From Punctularia strigosozonata HHB-11173 SS5 (Eukaryota; Basidiomycota; Agaricomycetes; Corticiales; Punctulariaceae), in the NCBI RefSeq assembly GCF_000264995.1, contig NW_006767434.1, positions 29,807 to 93,806 on the forward strand: a stretch of 64,000 bases of DNA, written 5' to 3'. Positions 1-64,000 of this stretch are shown here, one piece after another (position 1 is the first letter of the stretch; each line of letters starts with the position of its first letter). A model generated the notes under the pieces. The model saw only the letters and a list, made by a program, of their open reading frames with translations. It was not told where the DNA came from and made no database searches. The translations under genes and the position numbers were made by a program.

Positions 1-570
1 CGCAGTTCAGTCACATGATTGAAGTTCCTAATTTTTTGTGGCGTTGCGGCTCGTTAGAATTATCAATCGCCATCAGAATCATACGCAGAATACAAAAAGG
101 AAGCGAATGAGCACTTTTCGGAGATTTTAGGGTCATTTTTTGGGGTGTGCCAATTTTTTGGGGTCAATTTTTCTTATTTTGGCTTTTCTGGGCAATCTGC
201 TCGTGCAATCCTTGAACTAATGTGTATAGTATCATGCCTGAAGCAAAAGAAAAGAAAACCGAGCATATTTCGGGTCGTAAAAACTCGGTCATGTTTTTGG
301 TTGACTTTGCTTGTCCCCGACTGTAGCACATGGGAGGTGTGATTTACTAGATGCCGTCGCCCAGAGAAAGCCTGGAATGGGCGCCTATCGTGGTCGCAAT
401 CGCAACGTCGATGTGGGCAGATTGGAGCGATGGCCACATGTGACATCAGCAAGCGCGGCAGACCAAGGGTAATGTTCTGAATGCAAATGGAGGCGTTCTG
501 TTCCAGTAATTATTGGGAATTCCAAGACTTTCCCCCCCGCAAACTCCCTAGTTCTGGCCCGGATCTCAAT

Positions 571-686
571 AGAGCTGATTTGCAGCCAATATTTCTCTAT
601 AGAAACCTCGGTCAACTTGCTTCTCCACCAATGAGAGGCCGCGAATTGAGTTCGTCGCTGGTCCTCATCAGCCGCAAATCAGCTCT
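571..686 (+). mobile_element. MITE copy 1 (TA-flanked, ~116 bp)
   Basis: This short non-coding element has terminal inverted repeats that start GAGCTGATTTGCAGC. The left end is at 571 and the right end reads GCCGCAAATCAGCTC. A TA dinucleotide sits at each border, which suggests a Tc1/mariner-type target duplication. The inside carries the blocks ACCTCGGTCAACTTG and TTCTCCACCAATGAGAGG, which recur in the copies at 723-836 and 12846-12959. It has no coding capacity. The superfamily is inferred only from the TA border. Confidence 0.75.
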
Positions 687-722
687 AATACCAGATCTCA
701 ATAATCATTGGAAAACAGAACA

Positions 723-836
723 GAGCCGATGTGCAGCTGATCACTATTAGCGACGAATTTAATTCGCGGCCTCTCATTGGTGGAGAAGAAAGTTGACCAA
801 GGTTTCTATAGAGAAATATTGGCTGCAAATCAGCTC
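723..836 (-). mobile_element. MITE copy 2 (inverted relative to copy 1)
   Basis: This is the same element as 571-686, in opposite orientation and only 36 bp away, so the two copies form a large interrupted palindrome. Its right end is intact (GCTGCAAATCAGCTC followed by TA). Its left end is slightly diverged (GAGCCGATGTGCAGC, preceded by CA rather than TA). The internal blocks CTCTCATTGGTGGAGAA and GTTGACCAAGGTTTC match the other copies. Confidence 0.72.
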
Positions 837-1239
837 TAACGTCTCTAATATGGACGCAACCCGAACGGTTCTGCTATAGGTGCCGCGTCAACCCAAGTCG
901 TTTTCGACTCGTCGGGATGGATATCGGCGTTTCGAGAGCGTGATGCTTTCTGCCTATGGTGCTGGCTATATTCCCGTATCATCTGACAAAGTCCTGCATT
1001 TCTCGTGCGGTTTCGGAACGCTGGTCCATACAGTGCACATAAGTAATCGGTGTGTGAGTTTTCTCGAGCACGTGATAGACGCGCGTGCAACGCCACCCCG
1101 GTGTGGTGGTCGCGAGCCACCTTCGATCTCCTTTCGCGAGCCGAACCAGCAGTCGGCATCGGTGTCTGCTACCACTCTCTCTGGAACTCCACGAACCTAC
1201 TGTTATTACTAGTGCGGGATCTAGCGACGAAAAATCCCG

Positions 1240-4200
1240 ATGGCGGACTTGTCTCAACTTTTACTTGCATCATTGAACCCTTCGACACGCAAGGACGCGG
1301 AGGCATCTTTGACCCAAATCTCGCTGCAACCTGGCTTCTTGAGCCATCTCCTCAGGCTCGTACTCACTCAAACGGAAAACAAGAGTGTTAGGCTCGCAGG
1401 GAGCGTATATCTGAAGAATACGGTCAAGAACCGATGGGATGATGTGAGTAAACAACATTCAAACCGATCTCCTTTCGTTCCATGTCCCGATCTTCGCGTT
1501 CCATGTTACGTTTCCACCCTGTCATCTCATTCGAAGTCGCCATGAGTTGTTGATCCAGACTGATACATTATCTGACCTCGCAGGAGACCGACACGCCGAT
1601 CAGTCCTTCAGACAAGGATGCAATACGCACGGAAATCATACCGGCTATGATCACTCTTTCGAGTGCGGGAGATAAGGCTCGCTATCTCACGAATCTACGC
1701 GAAACGGATGTGCTCATGCCTCTTGGTTCGTTAGGCGTCCCGTACCCAGATCGCCGACGCGGTGTCCATCATCGCGAGTTTCGACTTTCCGGAGCAATGG
1801 CCGCAACTCATCACCGTGAGTACGCGACTGATGTCAGGCGAGCGAGCTTAAAACTTGGTCTCCCGACAGCAACTCGTATCCTCTCTCTCGGAGTCGGACT
1901 ATAGCGTCAACGTAGGCGTCCTCGAGACTGCTCACTCCATCTTCCGGCCTTGGCGGAGCGCAGTCCGGTGCGCACCTCTTTGGCAGTTACGACTGCTCCG
2001 AGGTTGAACGCTGACGTGCTTTCTTTGTGCCAATGCTAGATCCGATGCCTTATTTTCAACCATCAACCTCGTTCTCGCGGGTTTCATGCAACCCTTTCTC
2101 AACCTCTTCCGTCATACCTCATCCATCCTCTTATCCACCATACCTACTGTTTCTGGTCAAGCGTGAGTAACTGGCGTGCTCTCTGTAGCTCATAATCAAC
2201 GGAGCACTCACACCACACCACTGGCTTGTTAGACTGCAGACTGTCGCGCAGGCCCAGAGTCTCGCCACGGACGTCATCTACGACTTGACCTGCCAAGACC
2301 TTCCGCCCGATGTCGAAGATAACTTTGCCGAATTCTTCGGACCGAGTGCGTATGCGTTGTGCGTTAGATTGATCCCTCCGTGACAAGCCTGTCGTTTAGA
2401 TGGCCTATTCCTTCGTTTCCTTGCTTGGAAAAACGCAGAGCTGTCTGGAGACGTGAGTTTTTCTTCCCCTTCTGTCCTCAACTGCTTGATGAGAGGTTCG
2501 TGTCCCCAGCCTGACGATACGACGCCAAGTCTCTCCAGCCAGATCAAGACGGGCATTCTCGAGATCTCGGAGGTACGCATGGCTTGCCAGTTTCAAGGAA
2601 GAGTTGTGCACCAATAGCGCTTCAGATGTACACGAAGCTTTACCCGGAGATGATGCAGTCGTCACACGCAGTACCGTCGATCGTACGCGCCGTGTGGGAT
2701 CTCATTGGCGCTGGTCAACTGAACGGTGTTGGCGATGACGGGGTGTGTGACCGCCATGCTCACAGCCCGAATGGTTCTGACTATGCAGTCCAGCTGGTAT
2801 CTCAAGCACTGCGGTTCATATCGGCGACGATCCGGAGTGGGCACTACAAAGATCTGTTTGGTTCCCAGGAGACTATCACTGGCCTCGTGCAGGGCGTCGT
2901 GGTCCCGAATGTGGGTTTAAGAGGTGCGCCCTTGACTGGACCGTGATTCTTGTAAAGTGAATACTGAACGGCTCGCAGAGCACGAGGTCGAACAATTTGA
3001 GGACGATCCTCTTGAATTCATCCGGCAAGACCTCGCGCTACCCTCGCTAGGAACAAGCGATGCGCCGACCCGCAGGCAGGCGGCTGCGGACGTAGTGCGC
3101 GCGCTCGTTGCCAGCGGCCTCGAGGCCGAAACGACTCGGGTCAGTGTTCTAGGTTTTGTGTCGACGCCCGCCCTGCTGATGTTACCTCATAATCTAGATC
3201 GTCGGTCAATGGATAACGTCCGGGTTGACCGAATACCACTCCAACCCTTCTCAAAACTGGAAAGCAAAGGATAGCGCGATATACCTCCTTACTGCAGTGG
3301 CGACGAAAGGCAGCACGACCCAGGTGAGCTGAATAGCATATACCTATATTTCTTTGCTGAACGCCCTCGAACAGCATGGTGTCACCTCGACGAACGCCCT
3401 CGTCGATGTTGTCCAGTTCTTCTCCGAGAACGTTTTCCAGGACTTGCAGTCGTCCAGCGTACATCCTATACTACAAGTGGACGCCATCAAATTCTTGTAC
3501 ACTTTCCGCAACCAGGTAAAGCACCCGCCCCTATGCGATCAGTCCACTTTGCTGATCCCGATCCCGAACTCCGACACAGCTCAGCAAAGAGCAGCTTCTC
3601 TCTGTCCTACCTCTGCTACATAAGCATCTGTCGTCTGATAACTACGTCTGCTATACTTACGCGGCGATCACGATTGACCAGATCCTGTTCATCAAGCAGA
3701 ATAACCAGCTCATGTTTGTGAACCAATGTGCAGCGCCTCTGCACATGTCTCTGACAATTTCTCAGGTTCTCGCAGACGGATATCCACGACATCGCTCCCA
3801 GCCTGCTGGAAGCGATTTTGACGAAGATAGAGAGCGGTGGCTCCCCCCAAAAGATCGCCGAGAACGACTACCTCATGAAATGTAAGTGCGAATCCTCGGT
3901 TATATATCGTTGTATCGTTGTATCGACTGATCCACGACCGCAGCCGCTATGCGAGTGATTATAACCGCTCGCCAAACGCTTACGCCCGGCTATCAGACCA
4001 TCCTCCAACGGCTCGTATCAATCCTGGGAGTTATCTCAACGAATCCTAGCAACCCGAACTTCGACCAGTACATCTTCGAGAGCATATCTGCACTCATCCG
4101 GTCAGTCGTTATCTGTGCATACTGCACCAACTCTGCCGTTGATGCAACTGTCGATTAGCTTCGTTGCCAGTGGAACGCCTTCAACACTACCTACGTTCGA

Positions 4201-5436
4201 GCAAGCACTCTTCCCCGCTTTCACTGTGATCATCCAGCAGGACATTGATCGTGAGTCATTTGCCCCGATGTACGTCTTACACGAAGTTTCAACATCTCTT
4301 GCAGAATACATCCCATACACCTTCCAGATCATTGCACAAATGCTGGAACTACACAAAACCGACGTTCCGACAGGATACCGGGAACTGTTGCCTTTCCTGT
4401 TGACACCGGCGGTATGGCAACAGAAGGGCAGCATACCGGGATTGGTCAAACTGTTGAAGGCGTTCCTGGCACGGGATGTCCCTTACATCATCTCGAGCTC
4501 ACACTACCAAGCAGTGCTGGGCGTCATCCAGGGCCGTCTGATTCCATCAAAACTCAATGACGTCTGGGGATTCGAGCTCTTGCAGTCCGTCATACAATAT
4601 GTGCCTCCGTGAGTGATGTTCCAATTCGGTTTGTGGTATGCCAGAACTAACCAGCATTCATAGGACACACCTTCAGCAACATCTCAAACCATTACTGCTC
4701 ACACTCTTGACTCGCATGCAGACGTCTAAGACGGACAAATACGTTTATCACTTCTCATATTTCGTTCTCTTCACTCTGGCCATTCCCGGACAAGGCTTAA
4801 CTCCTGATTTCCTGATCCGGCCCATGGAGGAGATTCAACCTGGGTGCATATCGCATTGTTCGAGTACCCTAATCCGACTCTGACAACGCTATATAGATTG
4901 TGGTCGCAGGTCCTTACAAACTTCGTCGTTCCCCAGACGCCGAAAATGCCGCCCAAAGACCGTAAAGTCGCCGCTGTCGGTTTGACCAGATTGCTCACTC
5001 AAAGCGAGGTGATGTTCCAAAGCCCGTCGGTCAATGTTTGGTGAGTAATCTTGGCCTATCCACTCATGCCGTCGCTCATGCCGACACTCTTCGGTCCTCC
5101 TCTAGGCCGGCAGCCTTTTCCGCTCTCGTCCGTTTATTCCAAGAACCTCAGCATCTGAAGAAAGATGTCGAAGAGGATCCGGACGCAGGCCTCACTGCGA
5201 TAGATTACGAGGAGCAGAACGCCGGATATCAAGCGGCGTACTCCAAACTCGCAGCGTCCGAAGGCGCGCCTGTTGACCCGGTGGCGTCCATTCGTGACCC
5301 TCGGGAGTACCTTGGCCAAGAGCTAGTCCGGGTTTCGAAGACCACCCCGGTAGTCAAGTCGTTAATTCGCGCAGGGGATTCCTCGGTCGTCACGCCGTTT
5401 GTCCAACAACTGGCAGCTGCGGGATTCGCCTTCTGA
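1240..5436 (+). CDS. CSE1: Importin-alpha re-exporter CSE1 / exportin-2 (multi-exon)
   Basis: This is an exportin of the importin-beta family that carries importin-alpha back to the cytoplasm in complex with RanGTP. The gene has about 18 exons. Exon 1 (1240-1443) starts MADLSQLLLASLNPSTR, the importin-beta N-terminal repeat region. Middle exons match the Cse1 HEAT-repeat region, with stretches such as SFDFPEQWPQLI, YTKLYPEMMQ and LTPDFLIRPMEEIQPG. The last exon is the CAS/CSE1 C-terminal domain (GYQAAYSKLAASEG, ending LAAAGFAF). All exons can be joined in frame without a break, so the gene looks whole at the family's usual size. One junction (1677-1734) appears to use a GC donor. The ATG at 1240 gives the conserved N-terminus. 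A polyadenylation-like AATAAA lies 75 bp after the stop. Confidence 0.95.
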
Positions 5437-5510
5437 ACAGACAGAGAAGCGGAATTGAACCGGTGTGGGCTACAGGACGATTTGTATCATTTTCGCGGGC
5501 AGTTTAGTTG

Positions 5511-5516
5511 AATAAA
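5511..5516 (+). terminator. AATAAA polyadenylation signal of CSE1
   Basis: A canonical AATAAA hexamer lies 75 bp after the CSE1 stop codon, in the right place for 3'-end processing. The rest of the 5437-5843 space holds no recognisable gene and separates two convergent transcripts. Confidence 0.5.
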
Positions 5517-5843
5517 AGCTCCATTCCTGCGATCAAGTGTTCAATCCGTTGATCGTCCCCTAAGTGACAGGCTTCCATGAAGACATTCTCTATAATATGT
5601 AGCACTAGATCTGGAGACTACGATGAGGCCCTACGCTTACGATGCTACGCGGCCGCGAGTGTCCGAGTATCCGTCACTAACGAAGGCGCTTCATCCACTT
5701 TCGAGCGCTTGAAGGTCCCTTGCTGGTCAATCTCTGCAGATGGAGGTGTGTGTAGTCGCTTTGGTTCGCTGGCGACCGAAATTCTTGCATCCACCTCTGG
5801 GCTTCCAATCGAGACAACACCGACTTATTGGAAAGTATTAGCG

Positions 5844-7771
5844 TCAAGTTTGCGCGAACTTATGGCGCCATTGCTTACCTGCAGCGCGTTCTTCGACGGG
5901 CTCAGTGGGCGCTTCGCTCGAAGCTTCCGCTTGTTTTGGCTTCGGCGGTGGAGGGCGGAAATACGGTTGCGCCACCCATGAAGGAAGCATTTGCAGACCA
6001 TATGCGCCGACTTGGACGACGTCGCTGCCCGAGAGACCTTTCGCGCGCGCTTCCTCGGCTGCGGTCTGATAAAAACATATATTAGTACACTGCGAGCTTT
6101 CGGCACGGGAGTGAACTACTGACGTCCATTCGGCGCTTCATCTCGACGATGACGTCCCAGTATTCTTCGAGAGCTTCCGCGCCGCCCGCCTTGATGGTAG
6201 CCAGCCGCTGTCGCAGGTCAGTTTCCTTTGACAGCGCGGGTCGAAGGAGCTTAAACAGGTGCCCTTTCACCGCACTCGGTGCGGTGGGCGTCTTGAGGTT
6301 CCTGACGATATCAAGATATTCGAGCGCGAGATCGGCATGAGCCGGGTGCAGGCCTTCGTCGAAATCGAAGGTGAAATGATCGTGGATCGATCGCGTTGAG
6401 GCCGAGGGGTCGAGGTGGGGGAGGAGCGGAATCGACGGGGCGGCTGGCCGTTGGTGGTCGCTCCGCGCGAAAAGGGCGGCGTTGTAGAGCTGGCCTTCGG
6501 CACTCATTACGGCGTCAGCGCCGGTTGCCTGAAGACATCTTACGAACCGGTGAGCAAACGAGTGGATATTACGGTGAAGACGATATCAGGAGGAAGATCA
6601 CTCGCAATGAGGTAACGTACCGCTCGATATCGGAATGAAACAGGATATTGCCGTTAGCAAAGACGGGGACAGATACCGCCTCTTTCACGGCGCGGATCTT
6701 GTCCCAGTCGGCGAGACCCTGCATCCCGTGTTCAGTCAGACAGCAAACGCCGACGATGATTAGACGTACAGCATTCTGGCCGCGTTGCTCTCGTGTTCTC
6801 CCGTGACACGTAAGGATTTGAGCACCTGCCCTCTCCAGCATCTTCGCGTAGGCAACGGTTCTGCCACCAGGAATCAGTTGTCAATCGCATTGGGTCGACT
6901 GACGCTCTATTAGTGGTATTTCTTACTTTTCGACCGACGGGAAGACGCGAAACTTGGCCGTCACCGGTATGGGAATATTTTTATGCAGGGTGGAGACTCG
7001 AATACCCATCAGCACGTCACACAGTGCAATCAACCCCGATGCAATACTCACTGATTTTCTCGACCAGCTCCCATTCGTCTTGGAGAAAAGCCCCGTACTT
7101 TCCACGACGCGCGATGTCTTGCGGGCAGCCGAGGTTAATGTCAACTGCATCGCAGTACGGAGCGAGGTCCTGTTCGATTGTTCGAGTTGATGAGGGAAGC
7201 AAGGGGGGACTGGCTTGCCTGAGCAGCTGACAGAATCTGGTCCGGGTTATTCCCGCAGAACTGTACTATCAGAGGCCGGTCAAGCGGTCTACCAGGCGAC
7301 AGCGAATGTGAAGTCGACGAGGACCCTGTAGACGATCGGTTAGCCCAATGCTTTGAGGTTGATGGACAGGCATTCCTTCCTCTTGGTGCAGGATCGAAAA
7401 ACTCTGCTCGCGGAATGGTTTACGGATGTGCTGCGCCCACATCTAGCGAACGACGAGGTAAGTCCTTCAACTAGAGTAAAATGACGCAACGGTGTCGAGG
7501 AACACACCTTCGCGTTTATCATAGGTGTGTAGACGAGCTAGAAACCGCGTCAAACCTATGTTTCAACGTCACGGAAGAAAGTTTGACGCACTTCGGCGCC
7601 ATACCGCCTCGACAGCACCCTCCACGCAAGCTCGCTCTGATCCACCATGGGAGCAACGACGTATTTCGGGCTTTTCAAGACATCCCGGTAGAAGTCATAT
7701 CCTCCCGGTTTCAGTGGCGCCGCAGTCGCGCTTTTGCCCAAGCCCGGCTCCGTTGTAGTGCCGCTGGCCAT
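5844..7771 (-). CDS. DUS1: tRNA-dihydrouridine(16/17) synthase, DUS1 type
   Basis: This is an FMN- and NAD(P)H-dependent enzyme that reduces uridine to dihydrouridine in the D-loop of cytosolic tRNA. It starts at 7771 ([14 protein letters not shown]). The flavin-binding TIM-barrel segments follow in family order: [35 protein letters not shown], then [12 protein letters not shown], which contains the catalytic cysteine. Next come [34 protein letters not shown] and [10 protein letters not shown]. An alpha-helical C-terminal RNA-binding part and a proline-rich tail ([11 protein letters not shown]) end at 5844. About 6-8 short introns separate these blocks. All segments splice in frame. It is convergent with CSE1 and divergent from the aspartic protease. 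Confidence 0.9.
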
Positions 7772-8400
7772 GATTGTTACGTGAGATCGGTGTCCGATCC
7801 GGGAAGACGTGAAGAAAGGGGTCTCCTCTTTATTTATGGTGGTATTATATACAGCGCGCAGCGGGCGCAGGTAGCGGATGCCGGCCAGAGTCGATTTAGA
7901 TTATCGGCGAACGCGCCGTAAGTGGTCAGAAAAAAGGCTGAGAGATCACGTGTGCAGATGAAGTTGATTTGATTCGGTTGGCGGCGCAATCTGACTGTGG
8001 GAAGATTTGCGCACCGCTGATGACGGAATGAAACACATTTTGACTTCGGTCCGAAGCCGAGTCCGAGCCGTTGACGTTCTTCCCCGCACGGATAATTCTC
8101 CCCTGTTTCGTGCTTGTTGACGAGCCCCTCGGTCATTTATATGCAGTTCGATGACTAGAACGCTTGCTGACCCTCACCGCTACCAGCTTCGCCATTCAAC
8201 GGCGCAGATCAACTGGCGGCGTCCGCATATCTTGTATCCCTGACAACCTACAGATTTCACGCGAACGCGGCCGTGGAATTCAACGCAACAATTTGACACC
8301 GCACGCCGTTTCCTCTTGCACCAGAAAGGACTCCTTGGGTCGTGCCAATCCACATAATCCCTGCCTGTGCGGCGGCTTAGCGTAAAGCACCCCAGTCTAG
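7772..8400. promoter_or_regulatory. Divergent intergenic region DUS1 / aspartic protease
   Basis: This is about 630 bp between two divergently transcribed genes. No gene, repeat or clear TATA element was recognised, and the short open frames on both strands lack family resemblance. It presumably carries both promoters, and possibly a signal-peptide exon of the protease that I could not identify. Confidence 0.35.
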
Positions 8401-11400
8401 ATGCCGAGATCCGGGAAGTCACCACGGGTGGCACGCGCGCGTAAATCCGACGTTCAGGGCGCGGGCTCGGCACCCCGCATCCTATCCGTGGGGAAGGCAA
8501 GCGACAGATGCCCTGTTGATTTTGATTACGACCACCACCACGCCAGCACATACGGCTATACATACATGCGAGCGGACAAGGGCAAGGGAAGGGCTGAGCC
8601 GGGGCAGGACGTCGAGGATGGGGAAAGTACAAGGTCACGTGTGAGGAGAAGGAGGACGAGAAGGCAGCAGGCGGAGGGAGGAGGGGGTAACGATGGGTTA
8701 GTGCTGCCGTTGCAGCTGGTTGGTAGTGGTGTACTTGATATGTGAGTGTATGCGTGCTCTGTTTTTTGCAGATGCTGACGGCTGGGTCGTTCTTGAAGGA
8801 CATATACCCTCCCAATTCTACTGGGCTCTCAATCCTCGAAGCAGCAGAACTTGAGCGTTCAGGTCGACACCGGCTCATCAGATCTCGTGCGTACCAGTCT
8901 ATAGCGGTCCATCAGTTCCTTTGCGACGGTCCTTCACACATTCGCATCGCAGTGGATTGCGTCCGCGTCTTGTTCTTCTTCGGCTTGCTCTTCAACGAAG
9001 GGAAAGCTATATGATCCCAGTTCATCAACATCTTCTGGCCAGGTGCGCTTTTTGGACACTCTGTGTTCTTCACCTGTCATGCTCAACCCGATGATATAGA
9101 CGTTTAACATCACGTACTTGGCCGGCGCTGCTTCTGGCCCCATCGTATGGGACACGGTGACTTTAGGCCGCGATGTGGATACAGGCTACCAACTGGACAA
9201 TCAAGCCTTTGGTGAGCGTCCATGACCACATTCGGAAATCAAACCGACCTTCCATCTTTGAAAACCCCCTTTCATACTCTGGAGAGTCGCATGCTTACGA
9301 ACGTCGTATCTATACCCGCAGCCGCTGCGACCGCAGTCTCATCCGAATCCTTGGGACCCTCCTTCAGCGGCGTCCTGGGCCTCGCCCTCCCTGCCGACTC
9401 CATCATTGCCGAGCTCATCCCACCGGGTAAAACACGCTCCTTTCTTACCGATCCTGGCTTCTGTACTGAACCGCTGTTCTCTGTTCTTTCTTCGTCATTC
9501 AGGCACCTCTGACGCTCCCGATGGCGCCCCGCTTCCCTCTAACCTCTTCGGACTCGCTCCCGTCAGCGCGGCACCGGCAGCCCGCTTCCTTGGGCTCACG
9601 CTCGAGCGCCCCGGGAGCGACCGCATACCTAGCGCGTTGGCTATTGGACGGTCAGCAGATGCGATTTAACGCTTCCACCGCTGACCCGTGCTAACGTCAC
9701 CCGCGTTGCCTCAGACATCCGACCGCGGCTGATCTCACGTTCACGCCGAACCGCACATTATCGGACACGTTTTACCAGGATATCGAGTATACCCCCGTCG
9801 AGTCTGACCGCACGAGTCGCCGTGGGACACGGTTTTGGGAGACGAGCGTGCAGGCAGTCAATGTGCGCCTGCTTCTATCCGGGTATCGCTCGGTATTGAC
9901 GTGACTGGCAGGTATACGTCGATGGCGAGCAACGGCCAGTTACATTACCGAAATCGGTGACCGGCGCTGTGTACCCCAGCGCGGTACTCGACTCTGGCGT
10001 TCCCGTTATCGTGACTACCAGTGCGATCGCGAATGCGATCTACGGTGCGATTGGCGTTGGACCGAACAGCGATGGTTCATGTACGTTGCCTTGCAGCGCT
10101 ATAACCATTGTTGTATCTCATCGCTCGTTTAGATACTGTACCATGCTCGACGCCGTTAAACATGACCATCACCCTCCTCACCTCCTCTACCGAGCTTTCA
10201 CTCCATCCCCTCGATCTCACTGCCTACCCCTCAAACGACGCCTCAGCATCGTATGTCGCGCTCGAGCCCGTACACCACTCGAAACTAATGATTCCAATAG
10301 ATCCTGTCAAGGCCTTATCCAAGCCGACGACGCCGCGCTCTCCTCGCCGCTCTCCTCCCCGGGTGACTTCATCCTCGGTGTACCCTTCCTCCGTAACGTC
10401 TACACCGTCTTCGCCTACGATGCCCCCTTCTCGAACGGCACGTTCCCCGCCGCGACCGGCATCCCTGCTTACGCGGACATCACGCCTTACCTCGGCGTGC
10501 TTGGCCTCACAGATCCGGCTACGGCGCTGGAGGAGTTCAACACTGTGCGGGTGAAGAAGGAACCGCTGCCGTCGTTCAACGGCACGGCGGGGACCGGGTC
10601 CGGGGGCGGAGGCGGAACGACGCAGGAGAGCGGGGAGAAACGACTCGCCGTAGGGATCAAGGTGTTGATCGGCGTTGGATGTTTCTTTGCATTGGCGGCT
10701 GGGTTGTTCCTGTTGAGGTGGTTCCTGATGCGAAGGAAGTTTGCGAAGGAGGGCAGGAACTTGCCCACCACGTTTGGTGGTGTGCACCAGAGGTCAGCCT
10801 CCTGCGATTCAATTTGGTTTATGGCTAACGCTAACACAACTCTCGCCTGATTCACAGGAAATTGTCGAAAGAGGAGAAGGAGCAGGAGTCGTTCATCCTC
10901 TACCGCCTAGGCCAGTCAATTAACGCGTCAAACCCGAAGATGCCGACGGAGGACGACCTGCGGCGGGAGCGGTACGAGGCTTACATGCAGCGCGCGCACT
11001 CAAATTACTCCGCCAAGACGTGGGACAGCGACCAGACGCGCGTTGCCGCCGCGGGAGGAGATCTGTCGGAGCAGGACGAATTCGGGTGGAAGGCGTATAA
11101 AGATGAGGAGGAGCCTGCGATTGCGAGTGGGAAGACTCTCAAGCAGGAGTGGACGCTGCAGGACTTCATGCCGCATGACGGGGAGGCGAACGATGGTGCG
11201 GGTGTGGGGGACGCGGAAGCGACGTCACGCGCGATGGACGCGTTGGCGGTAGAGGGCCCGACAGTCTCCGCAGGCGTGACCACGTACCCTACTCGCCGAC
11301 CGAACAGCGTTCTTGTGGACGGCTCGACATCGCCAGCGTTGCAGCACGACTATTTCTCGCCGATGACCTTTCCTCGAGGGACGCGGGGGAATTCGCCGTA

Positions 11401-11551
11401 TGCCCCTGCGTCGCCGTCGCCGTTGGGAAGGAGCGAAACGCAAGTGGGCGACGCGCCGGCGGTGACGGTGCCGTTATTGGCGCACACGCGGAAGGATTCG
11501 AGGGGGAGCGAGGGGAGCGCAACCGGCGGGTGGCCAGGTGCGAGGATTTGA
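8401..11551 (+). CDS. Membrane-anchored A1-family aspartic protease with long cytosolic tail
   Basis: This is a pepsin-like endopeptidase. A first exon ending VLPLQLVGSGVLD splices near 8742/8800 to TYTLPILLGSQS. The first catalytic motif VDTGSSDL follows, with its Asp codon at 8865, and the second is VLDSGVP, with its Asp codon at 9990. Between them lie TFNITYLAGAASGPIVWDTV, LGLALPADSI and a C-terminal-lobe block, FILGVPFLRNVYTVFAYD. After a Gly/Thr-rich linker comes one transmembrane helix (VGIKVLIGVGCFFALAAGLF, around nt 10650-10720). A basic stop-transfer run and about 270 residues of hydrophilic Ser/Pro-rich tail follow, ending at 11551. The topology resembles the membrane aspartic proteases of mushrooms. 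No signal peptide is visible at the chosen ATG, so the true 5' end may be in an upstream exon. Confidence 0.85.
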
Positions 11552-13868
11552 TTATTCGGTACCTTCGGGACAGGAGTCGGTTGAAAGGCAGTGGATGGGT
11601 AGGGCGGGGTGCTGGGACCGCTGTGCGAAGGACGGAAAACTCGGGATGGGTTATCATTTCACAACGGAGTTGCATCATGATGGACCATTTAGCTGTACTA
11701 TGGCACTAATGTTTTGTTTGCTCTTGTTCGGTGTACCATATCAGTTGGAACATACGCTTGGCAGGATGATGGACCTAATGATTATTATGCTTACTCACGA
11801 TACTCGCATGCTAGCACGCATACGGTATACTCATTCCGTGTGCATTCGACGAAATGGTCAGATTTGCCTGATCAGCTGCGACGGTCCCCCTAATCCCTTG
11901 GCCTAGCCTAATTCTACCTCAAGTTGCAGAAAGCTTGCGAGCTGCGTGCGCGGGCCGCGAACTTGAGAATGGATGAGAATATGTGGTCTGCTGAGGAGAC
12001 AGTAGTAAGGGTGCTTACGGGTCCCGTGTCAGCACTGTCAGCATTTTCTATAGAGAACCGAAGTTCTTTTGTACTCGACAGAAGCTGGATCCGATGAAAT
12101 CGTACCGCGGCGATAGGCAATGTAGATTCCCGATTCTGAGGAGGAGAGTCGGTTGTGGCGCCGAGTCTCTAGGGACTTGCCGCCGTGGTGTCATTTCGTG
12201 GGACCTTGGAGAAGCTGCTCGGTGATGTCCTAGCGCGATCGGCCATGGTGGGAGCGGAGGCAAAACGCGCCGCCGTCCCGGAGCGGTGCGCAACTATGTA
12301 CTACGCGAATTCTGGAGCCGGACTGTGAAGGCGATGGCGCTCCCCCGCACTTTTGAATAGTACGAGCTTATCAGATATTGTAGCCTCACACATCTTCCCT
12401 CCGAACAGCCTTCCGAGTGGGAACGACGGTGGCCTGTTAAACACTGAGCAGAGCCGTTTGTGGGTAGTTTGACCCACCGTTGACCAAGGCGTTGACTAAT
12501 GAGCATTTGACAAGCAGTGTTTGAAGCTGACGCCAGCACCGTTGCGCCGTCAAAACGCGCAATTGGGAGGCGTCAACAGCCGTCAGAGTTCCGATTGCAC
12601 ATCGCATATTCACCCTGAGTCATGGGTCGTAGCCCGGACGGCACAGTCATGACACACGAACGTTGCGACACAACACGACCAGGAACGGAACGGACGAATA
12701 AGCGACCGGAGGCCGTTCGGGACAGGCCCGGTTTGGTTATCTGCTCTGGCGTTGCGGGAGCAGCTTGTCAGGTGCCTCGGCTTCATATGATATGCTGTCA
12801 TAATAATGAAATTAGTGCATACCATGGCATACGAACGACGCATTAGAGCTGATTTGCAGCTGTTAAATATTAGCGACGAATTCAATTCGCCGCCTTTCAT
12901 TGGTGGAGAAGCAAGTTGACCGAGGTTTCCCCAGAGAAATATTGGCTGCAAATCAGCTCTATTATCGTTTAATATACCTGCTCGCCTCAGTGAGCGCCTC
13001 GTCGATGGTTCTGCCGCCAGGTTCAATCCTGCGCGTCTGTCGTTATGAAATGCCGAGGACGCTTGACGGTCCCGAGAAATACGACTTTCTGGTCTTCGAT
13101 GAAACGACTGGATCGACACCCTGTATCGCGAGCTCGGAACGAAGGGCTCACCGAGGGATAATGAGCCTGCATCAAATAATGCGCAGGCGATCTGCTGGTT
13201 TCATTTGACGCCCTTGAGTCAGACTCGTTACGAACATTCCGAGCTCGAAGGAGCTTGGGAACGGCGCAGGATGGTAAAGAGTAGATCCTGAGATCTAGCT
13301 GGTTGCGGCGCGCGGAGAATCACATCAAGCAGTGACCCAGCGGGATATGAAATGCACAAATTTTCCCAGAGCTGAATGGCGGTGACGAGGTGCTGACTGG
13401 AGGTGTTTGGGGTTCGACTCGGTGGCGCACGTATGTGGATCGATGCTTGGCCAAGGTTTGCGAGAACGCGGGCGACGACTTGGAAGGCCCAATGGGACGG
13501 GCTGTATGCGCATCGAACGCTGCGCCCCGGACACACCCAGCGTCGGAGAAGGCGGGCGTGCGCAGAGCCGACGGGGGCCGTCTGCGACGTCGGGGGCGGA
13601 TTTCCCAGCGTCGGGGGCAGCGGTGAGAACGGAGGGCTGATGCCAGAACGCGGCTTGGCCCCTTTTGCTCCGGGTTTCCCAGCCGCCAACCGTTCCCGCG
13701 GAGGGAGAAGAAGGGCGGAAGCGGGCGCCATGATTAAAGCCAGTACCGTCTCTCTGCGTTCAGGCCTCTCCGCCGCCGCCGACAACGCAGACGCGAACGC
13801 GAACGCGACCCCGCCCTGCAGCGCCCCCCTGACAGCGCCGCCCTGACAGCGCCGCCCAATAGAGGCAA
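11552..13868. other. Long intergenic region with one MITE
   Basis: No gene is supported over about 2.3 kb. The only structured element is the MITE at 12846-12959. The GC-rich stretch 13350-13860 has open frames on both strands, but they look like composition artefacts just upstream of the Zn2Cys6 regulator. That stretch more likely holds the regulator's promoter and 5' UTR. Confidence 0.5.
12846..12959 (-). mobile_element. MITE copy 3 (TA-flanked)
   Basis: This is a 114-bp element with terminal repeats GAGCTGATTTGCAGC and GCTGCAAATCAGCTC, flanked by TA on both sides (12844-12845 and 12960-12961). Its interior matches the copies at 571-686 and 723-836, including TTTCATTGGTGGAGAAGCAAG and GTTGACCGAGGTTTCC. 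It has the best-preserved ends of the three copies, and it is in the same orientation as copy 2. Confidence 0.8.
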
Positions 13869-16800
13869 ATGCCGCCCGACCATGGAAAGCCCGCCACCGC
13901 GTCCGCGCGCCGACGCCACCGGCGCGACGCGGACGACCTCGAGGCCGACTCCGGACCCTCGCGCGAGGTTGAACTCAAGCGAAGCAGGGGCGAGATATCG
14001 TGCGCCGAGTGTCGCAGGTGAGTGCGATGTTTGCGGTCCTTCTCCGTGCATCTGACGAGCGATCATCGCACGGCTTGGCATAGGCTCAAGATCAAGTGCG
14101 ACAAGCAGATTCCTTGCCAATCTTGTCAGGTCCGTTCCTTTCCTCTCTCTACAACCTCGGTAGATTGTCGCTCTGACCGGGAAGCAACTCCATTAGAGGC
14201 GAGGATGCGCGGCGTTATGTCCGAATGGTACGTCGATTTCTCTGAGTATATGCGCCCATCTCATGCCTTTCTACAGGCAGCCTGGCTACTGGAGAAGGAA
14301 CGCGGTACGCTCCGTGGTCCATTCGATTCAACTCGAGTCTGATCAGGCGAATGGGGCAGGTTCGTCCTCGCTGCGACCGAGCATCTCCACACGAAGATTG
14401 GCAAGATGCGCGACCGTATCCGACAGCTCGAAGATGGTACGCTCAGCCGATCCTGTTGATTTGTCGTTTACTTATTATCTCCAGCTCTCGGCAAGGCTCA
14501 GGCAGCGTCGACGAGCGAGCAACATCCGCTTCTTCACGAAGATCTCATCTCCTTTGACAAGGAGGACGACGATATGCAGCTGTTCGACCAGCCGAAACCC
14601 AACGCTATAGGAGACGTCGCGCTCGACCGGCTGGGCATGCTCTCCATCACAGATGATGGGATATCCCACTTCTTCGGTCCAACGGGCGTTATCGAGGTGC
14701 GTCCCCCTCTATCTCCTCCAAGCGCACGCGTCCTGACCCCTTACCTCCGCAGAGCCTATTTGCTGTGCGTATATGCGTGAACCACCCTGGGTACCCGCTC
14801 CTGACAACCTACATAGAACGAATCAGACAGCACGAATAACTCGCCCAGCGTTGCCAGCACGCAGTCCGGCGGCTCAGGTCGGGACTCGCTCTCGCCCGCG
14901 GCCTCTCTTCCAGATCCGCTCGCCCATCTCTCCCGCTGTTTCCCCTTCCGCCCTTCCTCCTCCTCCCTCTCGCCCACCTCCTCCTCTCCCCCCAGCTTCG
15001 ACCTCGTGCGCGCCCACCTGCCCACTTACGCCCGCGCGCACGCCCTCTGCCTCTCCTACATCGACAAAGCGGACTGGCTCTTCGGCATCGTCTCCCGCAC
15101 GCAGCTCATCTCCGAGATGCTGCCCGCGATTTACGCCAAGTCGGCGCCGTACCCGCCGGACGACTACAGCTCCCCGCACGACCTCGCGCTCTTCTACTCG
15201 GCGCTCTCCGTCGGCGCGCTCGTCGAGTGCGACAATCCGAACGGGCCCGCGGACGCGGAGCATTTCCAAGAGCTGAGCAGGGCCGCGCTCAACTGCCAGA
15301 ACGTGCTCGAGAAGCCGACGCTGGCGTGCATCCAGACGTTGCATCTACAGAGCGTATACCTCCAGATGACGGGTCAGGACTCGACCGGGGAGCCGACGAT
15401 GGAGACCGCGTGGAGCGTGCAGTCCTTGGGGTCGCAGTTGGCGTACAGTATCGGTTTACGTGAGTGTTGAGAGTGACCTAATAAGACCTTGAAGCTGACA
15501 TATTGTGCATAGATCGAGATAGCGCCCGGTGGAATTTGCCGGAGAAATGGGTGCAACGACGTCGAGCATGCTTCTGGAATTTGTTCGTCGCGGACATATG
15601 GCATGTGAGTTCGCCGACTGCGTTGCTTCGATAGATCTGACCGATTTTTGTAGTGCCTCTCAACCGGCCGCCCACCCGTGTTCACGCGAGAATATGTCGA
15701 TACTCATTACCCCATGGATCCTGATACCCGCGTCAACAAAGAAGGCATCATGGAGCCAGGATGTCAGTCACCTGCCCTCATGACGATCCAACTGTCGTAC
15801 TCACCCACTTTCGATAGACTCATCTTGGTCATACCGGTTCGCCGCGGAATGCCTCAGCGACGTCGCGCGACGCACGTTGGGAGTCGACGCACCGAGTTAC
15901 GACACCATTCTCGACCTCGATCGCAAGATTCGCGACTTCCCCATCCCGGGAAAGCTCTCTACTCCCAGTACTGACGGGCAGTATCCACAGCAGCACAGGC
16001 CTTCTCCACCGAAGGATGGAAGAAGCATGCCGGAGGACCTTCAGCGCTTCGTGCTGTCACACACGAAGGAAGTCAGTGAGTGTCGATCTGTAAATCGTCT
16101 ACATGAGGAAACAGTGCTGATGACCCTTGTCGCTCAGTTCTGTTGTACATCCACCGATCATTTTTCGCTCAGGCCATCGTAGACGATCCGGAGAACCCGT
16201 TGAAGAGTGCATACGCTCCTAGTTTCCTGAGCGCGTGCAAGTCGTCAGCAACGATACTCAAGATGATCAAGGAGCAGTATTCTATGCAACCGCAGCTCTA
16301 TGCGAGATTCTGGAGCATGGTGTGTATCTATCGTAACCTTCGCCATGATAGCCTATGTTTATCGTTCGTGCAGTGGACGTTTGCATTCACAGCTGCGATC
16401 GTGTTTGGGACGATTGTAATGCACGGACCAAGATCTCCTTTAGCACCAGCGGCAAGCAGCGAGCTCGAACAAGCGTATGACCTTTTCAATCGGGCAAGCA
16501 AGCACAGTCCGCGCGCCGCCAAAGCTCTCGTACGTGGCTTGATGATAGTTCGCTCCGAGATGCTCACTTCCCCCTCTCGTCTTCCCAGCCTATCCTTACG
16601 CGCATACGGGAAAAGGCTCAGGCCGCACTAGCAGCATCGAAGCTTGATCCTAACTCGGGCTCCGCCAAAGGCGCTGCGTGGACGACAACCTCTGGTCTAG
16701 ACGAGATTGACGAAGTCGCGATTTTCGCTGGGAAGACTCGTGTACTGGCGCCACGAAGAATCGGGACCGTACCGTCCGTCTTGCTCGAGGCGACCTCAGT

Positions 16801-17485
16801 ATCTAGCATGCGTGCCTACCCACCCCCACCTCCACACCCTCATGATCCATATTCGCACCACCATCATCATCACGAGCCGTACACAGCCACTCACAGTGAA
16901 AGTGCGTATCAGGGCGAATTCAATGGGGCTCATGCATCGAATATGAGGAGCTCGTTGAGCGAACCACCGCCGACGCCGTCGTCAGTGGTTTCGACGTCGT
17001 CAGACGGATGGATGGGGCCGGATCAGCGTCTCCCTTCGCTGTCATCCGCAGTCGGCCCATCCAGCTACCCGCATCACCCTACGCCTCAGCATCATCATCT
17101 TCACCTTCAACACCCACAACATCAACATCAACCTACCACCCCTAACGGTCGAGAGCAGCAATATTACATCACGCCGCCCTCGTATGACCAGAATCAGCAC
17201 TACGCGCCGCCGTCAACGCGCGTGCCACACTATGACCAGAACGGCTATAGCACTCCTGTACCGCATGAACCACTGGGCGTCGTTGCTCCGGATCCGTATC
17301 ACGCTCTCGACCCGCGCAACCCACAGGCGCAAATTCAGTCGTCGACCCCGGACGTGCCTGCATACCCGAATATACCCCAGAATTATTCGCCGCCCCACGA
17401 ACTGGCCAACCTCGGCCTAGCGTCGCGCGAGTCACGCCTCGACGAGAGGTGGATGGCGTTCATGCATAATTCGGGATACTTCTGA
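13869..17485 (+). CDS. Zn2Cys6 fungal-specific transcription factor
   Basis: This is a nuclear DNA-binding regulator. After a basic N-terminus, the first exon junctions assemble a binuclear zinc cluster with spacing C-x2-C-x6-C-x5-C-x2-C-x8-C, encoded by 14000-14215. A short coiled-coil linker follows (LHTKIGKMRDRIRQLEDAL). The middle part is the fungal-specific regulatory domain (about 15000-16620), with blocks such as HALCLSYIDKADWLFGIVSR, TAWSVQSLGSQLAYSIGLH and CFWNLFVADIWH followed by LSTGRPP. The C-terminus (16790-17485) is His/Pro/Tyr-rich and low-complexity, with a hexahistidine run, typical of an activation region. There are about 12 exons, all joined in frame. The target genes cannot be inferred. 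Confidence 0.9.
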
Positions 17486-18778
17486 GCTCTGGACCGCATA
17501 CACTGATATTCATCGTTGTGCTCGGCTTATATGTCAAACTAATGTAACTAATAGGTATTCGGCGTTTCGTTCTTGGTTGATCCTCCGTAGATGACTGCTC
17601 TTTGTCGATCGCGTTACGCGCACGTCGACGGTAGCTTTGTCACGTCGCGGGGTATGTCTTGCATACTTGGCTAGTTGGTTGTGAGAATCTTGCGTACCTA
17701 GCGGCCGCAATATTGAGTAGCGGCGTTTACACTGCCCATAGGTCAAGCATCAAGCGTATGTTAGCATTCTGAATGCGTGCCAATACATCTTGGACGTGGC
17801 CGATTCTCAGCGGTTGCGCGTCCATGTGTATATGAATTGTGGATCCGCTCGCTCTACGGCCTTGCCGCTCAATGATGGCATCGACTTATCTCACTTTTGT
17901 CCTGGCTTAATGGAGCAGCCTGCGACGACTCGCGATTATCGTAAAAGTGAGATTTGAATCATTACTATGTAGTAGGGCATTCACAGTCAGAAGTGCTGTT
18001 GATAGCCAGGCAACGACGAGAGAAGGAGATTGCAGCACCCATTTATTTCCAGGACCGCTTCTTAACAGACTCTTTCGAAGCCTTCTTGATTACAGGCTTG
18101 CCATCGACCGCTTTCTTTGATGCGCCGAGCTTGTACAGCCTGTCGGGTGCTGCTATCTTCATCCCTGTATGCATGCCTGCGACTGCGTCTGTACCCCACT
18201 GACGGCAGCTTGCTGTGTAAACTGGACGATCCCCAGCGTGTGAGTTCTAGCTGAGAAGGTTCAATGTTAATCATTCCTTAGTAGTCAAAATTCATTTCCA
18301 GGTTATCGTTTTCTCATCAGGAAAAACCTCAGTCAATAACCGTCACTAATTTAGTGACCATCGCGTGCAGGTCGTGCTAAACACACTTATATACTCACTA
18401 CCTGGTAAGGGTCACTAATCGTTGCTAATGTCGGCTGTCGTGGGATACATGATCTTATAGCACCGAGTGTGATTCACGCTATTTATCTAACGTGCATAGT
18501 AATGAGTTGATGATTATGTAGAGTACATCGTCGTGAGTGCAGGAACGCGGTGGTCTTCATGCTTAGCCCACGATCTTTTGGTTTGTAATTAACATTGTGG
18601 AGCAGCATGAGCTTGCATACAAGCCGGATTGGCGACCCGGCCGCCGCGTTGCATGCATTATTTGTGGAAGAGTAAGCCATTCTTCGTGCCGGCCCATCGA
18701 GGGTAGTATCTGGAATGGAGCGACATCAGACAGAATTAGTCCCGTACATCGGAACGGCAGCTCGTGAGCGTAAATGGA
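17486..18778. other. Gene-poor region downstream of the Zn2Cys6 regulator
   Basis: No supported gene was found. Several repeats of TCACTAAT occur around 18345-18420, including the near-palindrome GTCACTAATTTAGTGAC, of unclear meaning. Otherwise nothing was recognised. Confidence 0.4.
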
Positions 18779-18874
18779 GTTCTTCGTGTGATATGACATG
18801 CCGTCGAGAACGGTAGCTACTCGAGATACATCAAACTGGCGGGCATAGTCAGATATGGCATCATATATGTAACC
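18779..18874 (-). repeat. Dispersed module, copy A (gene-fragment-like)
   Basis: This ~96-bp block is repeated in inverted orientation at 19319-19410 with roughly 85-90 percent identity by eye. On the minus strand it sits in a 121-residue open frame (18563-18928) that includes CPKCPVC and RVATVLDGMSYHTKNSIYAH. The peptide resembles no family I know. The module may be the remnant of a duplicated gene. Confidence 0.5.
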
Positions 18875-19318
18875 AATTAGTCGTGTACAGACGGGGCACT
18901 TTGGGGCGAGCACTATGCATAGCATCATTCACCAACGAGAGGTGGAATGTCGAAGCTTTGATTCTGAAGCGCAATCCGACCTAGCGAGATGCATCCAAAT
19001 TGGGATGCACAATCACTGCCACGTGCTCCTGGGAAATGACACGCTGGCAACTCGCCTTTGAGCGCATTCACTCTTTCCCGCTCCATTTTACGCTAGGTCT
19101 CTTCGATTCATGGTGCTATGCTATCAGTAATGCTTGCCGAGATGCTTACAACAAATAGCGGGTCACCTCTACCTCTAGCCAGGGAATGTCATCTTGAATC
19201 ACACCGGCGAAAGTGACTACCACATCTGACGCAAACTCGGTATACAGTAAGCTGCTGCTTCCCTGTCTGCCCACGGTGAATCGGTCTCGGTGCATTGGCA
19301 ACAGATCGAAAGTAAGTG

Positions 19319-19410
19319 GTTTACATACATGATGCCATATCTGACGATGCCCGCCAATTTGATATAGCTCGAGTAGCCACCACTCTCGACGGCACGGCAC
19401 GAAGAATTCC
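19319..19410 (+). repeat. Dispersed module, copy B, with partial copy C at 19470-19510
   Basis: This is an inverted partner of 18779-18874. Read on the plus strand, it encodes YIHDAISDDARQFDIARVAT against YIYDAISDYARQFDVSRVAT in copy A. About 60 bp further on, 19470-19510 repeats the core again (GAGTCACCGTTCTCGACGGC), giving three related modules within 0.8 kb. Copies differ mainly by substitutions, and the frames around them are short. Confidence 0.5.
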
Positions 19411-20369
19411 ACATGGCTCGCAAACTGTTGTTTGTATGCAACTGACTGGCTCGGTCCCACGTCGTTCTACGCGAGTCACCGTTCTCGACGGCAGGGCACA
19501 AAGAACACCGTACTCGTTCATGAAGTCGGGTTTTGATCGACACCGCCGCCGTTAAGGGAGAACGATGAATAGCCTGGAGTGGTTGATGATAACGAATGAC
19601 AGGATATGTGCGTATCCGTCAGCGCATGCTGATAGCCTAGACCTTCCAGGATCGCTAACTATCGCTTGTATTAGATGGTTCGCGCGCGTGAAGACTTGGT
19701 TTTGACTCTATTATCGACACTGGCATCTATCATCACATTGCCCCTGAGTGTTGTCATCCTTGCAATTGCCGATGCCATGAACATTACCACTGATCCTGCG
19801 TTTCAACAGCACATCGCTGTGAGGATTTGTCACGGCGCAAGTGTATCTCATTCGCGCATCATGTAATGACGATAGAAGCCAACGTCGCGCACAACCACAG
19901 TGGGTGATGGCGCCTATGTAAATAATGCTAGAAGTCCTTCGTAGGGGTCTCTCTATCTCTAGCATTGTTAACTGCCGTAGACATCATAATAATGATAATC
20001 CATGGATTTTGGCCTACTCCACTGTGCTCATGTTCTGTGAAGCCGGTATAATGGCGACTAATGCCTGATATAAGAGATGCGCATTATTGTCCAGTTAGTG
20101 ATCTCAAGTGAGGGATAGTGGGTCCTGAGCGCACCGTAAGCCAGACTTCAGTACTTACAACTACAAAGCAAGCATTAATTAGCGAGGGGGGTAAAAAATC
20201 CCACTAACTGCGCTAATTCACTTAGGGACGACAATTACTACTTATAAGCGGCCATTACTGAAGGAGGTTTTTCCTGATGCTGGGGCAAGTCAAGTGATAA
20301 GGGCAAGCACGGTAGCGCCGCCAAGATAGGCCACGTCTCGGTCAGGTTCAGAGGCAATACAGAGAACGA

Positions 20370-20946
20370 TCAATGGGAGGTCACCAAGTTGAGCTTATAC
20401 CTCCCATTCACTTCCTGTTCCATGAACTGATCGACAGTGTAATCGGTCGAGTTCAACAGTTCAGCTCTAGGGAATGGCTTTCCGTTTTGGAGGTCACCGT
20501 GTAGGCGGTGGTGTGCCCCGTGCGTGGATAGGATGTCGTCGTAGGGCACATGGCTCATAAAATAGAGGACCTTCCAATCACGCGCCAAAGCGACATCCTG
20601 GCGTGATTGGCCTTGGAAGAGATCTTCGACGTAGGCTTTCTCCGATGATTTCAGAATATCCCAGACTTCCGTGAGCGGTGCCACAGGTAGATCGAATACT
20701 TTATCGCTTGTAACGGGTCATTCAGCAGGCGTAGACACGTTCAACGAAAGGGTAGACTAACCTACGATCCATATAATCCTTGGCAATCCTGGCTTGGTCG
20801 GACATGTTGCTTGTGACTTGCTGGAAGTTCTGCAAACAGAGGGTGTTACTGGTCTCCCCGCTGCGAATGCTGCCTTTCTTATACGTACGTGGGTGAAATA
20901 GCTCATACATCCATTCCCGCGACTGACCCGCTACCCGCAAAACCAT
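20370..20946 (-). CDS. Uncharacterised protein (two exons)
   Basis: This gene is not recognised. The minus-strand frame starts MVLRVAGQSREWMYELFHP. After an intron (GTTAGT donor, CAAG acceptor, near 20700-20755) it joins in frame to SDKVFDLPVAPLTEVWDIL and runs to a stop at 20370. The product is about 175 residues, acidic and hydrophilic, with no signal peptide or membrane segment. The smooth splice and sustained open frame support a real gene. It lies next to a decayed exon of an NLR-type gene, so it could be a remnant of a larger locus. Confidence 0.4.
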
Positions 20947-21049
20947 AATGTCAAACTTGTGGCAGACACTCTAGTCGCTCCAGCCTCATTGCCGTGAAAC
21001 ACGGATGCAGGTAACAATCTGGTCTGGCGCGTTCAAGCTTATCTGAGGC

Positions 21050-21165
21050 AGCTTCGAGGTGTCGACGGCGGTTTTCAAGGAGCATTTCACAATATTTACC
21101 ACGGGAAATCATTGGCACAGGACCGGACGCGCAACACTCAACAATGATCTCAGTCTCTCTCTACC
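21050..21165 (-). pseudogene. Decayed copy of the first exon of the NLR-type N-terminal gene
   Basis: The minus strand here reads LLSVARPVLCQ, then a stop, then FPVVNIVKCSLKTAVDTSKL. This aligns with LLRIARPAAKTIPVVGTIIE and GSLETAVEVSNLHQ in exon 1 of the intact gene at 21955-22768. The intron start is also conserved (ATAAGCTTGA against GTAAGCTTGA), with the GT donor itself lost. An in-frame stop and the lost donor show it is not functional. No later exons of this copy were found. Confidence 0.6.
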
Positions 21166-21719
21166 CAGACTTATGGGGAAAGTAGCATGTATCATACCAC
21201 ACCTTGAATGTGGGGCTTGCGCTTTGGGGTGTTTAACGTTCAGGATGTGAAGGTCAAACAGAACATGGTATACGACGTTCATGAGATAATAGTCTATTTG
21301 CATAGAATAAGTAGGAAAATCCGTATGGGTTACGAGTTCCACAGGATATTCCCCGGCGCTCCAGGTCGTTTTTCGGCGCTCCTTTAACCTGTTGGCATGC
21401 CGAAGACAAAGGCTTGCAACCTGCGTTGCGGCACATATTTGGCACTGTCTGTTGCGTCACTAGCTGTCCTATACAAGTTATGAGGCATCGTAATTGAGAA
21501 TTATCACCACTCTACTCCCGACACAGCCTACAGGCACATACTAGTAGGATCATTCGTCCATTCCGCCTACCCCAATAACCGCGAAACTGCTTGTTTCCGC
21601 ACCAGCTCGCCCCTAACCCTGGTGTTGGCTTGAAGAGATATTGGTAGATGGGTTTTATTCACGGTGTTTCTTATTAGGCTACGGTGCGTCCGATGGACCT
21701 CATTTGCGTCCGGACAAAT

Positions 21720-21809
21720 CGGGCTCGCTTTCCGAACCGGAGCAAACTAGAGACCCTCCGACCATTTCCGGAGGGACTCTAGTTTGCTCCGGTTCGGAAA
21801 GCGAGCCCG
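21720..21809. repeat. 90-bp near-perfect palindrome (41-bp arms, 8-bp loop)
   Basis: The arm 21720-21760 starts CGGGCTCGCTTTCCGAACC. The arm 21769-21809 is its reverse complement with a single mismatch, and the loop is ACCATTTC. It would form a very stable hairpin or cruciform. There is no clear target duplication outside the arms. It could be a foldback-type MITE or a recombination remnant. Confidence 0.85.
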
Positions 21810-21954
21810 AAGCACCATATCAAAAACCGGAACCTGCAGGATGGATGTGAGCCACACGTAAACACTGAGTGTATCTATCGTACCGTGCATATTAGACATA
21901 CTAGACGTATGTCAACCTGAAACTTCGTTTCAAATCTGTCATCGAACTAGTGCA

Positions 21955-22768
21955 CTATGCATCACTTGATGTACTGGAGCTCGTTCTGGTACTGCCACTC
22001 ACGGGAGTCAAGAGATCCGATAAACTGTCTAGCCTGGCCGAAATTTCCCGGGAATGCTGGTCTTGTACCAATAGAAACCTGTCCACTTTCGCCTCGATGC
22101 GGTGAAGAATTTGACTTTGATCTATCAGAATTTTTATCTGTATCATGTCTCAACTTGGCTTCGTATGGTATGGATATATATATATGCGACCAACCTCGAG
22201 TACTTCGCATGCGTCGTGAAGGACTCTTTCGCAGGTCTTGGCCTCGTCTTGTATCTCCGACAAACGGAGCAAGCGATTAAACTTAGACAGGTTCTCCATC
22301 TTGGCCATAGCATTCTCAATATCATGTAGGTTGCTGAGCGGTTATGAGATACGAAAGAAAGGAAGTCAATTACCACGTACCGGAGATATTGACCCACATG
22401 CTCCAGCGTACTGCTGGGCAGCACGTTGCCGACGGTGGCGCCTTCAAGTTCCTCGTATCTACCGCACGCACGCATACGAATCCCACGGCATTCTTCGGGC
22501 TGCTTAGAAACATCCTGGGTGATGACCGTGGATAAGTAGGGCTATACGACAGCACACTCAAGCTTACCTGATGCAAGTTCGAAACTTCGACAGCCGTTTC
22601 CAGGGAGCCTTCAATGATGGTTCCCACCACTGGAATGGTCTTCGCGGCTGGACGCGCAATCCTCAACAGTCTGTTGTATAGCTGAGAGCGTCGCTTGTGC
22701 CGTTGAGATTTGACACTCGCAGCATGTCCCACCCCGCCCTTTGAGGGCGAGGGTTTCGCTTGGGACAT
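21955..22768 (-). CDS. Stand-alone NLR-type N-terminal helical domain protein (MLKL-NTD-like)
   Basis: This is a four-exon gene of about 225 residues. Exon 1 starts MSQAKPSPSKGGVGHAAS and contains the helix IPVVGTIIEGSLETAVEVSN. Exon 2 contains ECRGIRMRACGRYEELEGA. Exon 3 contains LHDIENAMAKMENLSKFNRL and SEIQDEAKTCERVLHDACEV. Exon 4 is coiled-coil-like (QILHRIEAKVDRFLLVQDQH), ending SSTSSDA. This order matches the four-helix N-terminal domain that heads many mushroom NLR proteins and is also found alone. No NACHT/NB-ARC or repeat domain follows, so it is a naturally short or truncated member. The family's role is inferred to be signalling in non-self recognition or cell death. Confidence 0.65.
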
Positions 22769-23135
22769 GGATCAGGGGCAAAGGGCGAACGGGGGTGTGC
22801 TTGGTTGCTGCAATGCTCGGTAAGTTATATCATTGCAATTTGACTGTGTTTGTGCCCGCCAATGCGCCTTCGAGCCTGGAAGGCCACTGCCATGCTATTT
22901 GTATGCTCTTCTCTCAGAGTGAGTGGTGAAGTTTGAACAGCAATCCGAAGGGTCGATAGCTTGTCCAGCTTCGGCGTATAGCGAGATCGGCTTTGATAAA
23001 GCCCAACGACATCTCATGGGCCATCTTTGAGTGCACGGGACTGACCCAGATCGCAGCTTCGCCATATGTCCGCGCTTCCAAGTTCAGAGTGTTACATAAA
23101 GTATTGAGAACGCTGTTTGAAGATAGGAACAATAA

Positions 23136-23325
23136 GGCGCTGTACGGTACACGGGTGATTTGAGAGAATCACCCGTCTTTGTGATTTGACCTTCCGTGAA
23201 AGGCAATAGATGGCTCTAGAAATTTCCGGTTAAGGCAACGTCGTGAGACATAGTTACCGATAATGGTAACCCTGAGTCGCAAAGACGGGTGATTCTTCTG
23301 AGTCACCCCTGTACCGTACAGCGCC
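23136..23325. mobile_element. 190-bp MITE with TAA duplication, PIF/Harbinger-like
   Basis: Terminal inverted repeats of about 50 bp start GGCGCTGTACGGTACA on the left and end TGTACCGTACAGCGCC on the right. The direct repeat TAA flanks both ends (23133-23135 and 23326-23328), the 3-bp TWA duplication known for PIF/Harbinger elements. Inside each terminal repeat sits a small hairpin (ACGGGTGATT...AATCACCCGT). It has no coding capacity and was presumably mobilised in trans. Confidence 0.8.
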
Positions 23326-23328
23326 TAA

Positions 23329-23647
23329 GTGCGCATGCGTAGTAAGGAACCCTGTTTGGGGTCCGGGACTGTGCTCCGGACCCCGCAAGCGCTCCAGCGT
23401 ACTGTTCCCGCGTTGCCACTGGATTTGCTGTATTGCGCGTCTTCGACTACTCGCTCGTTGAGTGAAGCGACATACTAGTGCTGGACAGGCGCAAGCGGAC
23501 GATCTCCTTGGGCACAACGATCGAGTAATCACACAGGTCGTTGGGAGACTTGCGGTGATTGCGCGCTTTGTAGAAGGGTACGTGCCCATGCTGGCTACGT
23601 CTTAAACTCATAGACCCATACATCCCTTGGTAGCTTGGCTGTGAAGT
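23329..23647. other. Intergenic region before the sensor-like gene
   Basis: No gene was recognised. The short open frames on both strands are not convincing. It probably contains the promoter of the gene starting at 23648. Confidence 0.35.
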
Positions 23648-25246
23648 ATGAATTCTTCCCGAACTTTTCGACCAGTCCCTCGTCGTGGAGGAAGCTGTTC
23701 ACGATCCCCAGAAGGCGAAACCTTGATCCACCGCCCAGCGTCCTCCATAAGCTCTCTAGAAGCACCCGAACGTGCTATGTCACGCTCTTCGCGCGACGTA
23801 TCCCCAGAACAGACGCATGACAGTCCCTCTCGTCCTCCCCGTTCCCCCGCTGCTCATTCACGGTCTGAATCCAATCGCAGACCCCGCTCCCTGCCTCCCG
23901 ACTACCCAGCCCCTCCAACCACTCCACCATTCCCTGTATCCAGTCTTCCATTACCCGAAGGCACCCATCTGCTCGTCACGTCCGTCTCCGAAGACCCCCC
24001 TCCTCCCTATCCGACTCCTCGCCGCCCCCGTCGCGTGCGCAGACAACACCAACAACGCCGGCCGTCTGACCACAGCCAGCAGTCATTCCCCATCGACGTG
24101 ACAGAGACGTCCCCGCTGCTCCCGGGGTCGCGGCGGACTAGGGGCCGACGCCAGCTGTTGCGAACCCGGACGCTGTCGGAGAGCAGCGCAGCACCATCGA
24201 CCGCGCTAAGCGTCGCTCGCTCTGTGTATTCCTTCTTCTCGACGGACATCGATTCCGATTCGGAGAGCGAGGAGACGGAGCGGCATCAGGCGCTCGGCGA
24301 GGCTGCCAGTGCGCTCGCGCGAGTGGATGCACCCGAGGACGCGCCGCCCCTGCCCGCGTCCGAGAACACGTCTCGAACACTCAAGAAGTGCGGCATCCGG
24401 AAGTATTTCAAGCCGTTGATCCGGGCGACATACTGGAAGGCTATCTTTCACCTTCTGGTGCTCAACTTTCCCTACGCGCTGATAGCATGGATATACCTCT
24501 TCGTCGGGACCTTGGTGAGCCTCCCTTCTTAGTTCGCAATATAGTCTCTGACGGCGATCTGTATAGGCTGGAACTACCCTTCTGATGGCCCTTCCTCTCG
24601 GAGCGGTCCTCTGCTTTTTCAACCTCCTCGGCGCCCGTGCCTTCGCTCGTGGTGAGGTACGCGTAATCCTACTTCGTTCTGCTGTTCGATCCCTGATTCG
24701 CGTCTTCGTCTGGTCAGATCGCTCTGCAGACGACCTTCCATGGTCCGCTGCCGTACCTCCTCCCTCCGCCGATACCGATATTCAGCCGGCCTCGAACACG
24801 AGAGCTGACGACGGAGGAACTCGAGGCGGGTAGGATGCGCAATGGCGCGCGACGGATAGACGACCTCGACTCGGACGAAATCGGTTATGAGGGCGGGTTC
24901 TACAAGAACACGTACGCGATGGTGCGCTTCAGCTTTCCATCTTGCGGCTCAGGATGGTCGCTTATACGTACGACGGACAGTTCACTGATCCGACCTCGTA
25001 CCACGCCCTGTTCTACTTTCTGGTGATCAAGCCCGCAATCACGCTGATCCTGACCGTCCTCGTGCTTGTGCTCCTCCCTGTACGTCTTCCTCACATCCTC
25101 TAACCGTGATCGTTACTAAACACAGTGCTCGCCAGACTTGCGGGGCGCTGATCCTTCCGTTGCCTGCGTTTATGCGCGCGATCAGACGAGTTGGGATGTG
25201 GCAGGCCGGCGTCGCTGTAGAAGGCCTTTGCCTCGGCGTTTCTTGA
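23648..25246 (+). CDS. Integral membrane protein with bacterial-type 'sensor' domain resemblance
   Basis: The N-terminal ~230 residues are disordered and rich in Ser, Pro and Arg, with the motif DVTETSPLLPGSRR. The membrane part follows. One helix is HLLVLNFPYALIAWIYLFVG, and after an intron comes GTTLLMALPLGAVLCFFNLL, then GARAFARGEIALQTTFHG. This order resembles the Putative sensor family (PF13796) of prokaryotes, also seen in mushroom proteins. A soluble loop and a further helix (KPAITLILTVLVLVLL) lead to the end FMRAIRRVGMWQAGVAVEGL at 25246. Five introns can be placed in frame, including a 44-nt one near 24911. Its ligand and role are unknown. Confidence 0.65.
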
Positions 25247-25821
25247 AGCTTGTTACAGACGTGTACATTCACTGCGATGTACAGATTCTCTCCACATCCG
25301 GCAAGCGTCCAGAAAAATAGGTCTGCTAATGTTGTACACCGATATACAAGGCACAAACGCGCTTGATTGATCAGGAATTTACTCGCGCCGACATCCCTAA
25401 AATCCATATCCTCCATGACCTTACGCAGCAATCCATCCTGGGATTTCGTTAGGATCAGAAGTGTCTGGGATTGTATTGTCATCAATCAATTTGTGTGCAA
25501 ACTAAGGTCCGCTTACACATTACATGATCGGGAATGAGACTGTTAGCTTGTTCGTGAACATCTCCTATGTTGAGATCGGTAGGTACCCCTGTATTATATT
25601 ATACGTGCATGCTGATGTGATGAACATGTGCAATCCGCATACTATTGTCATGTGGACCCCTCTCAATGCGCCAGATAATCCCAGCTCGGTTACACCTCTT
25701 GCCATTGTCGCATAAGCCAGTACCTTGACAATAATAAGCCACCGGAGAAAGGAACGATCAATGTGGTAGTTGTGGCACAAACACGTCTCATTCTACCAGG
25801 ACCAAAGCCACCGATCGCCAT
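25247..25821. other. Convergent intergenic region
   Basis: Nothing recognised. This ~575-bp AT-richer stretch lies between two convergent genes and has only short, unsupported open frames. Confidence 0.35.
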
Positions 25822-27783
25822 TCAATTCACAGATACCGGCACTATGGCGGTGTAGGTAGTATTATCCGGCGCGGTCCCAATACTGGAACAGCCGGTTCCC
25901 GAGGCATCGACTTCCTCCGGTTCTTCATAGCAGTCACTCTGTAAATCAATACCAATCAGTGGCTCGTAAATGTCAGTCTATGAACGACTATCAGACCTTC
26001 ACTTCGTTCAAGAAAGTAATTATTTCGCTTTGTGACTGTTCAAGTTCGCTTCGTAGAGCCGAGTGATTCCGGTGCCTTTTCAGAAGTTTCACGTGTCGTT
26101 CCTGCAACCTGAAGAAAGAGACATGGATCGTATGTTCAGATGAATAACAGTTTCTGTTGAACTCCCCATTTCGCCCTCTCTAGGTGTCGTTGCATGGTGC
26201 TTGCGCTGATGTGGTTGGAGGAGGATTTGAACATATTTAGCACTTCTTTGACTAAGGGGCCATCCGGCGGCAATTCAGGCTGCTCTGTATACCACTGGAC
26301 GTTCCGGCGCGCGTCCGGTGGGAATCCTTCGTTGAAATCGGTGGAATCCGACGGCCAGCTGATTCCCTGGTGTCCAGCGTTCGCCTGGTTGGGCGTGAAG
26401 GGCGCCCTGCTGTGGCCTTTCATACGTCATGTGCCCATATCAATTTGCAAACATCGTAACACCATCCGCGGAGGAGATGCTGGGGCCCGTACTCACTGGC
26501 TCGTCCCCAGTAATCTGTGACTTCTTGTGCCTGTGATATCCTATCTAAGGAATTGTCTTGCAAGCCCGCTTCTACAGCAGAATGCTGCACGACCACGGCT
26601 TGTATACACCACAGCTTGTATTAGCTAACTATCATGCCGTGCGTGGAAGCTGTGACACACATGTTCCTTGAGAATGCGTCGACGATGTAACACATCGTAG
26701 CAGTTCTTGGATATCATGCCGCTGCTCGAACGCATGAGATATGGCGTAATTTGCCGTGGTGATTTACGCTCACCTTCACAAGCGCCCACAAGTCGTCATG
26801 ACTAACGATTGCAAGCTCCGCGCTCGGATTCAGGTCCAGCATGTAGTCCGCCAAAGCGTCTAAATCGGTTTGCACCTGACGATTGCATTAAAGAGAATCA
26901 GAGATATTCTGAGGACGCGAATACATTACATGTCACTTACCATGTTCACTGGTCCGTCAGAAGCGACTTCAACACTGCTACGACTTCCAAACGTGGAAAC
27001 CATATCTTGTGACGGTGGCCTTCCTATATAGTAGGGCGAGTCATGAGCTTCTGAACCAGCTTTCACTGCCAATCCACCCCAGCGCCTCTTCTTCACAATG
27101 TAGTAACGGATGAAAACGGTTTGGTTCATTTGATCGGAGATATCAAAATTTGCGGGAACTCCTGTCTGAGGTAAAATTTTGAACAAGCAGGCTGTCAGGA
27201 TTAATAGTTTAATAATACAACCTGCCCACGCTTTACCTGAGAGTCAGCGAAGCTGGTAGACACGGCGAGCGATCGGCCGCCCATATGCGACATGACAACG
27301 CTAGAGCTCGAGCGAGTGTCGGTTATGGAAGGACCTGATCGATACTCGGCGTTTGGTGCCTGTTTCCAAGCCCTGGATATATCTGCTCCCGCCGTGAAGA
27401 AGCTTCCAAGGTTTAGGGTCAGTTTTGCCCCAGCCTGGGCCTGCGCCGCAGTTGCAGTTGCAAAGGCCCAGCTGCTGGTCTTCACCGTCCCATACACAAA
27501 GAGTAGGGTATCTGTCGAATACCCATTCGACGTGGCAAAGTCAAACCAGTGCCTCGCATGCTTGTTACAATGCCGCTTAATCCTTTCGAGCTGCCTGGCA
27601 TGCTCGAGTTCGCCGCGCGGGTTGATTACTAAAATAGCAGCTTGCCTTCCGGCAGAAGAGAAATCAAATTCCATATCCCCTCCCGCAGGTAGGATATTTG
27701 GCGTGCTGAACTGACACTAAGCATAGGAGCAATAGGAGCAATTTCTTACGGTACCTGGCAGCAAGATTTCCGCTGTACTCCAT
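25822..27783 (-). CDS. Mushroom-specific protein of unknown function, possibly 5'-truncated
   Basis: This belongs to a family I recognise as widespread in Agaricomycetes, with no assigned function. The order of segments on the minus strand is typical: an acidic core (PAGGDMEFDFSSAGRQAAIL), VYGTVKTSSWAFATA, a block MNQTVFIRYYIVKKRRW, and then LDALADYMLDLNPSAELAIV followed by SHDDLWALVK. The C-terminal part holds PFTPNQANAGHQGISWPSD and a short coiled coil before the stop at 25822. About 6-7 exons are needed. The chosen ATG (27783) gives only about 10 residues before the core. Relatives usually have a longer N-terminus, and the KDZ transposon starts only 79 bp upstream, so the original 5' end may be lost. 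Confidence 0.6.
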
Positions 27784-27861
27784 GCTGGTATCCGAAAGAT
27801 GTGGTCCTTGACTGAGAAAATTCGGCCTCTTGCTGATGTGTTCAAGGGGAAGGATCAATAC

Positions 27862-27933
27862 TGTTAGGTGCCCTTGTACAAGGATCACGGCTGATAGCCA
27901 TGCTACTGCTTGTAGTGAATTGCGACTATTTAG
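27862..27933 (+). repeat. Left terminal inverted repeat of the KDZ element
   Basis: This pairs with the reverse complement of 39550-39621. By eye about 55 of 72 positions agree, with perfect blocks CTTGTACAAG, ATCACGGCT, GCTTGTAGTG and TATTTAG. Similarity stops abruptly outside TGTTAG, which fixes the outer border. Confidence 0.8.
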
Positions 27934-28084
27934 CCAGGCTCTGGACACGGCAGCGTATTGGTGGGCTGTTCAGCACGGCGCCGGCCCGCGGAGTTCAGAT
28001 ATTGGTATCCGTGCTTCTTTATAGCATTGCCGTGCTTCTTTGGAGGTGAGAATGTGGGAATGATCCAAGAACCCCATCCCTAGG

Positions 28085-28680
28085 CGTTTGGTAGGGCCTC
28101 AAAAGCCTCCGATAGGATCGGAGGAGCTGCTGCGTCCCACTGCTCGCTCGCTTAGCATGCTGGGTGGTTAGTAGGGCCTCGGTAGCTTCGGAGCAGTTCC
28201 GCCCGCCGCTCGGTTAGGGCGCTGGTCCCGCCCTCCGCTCGCTTAGAGCGCTGGTCCCGCCCTCCGTTCGCTTAGCGCGCTCTGGTCCCGCCCACCGCTC
28301 GCTTAGGGCACTGGTCCCGCCCGCCGCTCGCTTAGGGCGCTGGTCCCGCCCACCGCTCGCTTAGGGCGCTGGTCCCGCCCTCCGTTCGCTTAGCGCGCTC
28401 TGGTCCCGCCCACCGCTCGCTTAGCGCACTGGTCCCGCCCGCCGCTCGCTTAGGGCGCTGGTCCCGCCCACCGTTCGCTTAGCGCGCGCTGGTCCCGCCC
28501 ACCGTTCGCTTAGCGGACTGGTCCCGCCCACCGCTCGCTTAGCGGACTGGTCCCGCCCGCCGCTCGCTTAGGGCGCTGGTCCCGCCCACCGTTCGCTTAG
28601 CGCACTGGTCCCGCCCACCGCTCGCTTAGCGCACTGGTCCCGCCCTCCACTCGCTTAGGGTGCTGGTCCCGCTGCTTATG
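28085..28680. repeat. Left subterminal tandem array (29-bp units)
   Basis: From about 28195 a unit of roughly 29 bp, CTGGTCCCGCCCACCGCTCG followed by CTTAGCGCA, is repeated some 16-17 times with small variants (Y-CCGCTCG or CCGTTCG; 29 or 31 bp). Just outside it (28085-28180), GTTTGGTAGGGCC and CCGATAGGATCGG match, in inverted form, the block at 39330-39430 near the other end. The GC-rich repeats probably act as transposase-binding subterminal sites; that role is inferred. Confidence 0.8.
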
Positions 28681-28911
28681 GCGCCACTGCCCGCCTCCCG
28701 CCGCCATTGCCACATTCGTTGCGTAAGCAATCAGATGCAACATATACTTGATCATATTCGTCATGTAGATGTTCAACATTATGATCACGTGCCAGATTTC
28801 CTTTCTGAGATGGGCTCTGAATTTTGACAAGTCAGACCGCACAGTGACTTTGTGTTCAGTGGCATTGTATTCATAGTGTAGAGTGTCATGAGTATCGTGA
28901 ATAAGTTTTCG

Positions 28912-31900
28912 TTACATGTATCTAGTATTCCACGAGTTTCCGGCTTCATCAATACTATCCTCGTCGTCGTCGGTGTCCAAGTCGTCTATGTCAACAGAGC
29001 CACGTGGTTCACGTGCCGTGACCGCCGGTCCGACGACTTCGGGTGCGGTGGCGACGCGATTCTCGACAGCAGGCGGGGAAGAAAGGCTGGAGGTACTGTT
29101 ATCCAAAGGCACTGTGGAGATGGAAGTACGGGGACCAATGGCTGCGGTGTCGCCCTCGATGTGACTCACGACGTGGCTCGAAACGGCGGCCTTCGCGACG
29201 CTGTTTGAGCTGTCGGCCTCGTCGACGCAAATCGGGACATCGGCCTCGTCGACACGGATCGGAACGCCAGCCTTGTCGACGCGGTTCGGGATGTCGGCTT
29301 GGTCGACACGATGGGCGACGTTGGCCTGGTCGACGCGATGGGCGACGTTGGCCTGATCGACGCGATGGGCGACGTGGGCCTGGTCGACGCGATGGGCGAC
29401 GTGGGCCTGGTCGACGCGATGGGCGACGTCGGCCTGATCGACGCGATGGGCGACGTGGGCCTGGTCGACGCGATGGGCGACGTGGGCCTGGTCGACGCGA
29501 TGGGCGACGTCAGCCTCTTCGACGCGATTTGAGACGTTTGACTCCTCGATGCCGATTGGAACGTCGGCCGCAATGCTGTTCGTCGCGCTGGCCGCAATCG
29601 TGGCGTGGTCGCTGCTTGTGGCAGGGGGACTATTAGTATTGTATTCGCTCCTTGCCAAGGCAATGGCGACAGCATCTTGTTCCTTGCAACGTGTGCGAGG
29701 CACGGCGTACTGTATATAACGACCAATCCATTCCGCAGAAAACCCATGTTCGAGCATTATCGGGATCCACTGCCCTGCGAAGTTCCGTGCCTGCTTCCGC
29801 AGAATGGCAGCTTGCTTGTGTGCGTAAGCATGGAGACCGGCCCTAAGATGCGGTGGTGCGTCTCCACGGCGCGCAGGCTGCATCTTCCACCATGACGCTT
29901 GCCATTCGAACCAATGGAGGGTACGTCGCATTTCTTCCTGAAGCAAAACGACTTCTTCAGCCCATCGTGCCGCGCGAGCATCCGTCTTTGCCCACTCGGT
30001 GCGAATTTGCTCGTTGAGCTCCAAATCGGAGATGTCAGAAGAGGAAAGAGGGAGGCCGTTTGGAACAGGTGTCGTCCAGATCCAGGATTTCGCGTATTTT
30101 TGCTGCTTCTTGGCCACCCGGGTGGTTGTCGCATTGCTCTCACGTACTTGCAGGCGGACGCGTTGTTCGATCTCGTCGTCCTCATCCTGTCCGGGACCGC
30201 TGACATCCGCATCGTTCAGCTCCAGTAGATATGTCCTCCAGTTGCCTGTCGGATCAAGTGCTTTGAGCGCATTGAAGGCGGCACGGTACTTGTGCTTTTG
30301 GTTCTCCAGCTTGTCGGAAAAGCCCTTGATGATAGCCTGCGACCGCGTATTGGTGGATTGACCAACACCGAAGACATTCTTGCGCAACCGGGACCGGAGC
30401 CCCTGGTAGACGCGCCGAAGTCGGCGTATATCCGTGAGAGCGTCTTCAGCCTGTGCGATCCGCATTCGGTATTCGACCTTCGCAACATCAAACCGGCAGA
30501 TGTCGGCACGGACCTCTGCTTTGACGCAGGAAGGCAAGAGAAGTCGCGCATTCTCGGGGTGCGCCCCTCCGAGGTGCTCGTCCGAGATTGGTCCGTCAGC
30601 AACGCCGTCTAAAGTATCCCGAACGCCCGGACAGTCCGGCATATACACGGCCTGCACCTTGAAGTAGTTGGCGAGGCTATGCTTGAGTGACACTCTCATC
30701 TGTTGGAGAGAGACCCTTTGCGCAGCGGTGCGTTGGGTTGAACTGGTTGCGCGAAGGCGGATAGCACGTCTGATGTGAACGGGTTAGGGAAGTTCGACAA
30801 CAGTTGCGATGGATACATACTGCTTGTCCTCGAGCACGAAGCCCATTCTGATGAACTCCGATGGCGTTACCGATCCCTGCAGCAATGTCGATGGGGAGGT
30901 GGCCTCCTCGCGCAACAGCTCCTCGCGCAACGAGTCCAAATTACTTGCTAAACGTTTTCGTCAGCAAGATTCATAAAAGCGGCGCACAAGAGACTTGCCT
31001 GTCTCCGGTTCGGCGAAGGGATCCGGCTGTGAATGATCGTTCTGCCACGCGACTACCATGGAACGCCATTTCGCTACGATTTCAGATGGAAACGTCGCAG
31101 TGAAATTGTTGGCGATCTCTTGATAGGCGTCGCGAAGCTGCACGGCGTCAGGCAAGTGGGTGGTAAAGTGATGGCCTGCAGCCAATGAGCATCACAGTTC
31201 CTGACATCCACTCTGTGGAACGCACCGAGATTGACCTTCTTCCGGAAGTTTGCACCTCCAACCATGTCTTCGAGGACGAGCCTCCAATGCCCCAGTCCCA
31301 TCTCGCGGATACTTGTAGCGGCGAGGGCGAGGTACGCCCAGTTTTGCTCAACACTTTCGCCGTGTGTGCGGCCGACACCGCAATTGACGTTGTAAGAGTA
31401 GCGTGTTTGACACGAGGCGCCGTGCGCATAAAGGTGAAACTTCGGGATGAATGCCCGGATGACGAGGAACCAGGGGATAAGAATGATTGCCGGAAGTAAG
31501 GCGAAGCGGGACCGCATGTTGACGCTGTAGATACACATGATGTCGTACGACATGTTGAGGACCTCGATATCTTTGCCGACGACGGAGAGGGCGGAGGCGA
31601 CAACGAAGTCAATATTGGCATATCTGGGTGGGGTGCGAGCTTCAGACGATGCAAAAGGACATAAGCGGCAAACCGACAAAGGACGTACCGTTCCCCCTTC
31701 TGGAGTTCACCGATCCCGTTCGGCAGCATCATGACGTGGCGCGAGCAAACAACGCCGGCAATGCCGGTAGCAATAGTCTTGGAATTACCACGGGTGAGAG
31801 CCTGTTGAACGGCATTGTGCTGACTGCCGCATGGAGGAATCTGAGGACAACACGGTCAAAATTGAACAGAGGGAGGTGTCCAGCACACACCTCATCCAGC

Positions 31901-33355
31901 TGTGTCGCCTCCGAGATGTGCTTGTGATACGCCTCCGGCTCAACGAAATACGACCACCCTGACCCAAATTGCACGTCTTTGACACCGCGATCTTTAAGTT
32001 TGAGCTTGAAGTTTCCGTCGACTGCGATGAACAATGCGTATTTCCATCTGTACAGATTATAATGAGGAATGAACGTGCGCGATACATCCCGATCATACCT
32101 TTCGTCCGGCGGCAAGCTCTTCCAGTCGGCCGGCAAGTTGATATCAGGGTGCGGACACGATGGGCATTTGATGGAAAGGGCGCCACGCGGCGTGGATTGG
32201 GCACCTTCGGGGATGTAGCCGCTGCCGGCTCGCAGCAAAGACTTCAAGTGGCGCCATACTCGAACTGCAAACGAAACCGCATTACGGTGGTGCTAAATAG
32301 CCATCAATCTGTGGCATCCTCAGCGGTGCGACTCGGCATACCTTCACAGGCTGTAGACGAGCGTTATCAGCCTTGAATTCGGTAGCCTGGTAGTAATCCC
32401 AAAGTGTCGTCTTGGCCGTAAGCGACAAAAGATGGAAGGTGTTGAGGTAGTCGAAAGTGATAGCTGTACGGGGGCATTGCCATGATGCGGGGAACCATCG
32501 CGTTCGGAGTAGTTGGATATGAGGTTCGACGCCAGAGCAGCCACAGTATAACACCTTGACAAGATGCGAGCCATTTGTGTGGACAACAGTGAACTTCGAG
32601 TGAGCCGGGATGGGCGATACACACATTCGGCCAGGTGAATGGCCAAGCTGAACAACAAGGCTGCAGTCTCGGAGCGTTGCTCGCTCGAAATGAGTGCCCG
32701 TCCATTTCTATGAAGAGAGTTAGACGACATCTCTGCATCGGAATGTAGGCTCACCTCAATACTGTGAAGCGGAAGGCTTCGATGGACGTCGGCAATGCAG
32801 GATGAGCAAAGGAGGTCGTCGCCAATGCATTCGCAGCAACGCAGCTCGCCCTGGCGCTGCCCGCATTGGCAAAGCTCTATGGGCTTCGAAGGAGCTGTCA
32901 TTACGTGCAACTCCTCCAAGTAGGTCTGCCGATGCGTGTCCACCCACGACTGGAGGTGGGCCTAACGATATTGACTCAGCTCTACTGACTATTAGACGAG
33001 GAGCTGAACGTACCGTGACGGAAGAGTAAGTCTCCCTCTTTTCGTTGTCGTTCTCATCAGAGACGGTGAGGGGCACGGTGTCCATTTCGACGAAGAATTC
33101 ACGAAGGTTCGGCAGGGTGTCCGCGCTTGGCGCGCTGTCAACCTTGATTTCAGGAAATGTCGAGACAGGTCTGGATAGCGAGGGCGTCATTGTCGTGACG
33201 GCCTGAGACCCCAACTTCCCGCCGGGTGTTTTGCGGAGCATTGCTGTCCGTACTGCGCGTACTTCCTCCTTCTTGCGCGGCGGAGGTCGAGAGCTGTGAA
33301 GTTTGCTTCGTTTGAAGGGAGCACTATCGTCAGGCGCTGCGCGTTTACCGGCCAT
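28912..33355 (-). CDS. KDZ transposase with CxC2 zinc cluster
   Basis: This is an RNase H-fold transposase of the Kyakuja-Dileera-Zisupton class. From the ATG at 33355 (MAGKRAAPDD) a disordered basic region leads to the CxC2 cysteine cluster, with C-x-C (CQCG), CC-x2-C and C-x2-C pairs (32800-32890). Then come VVQLGHSPGRMC, FTVVHTNGSHLVKVLYCGC and LLRTRWFPASW. The catalytic core follows: ALFIAVDGNFKLKLKD (first Asp), SYDIMCIYSVNMRSRF (second Asp) and FIPKFHLYAHGASCQTRYSY, then GRTHGESVEQNWAYL (Glu). The long last exon contains a helical coiled-coil part and a C-terminal run of 9-residue repeats. About 6-8 exons are needed. All diagnostic motifs are present, so it could be active. Confidence 0.88.
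29290..29530 (-). repeat. 27-bp coding minisatellite in the transposase C-terminus
   Basis: About nine tandem copies of a 27-bp unit encode VDQAHVAHR or close variants on the minus strand. The unit has no stop in several frames: the plus strand reads the repeat MGDVGLVDA. Copies differ mainly by single substitutions (GTGGGCCTG, GTTGGCCTG, GTCGGCCTG), which implies recent expansion. Confidence 0.85.
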
Positions 33356-34582
33356 TGAGAGGAAGGAGAGCAAGCTTGAAAATTGCTACGTGGCAAGCCG
33401 AGAGGATGACACAGCCCGGCCCGAGACCCATGAACCAATCGGACACCAGCGGCTAGATTCCTGGGCTGACGCCCACACATATACACAGCCGATATCTACT
33501 CTTCATGGACTACTGATTAGCAAGGAGAGAGTCGTAAGTTTACACATCATCATAGGTAAAGTTGTCGAGCACTACCTTATATGTTCGAGATGCAAGATCT
33601 CGATTTTGAACGAGATCACAGTGAATCCACGACGGCTACAGGTAATATAGTCGGCCAGGATTGATTTTGCAACTTCGATATGGTATTCGTGAGGCGGGGT
33701 TGAGAACGCATGCGGATGTTGTGCAGACATCGACCGTAGTACTGCGCCGTGTAACTTCTGATCAGTATGAAACAAAATCGGGTGATCAATGCTACTGATC
33801 GCAACCGATAAACATCGAACGTACTGGCGAGGTGTTACTACAATGAACCGAAGGCGTATGTTGCGATAACGGTGAACGTACGTGCTAGCCCTGCAACATC
33901 CGGACCAAACCATGCACAAATCGATTCCTCTTGTTGTTCATGTCGTCTGCTTGAATCCGCGATGTATGTGTAAACACAATCGGAGATGAATTGCAGTCGT
34001 TAGAACGAATGTTGCCTGAGTATGTCGAGTACGTTAGCCCTTCGAACAGGACTCATGTAGCCGTTCGTCCTTGGTGTTGGTGCCCGGTATTGCCAGAGTT
34101 CGCGTTAGCTAATCTTGAACAGATAAGTCGTTGATAGTTTGAACATAGTGAATGCGCAAGTAGGATAGAACGAATTGCGTGTCAACGTTGCATCCCTGCT
34201 CTTGCACGGCGCGTCGTCGACCTTCCGCTCGTTGACCACAAACTTGCGATGACATGCTTCACAAAGACATAGTACTACTCCAGCATATACTCAGCTTATT
34301 TGGCTACTTCTATGGTATGCAATATGTTCACCAAACCTGCGCAAGGACCTTTTGGGATACACATACTCGATCTTCAACTTGCATGACTTAAGTCTCACAT
34401 CCAGCTCGCTCAGAGCAACTCAGTTTCGCCACCACGAACAAAGTGAGCCAGACAATGGCAGTATATTGATCATAAGGGTCGTTACAGACACAGAATTCGT
34501 TAGGGACACATAACAACGCGGCACAGACAACATTTTGACGAGGAAGGCGACGCGAGAGGATGACCGAGAGCGACTACAGCAA
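33356..34582. other. Non-coding interior of the KDZ element
   Basis: About 1.2 kb lies between the transposase start and the stop of the viroplasmin-like gene. No supported gene is present. It must hold the transposase promoter and the 3' end of the neighbouring gene. It is more AT-rich than its surroundings. Confidence 0.4.
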
Positions 34583-35600
34583 CTACAAGATGTACTGCTC
34601 GAATGCGGGGTCGTCGCTGACCTCAACCCAAGCATGATTCAGCCAAACTCGAACAGCTTTCGCAGCCAGCGCTTGCTCGAAGATTTCCTCGCCTTCCTCG
34701 CGGCTCGCGACCTGAAGGCAAAGCGAGTCCAAAGGTAAGGTATGAGGCTTTGCTATGTGCCTGTACCCAGAATGAGCGTGACCCTGCAAACAAGGACTAC
34801 AACTTACCAGCCTCTTACGACACCAACTCTGTTACCCATGGTAATAACGTACCAGCGAAGGCGAGCAGGAACTTCAGGCACACGAACGCTAGCGGCAGAC
34901 TCACCCCCAGAGGGTTCATTACCAGGCGCAGCACCACTACTGGACGCATCGGAAGAGGATGGTGTCGCTTGCTGAGGCGGCAGCTGCGTTACAACCCGAG
35001 CCACCGAAACTGGCGACGAGACCGGCGCATTCGGAATCGACGACGCGGCTGTGCCAGTGCGGATGGCGATTCCTCCACGAGATCGGAACAAATTCTGAAA
35101 GATGTAGTGAGTACAACATTACTAAGTTATAATCTTACTGACCATAGCATAGGATGGCTTCGAGACGTCGATGGGACCACAGACGTCGTCACAGACTCTG
35201 AAGTCGGGCGGGGGCAGACGCGATGCGCTCTTGCCTGTATCACGACGTGGCTGAGGAGGAGGCGTCAACGGAGGTGGACCTGTAGGCTGCGTCCTATGTG
35301 CAGGACGCACGCGGGCCGAAATACGGCCCTCCTCGGGAGTGAGAGTTCCGGTCGGAGATTCACGTGGCGACGAGGCAGCCGTGGACGAGGTACTCTCACT
35401 GGCCCGGCTCAAGACACCTTCAGGCCCGTCAAGGACAGGACATGTACGTGACATAATGACACTCACCTTCAGCGACCAAAAGCATCTGACGTATTTGCTG
35501 TATCAGAGAGCAGAGCTACGACCAGTCTTCAACATACGGCTACGTCAGAAGGGGATAACCGACTTACCTCCTGCTGCGCGTCTGCGTCGTTATTTTCCAT
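34583..35600 (-). CDS. KDZ passenger protein with viroplasmin / RNase H1 N-terminal-like module
   Basis: Starting at 35600 (MENNDADAQQE), two small introns join to MLLVAEGVLSRASESTSS, a Pro/Ser-rich disordered region. After another intron comes LFRSRGGIAIRTGTAASS, then the C-terminal module. This reads RWYVITMGNRVGVVRGW. After splicing it continues HIAKPHTLPLDSLCLQ, then VASREEGEEIFEQAL, and stops at 34583. The pattern YxVxxGxxxGVxxxW...SREExxxxF is that of the viroplasmin/RNase H1 N-terminal fold, which binds RNA-DNA hybrids or duplexes. The match is mine by eye and is incomplete (the usual GA-x-[YF]-K centre is weak). The gene is internal to the transposon and divergent from the companion gene. 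Confidence 0.6.
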
Positions 35601-35729
35601 GGTCATCGTAGAGATGGGCGGGAGGAAAAGAGGGAAGGAGTTGACGGCAAAGGGAGGCGTGTTTTTATTTCTCAGCCGTATCACGTGTAGGTCGCTCTTA
35701 CGTCCTTGGTTTCCCCTCGTCTTCACCGC
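35601..35729. promoter_or_regulatory. Shared divergent promoter inside the KDZ element
   Basis: Only 129 bp separate the start codons of the viroplasmin-like gene (minus) and the companion gene (plus), so both must be driven from here. The centre contains TTTTTATTTCTCAG. No further element was recognised. Confidence 0.55.
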
Positions 35730-38623
35730 ATGGCAACAGCGCAAGACGACTTTCTCAAGTCGTATATCCCACTTTACGTCTCATGCCAGTCCACTGGCGG
35801 TTTTCAGGACTTCTGGACAACTATTGGGCGAGAATATCACGCCAAATACCCCATCGTCCTCACTGCGGATGATGTAGCAGCAGCCGACGGTGATCGTGAG
35901 CTGGCGTTCCAGAGACGCACCGACAAGGACTTAAAGGTATACTGAATATCTATCTCTCCGCTGCGCATGATATTCATGGGCCATTACCAGTATATCAGAG
36001 GCTTTTTTGCAAATGGAACTCGCACGGGCATTGTTGGCAAAGGCGGGGGTCAGCTGATCCTTCAAATATGTCGGGCCAGTAGCAAGCCAGAGAAGAAGCG
36101 TACTCGCAAACCCCTTCCTTGGCAAACGTATGCAAAATACATCGACTTCCGGAATAACTTGGCCCTCAAAGCCGAGTTCGCGACCGAGTACGCCGCGCAT
36201 TGCGGTGCGCTTCCAGCAGGCGCTGCGAAGCCGCGAGAATTGACGGTCCTGGGGAGATGGCTGACTCAACGCCTCGAGTTGGAAACAGAAGAGGTGAAGA
36301 GTCACGTCGAGGAGCTGCGTCATGCCAAGGGTAGCGAGGTTGACGAGGATGTCAACATGACCGAGGACAACGGCACACTGCAGTCTAATGAGGAGACTCC
36401 TCCGCAGCGCAACAAGGAGGATCCTCCACCGGACCCAATATCCGACCCGGACCAATATCAACGGTACGTCTCAGATGACTGTTCCGTCGTCGACAAGTAC
36501 TGACATCTTGTTAGCCTCTGCGACAGCATTCCGAAGGTTCTCATGACTGTTCTAGACTCATTGACCGTCGAAACCAAATGGTCTTTTTGTGTATTCGCCT
36601 GCGGTCCTGAGCCAAAATTCAACACCGTCCCGAGGTCCTATAGGTGCGCCGCTATGCTCGTTGACAAGTTCTTCACTCATTTACCACGCAGCTACGCAAA
36701 TGGAGGGACTTCTACGCTTCCGCATATGTTTAATGCCAAGAAAGACGTGTGGCGAGCATTTCAGCAGGAGTGGGATCGATGGGGTGCAGAACGCTATCGT
36801 ACGCTCATCCATCTATAGCTACTAAACATCTTTTTGACATCTGTACAGCAAATGGCTGGTCCGGTATCTCCGACGCCATCGACAAGTTGGTCGAAACGGG
36901 CATGACTCGCGACGAGGCTATTGCAAGTCTGGAAATCATTCCCAAGGAGACTGATCCAGAGCCTGGCCCCAAAAAAGGTCGCCGTCGCCGTCGGATTGCA
37001 GCCCCATCCGAAGATGTCACAGCTGGTCCCGCTACCGATGATCCTTTGGATGCCGGGGGTGCTGCCACTGCACCCGATCGACCACGACCTCGCCCGATTG
37101 GTGGTGGCAGGTCGCAGTCAACTGGGAGCACCATGCCCACTCTTCACAATCGGCCTCTTGGCATGAACGAGGTGCAGCCAGACGTCAACACCCCGTCTCC
37201 GGTCGGCGGTCCGGCACAGAATGCAACCCCTCCGCCACGCGCCCCGAGCGAGCAGCCTGACGCGTACGACAGGGGACTGGACGCCAACACGCCGCCTCCT
37301 GTCGACGGTCCGCCACCGGAGGCGACCCCTCCTCCACGCGCCCTGAGCGAGCAGCCCAGCGTGAACAACGCGCGGCCGGATGCCGATACGCCGCCTCTCG
37401 TCGATGGTCTGACCCCTCCTCCACACGCTCCGAGTGAGCAGCTCGGCGCGAACAACACGCCGCCTCCCGTTGATGGTCCGCCACCGGACCCGACCCCTCC
37501 TCCATGCGCCCCGAGCCAGCAGCCCAGCGTGAACAACGCGCAGCCGGATGCCGACACGCCGCCTCCCGTCGATGGTCCGCCACCGGAGGCAACCCCTCCT
37601 CCACGCGCCCCGCGCGAGCAGCTCGGCGCAAACAACGCGCCGCCTCCCGTTGACGGTCCGCCGGCGGACCCGACCCCTCCTCCACGTGCTCCGAGCGAGC
37701 AGCCCAGCGCGAAGAACGTGCAGCCGGATTCCGACACGCCGCCTCCCGTCGATGGTCCGCCACCGGAGGCGACCCCTCCTCCACATGCCCCGAGCAACCA
37801 GCTCGGCGCGAACAACGCGCCGCCTCCCGTTGACGGTCCGCCGCCGGACGTGACCCCTCCGACTCGCGCTGCAGGTGCTGAGCTTGACGCGCTGTCTGCT
37901 CCCACTGAACAGGATGCGGGTTCTGCTGCTGCCTACTTGCCAACGTGGCAAAGTTGGGTCTTGGGAGCTGATGAAAGCTGGCGTTCGGTCTTGTCGGACA
38001 TCCAGGCAGACGATCTTCAAGATTGTCTCAATCCCCTCCTTGATTCATGGGTAGCATTCGAGGCTTCACGCGGCTACATCGACGGGAATCGCAACATGAA
38101 AACAGCATTCCGTCCCGCTCAAGTTCTTTGGTGGATGAACAGCCTTCGTGACCCTGACGCCATCCCGGATATCAACGACTTCGATGTTTTCGTCACGAAC
38201 TGGTGGAAATGGCTGCATGTGCTGTCGCCAGTTTGGCGACAGCATCCCAACTTCGAATCGCCGTTCCCTCCGTTCACACACGATATTCCGGAAGCTGCTG
38301 AATGGGGATATCTCACGCAGAGTGGCTCCAAGGGGATGGTTCTCGTCGTTGCCACTGTAGTATGGTGGGGCACGGCAGTAGCGCTTCAGCCCGGAGACAG
38401 GACTTCCGGCTGGCTAGCGGCTATACAGGAGCTAACTTGGGTTCTTCAGAATGCTGCCCCCCTCTCGTCTCGCACGCCTTTGACCCGTCCTCTCGCCTCT
38501 GCCGACAGTGCAAACAAGAAATCGGCAGTGTCGCGGCCGCGTGTACCAGCCAAAAGGGGGCTCAAACGGAAGGCCAATGAAAATGCCGAACCCAAGCCGT
38601 CGAAGAGGACCCGTCGCAAATAG
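35730..38623 (+). CDS. KDZ-associated companion protein with proline-rich repeats
   Basis: This is the second conserved gene type found beside KDZ transposases in mushrooms; its function is unknown. Exon 1 (35730-35936) starts MATAQDDFLKSYIPLYVSCQ. After an intron comes YIRGFFANGTRTG, then a conserved block VLMTVLDSLTVETKWSFCVF followed by ACGPEP. Splices near 36465, 36642 and 36794 keep the frame. The centre (37180-37890) is a long run of TPPPVDGPPP-type repeats. The C-terminal domain is Trp-rich: FVTNWWKWLHVLSPVWR, GMVLVVATVVWWGTAV and WLAAIQELTWVLQNA. A basic, nuclear-localisation-like tail (KRGLKRKANE, PSKRTRRK) ends at 38623. No break is seen. Confidence 0.75.
37250..37870 (+). repeat. 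Higher-order proline-rich coding repeat (about 180-bp period)
   Basis: Two alternating subunits, one with QPDADTPPPVDGPPPEATPP and one with LGANNAPPPVDGPPPDPTPP, alternate to give a period of roughly 60 residues, repeated about three times, with an earlier degenerate unit. The reverse strand stays open in two frames through the array, a by-product of the repeat composition. Confidence 0.75.
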
Positions 38624-39060
38624 TTTCGGCTTTCCATATGTACCTTATATATCGAGTGTATTGCTGGACTAATCTACATGCGTCGTTTGGATCGTAGTAT
38701 CAGCGCGTAACTTAGCCAAATGACGGTGTTCTTCCTAAAAAGGAAAGTCATACACGTGATATCAACAAATGTTTTCGAACACGTTGAAGTGTGATAAGAC
38801 TCAGCTGCACTGACTCAGAAATCAAAGTAGCAGGAAGATATGACATACGAGGAGAGTACGCGGGTCAGCGAAAACAAGAACAAGCATGAAGAGCGTGCCC
38901 TGTCAGATTTGGAAACGGCGTGAGAGCGCGCCCTGTCGGGTTTGAGATGGCGTGAGAGCACGTCATGCCAAATTGGGACAACACGTGGAAGCTGCACACG
39001 AATCTCAGGGTATGCTATGTTACACGTCTACAAGGCCCCGATACATTGGACAGAGTATGA
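38624..39060. other. Region between companion gene and right array
   Basis: No gene. A short direct repeat is visible at 38888-38960, where the pair AGAGCGTGCCCTGTC and AGAGCGCGCCCTGTC is followed by TTTGGA/TTTGAGATGGCGTGAGAGC. It is probably a 3' UTR plus the start of the subterminal repeats. Confidence 0.4.
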
Positions 39061-39084
39061 AAGCTGCAGGCAAACACAAGCGAT

Positions 39085-39450
39085 GGGAGGCGGGTAGCCG
39101 GCGGTGGCGGTGGCGGGCGGGTGGCGGTGCAATACGGAGGGCGCACACGGCGGCGGGCGGGTGGCGGTGCAATAAGGGAGCGGAGGGCGCACACGCTAAG
39201 CGAGCGGAGGGCGCACGCTAAAGCGGCGGCGGGCGGGTGGCGGTGCAATAAGGGAGCGGAGGGCGCACACGCTAAGCGAGCGGAGGGCGCACGCTAAAGG
39301 CGGCGGCGGGCGGGTGGTGGCGCAAATGTTCCGAAGCTATCGGGGGCTGCCGGGGGCCTACCAACCGCCCAGGCACGGGTTCGGATCCTCCGAAGCTATC
39401 GGGGGCTGCCGAGGGCCAACCACCCAGGCACGGGTGTTGCTAAGCGAGTG
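39085..39450. repeat. Right subterminal repeat array of the KDZ element
   Basis: A unit of about 76-78 bp containing GGCGGGCGGGTGGCGGTGCA, GGGAGCGGAGGGCGCACACG and CTAAGCGAGCGG is repeated two and a half times. A second unit, CCGAAGCTATCGGGGGCTGC, is present twice (39331 and 39389). CTAAGCGAGCGG is the reverse complement of the core of the left array, so the two ends are in inverted arrangement. Confidence 0.75.
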
Positions 39451-39549
39451 ATGGTACGGCAGCTCACCGGCATTGTTCTATAGCACCCGAGAATCGTAAT
39501 CAATGTCTGATCAAGGCAGCCCTGATGCACCGCCTTACCGCCTTTACGA

Positions 39550-39621
39550 CTAAATAGCCGTGATGCACTACAAGCGGAGCCCTGGCTATTAGCCGTGATG
39601 CTTGTACAAGCACAGCTAACA
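39550..39621 (-). repeat. Right terminal inverted repeat of the KDZ element
   Basis: This is the reverse-complement partner of 27862-27933 (about three quarters identical), ending GCACAGCTAACA. The sequence outside (CGGCTGCAC) shows no match to the left flank. Confidence 0.8.
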
Positions 39622-40303
39622 CGGCTGCACAGTTCGACGGAGAAAGGAGGAGGATGAGTCGTTGTTCAAGGGCGCGGGTCACGAGTCAAGGTAGTAGGCG
39701 AGAAGAACGGCGCGAAGTGCGGCCGCAAGGGCGACCAGGGACGCTCTGGCATCGGCCGAGAGCATGGTCAGGGGACGTTGAACGTTCGACACTGAGCGTT
39801 GAACGTTGAGATCTAAGTGATGGATGGTCAACGTACATGTAGAGGCAAGGGTGGCCTTATATAACAGACATCCACAGTAATCCTCTTGGCCTGCAGTGGT
39901 CCCAGGTAGCCGCAGCCGAACGGACACAGTGTCTGCTGCGTTGCTCCCAAGAGCACAACGGATACAAAGTATTGCCAGAGAGCTATCTCAGCCTAGATGC
40001 ATAGTATGTCGAACAAGCCGTGTCGGGAATCTCCGAAACAGCTCTTGGCTGCTCTAACATCATCGTCACGTCCAACCCATGCTGCCCGCCTTCTCCACCT
40101 CGTGCAACGAACAACGTCTTTCTGATATAAGAAACGCATCAAAGCCGCTTGGAATATAACCACATCCACCCTCACAGTCACAATTTCCGAGTCAACGAGT
40201 CAACCTGGCTGCCTCCACTCGATCTTTATTTTACTGCCTCTTCACAGGAGCCTTTGTCGTTCTGGTCTACCACTTCTCCTCCCCGTCCCTCGTACCCGAA
40301 TCT
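39622..40303. other. Intergenic region right of the KDZ element
   Basis: No supported gene. At 39773-39810 the short unit GTTGAACGTT(C/G)A is repeated three times. A minus-strand frame starting MLSADARASLVALAAAL is short and unrecognised. Confidence 0.35.
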
Positions 40304-40864
40304 ATGAGCTGGTCGTCCAAGTACGAAGGCTGGCACACCCGTGCGCGATTGCACCCGGACCCGGCGTCGTTCACACCTATGCGCGACGCACTCCAGTTCG
40401 CCGCGCTGTATAACGCGCCGGCGGAACCGGACGGCTTCAGTCTCGCCGTCTTTCAGCCGGGCTCGGACGGGGATCTCGTCGCGGTCGACGCGCTGGGCAA
40501 GGTGCTCGTGCTCGATCGTGACGACGCGGAAGGCCTGGTCGGCCTGTCGAGCGCGACGACGCTCCTGCCCAAGACGGGCGCGTTCCGGAACCAGTGGCGC
40601 GTCCGGAGCGCGATCAGCTCGCGGCCTATCGACCGGATTCTGGTGAACATCAAGGGCGAGGCGGGGTTGGTGGAGACCGGTGTGTACGCGTTCGCGAAGG
40701 GGGAAAGGAAGCTCGAGAAGGATGTAGAGGGAATTGACGAGCTGCCGGATGCACTGTATGAGCTCGTGGGGCTGGTGAGGGAGGGGAGGGAGGGGTACAA
40801 ACGCGGTCAGGGGGATCAGGAGGTTGTGAGAAGGGTCAAGGGCGTGCTTGGTGAAGATGTATAA
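40304..40864 (+). CDS. Conserved-looking hypothetical protein (186 aa, intronless)
   Basis: This gene is not recognised. It is a single open frame with the strong GC-rich third-position bias of neighbouring real genes. It starts MSWSSKYEGWHTRARLHPDP and ends RRVKGVLGEDV. It is soluble, mixed alpha/beta in appearance, with no signal peptide or membrane helix in the part shown. Upstream in-frame sequence encodes GAFVVLVYHFSSPSLVPES, so an earlier start or a preceding exon with a hydrophobic segment is possible. Confidence 0.6.
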   Translation: MSWSSKYEGWHTRARLHPDPASFTPMRDALQFAALYNAPAEPDGFSLAVFQPGSDGDLVAVDALGKVLVLDRDDAEGLVGLSSATTLLPKTGAFRNQWRVRSAISSRPIDRILVNIKGEAGLVETGVYAFAKGERKLEKDVEGIDELPDALYELVGLVREGREGYKRGQGDQEVVRRVKGVLGEDV

Positions 40865-41421
40865 GCCCTCGTGCGTCCGAGAGAGCAAGGTGAGCCATCC
40901 GTTGCTCCTTTCGTTGTCGCTGACTGAACCTGTTTGTTTTTCTCTCGCAGCGAACAGGCGTTCTCATCTGCAAGTGAAGTCGGACAAGGCGGCATCTTGA
41001 GAATATGCACGGAAGTACGTTTTCCTATGGCATGCGTAACGACTGAGCCTGTATCACACGTAATACGCCTTGTACAATATATCGAGATGCGCCTCCATTA
41101 GATCTCTCTCACCCGTCTTTACGGACCCTTCAGTCCTTGCCAGCGCTCTGATTGGCCAAACACAGCCACCGATGTTCCGGAAGCTGCTGCCGGCAATTCC
41201 GTGCCCGCCCATCTCCGGATGGCAACGTTGGGCGCGTTCGTTCCCCGCACTTGCGACTTCACACTGAGCTTCGAACATACGTGACCCACCCGAATACACG
41301 CATTGGTCATCCCCGAGGTCATCGTCGTGCTTATATAGCCTGCTACCTGCTCGGAGATCCTCATAGTCACAAGCCCACTTGAGCTTGTCTGCCAACCAAA
41401 GCGACCTCTTCAGTCTGTGAC
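40865..41421. other. Intergenic region before the GH15 gene
   Basis: Nothing recognised beyond short overlapping frames. It presumably contains the GH15 promoter and the 3' UTR of the hypothetical gene. Confidence 0.35.
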
Positions 41422-44400
41422 ATGTGGAATCAAAGTACCAGCGACGACCGGGACTACATTGCGCTCGCCGACCATGGATTGTGCGTCGCGATGCCTGCGC
41501 CGAATGCAACTTGACATGCTGATCGTGCGTGTGCGCTAGGATCGGCAATCTGAGGACCGCGGCGTTGGTTAGCATAGACGGATCCAGTGAGCGTCATGTC
41601 ATGCTTCGAGTTAACGCCTCCCAGTATCATGTCGTTCGTACCGGACGCCGTCCATTCAATGCGATGTTTCCCCTATCGCACATCACTCCTTGCACTCTAA
41701 CTAGCATGTAACTGACCGCGGCCGTAGTCGAATCGTACTGCGTTCCAAACTTCGACTCGCCCTCGATTTTCGCTCGCATCCTCGACAAAGACAAGGGAGG
41801 GCACTTCTCCATCACGCCCACCGAGCCGTTTGACGTCAAGCAAAACTACCTCCCCAATTCGAACGTGCGTAACACCACCTGCCTAACCCCCACTATCGTT
41901 TCCCCTCCCCCCCTCCATATATACACGTATCGTTAAAACACGTTGTCCAACAGATCCTTCAAACCAAGTTCCTGAACGAAAACGGCGTCGTCGCGCTCAC
42001 GGACTTCCTCCCGCGCGGCTCGAAGAGCTCGCCGCTGCCGCTCCTGCCTTGGCTCGTGCGCAAGGTCGAAGTCATCCGCGGCGTGCTCCCGCTTCGCGTC
42101 GAGTGCGCGCCCGCGTTTAACTACGCGCGGGACACGCACGAGGCGAAGATCGTCGAGGACAGCAGCGTGCCGTCTCCTGCAGGCGGCACGCCGCAGAAGA
42201 AGGTGAGCGGAAAGACGGCCATACATCGTTGTGCACGGCAGAAACGCTGACGTGGCTTGAAAAAGGTCTTGTTCACGTCGGAGAAGTTGAACCTCGATCT
42301 GCGGTATGTCGTCGGGTGCTCGATTGACGATGTGCCGGTACCGGACGTGACGCTGGAGCTGCTCGATCTCACCTCTAAGGGACACAAAGGTGATGCTTTC
42401 CATTTCTGATTATCGCGACCACGGCTGACGCGAAGGGCACCTCATGCAGGCTTATCGGCCGTGACGAACCTGTCTTTGACCGAGGGCCAGAGCGTGACGT
42501 TCGTGCTCCGGTACGCCGATCCGGCGGACGTCGACGGGAAGATCAAGTTAGCCCAGTTTGCGCAGAAGGTTCGTCGTCGTTCCTACCGCATCGGGCCCTT
42601 GGCGGTTTTGAGGCTGACGAACGGTCTGAGTAGGTGCAGACGGAAGTGGGCGAGGCGCTGAAGGCGAAGGACGTCGAGCTCAACCTAGACCGTGCGCCCA
42701 GTCTCTGTCGCTCACTTCGCAGGTTCGATCGATGACGAGCTGCTTTTGAACGCAGGAATGCACATCGGAGCGTCCAGTCTCCGCGCGCCAGACGACCCAC
42801 TGCTCACGCAGGTGAGCACCCGCCACCGATGACTTTCTCGCGTCTCTGACTCTCATCGATCCCCCCAGGACTTGGTCAACATTTTGCTCACGGTGAGAGC
42901 AGGCCCGTCTCGAACGTGAAATGCCTGTTTTATTTGGCGACTAGGGCACGAACAAGTACTGGAACGCGTGGATCCGGCGGTCAACATACAAAGGCTCCTG
43001 GAAGGAGGCCGTCAACCGCAGCGCACTGGCACTCAAACTGCTCATCTATGAGCCCACGGGTATGCACCCCGTCTCCTCTACCTCGCTCTGAATCTTGATG
43101 CAAGTATTTTGTGAGTGAAGGCGCCGTCGTCGCGAGTCCAACGTTTAGTTTGCCCGAGTATATCGGGGGGACGAGGAACTGGGATTACAGGTGCGCCATA
43201 TCCACTAGAGGCGGTTCTGATAACAAAGTCGGTACAGGGCATCGTGGATCCGTGACGCCTCTTTTACTCTGTATGCGCTGATTCGGCTCGGGTTCACGCA
43301 CGAGGCGAACGGTGAGTGTAAGACATGCCGAAGATCACGTTGAGATAACTGATGCCCCGCTTTCCCTGACAGCTTACGTCGATTTCATCTTGGAGCGCGT
43401 GAAGGACAAGAACCCGGACGGGTCGCTGCAGATCATGTCGGACATCAGTTCTCCAAGTTGCCTGAAGCTCTTGCTGATCCCGGAACGCGCAGGTATACCA
43501 TCCACGGGGACAAGATCTTCCACGAAGTAGAGCTGCTGCACCTGGACGGCCATAAGGGATCCAAGCCTGTCCGGTACGTTGCCAGGTTCAAAGAGCTCCG
43601 TGTCTGTGTCCTTGATACTTTTTGGGTCGCAGAATCGGGAATGGGGCGATTGATCATTTGCAGCTGGTAAGGGGCCCGTTTTGATCCCCGCGTTCCTGTT
43701 GCTGATGTCCACCGTGACAGGATATTTATGGTGAACTGTAGGCATCTTCCGTATCTCGGATCATCGAGGTTCTCATCCATTCCAGGCTGGACTGCATCTA
43801 CCTCGGGCAGAAGGTAAGCGTCAACCAAAATAACATACATCGATTATCAGCTCATGTTGCATCAGTTTGGCAAACCCTTGGTACGTTAGATGTACGCTCA
43901 GAGTGCGAAGATTGTAACTGAAGACTGGGTCCTTCAGTCCTATGATACTTGGTAAGTATAGTCAGTCGCGGCGCGTGCTTACACTAATCGTCCGAAGGGT
44001 GGCAGTCCGTGAACTGTAGGTCATGTCTTTCTTTGCTACATCAGCGAAGTCTCACTATCGATACGTACTTCCAGCGTCGATTGTGAGCATGACTGTGCCT
44101 GTGGAGAGGATCTATGCTGAACAAGCCCAGACGTTGTCGCTCATTACAATGAGCCTGACCTGTATGTTGAACTCGAGCCCCTCAACGCGAAGATGTGGCT
44201 GACATGAACGTATTCAGCTCGATCTGGTATAGTTGTCGTCGCTGTATTCGGCATTTTCCGTGATTGAATGAGGAATGTAGGGAGGTTCGGAACAAGAAGC
44301 GGCATTTCACGGTAAGCCTTGGGTTGCTTTCGGGTTTGCTCTCGGCTTACGCATTTGTGGTACAGTACTCGAAGGTGAGGACTACCGTTTTCCTGCCCAA

Positions 44401-45464
44401 GCAAACCTGATCCAGGTGTTGCTCGGGACAGATCATGATGTGGTGAGCCTTTCCTGAGACCGTCTTCCAATCGACGTCTGGACTCACCTTTCATCAGGGT
44501 CGCCATTGATCGAGGTAAAGGACGAGAACCGCCCCTCAGACTTTCCTGGAGTTAACGTTCATCAAGGTCTCCGCCTGGCCGACAAGCGCTCTTTGCCCTG
44601 CCCGAAGCGGCTGGAATGGCTCGCTGCGCGGGACGACATCTATGAGCAGATCATGCACAAGGCATGGAACCCGGTTGGCAAGTACTTCGGACAGAGCTAC
44701 GAGCAGTCTGATGTTCTGGACTCGTCTGTCCTCATTATGCCGCTCGTGTTCTTCTCCTCTGCTGTAAGCGGCTCGAGCCATCTTCAGCCTGCGAAAATGA
44801 TGAATATCATCGACAGCCGGACCCGCGATTCATAAGCACGCTCCATCAGATCTTGAAAACGCCCCAGCGAGGAGGTCTCACTTCAAATGTATGCAACCAG
44901 TTTTATGCGGAGAGGATCACTATGACCTATGACCTGCCCATAGAATTTGGTCTACAGATATGATGTGAACAAGGCGAGCGACGGTGTTGGAGGAGAGGAA
45001 GGCACCTTCTGCCTCTGCACGCTTTGGTAGGCGTCCGTCATATCTTAACATCGCACTCCTGATCTGATGGAGTCGTAGGTGTGTTGAAGCGCTGACTCGT
45101 GCTGGCGAATACGACAAGGCTCTTTTACAAAGAGCTGTCAACATGTTCGAGGTGAGCTCCCCTCTCCTTCATGGTTATCGACATCGTAAAAATTCGTCTA
45201 CAGGACTTCTTGCAATATCTTAACCACGTCGGTCTGGCCACCGAGGAAATATCTGATGCTGGAGAAGCGTGAGTGCCTCTCGTGTCCACGGCTTGGATAG
45301 CCTCTCATCCGCATCTCGTAGGCTTGGGAACGCCGTCCAAGGGTTTACGTGCGTGGATTGCTCTCCTCAACACATCATTCTGTGCTCACTGAAATTGCAG
45401 TCACGTCACGCTCATCTCTGCCGCTTACAACCTCTCGAGGACGTTGGAAAAAGTGAGCCTCTGA
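41422..45464 (+). CDS. Glycoside hydrolase family 15 protein (glucoamylase/trehalase-like, intracellular)
   Basis: This is a GH15 enzyme of the intracellular, bacterial-like branch, expected to act on alpha-glucosidic bonds (alpha-glucan or trehalose). Exon 1 starts [20 protein letters not shown] and splices to [16 protein letters not shown] beta-sandwich N-domain ([40 protein letters not shown]) precedes the (alpha/alpha)6 barrel: [40 protein letters not shown] and DGSLQIMYTIHG. The probable acid is the Glu in [18 protein letters not shown] (about 44282), and the probable base is the Glu pair in [20 protein letters not shown] (about 45240). Around 20 exons are needed. There is no signal peptide. 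The exon near 42640-42780 is the least certain join. Confidence 0.85.
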
Positions 45465-45761
45465 ATATCGTCATGTTTCTTCGAATTTCCACTGGGTTTG
45501 TTGTTCGTCATCAACTTTACATGTCGTGGAGATTTGGCAAGCGTATGTACAACATGTAGACTCTACGCACAACAAAGGGGGGGGGGGCTTTTAACGCTGT
45601 TGAGAAGCTGATGCGTTCACTTTCCTGAGCGCATTGAATGCGACTCATGACGTACGCGGCATGACGCATGAAAGATTGATGGCCACGCGCAGCTCACGGT
45701 CAGTGCTTGCCTACGACTATCATAACGCCACACACATATCAAGGCTCGCGAGCCAACCCGC
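45465..45761. other. Intergenic region GH15 / F-box
   Basis: This contains a run of about eleven G at 45578-45589 and no gene. It likely holds the 3' UTR of the GH15 gene and the F-box gene promoter. Confidence 0.35.
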
Positions 45762-47286
45762 ATGTCGCAGGTGCCCCTCAGCGGCACACCCAACGTTCAA
45801 TTAACGTCCGCGGAACATTTCGGACACGAGCAAAGTGAGATACTGCCACATCGATCACGGTGCGAGCAGGAACTCACAATTGGCAGATGATTGCGGCGAC
45901 CTTCTGGACTCATTCGCCGCGTTAGAGCTAGACAAGGAACCCCGGCTCGAGAACAACGCCGGTGCCCTGCCTGCAGCACAGTCGAACAGTGTACCAGCAG
46001 AGTTGACCGATGCGCTCGGGGCTCTCAGGATCTCGGATCTCGCTGAGAACGATGCTAGCAACCGTGTGCTCGGGGATGTCGACGCGCCGGCGTCCATAAC
46101 ACGGTTCCCTACCGAGCTCCTGGAGCACATCTTTGCGCTGGCAGCTCTATCCACTCCGCGGATCGGGCCCCATGACCTCCTTCCGGTCCATCCATCATTC
46201 CAGATATCCGGAGTGTGCCAGCGATGGAGGTCGATCGCCCTCGGGATGCCCGCGCTCTGGGAAGTGGTCGATCTGTCTGACGATGCCGAGGCGACGACAC
46301 TACGGGCACGCTTGGTTTTGTCCAGATCTCGGAGCCGCGAGTTGGAGGTGCGTGTGGCGCACGATATGCTGGTCATCGCCAACGATCTATTCGGCGCCTC
46401 TCGAGCGTTCGACAGGATCCGTGCTCTGGATCTCTGGAGTCCGAAAACTGGGCTCATTCCGAGCGCACCCGATCTCGGCGCTGAACCGCTTGAAGTCCTC
46501 CTGAGGTGCTCGACGAACGTGCAGACAGCTTTCATGTCGGCCAAGTTCCTCCTGCGCTTCGGCGGGTTTGCAGACTGGCCGCCCATCTCTTTTCCTTGCT
46601 TGGAGAGCGTGCATCTGTATACCATGGCTGTCGACCCGCAGAGCTTTGATTACACGTTGCGCCCGCCCGTCCCAGATCTCCCTCGGCGTCGATATCCGCT
46701 ACTAGGCAAGATCGCGCTACCGCAGAACGCTCGGATCGTTCTGCACAACGACGAGCTGAGCCCGTACCCCGTCCGACTGGTCGATATCCGCAACTTCTTC
46801 CGGGACGACGAGCCCGTCAAGACGGTACGAAGCCTCCGGCTCGTCAACATACGTACGCGGGACGCCTTCGGCGGCGACTTGCGATTCATACGGACGATGG
46901 TGGAGTCGATGCCGAACATCTCCGAGCTCGCCTTCGTCTCGTGCGACGAAGTGAACGAGTTCAAGCAGCTGTCGCAGGGGATCGTGTTGCTGGTCTATCT
47001 CCACCTCGAGGACCTGCATCGGCGGAGCGAGGGCGTGCCGAGGCCGCGCGCGCAGGCTTGGCCGCTGCTCTCGACCTTGACCATTCACGGGACGAACATC
47101 AGTCCGCAGTGGCTTCGCCAGTTCCTCGATATCCGGGCGGAGATCGAGTGTCCGATGAGAGTGCTCCGGCTTTCTGCCGCCACGGTCGGAAATTGGAGAG
47201 AGTGGGAGCTCGAGCTGTTGCGCAAAGTCGTTACCGTCGAGGTTCTCGACGACTCTGAAGGTGAGCCTCGCCCCATTGTCCGGTAG
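45762..47286 (+). CDS. F-box protein
   Basis: This is a substrate adaptor of SCF ubiquitin ligases, of the large mushroom F-box class. After an acidic N-terminus (DCGDLLDSFAALELDKEP), the F-box is encoded at about 46100-46280: ITRFPTELLEHIFALAAL, then ISGVCQRWRSIALGMPALWE. The remaining ~330 residues form degenerate leucine-rich repeats (LESVHLYTM, SLRLVNIRTRD, ISELAFVSCDEV, LLSTLTIHGTNISPQW) that would bind the target. I prefer a start at 45762 (MSQVPLSGTPNVQLTSAEHF) joined through a 50-nt intron (about 45836-45885) to NDCGDLL. An unspliced start at 45835 is the alternative. The stop is at 47286, possibly inside a retained intron. Confidence 0.82.
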
Positions 47287-47825
47287 CACACCCGCCTTTA
47301 CTCACCGAATATCTCGTCGTCCTCATCTTCTGAAGGCGGATTCGATGGTATCTAAACGTGTCTTCATTTCGGCATCATTTAGGGCGACGATTAAGCTACG
47401 AGATTTCATATGCTCTATCCGTAAGCCTATACACAATACAGAGCGCGCAGACTCATCCATATGTCAATTACTGCTCGTGGACAGGCAAATGGAGATACTA
47501 CAGGGTGGCCTTATATATATTCTCCCTCCGGCTCGGATCTTGCATGACTACATCCCGCGCCCAGACTTCAGAGGTACGAGCGAGCGTTTTAACCTCGACA
47601 AAGGCGTCACAAGGTATTCCTGCCTGCGCGTACGACAGATCATGAATCGGCTCTCCGCATGGCCCATAATTTGGAATGCATGGACACGTGGTCACGTTCG
47701 AGCTGGTCGTGATTTTACGGGTGCCCCCACGAGTTTGCGACCGAGCTCACGGGAGCGCACATGGATGGGCTCGGCAAACCCGATGTCGAGCGCGTTGTCG
47801 TTCGACCCCGTCTTCTGCGAAGGAG

Positions 47826-47862
<37 letters not shown>

Positions 47863-49396
47863 NNNNNNNNNNNNNNNNNNNNNNNNNNNNNNNNNNNNNN
47901 NNNNNNNNNNNNNNNNNNNNNNNNNNNNNNNNNNNNNNNNNNNNNNNNNNNNNNNNNNNNNNNNNNNNNNNNNNNNNNNNNNNNNNNNNNNNNNNNNNNN
48001 NNNNNNNNNNNNNNNNNNNNNNNNNNNNNNNNNNNNNNNNNNNNNNNNNNNNNNNNNNNNNNNNNNNNNNNNNNNNNNNNNNNNNNNNNNNNNNNNNNNN
48101 NNNNNNNNNNNNNNNNNNNNNNNNNNNNNNNNNNNNNNNNNNNNNNNNNNNNNNNNNNNNNNNNNNNNNNNNNNNNNNNNNNNNNNNNNNNNNNNNNNNN
48201 NNNNNNNNNNNNNNNNNNNNNNNNNNNNNNNNNNNNNNNNNNNNNNNNNNNNNNNNNNNNNNNNNNNNNNNNNNNNNNNNNNNNNNNNNNNNNNNNNNNN
48301 NNNNNNNNNNNNNNNNNNNNNNNNNNNNNNNNNNNNNNNNNNNNNNNNNNNNNNNNNNNNNNNNNNNNNNNNNNNNNNNNNNNNNNNNNNNNNNNNNNNN
48401 NNNNNNNNNNNNNNNNNNNNNNNNNNNNNNNNNNNNNNNNNNNNNNNNNNNNNNNNNNNNNNNNNNNNNNNNNNNNNNNNNNNNGGGACCCCCCCCCCCC
48501 CCCCCCCCCCGGGCGGATCTTGCGCCGAATGTGGCAATGAGTGGCCGAATCCTCGGCTTTGGGACGTTGCTTGAGACGGGGCAACGGTCGAACGAGAGAC
48601 ACGGTACGCAATCGTTGGTTGCGTGCGAGGGTATGGAATGCAGTCGACGGGCGGGCTTGTACCCTGCGGCGTGGAATGCACTCCCTATATAGTGACCTGA
48701 TCGAGGAGCTTACCTTTATCGCGCCTTAGCATATACCATCGAGGGCAACTCGTTCGGCAAGATAAGCTGCCGTCTTTGAAGATGGGTCCAAAGATGGTGC
48801 CATGAGAGGGGGAACGAGTTCCTTACTTGTCCGTAGTTAGTGCCGGATGATAACGCGTCGTCACTACGGTCGAAATATCACTAAATATCACTTATCAGTA
48901 TGCCGAGAGCAGCTCCGAAGGCACCATGGTATCCGTTTATGTTGAAGGGATCCATATTGAGGCGATGGCCGCGGTCCCGCGCTGTGCTGCTAGCTCAGAT
49001 ATTGCCGCGACGATTAGAGGATGTAGTCCACAACTGCGGGTGTTCGTGCAAGAGGCGGAAGATACACGTCCTGCAAAAAGGGACGTCATCCGACATACGT
49101 CGCGAAAGCGTTCGGGCCCACGGAGCGCGGTTTCTACGGACGGAGGGAGGCAAAAGTCCAAGGGGATGGACACACGCACACACATCGCACCGCGGATCGT
49201 ACTTCCCGAAGCGTGCGGGTTCTCGACTGCCAGAAGGTCTGATACGCCGTAGTCTTGTTCGCAAGGGCTCGAAATGGACGGTTCCCCAATCAAGTTCCGC
49301 CCGTGTTGGCCTAGCGTGATGCGCCGCCTGACAGGGCGGATAGGAGCGAACGTCATCGGCGGTCGAAAATACAGCCCAAGCGCTGATGCTGGGAGG
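47287..49396. other. Poorly resolved region around the gap; possible minus-strand gene
   Basis: No gene can be established. On the minus strand, a possible start MAPSLDPSSKTAAYLAER lies at about 48801. On the far side of the gap a frame ends with FAEPIHVRSRELGRKLV and a stop near 47692. They could be the two ends of one gene, but nothing between them can be read. 48840-49390 holds only short overlapping frames and serves as the upstream region of PAL. Confidence 0.3.
47836..48510. other. Assembly gap (47863-48484) flanked by poly-C
   Basis: A 622-base run of N is bordered by about 27 C on the left and about 22 C on the right. The homopolymers suggest that polymerase or base-calling failure caused the gap. 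Any open frame crossing it is meaningless. Confidence 0.9.
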
Positions 49397-49404
49397 TATA
49401 TAAA
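49397..49404 (+). promoter_or_regulatory. TATA box of the phenylalanine ammonia-lyase gene
   Basis: TATATAAA lies 43 bp before the ATG at 49447. Because transcription normally begins 25 or more bases after a TATA box, the nearer ATG at 49416 (12 bp away, wrong frame) is unlikely to be in the mRNA. This supports 49447 as the start. Confidence 0.5.
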
Positions 49405-49446
49405 GAGAAACAGACATGGCAGAGAGCATCAACGGGTTTTCTCGAG

Positions 49447-52203
49447 ATGCACGACGCCATGAACAGCGCCTGCGGGTTGGTCGAGCACGTCGTGGACGAG
49501 TCCAAGCGGTTGAAGGCGTTTCGGTGACTTGTTCCCACGCGTATCTGCTCGGACATTCCGCTCACCAAAGTCTTTGCTTGCTTAGCTCTGGCGAAGGTCT
49601 CGTACGGATATCGGGGCATGGGCTCAGCATCGCGGCTGTCAGCGCCGTATCGCGCTTTGGCACGGCCGTGACCACCTGCGACAAAACCGAGCTTTCGGCG
49701 AGTGTGCACCACGCTAAGGTCAACGGGCATGCGAACGGGCATGCGAACGGTGCTAGTGGCGATCATTCGTCCAACAAACGCGCATATACGGACGCTGCCA
49801 CCGGCGGCGATGAAGCCCCCACTAACACGAAGAGACGCGTTCTCGCTAGCCGACGCGCGATCGAATCGAAGATCGCGGACGGGAAGAGCGTGTACGGCGT
49901 AACGACCGGGTTCGGAGGGAGCGGTAAGCCACCACCATTCTTCTCCTTCCCTCTCAATCTGTATCCAACTCGGGATTCTGACCGCCTATATGCGCACGCA
50001 GCCGATACCAGGACGAAAGAAACGCACTTGCTCGGCCTCGCGCTCCTCCAGCACCAGCACGCCGGCATCCTCCCCGTACCCATCTCGGCGGATGAAGAAG
50101 AAGAAGAAGAAGAAGAAGTGACGCGCCCGCTGCCGCTGCTCGACCCGCTGGCATCGACGAGCATGCCCGAGGCCTGGGTGCGCGCCGCGATGGTCGTCCG
50201 CGTGAACAGCCTTATCCGGGGCCACTCCGCCGTCCGCTGGGAGCTCATCGAGCGCCTCGTCGCGCTCCTCCGCGCCAACATCGTCCCGCTCGTCCCGCTC
50301 AGGGGCAGCATCTCCGCATCGGGAGGTCAGTTCTTCGCTCCTCTTATCTTTGATCGAAACGGGCGGAACTCATTCGTCTTCGGATATCGTTTTTTTCTTC
50401 TTCTTTCCCTTTCTATTGCGCGTCGTTCTGGGTAGATCTCTCGCCGCTGTCGTACGTCGCGGGGACGATCATCGGGAACCCGGCGATCCGCGTCTGGGAC
50501 GGTCCGCCCGGCGCACGGCGCGTGGTGTCGTCCGCGCGGGCGCTCGCCGCGCACGGGCTCGAGCCGCTCGCGCTCCAGCCGAAGGAACACCTCGGCGTGC
50601 TGAACGGGACGGCGTTCAGCGCGGGGCTCGGCGCGCTCGCGCTCTCGGACGCGGCGTCGCTCGCCTCGCTCGCGCTCGTGTGCACCGCGATGGGCGTCGA
50701 GGCGCTCCGGGGCGCGCCCGGCTCGTTTGCGCCGTTCGTGCACGAGGTGTGTCGGCCGCACCGGGGGCAGGTCGAGGCGGCGCGGGCGGTGAGGCGGTTG
50801 GTGGAGGGGAGCGCGTGGGTGCAGAGGGAGGGGGGAGGGGGGGAGGAGAGGACGGTGGAGGAGGATGCGGGCGAGTTGAGGCAGGATCGGTACCCGTTGC
50901 GGACGGCGGCGCAGTGGCTGGGGCCGCAGATGGAGGACGTGATGGCGGCGGTGGCGAGCGTCGCGCTCGAGTGCAACTCCAGTTCGTTTTTTTTCGTTTT
51001 TTTTTTCTGTTCTGCGCGGGCTGACGCTTTTTTTCTTTTTTCTAGCGACGGACAACCCGCTCGTGGACGAGCGCGGGGCCGTCCACCACGGCGGCAATTT
51101 CCAGGCGACGGCGGTGACGAACGCGATGGAGAAGACGCGGCTCGCGATGCACGCGATCGGCAAGCTCATGTTCGCGCAGATGACGGAGATGCTGAACCCG
51201 GCGACGAGCCGCGGCCTGCCGCCCTCGCTCGCGGCCACGGATCCGTCCCTGAACTTCCACGGCAAAGGGCTGGATATAGCCGGGGCGGCGTACGTGAGCG
51301 AGCTCGGGTACCTGGCGGGGCCGGTGTCGACGCACGTGCAGAGCGCGGAGATGCATAATCAGGCGGTGAAGTGAGTAGCCATCTTTTGCTGGGTGTGGCG
51401 TGGAGGAGGAGGGCTGACGCGAGGCTCCTTTGCCGGCTAGTTCGTTGGCGCTGATATCGGCGAGGGCGACGGTCGATTCGGTGCAAGTGCTGTCCCAGCT
51501 GATGGCGTCGTACCTGTACCTCCTGTGCCGAGGTTCGTGTTTGATTCGTTCCCGGTCCGAAAGCTAACGCGCATCGCTCCTGTTCAGCAATCGATCTCCG
51601 GGCTATGCAGGCCGACCTCGAGGGCGGCGCGGACGCCATCTTGGAAGACGAGCTCGCGAAGCATTTTCCGCGCCTCGTCGTCGACGACGACGGTGGCGCG
51701 CTGCTGAGGACGGTGCGGCGCGCGACGAGGGACGCGTTGGACGCGACGACGAGCATGGACGTTGCGCCGAGGATGCGGAAAGTGGCAGAGGCGACGGTGG
51801 TGCCGATCCTCGACCATGCTGCTGCGGAGGTGAAGGTGGAGTCGGTGCAGGCGTTCCGCGCGGGCGTCGCGGGGAGGATGGGGGAGCTGCTGAGGGAGCT
51901 TAGGGAGGAGTACGTCAAGGGGACGAGGAGCGCGGAGGGGAGGATGGGGAGGACGGGGAAGATGTATGCGTTTGTGAGGGGGACGCTCGGGGTGAGGATG
52001 CACGGAAAGGAGAATTGGGGGATGTTCAAGGAGGGGTTGGGGGTGGAGGATGTGACGGTGGGGGAGAACGTGTCGAGGGTGTATGAGGTGAGGAGCTTTG
52101 GGTATCTTCGACGGATGGACTCGATGCTGATTCGGCGGTTTGCGTTCTCCAGGCGATCAGGGATGGTCAGATCAGGGATGTGCTCGTGGAGATGTTGGGG
52201 TGA
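49447..52203 (+). CDS. PAL: Phenylalanine ammonia-lyase (aromatic amino acid lyase)
   Basis: This enzyme deaminates phenylalanine to trans-cinnamate using the self-formed MIO cofactor. Exon 1 ([18 protein letters not shown]) splices to [33 protein letters not shown] carries the conserved active-site Tyr loop. The MIO triad Ala-Ser-Gly lies in [19 protein letters not shown], split by an intron after about 50321. Further family blocks are [52 protein letters not shown], and [17 protein letters not shown]. The last exon encodes [16 protein letters not shown] and ends at 52203. Two low-complexity insertions are odd: a His/Asn/Gly/Ala-rich stretch before SVYGV, and a run of nine Glu after LPVPISAD. 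All exons join in frame. Confidence 0.93.
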
Positions 52204-53488
52204 TATATCGCGAGCAGATCTAGAATGAAACGGTTCGTGTAGAGATCGACTGATATTCTAATCTCTTGTATACTACACACGCTTCGTGCGCTGTTATATC
52301 TATCGGGTGGCCTACTTTGTCCCGGCGAAGACTTTCGGGGAGTGCTATATAAATATTGCGTTATCGGAAACTGAACACGCTAGAGCCACGCCGCGGCGGA
52401 TCGGCGATATGTTGCCGTGAAGAGCAGTACTGCTGCTGTTTTCTAGCTTGAAACATATTGGGTCTCGGTACGCGCGAGAAAGCACACGAGCCGTGCGACT
52501 CGGTCAAGAGATGCAAGGTGTGTAGGAAGGACGTGCGAGTGGATTAAACGCCGAGGAAGGAAACGCGAGTGCCATATGAGCAGAGAACTGCGATCAAGCG
52601 TGGAAGACGTCGAATGGTGGACGCTGCATTTAGAACCTCAGGGTGCCGAGACCATCGCGCGAGGAGAGGTGGCATCGACTTGATCCAAAGCATCTAAAGC
52701 CTGGCGGATCGAACAAGCGGCCAGTCAGACCCTGCTCCGGAGTACGCGGGTCCGTTGAAAGGAGGGCACCATTCGGGTGTCTGCGTGAAGCCGTTACCCG
52801 TTACCAGTGGCGTGTGCTGTCGTGGAGTACCCCATCGCGGATCGACGTGTTGGGGTAAGGCAAGGCCGCGTTGGAACGGCCCTGCGAGGCCGCATGTGGA
52901 GAAGGATCTGCGCGAAGGCGCCTTGCGATAGTGATGGCGCGGTAGGTATCGGTGCACATGAACAGCTGCAGGAGAAGACGCCGGTGCCCGGGCAGAATGT
53001 GCGGCGGTGACGTTGCAGGAGTATGTACGGAGGCTACGAAGACCGGAAAGCTATCGAGTTGGCAGAGTTACTGCTGACCGTGCTCGGTTCTGATCGTGGT
53101 GATCAAATGCGATGCGCTGCGCCAGAGGCTGCGTTGCACAGGCCCACGGATGGCGAGCCTGTGCGCCGTGGTAGGGCCCCGTGATATACTGTATGATACC
53201 ACCACGGCGAAGTCGTACGATAGCGGGAGAAACACGCAGGTGTGCGCTGCGGTGGACTGGATCAGCAAACGCAGTGCAGACGAGGGAGGAGGGGAGGCTA
53301 GGGGGTGGCGTGGGCAGGGTGAGAAAAGGCAGGGGTCGGGCTGGGACGGAGCCTGTGATGACACCCCCCCGTCGTATCAACGTGCCGGGCTTGAAAAGCA
53401 ACCCTCCCGCAACGTCTCCCGACCGCCTTGCGCCCTTCCTCTGACCAGGCCATCCGAACGACCCTCCAACGAACACCTCGCGCAAGCC
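52204..53488. other. Intergenic region PAL / RHO1
   Basis: About 1.3 kb without a supported gene. The pyrimidine-rich stretch just before 53489 is typical of a fungal promoter of a highly expressed gene. The open frames here lack recognisable similarity. Confidence 0.4.
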
Positions 53489-54703
53489 ATGTCCGAGATA
53501 CGCAGGAAGCTCGTCATCGTCGGCGACGGTGCTTGCGGAAAGGTAGGAGTCGTCTTAGCGTTGCTGGCGTGCGGCGCTCTGCTGGCGCTTCGGCCGGGTC
53601 GGTGGTGATGCGGGACTGACTCTTGCCGCTGCAGACCTGTCTCCTCATAGTCTTCTCCAAGGGTACCTTCCCTGAGGTGCGTGCCCGTGTTATCGTCACT
53701 ACCTGCCGAATAGCGCTGACGAATCGTTCGATTTTGGTTCCTCCTCCTCCCTTCCTCCCCCGCGACGATCTATCCCACAACAAACGACCCTGTCATCCGC
53801 GGAAACGACGATAGGTCTACGTGCCGACCGTGTTCGAGAACTACGTCGCCGATGTCGAGGTCGACGGCAAGCACGTCGAGCTCGCCTTGTGGGATACCGC
53901 CGGCCAGGAAGACTACGACCGCCTCCGCCCGCTCAGCTACCCCGACTCGCACGTCATCCTCATCTGCTTCGCCATCGACTCGCCCGACTCGCTCGACAAC
54001 GTCCAGGAGAAGGTGCCGTTTTTTCTCTTTTTTTTACCGACTTGGCCGTTTCCCCGAGTCGTTTTGAGTCATGCGCGCTTACGCGATCGTGTGTGTTTGC
54101 TTCACAGTGGATCTCGGAGGTGATGCACTTTTGCGCCGGCCTGCCCATCATCCTCGTCGCGTGCAAGAAGGATCTGCGTCGCGACCCGCGCGTCATCGAG
54201 GAGCTACGGAAGACCAGCCAGAGGCCGGTAACACCCGAAGAGGTACGTCTGTTGTCCCGTCTTCACCCCTTTCTGATCTCCTCGTTTTCTGTTCTGTTCT
54301 CCTTTCTTCTCTGGCTGTCGTTGTTTTGGTGGTCGTCTGCGTTGCTTGGGTTTCGAGGGACGGGCATCTCGGCCTTCTAAAGAGTTGCTCGATGGTGCGA
54401 TGACGACACCGCGTTCGCCAATCGTGACACGTCCGGTTTCCCAGCCCGCTCCGTTCCTTCTCATGTCCCTTGTCATTCATTCTTCTCGCACGATGGACTT
54501 TTTTTTCCCGGGCTCATCTGAACCTTGTTCTTTCTCGTGTCTCGCAGGGCATGGCCGTCGCGCAGAAGATCGGCGCGCGGCACTACCTCGAGTGCTCGGC
54601 GCGCACGGGCGAGGGCGTGCGCGAGGTGTTCCAGTACGCGACCCGGGCCGCGCTCCTTAGCCGGCCGAAGGGTGGCAAGAAGCACCACTGCGTCGTGCTC
54701 TAG
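53489..54703 (+). CDS. RHO1: Rho1-type small GTPase
   Basis: This is a membrane-tethered switch that activates beta-1,3-glucan synthase and the cell-integrity kinase cascade and controls actin. There are five exons: 53489-53542, 53635-53676, 53815-54012, 54108-54242 and 54548-54703, giving 194 residues. The P-loop GDGACGKT is split by intron 1. The effector loop is [17 protein letters not shown]. Switch II is [17 protein letters not shown]. The base-specificity motifs are ACKKDLR and ECSA, and the Rho insert helix is [20 protein letters not shown]. The tail [10 protein letters not shown] is a polybasic region plus a CAAX box ending in Leu, predicting geranylgeranylation. All motifs are intact. 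Confidence 0.97.
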
Positions 54704-56206
54704 GCGGTGTCTGGGGGGCCTAGCGGGATCTTCGACCGGCGGCGGAGAAGGGTAATAGGTGGGCGCGGGCGGTGGGTGAGGGGAAGGGGGAGGGTTATCT
54801 TTGCGCGGTTGGTTTTTTTTCGGTCTGGACGGAAGGAACGGTTGTGTTGGATCTCTCTCGCTCGCTCGCTACTTGCTACCCCACCTCAACATTCCCCCTC
54901 GCCACACCCTCGACGATCACTTGAGCTTCTTTGCACTCCCACCCTTTGACTGCGTGCCCTTCGACCTCCCGACGCCGCCGCCGTCACGACCCGCCCGCAC
55001 GAGCGCCCCCCTTTTCGCTTCCTTCCCTCCCTCTCTTTCTCCCGTCTGGCTTACGTTTTCCCCCCTTTGTGATGTAACATCGTACCTAGTGCTGCTCTCC
55101 CATACCCTCATACTCATATTGTCCTTGCGGGATCGCGAGCCAGGGTTATTATTTTGAGCTTGGCGCTTTGTGCTATCTGTGCGAAGGAGGGATGTTGGGT
55201 CCAAGCTGAGATTTATCGCTCAAGCGCGAGCGGCATTGAACCCAGACCGGGCGCACACCTCGTGCGCGAGAACGACGTCGCGCTCCGTCGGCTCGAGCTG
55301 TAGCAGTCAGTCCACTGAACACAGAGATCATACACGCCACCGAGTTATGTAGCTTGTCTCCCCGCCTGGAATTAGTATGCATCTCTAACCGTAGCTATGT
55401 TTGAGTTCAATCTCCAACTTGAATTAAGGCAGGGCCAGTGCAAACAGGTGATGTCACGTGATTAAATTCCCGCCTTTTGGTGCACGAAGAGTGAAATGTA
55501 CCCAAGACGAGGAAAATCCCCGTCCGCACAGCTCTTTATCCCGAAAATATATCAGGTGTTAGAGTAACGCCGAGACGACGACATCCCCAACCATGACCGG
55601 CAACCGCCGGACGTGGCCTCACGCCGGCGGTTGGCCCTCTACCTTCTCCCACATTGGGCGCGGTAGAGGTAAGATCATCGCATGCTACCCCCGCCGTATA
55701 CATGTATCTAACAGTGCCTACAGCCTTGGCTAACACGCCGACTGTCTAGGTTATTGAAAAAATACGGCCAGGCATCGATAGATAATTAAATGTTGGACAG
55801 ATCTCTCCACTCATAATTCTACTCCAACGAACGATAAGTCATCTTTCTCGAGTTCAGGGCGTATCTGAGAGTGGTCTGGAGGCTTTGGCGGCGCACACGT
55901 GATAACGCCATAGAGCTCCACATTACCAGCGTTTGCTCTAGCCCTGCCTTAAAACCCTGGAACGGCAAACATTCTACGCAGATTTGATGAGTATGGACAT
56001 GATTTGTTGTACTACAGCGGTGCAAGCGAAGGTGAATTGCCGGGACCCCGCCCTTTCCCAACTCTAGTGCATCAAGTCGACGGTCAAATGTAAACCCCAC
56101 CGCGAAGCGAGAGCATATGGAACGAGGCGGTAAGTAGTGCCTTCACTAGAAATCTCGACGACGTGACAGCGAAACCCCGACTGGCCACAAACAACACAAG
56201 ACACAT
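54704..56206. other. RHO1 3' region and spacer before the tandem array
   Basis: 54750-55170 is pyrimidine-rich and probably 3' UTR. 55200-56100 shows no supported gene. 56120-56206 is related to the 3' flank shared by the A-type array genes (GCCTTCACTAGAA...ACACAAGACACATTT). Confidence 0.4.
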
Positions 56207-56725
56207 TTAAAAGACGCATCGGCATGGGGGACGAGGAGCCTGGGCGGGCGACGCGGATTCAGGTGCCGAAGATTCGGAAGAAGGCGCGGGCTTGGGCCGC
56301 ACGTAGTCCGACGGGAGGAGGAACCACGGGTCGGGAACGGTCACCCACTTCGGCTTGAGACCGTCCTGCTCGAGGATTGCCTTGAACTTGCGGTCGGACT
56401 CGCGCTCCTCCATCGGCTGGCAGGTGGACGACGTCGCAGTCGGGTCGTATTGCGTTTGGCGCGCGAGAAGGACGATGGGCGTGCCCCGGCGAGCGAACTC
56501 GTCTTCGCCGTTGGCGTTGCGTCTGAGCAGCGCCTTGGGCCAGTCGGTCGGGATGATGGAGGCGCGCCCGTTTGCGCCGGCGCGGTGCCAGGCGAGCGCG
56601 ATGGCCGTGGATGCGGGGGTGGTGTCGTCGTCGTCCGTCAGCCAGCTGTGCTTCCGCGCCCACCTCTCGGCGTCGGACAGGCTGATCTTGTAGCCAGCGT
56701 ACACGTCGGCTCCGCGTTCTCGCAT
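56207..56725 (-). CDS. Small protein of the tandem array, subfamily A, copy 1
   Basis: This is a family of unknown function. The product has about 172 residues, starting MRERGADVYAGYKISLSDAE and containing the array's shared motifs: PTDWPKALLRRNANGEDEF, YDPTATSSTC, MEERESDRKFKAILEQDGLK and KWVTVPDPWFLLPSDYVRP. A Ser/Pro/Ala-rich tail ends PPCRCVF. There is no signal peptide or membrane helix, so it is probably cytosolic. A leader intron is likely to end GTGCAG a few bases before the ATG, as in the other copies, so I chose 56725 rather than an upstream in-frame Met. Strong GC3 bias and purifying-looking differences between copies support real coding. Confidence 0.8.
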   Translation of the reverse strand: MRERGADVYAGYKISLSDAERWARKHSWLTDDDDTTPASTAIALAWHRAGANGRASIIPTDWPKALLRRNANGEDEFARRGTPIVLLARQTQYDPTATSSTCQPMEERESDRKFKAILEQDGLKPKWVTVPDPWFLLPSDYVRPKPAPSSESSAPESASPAQAPRPPCRCVF

Positions 56726-58064
56726 GGTCAAATCTGCACTCGAAAACACGAATATCAGAGCCGCGTGAGGATAGAGGCAAGCCAACTACCACGTATCGCT
56801 ATAACACGGTTCAAATGTGTTTAAGAGAGGTAAACGGCAGTCTGAACCTCTGGGGTAATCCAGGGGATGTCTTCAGCTCTTGGCGCGTCAATACGTATCC
56901 AACCAGACGGTCATGTGACCGCTATTCTTTCCGCTCGCGCCGTTCCCAGAGTCCTCCGTTCTCATCGATCGCCCCTGCCAGTTCTACTGAACGAGCTCAA
57001 AGGAGATGCCTACGAGCGCAAAACATCATTGTCCTCTGGCGCTTGTCGATAGCTGAGCCTCACCTGCACATGCAGGATCCGGGATACCCATTGTCTTTAG
57101 CCGCCGATTCTGGCTAGAAGACTGCTCGCTTCTCGATATCGCCGACGATTGACGTTGTTTTCTCCAGGGCAAACCGCAGGGTGCGCATGTCGTTGCGCTT
57201 CTTATTCTGGGCGGGGAGACCTGGAAGTATACTTGGAATGCGGCCCAGAGGAAGTGGGCCCACGACGGCGCTGCTCTCGTGACGGGTGGAACAGCTTTCC
57301 GCCAGATTCTCCAACAGGTTGCAGACCAGAAGAAACGCGCTCCGAGCCAAGTCTTCTGATTTTGTGGATATATGTGGCCGGAATCGATGTATTACTTGGA
57401 TACTGTACTATGATCATGACGATAGGTTGATTTATATCACTGTTGCAACCTGCAGAAATGTAGCAATTGTTTTCGACCATCCATCCCCAAACACGCGCTC
57501 GCCTTCACTCCAATGTCATTCCTGCTCGCCATATTCTTCATCGCCAAGGTGCAACCGAGGTCAGTCCGCGACGTCTGCTACACGACAGACAGTCATTGTA
57601 TATCTCACATCCAAGTCAACCGCTATCATTTACGTACACCTGAGCTCGGGAGATTACCGCACAGAGGACCGCCTCAATAAGTTTTCTACGTCATGTTCAA
57701 GTGTACAATTGTGCGCGCAGCAACCTCACCACTGGACATTATTGCACGATATCGGTTCATCCAATTACCCACCCGATCTGCGCGTTCAGTGATGGGAAGG
57801 CAGACGACAAAAGATGGGCGATATGGTCGAGTATACGGTGCGTTGTCGGTCACGACATACTACTACGTTACGTACATTTGACATGAACGGACGGAGAATG
57901 GCGACGGGGATATGATGCCACGGACGTGATGGCAAGTCCCTTAACACTTCGACACGAGCAGGAGCTGTAGCAGGGCACAAACGTCAAAGGGCTTCGAGAA
58001 AGAAGCATCAGTGCGGGGGCTCAAGAAGGGCGCGAGGTAAAGTCGACTCGGCGGGCAGTTGTCA
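56726..58064. other. Spacer between array copies 1 and 2
   Basis: 56820-56860 (GGTAAACGGCAGTCTG) matches the region upstream of copy 2 at 58675. 57770-58040 is the conserved 3' flank of copy 2 (CTGCGCGTTCAGT, GACGGAGAATGGCGA). The middle (57000-57750) shows nothing recognised. Confidence 0.45.
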
Positions 58065-58562
58065 TTAAGCCATGGAAGCTGCAGCAAGAGCCTCGGCAGA
58101 CGACGCGGATCCGGGTGCTGCAGAAGGCGCAGGCTTGGGCCGGACGTAGTCCGACGGAAGGTAAAACCACGGGTCGGGGACGGTCACCCACTTCGGCTTG
58201 AGACCGTCCTTCTCAAGGATCGCCTTGAACTTGAGGTCCGACTCGCGCTCCTCCATCGGCCGGCAGGTGGACGACGTCGCAGTCGGGTCGTACCGCGTCT
58301 GGCGCGCGATGAGGACGATGGGCGTGCCCCGGCGAGCGAACTCGTCTTCTCCGTTGGCGTTCCGCGTGAGCAGCGCCTTGGGCCAGTCGGTCGGGATGAT
58401 GGTGGCGCGGTCATCCAGGCCCGCGCGGTGCCAGGCAAGCGCAATGGCCGTGGATGCGAGAGTAGTGTCGTTCGTCAGCCAGCGATGTCTCCGCGCCCAT
58501 CTCTCGGCTTCAGGATAGCTGATCTTGTAACCCGCAAAGACGTCGGTTCCGCGTTCTCGCAT
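58065..58562 (-). CDS. Small protein of the tandem array, subfamily A, copy 2
   Basis: About 165 residues, starting MRERGTDVFAGYKISYPEAE. It is nearly identical through the core to the copies at 56207 and 59200 (IIPTDWPKALLTRNANGEDE, RPMEERESDLKFKAILEKDG, PDPWFYLPSDYVRPKP) and ends AALAAASMA. A leader intron (donor GTCAGT in GTGGTCAGTG, acceptor GAGCGCAG) ends 9 nt before the ATG. Relative to copy 1 it lacks one or two residues after WLTND. Its function is unknown. Confidence 0.82.
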   Translation of the reverse strand: MRERGTDVFAGYKISYPEAERWARRHRWLTNDTTLASTAIALAWHRAGLDDRATIIPTDWPKALLTRNANGEDEFARRGTPIVLIARQTRYDPTATSSTCRPMEERESDLKFKAILEKDGLKPKWVTVPDPWFYLPSDYVRPKPAPSAAPGSASSAEALAAASMA

Positions 58563-59199
58563 GGTTGGAACCTGCGCTCGAAGCACGATTATCAGAGCGC
58601 GTGAGGACAAAGGTAGGGCGGCACTGACCACGTATCGCTATGACACAGTATAAACGCGCCAAATGGGTCTGAAAGGTAAACGGCAGTCTGCGTCTCGGAG
58701 GCCCTCCAGGGACGGTCGGTTAACTCCGGCTCTGAGGACGTTCGAACGACTGACAAAATGCTCGGCGAACACGTTCCGGCGAACATCCCACGGTACACCG
58801 ATCGCATCAACTCATTATCCGCCCGCAATGCAGAGGTACACGTCGAACCCGCCTGTTATTGGTCTGTTAAGCCACCGCACATCATCGTCTGCTGTCGCGT
58901 GAGGACCAAGCGCAGATAATATCGGTCCATGTCATCACTCGCCCAATCTGCCCGTTCAGTACACTGGAGGAAGATAACAGAAGACAGGTTATATCCATCG
59001 GGAATCCGTACATTTGGCACAAACGACAGAGACGGCGACGGAATACGATGCCACGGAAGTGGTGGCAAGTGCCTTCACCATTTCCGACTTGAACAGGCAC
59101 CGTAGCAAGACACAAACGCAACACATTTGAGAAAGAGGCATCTATATACCGAGCAACGCGTAGGGGTAAAGTCTCGACACGACGGGGGGGCAGCTGTGG

Positions 59200-59709
59200 T
59201 CAGGCCGTGGAAGCTGTAACAAGAGACCGGGCAGATGATGCGGCCGCGGCTTCGGGCTCGGACGAGGGGCTCGTCGTCGGCTTGGGTCGGACATAGTCCG
59301 ACGGAAGGTAGAACCACGGATCGGGAACGGTCACCCACTTCGGCTTGAGACCGTCCTTCTCGAGTATCGCCTTGAACTTGAGGTCGGACTCGCGCTCCTC
59401 CATCGGCTGGCAGGTGGACGACGTCGCGGTTGGGTCGTACCGTGTTTGGCGCGCGATGAGGACGATGGGCGTGCCCCGGCGAGCGAACTCGTCTTCGCCG
59501 TTGGCGTTCCGTCTGAGCAGCGCCTTGGGCCAGTCGGTCGGGATAATGGTGGCGCGGTCGTCTGCGCCAGCGCGGTGCCAGGCAAGAGCGATGGCCGTGG
59601 GTGCGGGAGTAGTGTCGTCCGTCAGCCAGCGATGCTTCCGCGCCCATCTCTCGGCTTCGGAACAGCTGATCTTGTAACCCGCAAAGACGTCGGTTCCGCG
59701 TTCTAGCAT
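59200..59709 (-). CDS. Small protein of the tandem array, subfamily A, copy 3
   Basis: 169 residues, starting MLERGTDVFAGYKISCSEAE, with the same core motifs as copy 2 and an acidic Ser/Ala-rich tail ending LVTASTA. A leader intron (GTCAGT donor, GTGCAG acceptor) precedes the ATG by 7 nt. With the B-type gene at 60190 it forms a pair that is repeated at 61187/62033. Confidence 0.82.
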   Translation of the reverse strand: MLERGTDVFAGYKISCSEAERWARKHRWLTDDTTPAPTAIALAWHRAGADDRATIIPTDWPKALLRRNANGEDEFARRGTPIVLIARQTRYDPTATSSTCQPMEERESDLKFKAILEKDGLKPKWVTVPDPWFYLPSDYVRPKPTTSPSSEPEAAAASSARSLVTASTA

Positions 59710-60189
59710 GGTGAACCTGCACTCGAAGGTCGTAAATCAGAGCGCATGACAGAAAGGGCAAGAGAACACTGACCACGGATTGCTACAGAACGGTGTGAAC
59801 GTATTCGAGAGGTAGGCAGTAGCATCGTCAGGAATTTAGTGGTTGGATGCTGACGTAAACAGTTCGCTTACGCGCTTCGTCGCCGACATTGGGTGTCCGC
59901 ACGGCACTGTAAGCAAAGCATGAAGTACGAGAAGGAGAGTAAGAGCCTGTAAGAGCGCCACGAAGCACCGGACCCGCCTCAAGTCTTGACGAATAGGCAA
60001 TCTAACATCGGAACCTTTGCGGAAGGGCCGATGTCCTGTCTCAAGGCATATAACATCCATACCACCATACCATACCTCTATAATGCCGACGTAATGAGTA
60101 GACCATGCATAAACAATTCTAACCCTCGGATTGCATGAAAGTAAGCCTAGAAGCTTCAGCAACAGATATCGTCTACAATCCTCCCCAGT

Positions 60190-60681
60190 TTACTCGACAT
60201 TCACGGGTATTCGCTCGGATCCGCGCCTGTAGTAATCTTCTGGGACGTCCTCGATGAAATCGAACGGAAGGAGCATGAACGGGTCAGGAACCATGACCCA
60301 TTTCCACTCTATTCCGTGCGTTCCCTCTAGGATGGCCTTCAGCTGGCGATCGGACTCCCTTTCCTCAACCCAAATACAGCTAGAAGCGGTTGCCCTCGGG
60401 TCGTAGTACGACACGCACGCGATCATTACACTGGGGTTGCCCTTTCTGACAAGTTCGTGCCGCACTACTTCTCCGTGGTCGTCGAAGACCCGCTTGAACT
60501 TGGCCTTCGGCCAGTCCGTTGGTACGACTTTGCCGGACACCTTTGGGCCAAGCTTGTCCCAGTTCTGCCGTATGCATTGGCCAACGAATCCGTCTTCGGA
60601 TAGATGCCAGCCACGCTTTTTGATCCAGGCTTCAGCGTTTGCGTAGCTGAGCATATATCCGGCGTAGACAGGTGCACCCAT
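60190..60681 (-). CDS. Small protein of the tandem array, subfamily B, copy 1
   Basis: 163 residues, starting MGAPVYAGYMLSYANAEAWI and ending YYRRGSERIPVNVE. It shares with subfamily A the skeleton AGYxxS...AxxW, PTDWPKA, RKGNPSVMIA, YDPRATASSC, EERESDRQLKAILE and KWVMVPDPFMLLPFD, but otherwise has diverged widely. An acceptor-like ACAG directly precedes the GTACC-ATGG start context, which is also conserved at 62524. Upstream in-frame Met codons exist but are not shared with the other B copy. Confidence 0.8.
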   Translation of the reverse strand: MGAPVYAGYMLSYANAEAWIKKRGWHLSEDGFVGQCIRQNWDKLGPKVSGKVVPTDWPKAKFKRVFDDHGEVVRHELVRKGNPSVMIACVSYYDPRATASSCIWVEERESDRQLKAILEGTHGIEWKWVMVPDPFMLLPFDFIEDVPEDYYRRGSERIPVNVE

Positions 60682-61186
60682 GGTACCTGTCATGCACTCG
60701 TTAGTGAAGGCTTTCATCAGAGTGTAATCAGCGCTCGTACAGATCAGACACAATCAAAGATGCAACACGATGGAGGAGCCCGTATATGATATAGGTTCTG
60801 GTATTCGGCTCAGCTGCACGGCTTTCGAATTCGAATGTTTCTCAACCACGCCACGTGACCTCCGACGGAATGACCGTGGCGTTTCCGCAGAGGACCAACC
60901 CCAATCTGCGCGTTCAGGCAATTTCATCGAGAATACGGCGCGTTGACGGTCGTGACATATATTACGCTAAGCACAGCTTGCATGAACGACGGAGAATGGC
61001 GAGGGGAGGGGGGGTATGATGCTACGGACATGGTGGTAAGTGCCTTCACCCCACTTCGACGTGAACAGGAACTGTGGCAAGATACAAACGAGAGAGAATT
61101 CGGTGCGGGGGTACGAGCAGCGCGCAGGAGAAAAGTCCACACGACGGGCAGTTGTTGCTAAGCCGTGGAAGCTGCGACAGTGGATC

Positions 61187-61677
61187 TCAGGCAGATGATG
61201 CGGCGGCGGCGGCTGCTGCTGCTCCGGGGACAGACGAGGGCGCTGTCTGCTTGGGCCGGACGTAGTCCGACGGGAGGTGGAACCACACGTCGAGGACGGT
61301 TACCCATTGCAGCCTGAGGCCGTCATTCTCGAGTATGGCCTTGAACTTGCGGTCGGATTCGCGCTCTTCCATCGGCTGGCAGGTGGACGACGTCGCAGTC
61401 GGGTCGTACCGCGTCTGGCGCGCGATGAGGACGATGGGCGTGCCCCGGCGAGCGAACTCGTCTTCGCCGTCGGCGTTCCGCCTGAGCAGCGCCTTGGGCC
61501 AGTCGGTCACGAGGATGGTTCAGGCGAGCGCGGTCCCAGGCCCGCGCGATTGCTATCGGCGCGTCTATGCCGTCCTCGTCGTCGGCCAGCCAGCTATGCT
61601 TCCGCGCCCATCTTTCGGCGTCGGGTAAACCGATCTTGTACCCGGCGAATACGTCGGCTCCTCGTACTTATGGGCAT
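61187..61677 (-). pseudogene. Broken subfamily A copy (copy 4) of the tandem array
   Basis: The 3' two thirds are open and typical (TDWPKALLRRNADGEDEFAR, MEERESDRKFKAILENDGLR, WFHLPSDYVRPK), ending in an alanine run. The 5' third is still recognisable (RGADVFAGYKIGLPDAERWA, KHSWLADDEDG), but the start codon region no longer leads into this frame. The frame is also shifted just before TDWPKALL, at about 61510-61520. Two disruptions in the conserved part indicate a pseudogene, though a rearranged start cannot be excluded. Confidence 0.7.
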
Positions 61678-62032
61678 GGTCGATTTCGGAAGCTATGGAT
61701 GCGCTGGGGTGTGGACTGAACGTCAAAGATTTGGTGGCTAGACACACTGACGTGAATTCAATTCTTTGCCAACGCGCTTCGTTTCCGAGACTGGGTGCCC
61801 ACACCGCAGTGGCCGCGCACTGGAAGCAAAGCGTGAAGTACGAGAAAGAGAGCGAGAGCGCCACATGGCTCGGACATGGTCATATCGAATCCTTCGCGAA
61901 AGAGCCGACGCGATGACTCGAGGCTTTCATTTCTCTGTAAACACGTCTACAATGCATAAACAATTCTACCGGGCTCCGTTTGCGTAGAAGTAAGCATAGA
62001 TGCATCAGGCGACAGATATCCGCGTCCCCAGT

Positions 62033-62524
62033 TTACTCGACGTTAACCAATACTCGCTCGGACCCGCGTCTGTAGTAATCCTCTGGAACGTCTTCAACGA
62101 AATCAAACGGGAGCAGCATGAACGGGTCAGGAACCATGACCCATTTCCACTCAATCCCATGCGCTCCCTCTAGGATGGCCTTTAATTCGCGATCAGAGTC
62201 CCTTTCCTCGATCCAAATACAGGTGGAAGCGGTTGCCTTCGGGTCGTAGCGTTTTGCGCGCACGACCAACACGATGGGATTGCCCTGTCTGACGATTTGG
62301 TGGCGCACTACTTCTCCGTGCTCGTCCAGAACCCGCTTTTTCTTGGCTTTGGGCCAATCCGTTGACATTACGTCGCCGGACGCATCTGTGTGGAGCTCCT
62401 CCCAATGGCGCCGTATGCAGCGGCCAACGCTACTGTTCTCCGATACATGCCAGCCGTGCTTTTCCGCCCAGGCTCGGGCGTCTGCGTCACTGAGCATATA
62501 GCCGGCAAAAACAGTCGCACCCAT
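62033..62524 (-). CDS. Small protein of the tandem array, subfamily B, copy 2
   Basis: 163 residues, MGATVFAGYMLSDADARAWA to RRGSERVLVNVE, with the same length as the B copy at 60190 and no gaps against it. Motifs are STDWPKAKKKRVLDEHGEVV, YDPKATASTC, EERDSDRELKAILEGAHGIE and KWVMVPDPFMLLPFDFVEDV. The sequence downstream of the gene (61740-61910) is related to that downstream of the first B copy (59850-60030), showing that A and B were duplicated together. Confidence 0.82.
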   Translation of the reverse strand: MGATVFAGYMLSDADARAWAEKHGWHVSENSSVGRCIRRHWEELHTDASGDVMSTDWPKAKKKRVLDEHGEVVRHQIVRQGNPIVLVVRAKRYDPKATASTCIWIEERDSDRELKAILEGAHGIEWKWVMVPDPFMLLPFDFVEDVPEDYYRRGSERVLVNVE

Positions 62525-63385
62525 GGTACCTATAACGTGCAGCTACGTCAGTGAGGGATACAATCAACCTGAAGACAGCGCTCGTACAAATCGATGGTGC
62601 TCAAAGACGTGCAATGACGGAAGAATCTGTGTATGCTTTGGTATGGGATCCTATGCATGCAACCGCTCGTGGCTTTTGAATGTTTCTCAACTTCGCCACG
62701 TGACTGCAACCGCACCTTCGGATTGACCGCGAATCAAAGCATCATCCTTCACAGCGCTATTATTCCCATCTCGCAGTGCCTGTCTTCTGTGCAGTCACAC
62801 ATGTGGCTGACAATAGTTCCTTGACTGCAACATACGGTTCCTTGCCGCTCAGAGAATAGATGACCCGGAAATGCAGGTCTTTCTGCCCCATCCTATAATG
62901 TGTTGGTACTGAATATGTGATTGTCAAACATTTACCTGCAGCTGCAGCATTATAGTTGTCTGGGATAGCACTTCAGACTGCACCCTGGATGCTGGATGAC
63001 TTTTATAATTCTTATAGTAATGCGGCTCTCAGGCTCATTTTATCTCAAAGTCGATTGTTGGAAGACAGCAATTGAACTTCGCACCTTTATTACCACCTCT
63101 CCAGTCTTGAGAGTATAAGTGCAGAGAGAAGTTTTGATGCAGTTTCCTCACCACCAGCTCCATCGAGACTGCTCCTCTGAGTACACAGAGGTGTGCCCTT
63201 TGGTTCTCTTCTTTGCACGGAGCTTCGTGAGAAGCCTAACTGACATCAATACTTATAGCTAAATAAGAACTGAACGGGCCTCCGTTTGTGACCATCAGTG
63301 TATATCTGGTGTCTTCTGATAAGGTCGAGATACTTCTACAACCACGGACCCGTGCCTCGACGTACTCACTTTCAGTTTGATTTAG
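62525..63385. other. Spacer after the tandem array
   Basis: No gene recognised. It includes the leader of the last B copy and an AT-richer stretch (62800-63300). A polypyrimidine-like tract and TTTAG immediately before 63386 could be a splice acceptor of the last gene. Confidence 0.35.
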
Positions 63386-63961
63386 ATGTACGAAGACATA
63401 CCTGTTTGGATTTTGTCGCGTATCAATAACCTCATCTACGCGGAGAAGCAATACGAAGCCAGTTATTATGGTCCTATTGGAGGACTATTTTGGGAAATAT
63501 TTCGGGGAAAGGGCGGCTTTCTAACAAAGGCCCAGCCAAAGTTGCGACCGGCTCTTTCAGACCAAAACGAGGAAGCGGATGCCAACACGTCCGTAGATTC
63601 AACGGGGATCTTCGTCGGGGGAAACATCACAAGCGCTGGCACTCCTGACTTTATTATCTGCAAGGCGTCGTCACGACTTGACAGTGACGTCCCCCTGGTA
63701 CTCATAGAGATTAAACGGGCTGGCGAAAGTGTGAGTTCGGCAATGGCGCAACTGTCGGATTACATGGATGCTATGGAGGACCGACCTCGAGGCTACGAAG
63801 TCCTTGCACTCCTCATCGTGGGTCCGGACACTTGGGCATTCACCTATGACGAGGAAACGGGAGATTGGATTACTGCTGTTTGCAAAAGTGATGGCGCGTC
63901 GTGCTCCAACACAACTTTTGTCGCGTTCGGGCACGTCCACCGGATATCGACGATATCTTGA
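63386..63961 (+). CDS. Uncharacterised protein with PD-(D/E)XK-like nuclease motif
   Basis: 191 residues, starting MYEDIPVWILSRINNLIYAE. The centre reads GTPDFIICKASSRLDSD, followed by VPLVLIEIKRAGES. An Asp in PD, about 18 residues, and then hydrophobic-E-x-K is the active-site pattern of the PD-(D/E)XK nuclease fold, followed by a helix (SSAMAQLSDYMDAM) as in that fold. The rest (YEVLALLIVGPDTWAFTYDE) fits the C-terminal strands. Many mushroom proteins of unknown role have such a domain. The chosen ATG directly follows TTTAG, so an upstream exon is possible. A nuclease role is inferred. Confidence 0.6.
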   Translation: MYEDIPVWILSRINNLIYAEKQYEASYYGPIGGLFWEIFRGKGGFLTKAQPKLRPALSDQNEEADANTSVDSTGIFVGGNITSAGTPDFIICKASSRLDSDVPLVLIEIKRAGESVSSAMAQLSDYMDAMEDRPRGYEVLALLIVGPDTWAFTYDEETGDWITAVCKSDGASCSNTTFVAFGHVHRISTIS

Positions 63962-64000
63962 CAACGACGGCGAATTTTTAGATGATTTATACATGAAAGT

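Follow-up and report, generated by a model that had tools for sequence, protein, structure and literature searches.

A three-gene KDZ element with mirrored subterminal arrays in Punctularia strigosozonata

The element and its three genes

The 64,000-nucleotide stretch of DNA analysed here, the window, corresponds to C2:29807-93806 in a searched genome of 33.57 Mb on 32 contigs. An 11.8 kb segment of it, with a likely extent of 27856-39627, is almost certainly a KDZ cut-and-paste transposon in which every part can be read (Table 1). At each side the parts follow in mirror-image order, first a terminal repeat, then an array, then a gene end. An earlier note on this DNA had described a whole KDZ element with two ends and three genes, and this description was upheld by the alignment of the ends, the Pfam domains and the conserved coding.

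Table 1. Features of the element in window coordinates.
Feature	Position	Strand	Basis
Left terminal inverted repeat, probable CA border	27856..27939	+	82% identity to the right end over 73 columns
Left subterminal array, 16 units, core CGCTTAG	28134..28670	+	Exact CTCGCTTA 11:0, inward
Gene 1, ten-exon model of a KDZ transposase	28912..33355	-	Pfam CxC2 and KDZ; conserved blocks shared with C7 and C14
GESVEQN motif	31341..31361	-	Found in gene 1
SYDIMC motif	31533..31550	-	Found in gene 1
VDGNFK motif	32005..32022	-	Found in gene 1
Gene 2, 3' part, intron 34761-34807	34583..35110	-	Conserved in C7 and C14 relatives; joined frame
Gene 3, KDZ companion, several exons	35730..38623	+	Exons conserved in relatives; start read
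Right subterminal array and lone exact copy	39107..39448	-	Exact CTCGCTTA 0:3, inward; period unlike left
Right terminal inverted repeat, probable TG border	39545..39627	-	Alignment with left and family ends

For all three genes, conserved coding stretches recur in two sister elements, here called the C7 and C14 relatives. The product of gene 1 comprises about 1,290-1,325 residues, the length being set by the choice of one intron. Introns were picked among GT-AG sites that preserve the frame, one of them with 14 possible choices, so the open frame of gene 1 is partly by construction. Its N-terminal 605 residues matched the KDZ domain PF18758 with 181 bits (Pfam cut-off 26.6) and the CxC2 domain PF18803 with 120.5 bits (cut-off 27). 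The active-site motifs, said earlier to be legible in the transposase, were all located as D, D and E motifs, namely VDGNFK, SYDIMC and GESVEQN, which we take to hold the first catalytic D, the second catalytic D and the catalytic E, respectively.

Gene 2 was discovered through its conservation with the relatives, and its 5' end may extend to about 35600. The C7 copy scored 20.2 bits (E = 6.9e-4) against the RNase H1 N-terminal profile PF01693, just under the cut-off of 21, and the window copy gave no Pfam match, so the name RNase H1-like is tentative, and gene 2 may bear a weak resemblance to that domain. A search for relatives of solved structure returned nothing significant (best E 0.7), and no literature linking the RNase H1 N-terminal domain to basidiomycete transposons was found. 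RNase H1-like genes as general passengers of KDZ elements were rejected, as none of the nine PF01693 matches lay within 18 kb of a KDZ match, but the search missed gene 2 too and so carries little weight.

Gene 3 encodes proline-rich repeats and a conserved C-terminal domain, and the pieces of it that were searched had no significant match in Pfam. In the genome this C-terminal domain has 11 matches. Ten of them stand at a distance of 6,695-12,640 bp from KDZ matches, each in divergent orientation, while the eleventh (C6:1739770) lies about 1 Mb from the nearest KDZ match. The gene 3 family is a regular companion of the KDZ transposases in this genome, which number 29 loci after our own merging of 48 matches. 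A TET/JBP gene within the element was rejected, in agreement with the earlier observation: the TET/JBP profile PF12851 had four matches in the genome, all weak and all outside the element.

Terminal repeats and borders

The sequence from 27862 onward and the reverse complement of that running up to 39621 aligned as a repeat of about 72 bp, with 60 of 73 columns identical (82%). The local score of this pair of ends was 77, compared with a maximum of 26 among 2,872 random 80-mer pairs from the window, and chance resemblance was thus ruled out. These two positions had been proposed as the ends of the element; the inverted repeat does lie there, but the true borders probably fall at 27856 and 39627, 6 bp beyond these positions at either end, because letters outside TGTYAG are shared by the family ends. 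The outer letters read CAATAC-TGTTAG... at 27856 and ...CTAACA-CGGCTG at 39627, and a CA start was found in all seven aligned family ends, the seventh (of the C14 relative) being placed by a weak alignment.

The window copy is without a target-site duplication, as no abutting match of at least 5 bp was found within 6 bp of either border; the adjoining letters are GAAGGAT at its left side and CACAGTT at its right. The direct repeat TGTTCAAGGG, 10 bp long, stands 7 bp beyond the left border and 35 bp beyond the right border, near the borders and not at them, and we offer no explanation for it; a word of this length was common to the 50-bp flanks in 10 of 4,000 random draws. The flanks showed no mutual similarity at E 0.01, by which they were rejected as two halves of one repeat. 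Insertion within an interrupted host gene is possible.

Other insertions with the same ends

A pattern derived from the ends, allowing 0-1 mismatches, retrieved six ends from the genome, and these form three inward-facing pairs: the window element, C1:1990825-1993994 and C6:1786714-1790325. At 2-3 mismatches 38 further places appeared, which were taken as chance because the total of 44 falls below the 115 of the reversed control. The C1 and C6 pairs enclose fold-back elements of 3,170 and 3,612 bp, respectively, with arms of about 1.5 kb that are 90.1% identical over 1,520 columns in C6 and 66.7% over 2,357 columns in C1. The centre of the C6 element is N. Beyond the terminal repeat, neither matched the window or the other loci compared.

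With CA..TG borders assumed, the two fold-back elements are flanked by 7-bp direct duplications, GGAGGAC (C1) and CTAACCT (C6); the shared strings actually run 8 and 11 letters, which would equally allow a duplication of 8 bp with uneven borders. The co-occurrence of the same ends elsewhere with a fixed-length duplication, which the earlier note had named as support for its element, was therefore seen at two other insertions. The exact array motif CTCGCTTA has zero copies in either fold-back element. As these elements are duplicated at their flanks yet array-free, the arrays are not required in every insertion with such ends; the fold-backs may have been moved by a relative, or the arrays may merely raise efficiency.

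Subterminal arrays in the window and in related elements

The arrays are GC-rich, and each is bracketed by the terminal repeat on its outer side and the 3' end of the outermost gene on its inner side. The left array, which lies at least 242 bp beyond the gene 1 stop, has its CGCTTAG-core units at 28149-28658 with a period of mostly 29 bp. The right array (39107-39330) holds two exact and four degenerate copies of the motif, and a single further exact copy stands at 39440. Exact CTCGCTTA was found in forward and reverse orientation 11 and 0 times on the left and 0 and 3 times on the right, with none in the interior of the element or in the rest of the window. For the longer core CGCTCGCTTAGC with up to two mismatches, the ratios were 17:1 on the left, 0:3 on the right and 6:4 in the 52 kb outside the element, where the ten matches are scattered and point in both directions. 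Together with the 60 of 73 identical columns of the terminal repeats, the 11:0 and 0:3 polarity of the exact motif bears out the mirror orientation reported before.

Genome-wide, the motif forms 48 triple runs (24 and 24), where the reversed pattern has none, and 55 double runs (29 and 26), where the reversed control has 2; the triple pattern misses the right array of the window, which the double pattern catches. All 55 double runs fall in eight places, that is, three pairs (the window element and the C7 and C14 relatives) and two unpaired arrays, C2:325131-326208 and C16:471923-472064, for which no partner was found. This confinement rejects a dispersed genome satellite, and since an array pair encloses just 3 of the 29 KDZ loci, the arrays were also rejected as a general feature of KDZ elements in this genome.

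All three array pairs face inward, and because tandem copies are not independent, the polarity evidence amounts to few events, of which three out of three pairs is the fair measure. The exact motif occurs 20 times at one side and 10 times at the other in the C7 relative, and 12 times at the readable end and once at the opposite end, beside an N stretch, in the C14 relative, in every case inward. Over about 330 residues, the transposase C-terminus of the window element is 62% identical to that of the C7 relative and 51% identical to that of the C14 relative, while the remaining matches reach at most 44%, except for 60% over 96 residues at C2:349165-349452. As array pairs flank relatives so diverged, the motif has outlasted much protein divergence. 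Unit length and sequence vary between elements, as well as between the two sides of the window element. The two arrays of the C7 relative form inverted repeats with 197 of 197 bases identical (91% over 411 columns), and those of the C14 relative share one identical stretch of 67 letters. The C14 pair, at 531-568 kb of C14, spans about 37 kb including the N stretch, and the three genes sit close to one of its sides; if the pair bounds a single element, this relative may carry cargo.

Possible function of the arrays and alternative explanations

Because the mirror layout is common to two distant relatives in the genome, the arrays probably serve end recognition. In the proposed mechanism, the gene 1 transposase would cut at CA/TG borders defined by the inverted repeats of about 72 bp, and the two arrays would provide multiple inward-facing binding sites, with the core CTCGCTTA, for a protein encoded by the element. 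This protein could be the transposase itself, through its zinc cluster, or the companion protein of gene 3, and when bound to the arrays it would help to pair the element ends, as TNPA does in CACTA elements. Overall, the element is best read as a KDZ transposon whose subterminal arrays serve recognition in the manner of CACTA elements, and we hold this reading with moderate confidence. Counted in its favour were the ends scoring above chance, the paired and duplicated copies, the motif polarity, the genome-wide excess of motif runs over the reversed patterns, the three inward-facing array pairs, the tracking of KDZ by gene 3 and the analogy with CACTA elements; counted against it were the array-free fold-backs, the restriction to 3 of 29 KDZ loci, the missing duplication in the window, the dependence among tandem copies and the two partnerless arrays. 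Maintenance of the arrays by selection appears likely, and their binding by an element protein, judged by analogy, somewhat less so; between the proteins of genes 3 and 1 as the binder, the choice is about even. The earlier view of the arrays as transposase-binding regions gains from a motif and polarity common to three related elements, but the fold-back relatives do without arrays.

The arrays might instead be by-products, in which a GC-rich satellite was seeded a single time near one end, copied across to the other and amplified by slippage, so that polarity was inherited and not selected; copying could proceed by inverted duplication or gene conversion. The inverted identity of the C7 arrays, the 67-letter stretch shared in the C14 relative, the array-free insertions and the differing units all agree with such an origin. 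However, the core is kept at both ends of elements whose transposase C-termini are only 51-62% identical and whose spacers differ, and we consider this origin unlikely. A role in expression, with the arrays acting as terminators, insulators or chromatin marks past genes 1 and 3 and not in transposition, would suit their position downstream of outward-pointing gene ends (on the left, beyond the gene 1 stop by the distance given above). The strict inward polarity is expected of end recognition too and does not discriminate between the two, and the expression role is regarded as quite improbable.

The mobility of the window copy is itself inferred. That this copy is a relic, or was rearranged at its borders after landing, is a lesser possibility, a little more plausible than the by-product origin, and it is compatible with the recognition-array reading. 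The missing abutting duplication and the TGTTCAAGGG repeat near the borders, with its rarity in random draws, point that way, whereas the copy retains its gene order, its arrays and its terminal repeats, and its transposase exons join into an open frame, although introns were chosen to that end. More tentatively, the recognition-array reading may extend to a KDZ clade with a two-tier end, consisting of a common inverted repeat of about 72 bp for cutting and family-specific inward arrays that co-evolve with an end-binding protein, and with an RNase H1-like hybrid-binding-domain protein aboard. The end-binding protein would then be gene 3 or the zinc cluster, and the arrangement would have arisen by convergence on the strategy of CACTA elements.

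Comparison with known systems

KDZ elements are numerous here (29 loci) and are reported as mobile in Cryptococcus, where KDZ1, KDZ2 and KDZ3 measure about 9-11 kb, have inverted repeats of 241, 139 and 169 bp and 4-8-bp target duplications, and were shown to move (PMC12810828). The window element resembles them, as they are described there, in a KDZ transposase behind a CxC domain, in size and in having inverted repeats; it differs in CxC2 instead of CxC1, in shorter repeats of about 72 bp, in its arrays and in the lack of a duplication. Measured against the 4-8-bp range of KDZ duplications, 7 or 8 bp were found at the two same-end insertions and none at the window copy.

Kyakuja, Dileera and Zisupton were compared with the window element by described features, not by a transposase tree. 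Kyakuja elements of mushroom-forming fungi are described with CA..TG borders, a 7-bp duplication and a TET/JBP gene, and two Laccaria families as having no terminal inverted repeats (Kojima 2025; PMC12730594). The CA..TG borders are shared, and a 7-bp duplication is possible at the two relatives, where 8 bp fits too; in contrast to those families, the window element has an inverted repeat of 82% over 73 columns and no TET/JBP gene. Zisupton and Dileera possess a KDZ transposase and 8-bp duplications, Zisupton with inverted repeats, and their descriptions in the same source mention no arrays (PMC12730594). The KDZ transposase is a common feature, and an 8-bp duplication also fits the two relatives here.

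The open-access literature searched yielded no description of mirrored subterminal arrays in a KDZ element, and the word 'subterminal' is missing from the main texts of PMC12730594 and PMC12810828, in which how KDZ transposases find their ends is likewise not stated. Three related mirror-array elements with one motif, set beside the two insertions that have the window element's terminal repeats but lack arrays, provide a natural comparison for the function of the arrays and the protein that reads them.

Subterminal arrays are described in CACTA elements, where TNPA of Spm/En, a separate element protein, recognises subterminal repeats as cis-determinants and the arrays of soybean Tgmt* are asymmetric, with 4 copies on the left and 24 on the right, and differ between subfamilies (PMC2613891). 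Membership in CACTA/En-Spm was rejected, since the transposase is KDZ and the borders are CAATAC and CAGCCG; CACTA elements, as described in that source, have 13-bp CACTA repeats, a 3-bp duplication and a transposase unrelated to that of the window element (PMC2613891). The likeness is one of layout only, asymmetric subterminal arrays inside inverted repeats, and because the order of terminal repeat, array and gene end is that reported for CACTA elements, a similar use of the arrays is suggested for the KDZ element.

Repeats at the KDZ Element and Related Loci in the Genome

A 10-bp direct repeat, TGTTCAAGGG, was found on either side of the KDZ element in the window, with its copies lying outside the element, 7 bp from the left border and 35 bp from the right border. 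Within the element, in-frame tandem repeats were observed in genes 1 and 3; those of gene 1 consist of 27-bp units close to the transposase C-terminus, and those of gene 3 are proline-rich and longer.

Features at the window element and elsewhere in the P. strigosozonata genome
Feature	Location	Position
TGTTCAAGGG, left copy	window	27839-27848
TGTTCAAGGG, right copy	window	39663-39672
Gene 1 tandem repeats	window	29156-29587
Gene 3 tandem repeats	window	37145-37951
Fold-back element (L065)	C1	1990700-1994100
Fold-back element (L066)	C6	1786600-1790450
Unpaired array	C2	325131-326208
Unpaired array	C16	471923-472064
Transposase-like stretch	C2	349165-349452
Array pair	C14	531184-568348

Two fold-back elements, each with inverted arms of ~1.5 kb and flanked by direct duplications, carry the terminal repeats of the window element, and the arrays were absent from both loci when the core motif was looked for.

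Arrays with the same core motif were also detected on C2 and C16, where the genome-wide double-run search found no partner array for either, and they may be solo or decayed ends. A stretch of 96 residues with 60% identity to the C-terminus of the window transposase sits within an open frame of 2,543 residues, roughly 23 kb away from one of these unpaired arrays. On C14, two arrays face inward with 37 kb between them, a span that includes a stretch of N and a related KDZ element with its three genes close to one side, and that may represent cargo or a nested insertion.

In the profile search, the KDZ matches at 29 genomic loci were of two kinds: ~10 unbroken matches of 197-212 bits, and matches split around profile position 100, probably due to an intron.
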